A stretch of DNA of 5,124 bases, from positions 1 through 5,124 of the forward strand of contig JACPQZ010000051.1 in assembly GCA_016190205.1 (NCBI GenBank), in the 5' to 3' direction. A program made the position numbers and the translations under genes. Below are positions 1 through 5,124 of this stretch, piece by piece. Position 1 is the first letter of the stretch. The number at the start of each line of letters is the position of its first letter. The notes beneath the pieces were generated by a model, which saw only the letters and a program-made list of their open reading frames with translations, was not told the DNA's origin and did not search any database. This stretch comes from Candidatus Omnitrophota bacterium. GTDB taxonomy: Bacteria; Omnitrophota; JACPQZ01.

Positions 1-19
1 ATCCCTGGCGTGCTCGGAG

Positions 20-46
20 CGCGGCAAGCCGCGGGGTATTAACCCC
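20..46. repeat. Two adjacent short hairpins
   Basis: CGCGGC (20-25) pairs with GCCGCG (28-33) around a two-base gap, and GGGGT (33-37) pairs with ACCCC (42-46) around ATTA. The second stem ends one base before the AAAGGA ribosome binding site of the small ORF at 58. There is no T tract, so an intrinsic terminator is not supported. Function unknown. Confidence 0.45.
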
Positions 47-57
47 AAAGGAATAAA

Positions 58-99
58 ATGACACCAACCGGGAGACAGGCCCGAAAATTCGCAACTTAA
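58..99 (+). CDS. Possible 13-codon leader ORF
   Basis: ATG at 58 is preceded by AAAGGA (47-52) with 5-base spacing, a better ribosome binding site than that of the first cassette gene. It reads MTPTGRQARKFAT and stops with TAA at 97-99, inside the inverted repeat at 87-107. No known peptide is recognised. In class 1 integrons a short ORF inside attI1 (ORF-11) raises translation of first cassettes that lack a good ribosome binding site. A similar role is possible here but is inference, and the 104-base gap to the next start is long for translational coupling. It may also be a chance ORF. Confidence 0.25.
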   Translation: MTPTGRQARKFAT

Positions 100-107
100 C
101 TGCGAAT
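87..107. repeat. 7-bp inverted repeat, 7-base spacer
   Basis: ATTCGCA (87-93) and TGCGAAT (101-107) are perfect reverse complements separated by ACTTAAC. It could be a protein-binding operator, a small hairpin, or part of an attI-like site. The spacer ACTTAAC also fits the R'' consensus RYYYAAC, but no matching L arms were found downstream. Confidence 0.5.
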
Positions 108-186
108 GCCTCGGCCTTAGAAAGTGGGGGGTATCCTGACAGGGACTCAGGTGTTTCGTTCTTGCGCGGACCCATATACTCAATAG

Positions 187-710
187 TTCGCTGCCAAAGA
201 ATCATGACACGCACCGCTGAAATGATGAGCCCGGGCAAGAAGGCCCACCACACTGCAAAGTGGGCACGGACGATGACGAAGTGGCTCGTTACGTACAGTC
301 GGCGTACGGGAGCCAAGTGGAACTTGGTGGACTTCGGGGGCAAGGCGAAAGCTGAAGCTCGCGGTATCGTTGACCTGATCGCTATCCGGAAGGATCACCG
401 CCACGATGGTCCAGCTCTCAAGCGCGGAGACCTCTTCGATATCGTCCTCATTCAGACCAAGGGAGGCTCTGCGCCCCGACCCACGGCGGAAGATGTTGCG
501 CGCCTGTCGAGGGATGCCAAGTATCACAGGGCGAAGGCTGTCGTCCTGGCAGAGTGGCGGCGTGCCGAGAAACTCGAACTGTTCAAGCTCAATGGAACGC
601 GCTGGCAATCGGTCTCACCGGATGAAATCTTTGGTTGATTGAAGAGTAACGGAAGGCAGCGAACAAACGGCTGCAGGGGACGGCGCGCTGCGCCCCGCTG
701 AGCCGTGGCG
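187..710 (+). mobile_element. Integron gene cassette 1
   Basis: The cassette runs from TTCGCT after G186 to G710 of attC1. Its own R'' box AGCGAAC (658-664) is the exact reverse complement of the entry box GTTCGCT (186-192), which is what is expected if the unit was once a circle closed by one attC. It holds a single + strand gene (204-638) and no visible promoter, so expression would depend on an upstream promoter. Confidence 0.8.
204..638 (+). CDS. Hypothetical protein with candidate PD-(D/E)XK nuclease-like core
   Basis: A 144-residue soluble, basic protein. The centre reads GIVDLIAIR (54-61 region, D57), followed about 20 residues later by the strand FDIVLIQTKGG, with Q84-x-K86. A D, then a hydrophobic strand ending in (E/Q)xK, is the layout of the PD-(D/E)XK nuclease and Holliday-junction-resolvase fold; Mrr-like members use Q in place of E. 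E51 could be the helix acidic residue. A nuclease is therefore plausible but not shown, and it could be an inactive relative. ATG 204 is chosen because it lies inside the cassette; the same frame is open from TTG 162, but that would cross the recombination junction. The ribosome binding site is weak (AAAGA at 196-200). The stop lies 19 bases before R'' of attC1. Confidence 0.75.
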   Translation: MTRTAEMMSPGKKAHHTAKWARTMTKWLVTYSRRTGAKWNLVDFGGKAKAEARGIVDLIAIRKDHRHDGPALKRGDLFDIVLIQTKGGSAPRPTAEDVARLSRDAKYHRAKAVVLAEWRRAEKLELFKLNGTRWQSVSPDEIFG

Positions 711-716
711 TTGGGT
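658..716 (+). other. attC1 recombination site
   Basis: R'' AGCGAAC (658-664) and R' GTTGGGT (710-716) flank a stem: ACGGCT-G-CAG on the left pairs with CTGAGCCGT on the right with one extrahelical G, and a GC-rich inner hairpin (GGGG...GCGCCCC) closes the top. About 59 bp long, typical for attC. Strand transfer is expected between G710 and T711. Confidence 0.85.
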
Positions 717-720
717 CTAC

Positions 721-727
721 AAGGAGG
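721..727 (+). promoter_or_regulatory. Strong ribosome binding site for the TIR gene
   Basis: AAGGAGG with 8-base spacing to ATG 736. It fixes the start codon and gives the cassette its own efficient translation signal. Confidence 0.9.
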
Positions 728-735
728 AACAGAGT

Positions 736-1803
736 ATGACGCTACCGGTTCTTACAACGGGCGATGACGTTCTGGCGGTCGTAGACTACCTGCGCAATAA
801 GCCCATGGGAGCAAGCCTATCTGAGGCAAAGGCAGTTCTGAAGAGAGTCATAGATCCGAGAAAGATCACGGGCTTCGTAGCCTGGGAGATCATCCAGAAG
901 GAAGGCGAAAGAATCAAACTAGCTCCCAAGGGGTGGGAGCTAGCCAGAAAGACGAGACCTGCTTCCCAAATACTCTCCGACATTCTCAGTGGCATTGCAC
1001 CTTATCGGTCCGCCCTGGAATTGATTTACCACCAGAATCTTCCTGAAGTCACGAATGCGGACGTGGCGGCACACTGGCATGAACACCACTCCGAAGCTAC
1101 GGGAACCGACAATGAAACGACTCTGAAAGATCAGGCTGTCTGCTTCTTCCGTCTCTGCGAAGCCGCCGATCTCGGCAAGCTTGTTATCGGGAGAAAAGGG
1201 CAGACAACACGGTTTCAGCCTGTCCGCGAGAAACTCCAAGCGTTCATTGAGGCTGGCCCTTCAAGTCCTCCGTGGGTAGAGACCCCCCTGCGAACAGAAG
1301 AGCAACCACCAGAAACCGCAGCAGAGACAGGAGCGCCTCCGGTTCAGCCGGAACCGCCCACGAAACAAGATGAGAAGAAGACCGAGAAGCTACGGGTCTT
1401 TATCTCTCATGGAGAGAATATGCAGATCGTGGAGCAGGTTCAGACAATGCTAGGCATCGCCGATATCGCCTGCGAAGTGGCGGTCAAGGAGGAAAGCACA
1501 GCGATCCCCGTGCCAGAAAAGGTCTTCTCAGCAATGCGTCGTTGCGCTGCTGGCATTATCAGCGTAACCGCGGACGAGAGGAACAAAGGAAGCGACGGGA
1601 AGTACTCTATCAATGAGAACGTGTTGATAGAGATCGGTGCTGCCTTTGTGCTATATGACAAGCGCGTCGTACTGCTCTGGGACAAGCGCCTGCCCGTGCC
1701 GTCCAATCTGCAAGGACTGTATCGTTGCGAATTCGAGGGAAGCGAACTCTCTTGGACTGCCGGAATGAAGTTGATGAAGGCAATTCAAGGATTCAAGAAA
1801 TGA
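736..1803 (+). CDS. TIR-domain effector with winged-helix-like N-terminus (probable anti-phage defence)
   Basis: A 355-residue cytosolic protein. Residues 1-175 look like two winged-helix-like units (around 8-70 and 95-175; the second, with ETTLKDQAVCFF, resembles DUF5343-type domains). Residues 176-216 are a Pro/Glu/Thr-rich linker. Residues 219-355 form a TIR domain of the bacterial TIR-like family (the PF10137 type found in CBASS and Pycsar effectors): strand LRVFISHG, then AIPVPEKVFSAMRRC, then SINENVLIEIGAAF, where E299 sits at the position of the catalytic glutamate of NAD+-hydrolysing TIRs, and a C-terminal LYRCEFEGSELSW segment. Such TIRs usually deplete NAD+ on infection; that activity is inferred here. 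The trigger is unknown: no cyclic-nucleotide-binding domain is recognised, and the N-terminus may sense or bind DNA. The start is fixed by AAGGAGG at 721-727. The family name is recalled from motifs, not searched. Confidence 0.88.
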   Translation: MTLPVLTTGDDVLAVVDYLRNKPMGASLSEAKAVLKRVIDPRKITGFVAWEIIQKEGERIKLAPKGWELARKTRPASQILSDILSGIAPYRSALELIYHQNLPEVTNADVAAHWHEHHSEATGTDNETTLKDQAVCFFRLCEAADLGKLVIGRKGQTTRFQPVREKLQAFIEAGPSSPPWVETPLRTEEQPPETAAETGAPPVQPEPPTKQDEKKTEKLRVFISHGENMQIVEQVQTMLGIADIACEVAVKEESTAIPVPEKVFSAMRRCAAGIISVTADERNKGSDGKYSINENVLIEIGAAFVLYDKRVVLLWDKRLPVPSNLQGLYRCEFEGSELSWTAGMKLMKAIQGFKK

Positions 1804-1805
1804 AG

Positions 1806-1875
1806 ACCCAACAATCGGGTGGAGCTTACGCTTTGCCCGCGGCGGGCAAAACGACGCTCACCCGTGACGTTAGGC
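1806..1875 (+). other. attC2 recombination site
   Basis: R'' ACCCAAC (1806-1812), L'' CGGGTGGAGC (1816-1825), L' GCTCACCCG (1856-1864) and R' GTTAGGC (1869-1875). L'' and L' pair perfectly apart from one extrahelical G. The interior is a perfect 9-bp hairpin, TTTGCCCGC (1832-1840) with GCGGGCAAA (1842-1850). 70 bp; the clearest attC of the window. Confidence 0.92.
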
Positions 1876-1918
1876 ACCGCCAGAACGCCGCGGCACTTGC
1901 CGACCATCGGAGGCGCCC

Positions 1919-2341
1919 ATGGGTGATCGTGAAGACCTAGCAGATGCAGTTGAGGAGCTCGGAGCTGTCCTGAAAAACGTGGTCTTCGACAGACCTCATC
2001 TCGTTCTGGCCGACGTTCTAGGGGAGCTCCGGGAGGCCTGGGAACGTGCAAGCGCTGCTGTGCGCAGCGTCGTCACGAGCCTGCGCGCCGGCGGTCTCGA
2101 TCTTGAAGAGAAACTCGCAACAGCGGGTTTACTAGGGTCGAGTCTCCGTGCCAAGCTTCGCGGCTTTAAGGCCGCGCTAGCTCGATGGCGCGCTGGGGCC
2201 ACTACGGGGACGCTGTTACGAGTACTAGGGTGGGGGAACGTCTTCCTTGGGAGCCTTGCGTCCGTCCTTCCCGGTGCGGAGGTCCTCAAGGAGTACAAAG
2301 AGGCTGTGGAGCAGTCTGTCCTGGACGTCCACGAGCAATGA
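1919..2341 (+). CDS. Hypothetical helical protein, unknown function
   Basis: A 140-residue protein not recognised as any named family. It is predicted almost wholly helical: acidic N-terminal helices (1-60), a basic amphipathic middle (75-95, with RAKLRGFKAALARWR), then a hydrophobic stretch around 97-119 (TLLRVLGWGNVFLGSLASVL) that could be one membrane-associated or amphipathic helix, and an acidic tail. The ATG at 1919 has GGAGG (1909-1913) with 5-base spacing. The stop TGA is 11 bases before the orphan R'' box, and the HEPN-like gene begins 35 bases after the stop, so both are likely read from one transcript. It might be a small accessory, immunity or antitoxin-like partner of that gene, but nothing in the sequence proves this. 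There are no Cys or His clusters. Confidence 0.8.
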   Translation: MGDREDLADAVEELGAVLKNVVFDRPHLVLADVLGELREAWERASAAVRSVVTSLRAGGLDLEEKLATAGLLGSSLRAKLRGFKAALARWRAGATTGTLLRVLGWGNVFLGSLASVLPGAEVLKEYKEAVEQSVLDVHEQ

Positions 2342-2352
2342 AGATGAGCAGT

Positions 2353-2359
2353 GCCTAAC
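2353..2359 (+). other. Orphan attC R'' box between two genes
   Basis: GCCTAAC is the exact reverse complement of the entry box GTTAGGC (1869-1875). It follows the first gene's stop by 11 bases, where an attC should start, but no L'' or L' stem or GTT box follows before the next ribosome binding site (AAGGAG, 2365-2370). It is best read as the remnant of a deleted attC. Confidence 0.6.
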
Positions 2360-2376
2360 CCCGCAAGGAGAGGGCG

Positions 2377-3276
2377 ATGTCTCCAGACGAGGCGTCCGAA
2401 AGGCTCCTGTCGCGCAGCATCGTTGCGCGGGAGGATATCGCGCGGGCGAAGGGTTTCATCGTCGCGGCGACTGAAACGAGCACGGATGCCCTCACCGAGC
2501 AGTGGCTACGGGCGGAAATGGGCGCCGTTCCGACACACGTCGACATTCAGGCGGCTGGAGCGGATGACACGCTTACTCTTCTGGCCCGTGCATATAGCCT
2601 GCGGCTCGGTTTCTATCAGGCGGTTTGGGAGCTCGTCGCGGCCTGCGAAGTGCTTCCCGGCGCTCCGGCCAATTGGCAGGCGAGTGCCACCTGGCGGGAT
2701 CCCCACGGGGCAGGTGGACTGCAACTCGGCTCAGTCAACTGCCTGTTTCCGGCCGCCATCAGACGGCCGCCATTGGCGCCCGCGCCGTCGACCGATCCCG
2801 ATGTCTTTCTTCAGGGGGCAGACTGTGTGAGCCTCCACCAAGGTGTTCACGAAGCCATCACTCAGAGTCTTGCCTGTTTTCGAAGAGGCTTGTACCTTCC
2901 GGCAATCGTCATGCTTGCGGCTGGCACGGAGGCCGAGTGGAGCGAATGCGGCACGGCGGTGGCCACGAAGCTTGGAAACAACAAGCTGCAGACGCTGCTT
3001 GGCGACCCATTCGCGAGCCTCAGCCGGAAGGTTACTGAGATCAGGAGAACGCTCGAAGGCTCCACTGGCAAGGATCTCTTGAAGGCAGCGGGCACGAACC
3101 TCGCGAGGGTGACGGACGCAGAGGTATGGACAACCACCCTCCGCGAACGTCGAAACGCAGTTCATTGGGGAAAGGCACAGAGCTTCATCGCGCAGCACAG
3201 TGACGCAGCCTCACTCTTGCTTGCCGCGCCGCTTCACCTCGGCACTCTCGAAACGGTGCGGGGGGCGTGCGTCTGA
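2377..3276 (+). CDS. HEPN-like protein (DUF4145-type C-terminus), possible RNase
   Basis: A 299-residue soluble protein. The N-terminal half (1-150) is helical with no recognised motif. Residues 156-295 read like a HEPN or DUF4145-type four-helix domain: an AITQSLACFRRGLYLPAIVML helix pair, a variable middle, then LRERRNAVHWG with R258-x4-H263 (N260), the Rx4-6H signature of HEPN ribonucleases. HEPN proteins often act as toxins or abortive-infection RNases, but many DUF4145 members have no proven activity. Start ATG 2377 has AAGGAG (2365-2370) at 6-base spacing. The gene lies 35 bp after the helical protein gene and its stop is ten bases before R'' GCCTAAC at 3287. The fold call rests on pattern only. 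Confidence 0.82.
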   Translation: MSPDEASERLLSRSIVAREDIARAKGFIVAATETSTDALTEQWLRAEMGAVPTHVDIQAAGADDTLTLLARAYSLRLGFYQAVWELVAACEVLPGAPANWQASATWRDPHGAGGLQLGSVNCLFPAAIRRPPLAPAPSTDPDVFLQGADCVSLHQGVHEAITQSLACFRRGLYLPAIVMLAAGTEAEWSECGTAVATKLGNNKLQTLLGDPFASLSRKVTEIRRTLEGSTGKDLLKAAGTNLARVTDAEVWTTTLRERRNAVHWGKAQSFIAQHSDAASLLLAAPLHLGTLETVRGACV

Positions 3277-3286
3277 GCCGCGGAGT

Positions 3287-3527
3287 GCCTAACAACACAA
3301 TCGAGCCGGCGCGGTGATAGCTGGTCGTTCAACTGTTGCGGTAGTGGTGCGCGCGGCTCATTGTGGTCGATGCGCCGACGCGCGCGGCCGTCGCTCCGGT
3401 CCAGTCGGGTGACCCCGGGTGGCTCGATATCTCCGAGCCTGGCGGCTCACGGTAGGTGGGCCGCGGACCGCGCCGGCGCTACGCAGTCGGCGCATCGGGG
3501 CGGCGGCACAAGAGCGCCCCGTTAGAT
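3287..3527 (+). other. Oversized, structured attC-like region between cassettes 3 and 4
   Basis: R'' GCCTAAC (3287-3293) opens the site and R' GTTAGAT (3521-3527) closes it, 241 bp apart, far longer than the other attC sites here. A good attC-like stem lies at 3296-3312 with 3351-3365 (CACAAT-C-GAGCC-G-GCGC with GCGC-GGCTC-ATTGTG, two extrahelical bases), but the following R' would be GTC, not GTT. A second perfect 12-bp inverted repeat (3368-3379 with 3486-3497), an 11-bp repeat (3305-3315 with 3467-3477), a 6-bp hairpin (3421-3439) and GGGGCG/CGCCCC (3497-3502 with 3515-3520) fill the rest. No gene of its own is seen: the cyclase frame is open from GTG 3456, but a strong ribosome binding site favours ATG 3549. 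It may be attC3 with a mutated R' plus a short gene-less cassette. Confidence 0.55.
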
Positions 3528-3537
3528 CGCGCTGCAA

Positions 3538-3543
3538 GAGGAG
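3538..3543 (+). promoter_or_regulatory. Ribosome binding site setting the cyclase start
   Basis: GAGGAG with 5-base spacing to ATG 3549. It decides against the longer in-frame start at GTG 3456, which lies in the preceding cassette's end region and would cross the recombination point. Confidence 0.85.
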
Positions 3544-3548
3544 ACGAC

Positions 3549-4169
3549 ATGGTGACAGAGCGCCCGAGGCTTCCTACGACCGATGACTTACTGGTTGTAG
3601 TGTTCGACATGTGCTCATCGTCAGACATCATTGAGGGTCTCACGCTCAGGGGTGAAGTGCACCGTCTGGAAACATTTTTAACTGCGGTCAAACGGTATCT
3701 ACGTGACAATGCGGAGGACAATCGTTTTGAAGCTTACAAGTTCATGGGCGATGGATGGATCTTGCTGTTCCCGGCCGACATCGACGGAGCGGTTCTGTTG
3801 TCATTCTTGAAGGGACTTTGTGAGTTCTTTCGGCGAAAGCTCAAAAGGAAGGTCTTGCGTTACCTGGACGCAATGCCCCAGGTCACGGGAGTAACTCTGG
3901 GCCTCGAACGTGGGCCGCTGCTCAAGACTGTGATGTTTAGGCAAAGGGAATACATCGGGCGGGCACTGAACATCGCATGTCGTTTGCAGACCGCGATAAA
4001 GGACAAGGACAAATCCCCCGCGTACAAGGCTCTTGTGTCGAACGCGGTATACAACGACTACTTTCGAAAGCTTCCGGGGGCGAAGTCGATACCTGTCACT
4101 CGGACCCTGAGGAATATTCGCGGCGGCACCGCGTTCAAGTGTCGCAAGTTGACCCTTGCCAGCAAATGA
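3549..4169 (+). CDS. Stand-alone class III nucleotidyl cyclase
   Basis: A 206-residue cytosolic protein that is almost only a catalytic domain. The strand LLVVVFDMCSSSD places D20 as the first metal-binding Asp. YKFMGDGWILLF gives K64 (base-recognition position), G67 and the second metal-binding D68. GLERGPLLKTVMFRQREYIGR leads to GRALNIACRLQ, with N141 and R145 as the transition-state Asn and Arg, and E134 where purine-specific enzymes often carry Asp or another base-contact residue. All key residues are present, so a homodimeric active cyclase making a 3',5'-cyclic nucleotide is likely. K64 hints at ATP, but the K/E pair leaves the base open and a pyrimidine product as in Pycsar cannot be excluded. 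There is no regulatory domain or membrane segment. It is the only gene of its cassette; no dedicated receptor is next to it. Confidence 0.9.
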   Translation: MVTERPRLPTTDDLLVVVFDMCSSSDIIEGLTLRGEVHRLETFLTAVKRYLRDNAEDNRFEAYKFMGDGWILLFPADIDGAVLLSFLKGLCEFFRRKLKRKVLRYLDAMPQVTGVTLGLERGPLLKTVMFRQREYIGRALNIACRLQTAIKDKDKSPAYKALVSNAVYNDYFRKLPGAKSIPVTRTLRNIRGGTAFKCRKLTLASK

Positions 4170-4176
4170 GGTCTCG

Positions 4177-4243
4177 ATCTAACCCCACACTCAAGGCGGT
4201 CGCGCGCAAAAGCGACGCGCGCCGCTTAGCGTGAACGTTAGAC
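4177..4243 (+). other. attC4 recombination site
   Basis: R'' ATCTAAC (4177-4183) and R' GTTAGAC (4237-4243). The outer CAC (4188-4190) pairs with GTG (4231-4233), AAG-G-CGG pairs with CCGCTT with an extrahelical G, and CGCGCG (4201-4206) pairs with CGCGCG (4216-4221), with T4200 bulged. 67 bp. Cut expected between G4237 and T4238. Confidence 0.88.
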
Positions 4244-4248
4244 CTCGC

Positions 4249-4256
4249 GGGGGGGG
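4249..4256 (+). repeat. Run of eight G residues before the cassette 5 gene
   Basis: An eight-G homopolymer ends four bases before GTG 4261. It may act as a poor Shine-Dalgarno substitute or be a slippage-prone tract. With the start at 4261 the tract is outside the gene and slippage would alter spacing, not frame. Confidence 0.6.
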
Positions 4257-4260
4257 CGGA

Positions 4261-4923
4261 GTGCGACCAATCACGGCCGAAGAACCCTGCGTCGGAACCC
4301 TACCCCGTATAGCCGACGTGAGGCACGAACGGTTCGACCAGCTCGGACAGGGGCGGCGGGTCATTCACTCCTGGTTCGAAAGAGGCTGGAGAGGCCGAGA
4401 TAACCCTGAGTCGGAGTGCTTTGAACCGTTCATATTCACCTGGATTGCGCTCAACGGATGGGCCGAGTGCGTAACAGATCTCGATCGACGCGACCAGGAC
4501 TGGGTGCAGAGCATCGCGGCCGAGCCTGACCTGGCCGCAGTGTTTCATTCCCTTCTTTCGGAGGATCCGGTCATCAATGAAGCCGCTGTCGAGTTCACCC
4601 GCTTCTGGCCCATTCCACGGCTCCAGGCCCTCCGGCGGCGTGCCGAGCTGATGAACTCGTGGCACTCGAACGCACAGGCAACGGAGACCTTTGCTAGAGC
4701 GGGGGTGGACCTCGGCCCTCGATGTGCCTTCCGGCACCAGGTGCGCCACGAGGGGATACCCCTCGACTGGTCTCACTTCCTGTGGGCGCTCTACAGGGCA
4801 CGATGCAACCTGTTTCATGGTGAAAAGAACCCATACCATTGGGGTGACCAAGCCGTGATAGCCCGCGGTTTCAAGGTCTTGGTACACGCGATGAGTCGGT
4901 GGCGTGCTTTCGAACAACGCTAG
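4261..4923 (+). CDS. HEPN-like protein with Rx4H motif, unknown function
   Basis: A 220-residue protein, Trp-, Arg- and His-rich, with no membrane segment. The N-terminal part (RRVIHSWFERGWRGR, then ECFEPFIFTWIALNGWAE, about 33-70) looks like the first helices of a HEPN-type bundle. The C-terminus reads LYRARCNLFHGEKNPYHWGDQ, with R181-x4-H186 and N183, the HEPN signature, followed by a final helix. This arrangement is common in uncharacterised bacterial HEPN-fold proteins; ribonuclease activity is possible but unproven. The start is uncertain: GTG 4261 lies just after the cassette junction, preceded only by a G-rich run (4249-4259). The frame is open back to GTG 4231 inside attC4, which would span the junction and is unlikely; GTG 4318 is another option. 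The stop TAG lies 22 bases before the degenerate R''. Confidence 0.78.
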   Translation: MRPITAEEPCVGTLPRIADVRHERFDQLGQGRRVIHSWFERGWRGRDNPESECFEPFIFTWIALNGWAECVTDLDRRDQDWVQSIAAEPDLAAVFHSLLSEDPVINEAAVEFTRFWPIPRLQALRRRAELMNSWHSNAQATETFARAGVDLGPRCAFRHQVRHEGIPLDWSHFLWALYRARCNLFHGEKNPYHWGDQAVIARGFKVLVHAMSRWRAFEQR

Positions 4924-4945
4924 TGTTGGCAGCACGCGACACTGT

Positions 4946-5002
4946 GAGTATCATGCGGCTCAAGCTGCCGGTCCGGCCCGCAGCTTAGCCGCGGCGTTCG
5001 GG
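4946..5002 (+). other. attC5 recombination site with degenerate R''
   Basis: L'' GCGGCT-C-AAGCTGC (4955-4968) and L' GCAGCTTAGCCGC (4980-4992) pair over 13 bp with one extrahelical C, a very good attC stem, with an 11-base loop. R' is GTTCGGG (4996-5002), which keeps GTT but departs from the RRRY tail. The R'' position holds GAGTATC, lacking the AAC core. Confidence 0.75.
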
Positions 5003-5124
5003 TTCAAGAGAGATGGGATTGCGGAAACGATCTGCGGGGTGTATGGTTGCTCCGGACTGGCAAACCATTGGCCCGCAAGACCGTTCGAGTTCATGCCGTT
5101 CTTGATTGCCGACGGGACCCGGCA
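4997..5124. other. Start of a sixth unit, truncated by the window end
   Basis: This is sequence after the attC5 cut point. On the + strand a frame from GTG 5039 (VYGCSGLANHWPARP...) is open to the window edge. On the - strand a frame is open from the edge down to a stop at 4960-4962 inside attC5 (ending ...NPNAAAKLRAGPAA). Both have GC-rich third positions, so the coding strand cannot be decided. No ribosome binding site is convincing. It could be cassette 6 or flanking chromosome. Confidence 0.4.

Follow-up and report, generated by a model that had tools for sequence, protein, structure and literature searches.

A stand-alone class III nucleotidyl cyclase from a rare, unannotated family carried in an integron-type cassette array

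The window (the whole stretch of DNA analyzed here, 5,124 bases, which is the complete contig C40, one 5.1-kb MAG contig) contains at positions 3549-4169 a genuine gene for a small stand-alone class III nucleotidyl cyclase. We consider it probable, with some reservation, that the gene and its flanking site form an integron cassette for a catalytically competent, homodimeric, single-domain enzyme that is distinct from both the PycCs and the ordinary adenylate cyclases with which we compared it, and whose receptor is encoded elsewhere. The genome behind the window is 1.65 Mb in 76 contigs and 92.8% complete, and the G+C content of the window (59.2%) agrees with that of other sampled contigs (57-60%), although short contigs can always be misassigned during binning. 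The cyclase open reading frame (ORF) starts with an ATG at 3549 and has its stop at 4169, and when aligned with its closest relative, L017 (∼60% identical), codon positions 1, 2, and 3 differ in 31%, 23%, and 66% of codons, respectively, a pattern indicating that the ORF is protein-coding and under purifying selection. The features of the window are as follows.

165-638: ORF of 157 amino acids, PD-(D/E)XK-type nuclease-like by eye (VDLIAIRKDH ... VLIQTKGGSA), no profile match
710: R' site
736-1803, forward strand: TIR-domain protein of 355 amino acids in a neighboring cassette (PF10137, 2.1e-15, at residues 220-334)
1806-1875, forward strand: attC of the TIR cassette, 70 nt
2377-3276, forward strand: ORF of 299 amino acids with an RRNAVH (RxxxxH) motif, HEPN-like by eye, no profile match
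3287-3527, forward strand: non-coding structured stretch of 241 nt, from R'' GCCTAAC to R' GTTAGAT (fold -75.8 kcal/mol)
3521-3527, forward strand: R' site GTTAGAT (matches GTTRRRY), upstream boundary of the cyclase cassette
3537-3543, forward strand: AGAGGAG, likely ribosome-binding site of the cyclase gene, read from the sequence
3549-4169, forward strand: class III nucleotidyl cyclase, 206 amino acids, single domain (ORF, family alignment, AF2 model, PDB fold matches)
4177-4243, forward strand: attC of the cyclase cassette, 67 nt, with canonical R'' and R'
4231-4923, forward strand: next cassette ORF, 230 amino acids, with an RCNLFH (RxxxxH) motif, HEPN-like by eye, no profile match

The window is organized as a row of same-strand ORFs with attC-like sites between them, and it contains two full canonical attC-like structures, compared to an expectation of 0.06 per dinucleotide shuffle, with only one of 300 shuffles reaching two. 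The preliminary description of this DNA had taken the cyclase to be cassette-borne, and the arrangement bears this out, with a single ORF lying between an R' at 3521 and its own attC downstream. The stretch at 3287-3527 is strongly self-complementary and extends beyond the usual attC length; it is perhaps an over-long or interrupted attC, possibly with an insert. Further upstream, an R'' (GCCTAAC) at 2353-2359 follows the ORF at 1919-2341 and has no R' partner ahead of the next ORF; if this is a truncated attC, then the ORFs at 1919-2341 and 2377-3276 may constitute one fused cassette. No intact integrase was seen with the array, and integron integrase sequences in the same genome (G000) are degraded C-terminal fragments on the short contigs C48 (L077, positions 4712-5077) and C55, none of which is over the cut-off. 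Contig C55 (L076) also carries a 60-nt attC and an HNH-type ORF. The pattern of one ORF with one attC, in arrays of unknown and defense-like ORFs, resembles that of defense cassettes in Vibrio chromosomal and mobile integrons (PMC12409362), although the array in the window is without a visible intact integrase. A narrow search of open-access papers found no report of a cyclase as integron cassette cargo.

Structure prediction agrees with the initial assignment to the class III cyclases. An AF2 model built from the single sequence was useless (pLDDT 38), and we instead used a nine-sequence family alignment, which yielded a ligand-free monomer model with a pLDDT of 91.5 and a pTM of 0.88. A single cyclase domain spans the whole of this model and there is no second one, as expected for the minimal enzyme without regulatory domain that had been proposed. 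The hits from Foldseek and VIA-align 2 are consistently adenylyl and guanylyl cyclases of class III (E values down to 2.5e-10, Z scores up to 18.7). The top 50 PDB structural matches are all class III cyclases, the known structures of adenylyl and guanylyl cyclases aligning at Z ∼18, and the uridylate cyclase AnPycC matches at E 1.1e-8. The earlier claim of a complete metal, Asn, and Arg active site also stands, and the six residues listed here are all present in the window protein and invariant across the family (9/9 aligned).

3606-3608, forward strand: codon of D20, first metal Asp, invariant in the family, adenylate cyclases, and PycCs
3738-3740, forward strand: codon of K64, base-reading Lys (Lys in 9/9 family members, 24/26 adenylate cyclases, 2/11 PycCs)
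3750-3752, forward strand: codon of D68, second metal Asp, invariant
3948-3950, forward strand: codon of E134, base-reading acid, family-specific Glu (9/9 family members, 0/27 adenylate cyclases, 0/11 PycCs)
3969-3971, forward strand: codon of N141, transition-state Asn, invariant in the family and adenylate cyclases
3981-3983, forward strand: codon of R145, transition-state Arg (Arg in 9/9 family members; Lys in 11/11 PycCs compared)

By analogy to the class III fold and these residues, the two Asp would bind the metals, and the Asn and Arg would stabilize the transition state, presumably within a homodimer. We regard it as highly improbable that this is a catalytically silent cyclase-fold protein serving as a binder or regulator, a role to which the unusual base-acid residue and the lack of a regulatory domain might lend themselves, as all of the metal and transition-state residues are kept in all members across phyla.

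The K64/E134 pair, flagged at the outset as an unusual base-recognition pair, is correctly placed: E134 precedes the catalytic Asn by seven residues and the catalytic Arg by 11, K64 precedes the metal Asp by four, and D157/A164/R168 and K101 are spaced identically in Ma1120 (PMC4215837). A MAFFT column pairs E134 with an Asp or Glu two residues upstream in adenylate cyclases, and we set this aside in favor of spacing from the catalytic Asn, following PMC4215837. Among the sequences compared, there is no characterized precedent for Glu as the base acid. In adenylyl cyclases of the Ma1120 type, adenine is contacted at N1 by the Lys and at its 6-amino group by the Asp (PMC4215837). If K64 and E134 read the base in the same manner, the Lys would need an acceptor at N1 or N3, and the acid an amino group at C6 or C4. 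Cytosine presents the same pattern as adenine at N3 and N4, and uracil and guanine do not, and so the adenylyl-cyclase geometry predicts ATP as the most likely substrate, with CTP second.

The family to which the window protein belongs is rare and unnamed, with 10 members found, including the window protein itself. Peptide seeds used against genome and viral collections, and tblastn against plasmids and phages, found no relatives; a degenerate pattern, YIGRx(L/I/V/M)N(I/V)A(A/C/S)RLQ, recovered eight in viral and species-genome collections, and one further relative came from searching the phylum of the Opitutaceae genome. Two other candidates were discarded: L002 is a spurious match across stops within secD-type coding on the opposite strand, and L003 is an ordinary multidomain cyclase. 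The relatives are stand-alone proteins of ∼200-230 amino acids with 30-61% identity to the window protein and ∼33 invariant residues in common, and a regulatory domain is absent from all 10 members. A profile built from nine members scores members at 275-319 bits and other cyclases compared at no more than 33 bits, which argues for a discrete family. Its distribution is evidently rare and patchy, as five phylum-level draws totaling ∼1,440 genomes yielded only six that carry it, five of the six being the seed genomes. The window protein has no Pfam, NCBIfam, or PADLOC match and no meaningful PDB sequence match, placing it at a distance from any described subfamily, and the Pfam Guanylate_cyc model (PF00211) is silent on all nine members scanned. 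Judged from these sequences, the family is a rare, unannotated branch of the class III cyclases, likely active and with an unusual base pair. The class III cyclases gain a distinct branch that is missed by the standard family databases and defense scanners used here, and that has a novel, putative Lys/Glu base-reading pair.

Single-domain cyclases of this size occur in Pycsar immunity, and a Pycsar identity had been raised for the protein, with phylogenetic placement as a check. As comparators we used 11 PycCs, drawn from two genuine Pycsar loci, L039 (PycTIR with PycC) and L040 (PycTM with PycC), and from plasmid loci and PDB chains. The tree has three groups, namely the family (100/100, with a stem of 2.64), the PycCs (94/85; PycC clade A is not represented), and the adenylate cyclases (85/94). 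The best tree places the family outside of both other groups as a separate, long-stemmed clade, and so it does not lie deep within the housekeeping adenylate cyclases. A tree uniting the family with PycC clades B and D has a p-AU of 0.375 and is not rejected, and a deep kinship with PycC may therefore exist. It is nonetheless unlikely that the window protein is an orphan Pycsar PycC making cUMP or cCMP that has been parted from its effector by cassette shuffling. Such an origin is consistent with the unrejected union, with the general resemblance to PycCs such as BcPycC (7R65), AnPycC (8JSZ), and EaPycC (8JSF), which are also small stand-alone cyclases of the same fold in defense-rich or mobile settings, and with a Gly-Arg/Lys ahead of the catalytic helix that is common to the family and PycC clades B and D. 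It would also fit the TIR protein two cassettes upstream, since PF10137 is the CAP12/Pycsar TIR Pfam family. However, the family has Arg at 145 where the PycCs compared have Lys, its first strand is preceded by only ∼10 residues, and it lacks the residues described in the base pockets of BcPycC, AnPycC, and EaPycC (PMC11224242). The PADLOC PycC models do not match the window protein, and no PycTM or PycTIR was found in the window or beside any member examined. Some relatives have weak PycC profile matches (best 5.8e-6), which we consider to be generic because in 106 of 148 genomes the same model also picks up ordinary cyclases, with values reaching 1e-25. The window TIR protein, which also matches the PADLOC candidate PDC-S35 at ∼1e-7, has no recognizable cNMP-binding domain, and profile searches with its first 205 residues give no match to a cNMP-binding or any other family. 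By eye, this N-terminal part resembles two winged-helix domains. The sequence comparisons thus do not support a Pycsar reading of the window cyclase.

The relationship to ordinary adenylate cyclases is closer in some respects, with hhalign of the family profile giving 9.5e-13 for adenylate cyclases and 1.7e-8 for PycC. The family shares with the class III adenylyl/guanylyl cyclases CyaB (3R5G), CyaC (1WC0/1WC1), OaPAC, and Ma1120 a fold at Z ∼18, both metal Asp residues, the Asn and Arg, and the base-reading Lys, but differs from them in being only 13-16% identical, in having no PF00211 match and no regulatory domain, in forming its own clade, and in having Glu at the second base position rather than Thr or Asp. 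The same observations bear on a further alternative, that an ordinary adenylate cyclase gene was caught by a cassette and feeds a resident CRP/FNR-type receptor. The adenylyl-cyclase-like Lys and Arg, the hhalign result, and the two CRP/FNR-like proteins in the host would suit this account, which we find improbable given the separate clade with its long stem, the silence of PF00211, the Glu at the base position, and the lack of a regulatory domain in every member.

As for the receptor, the preliminary description had remarked that the cyclase comes without one of its own, and indeed none was found on the window contig, a result that is silent on the rest of the cell. The host encodes three proteins with a cNMP-binding domain (PF00027), the two CRP/FNR-like proteins and a patatin-like protein with a MinD-like part, and these may serve as receptors in trans. 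None of the three is a TIR or PycTM protein. The host genome has no match to a PF00211 cyclase, which, alongside the cNMP-binding proteins, is in keeping with the explanation that we favor. With neither a regulatory domain nor an adjacent receptor, control of the cyclase is probably through its expression or a trigger of some kind, and the product would find its receptor among proteins encoded elsewhere in the cell. Cassette mobility and the neighboring genes hint that this could be an accessory role in stress or anti-phage signaling.

The genomic contexts of the relatives make a defense role for the family plausible. Three members are in cassette arrays: that in the window, L017 (Deltaproteobacteria), where an R' (GTTAGGT) lies ∼27 nt before the cyclase start codon and the array also carries a HEPN-family protein (Hypoth_Ymh, 1.2e-24), and L013 (Opitutaceae), in an array with a 99-nt attC. 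In L012 (Nitrospirales; 791-4004), an AIPR/AbiU protein (PF10592, 7.7e-45; PADLOC AbiU, 1.3e-53), the cyclase, and a trypsin-like protease (LmuA-like, 3.8e-10) share a strand, the reading frames of AIPR and cyclase overlapping or abutting, and make up a candidate three-gene defense operon. Among the papers searched, none describes a cyclase with AIPR in phage defense. In L084 (a Verrucomicrobiota-side genome; 3884-5776), an HEPN-like ORF and the cyclase are followed 28 nt downstream by a 133-amino-acid membrane ORF, which is not recognized as a PycTM, whereas true PycTMs are. A search for the cyclase fixed beside an effector elsewhere had been suggested at the outset, but no partner gene recurs in two of the family loci examined, so that no system can be named and a signaling role is only putative.

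These loci raise the question of a new cyclic-nucleotide defense signal, in which the cyclase, turned on by infection, would make a product that triggers a toxic effector, the proposed partners being AIPR or the trypsin-like protease in Nitrospirales, the small membrane protein in Verrucomicrobiota, and HEPN or TIR proteins in other cassettes. This is compatible with the cassette-borne, competent cyclase that we favor, to which it adds a trigger and an effector, and we regard it as possible but doubtful. The one-strand arrangement of L012, the HEPN-family protein of the L017 array, the membrane ORF of L084, and the TIR cassette in the window are in its favor, as is the finding that in one Vibrio cholerae array at least 16 of 179 cassettes (about a tenth) are anti-phage when expressed (PMC12409362), integron cassettes being a recognized reservoir of small defense genes. 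Against this, there is the lack of a repeated partner, the mostly ordinary neighbors of L011, L014, and L016, the failure of the L084 membrane ORF to qualify as a PycTM, and the fact that cassette arrays are defense-rich regardless of neighbor. A more ambitious proposal, which we hold only as speculation and think rather unlikely, is that the family represents an undescribed form of immune signaling apart from Pycsar, CBASS, and Thoeris, with a mobile cyclase making cAMP or cCMP, effectors that vary with the host (AIPR with protease, small membrane protein, HEPN, TIR), and a synthase that can spread by itself in an integron cassette. If defense signaling is indeed its role, this would show that the part of such a system that makes the messenger can be mobile by itself as a cassette. 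Partners suited to direct testing are provided by the L012 operon and by the gene pair of L084. We note by eye that the L010 cyclase follows a PD-(D/E)XK-like ORF and that the L015 cyclase follows an HEPN-like ORF. In L084, a GTTAGGC just before the HEPN-like ORF and a GCCTAAC at the cyclase stop resemble cassette-end remnants.
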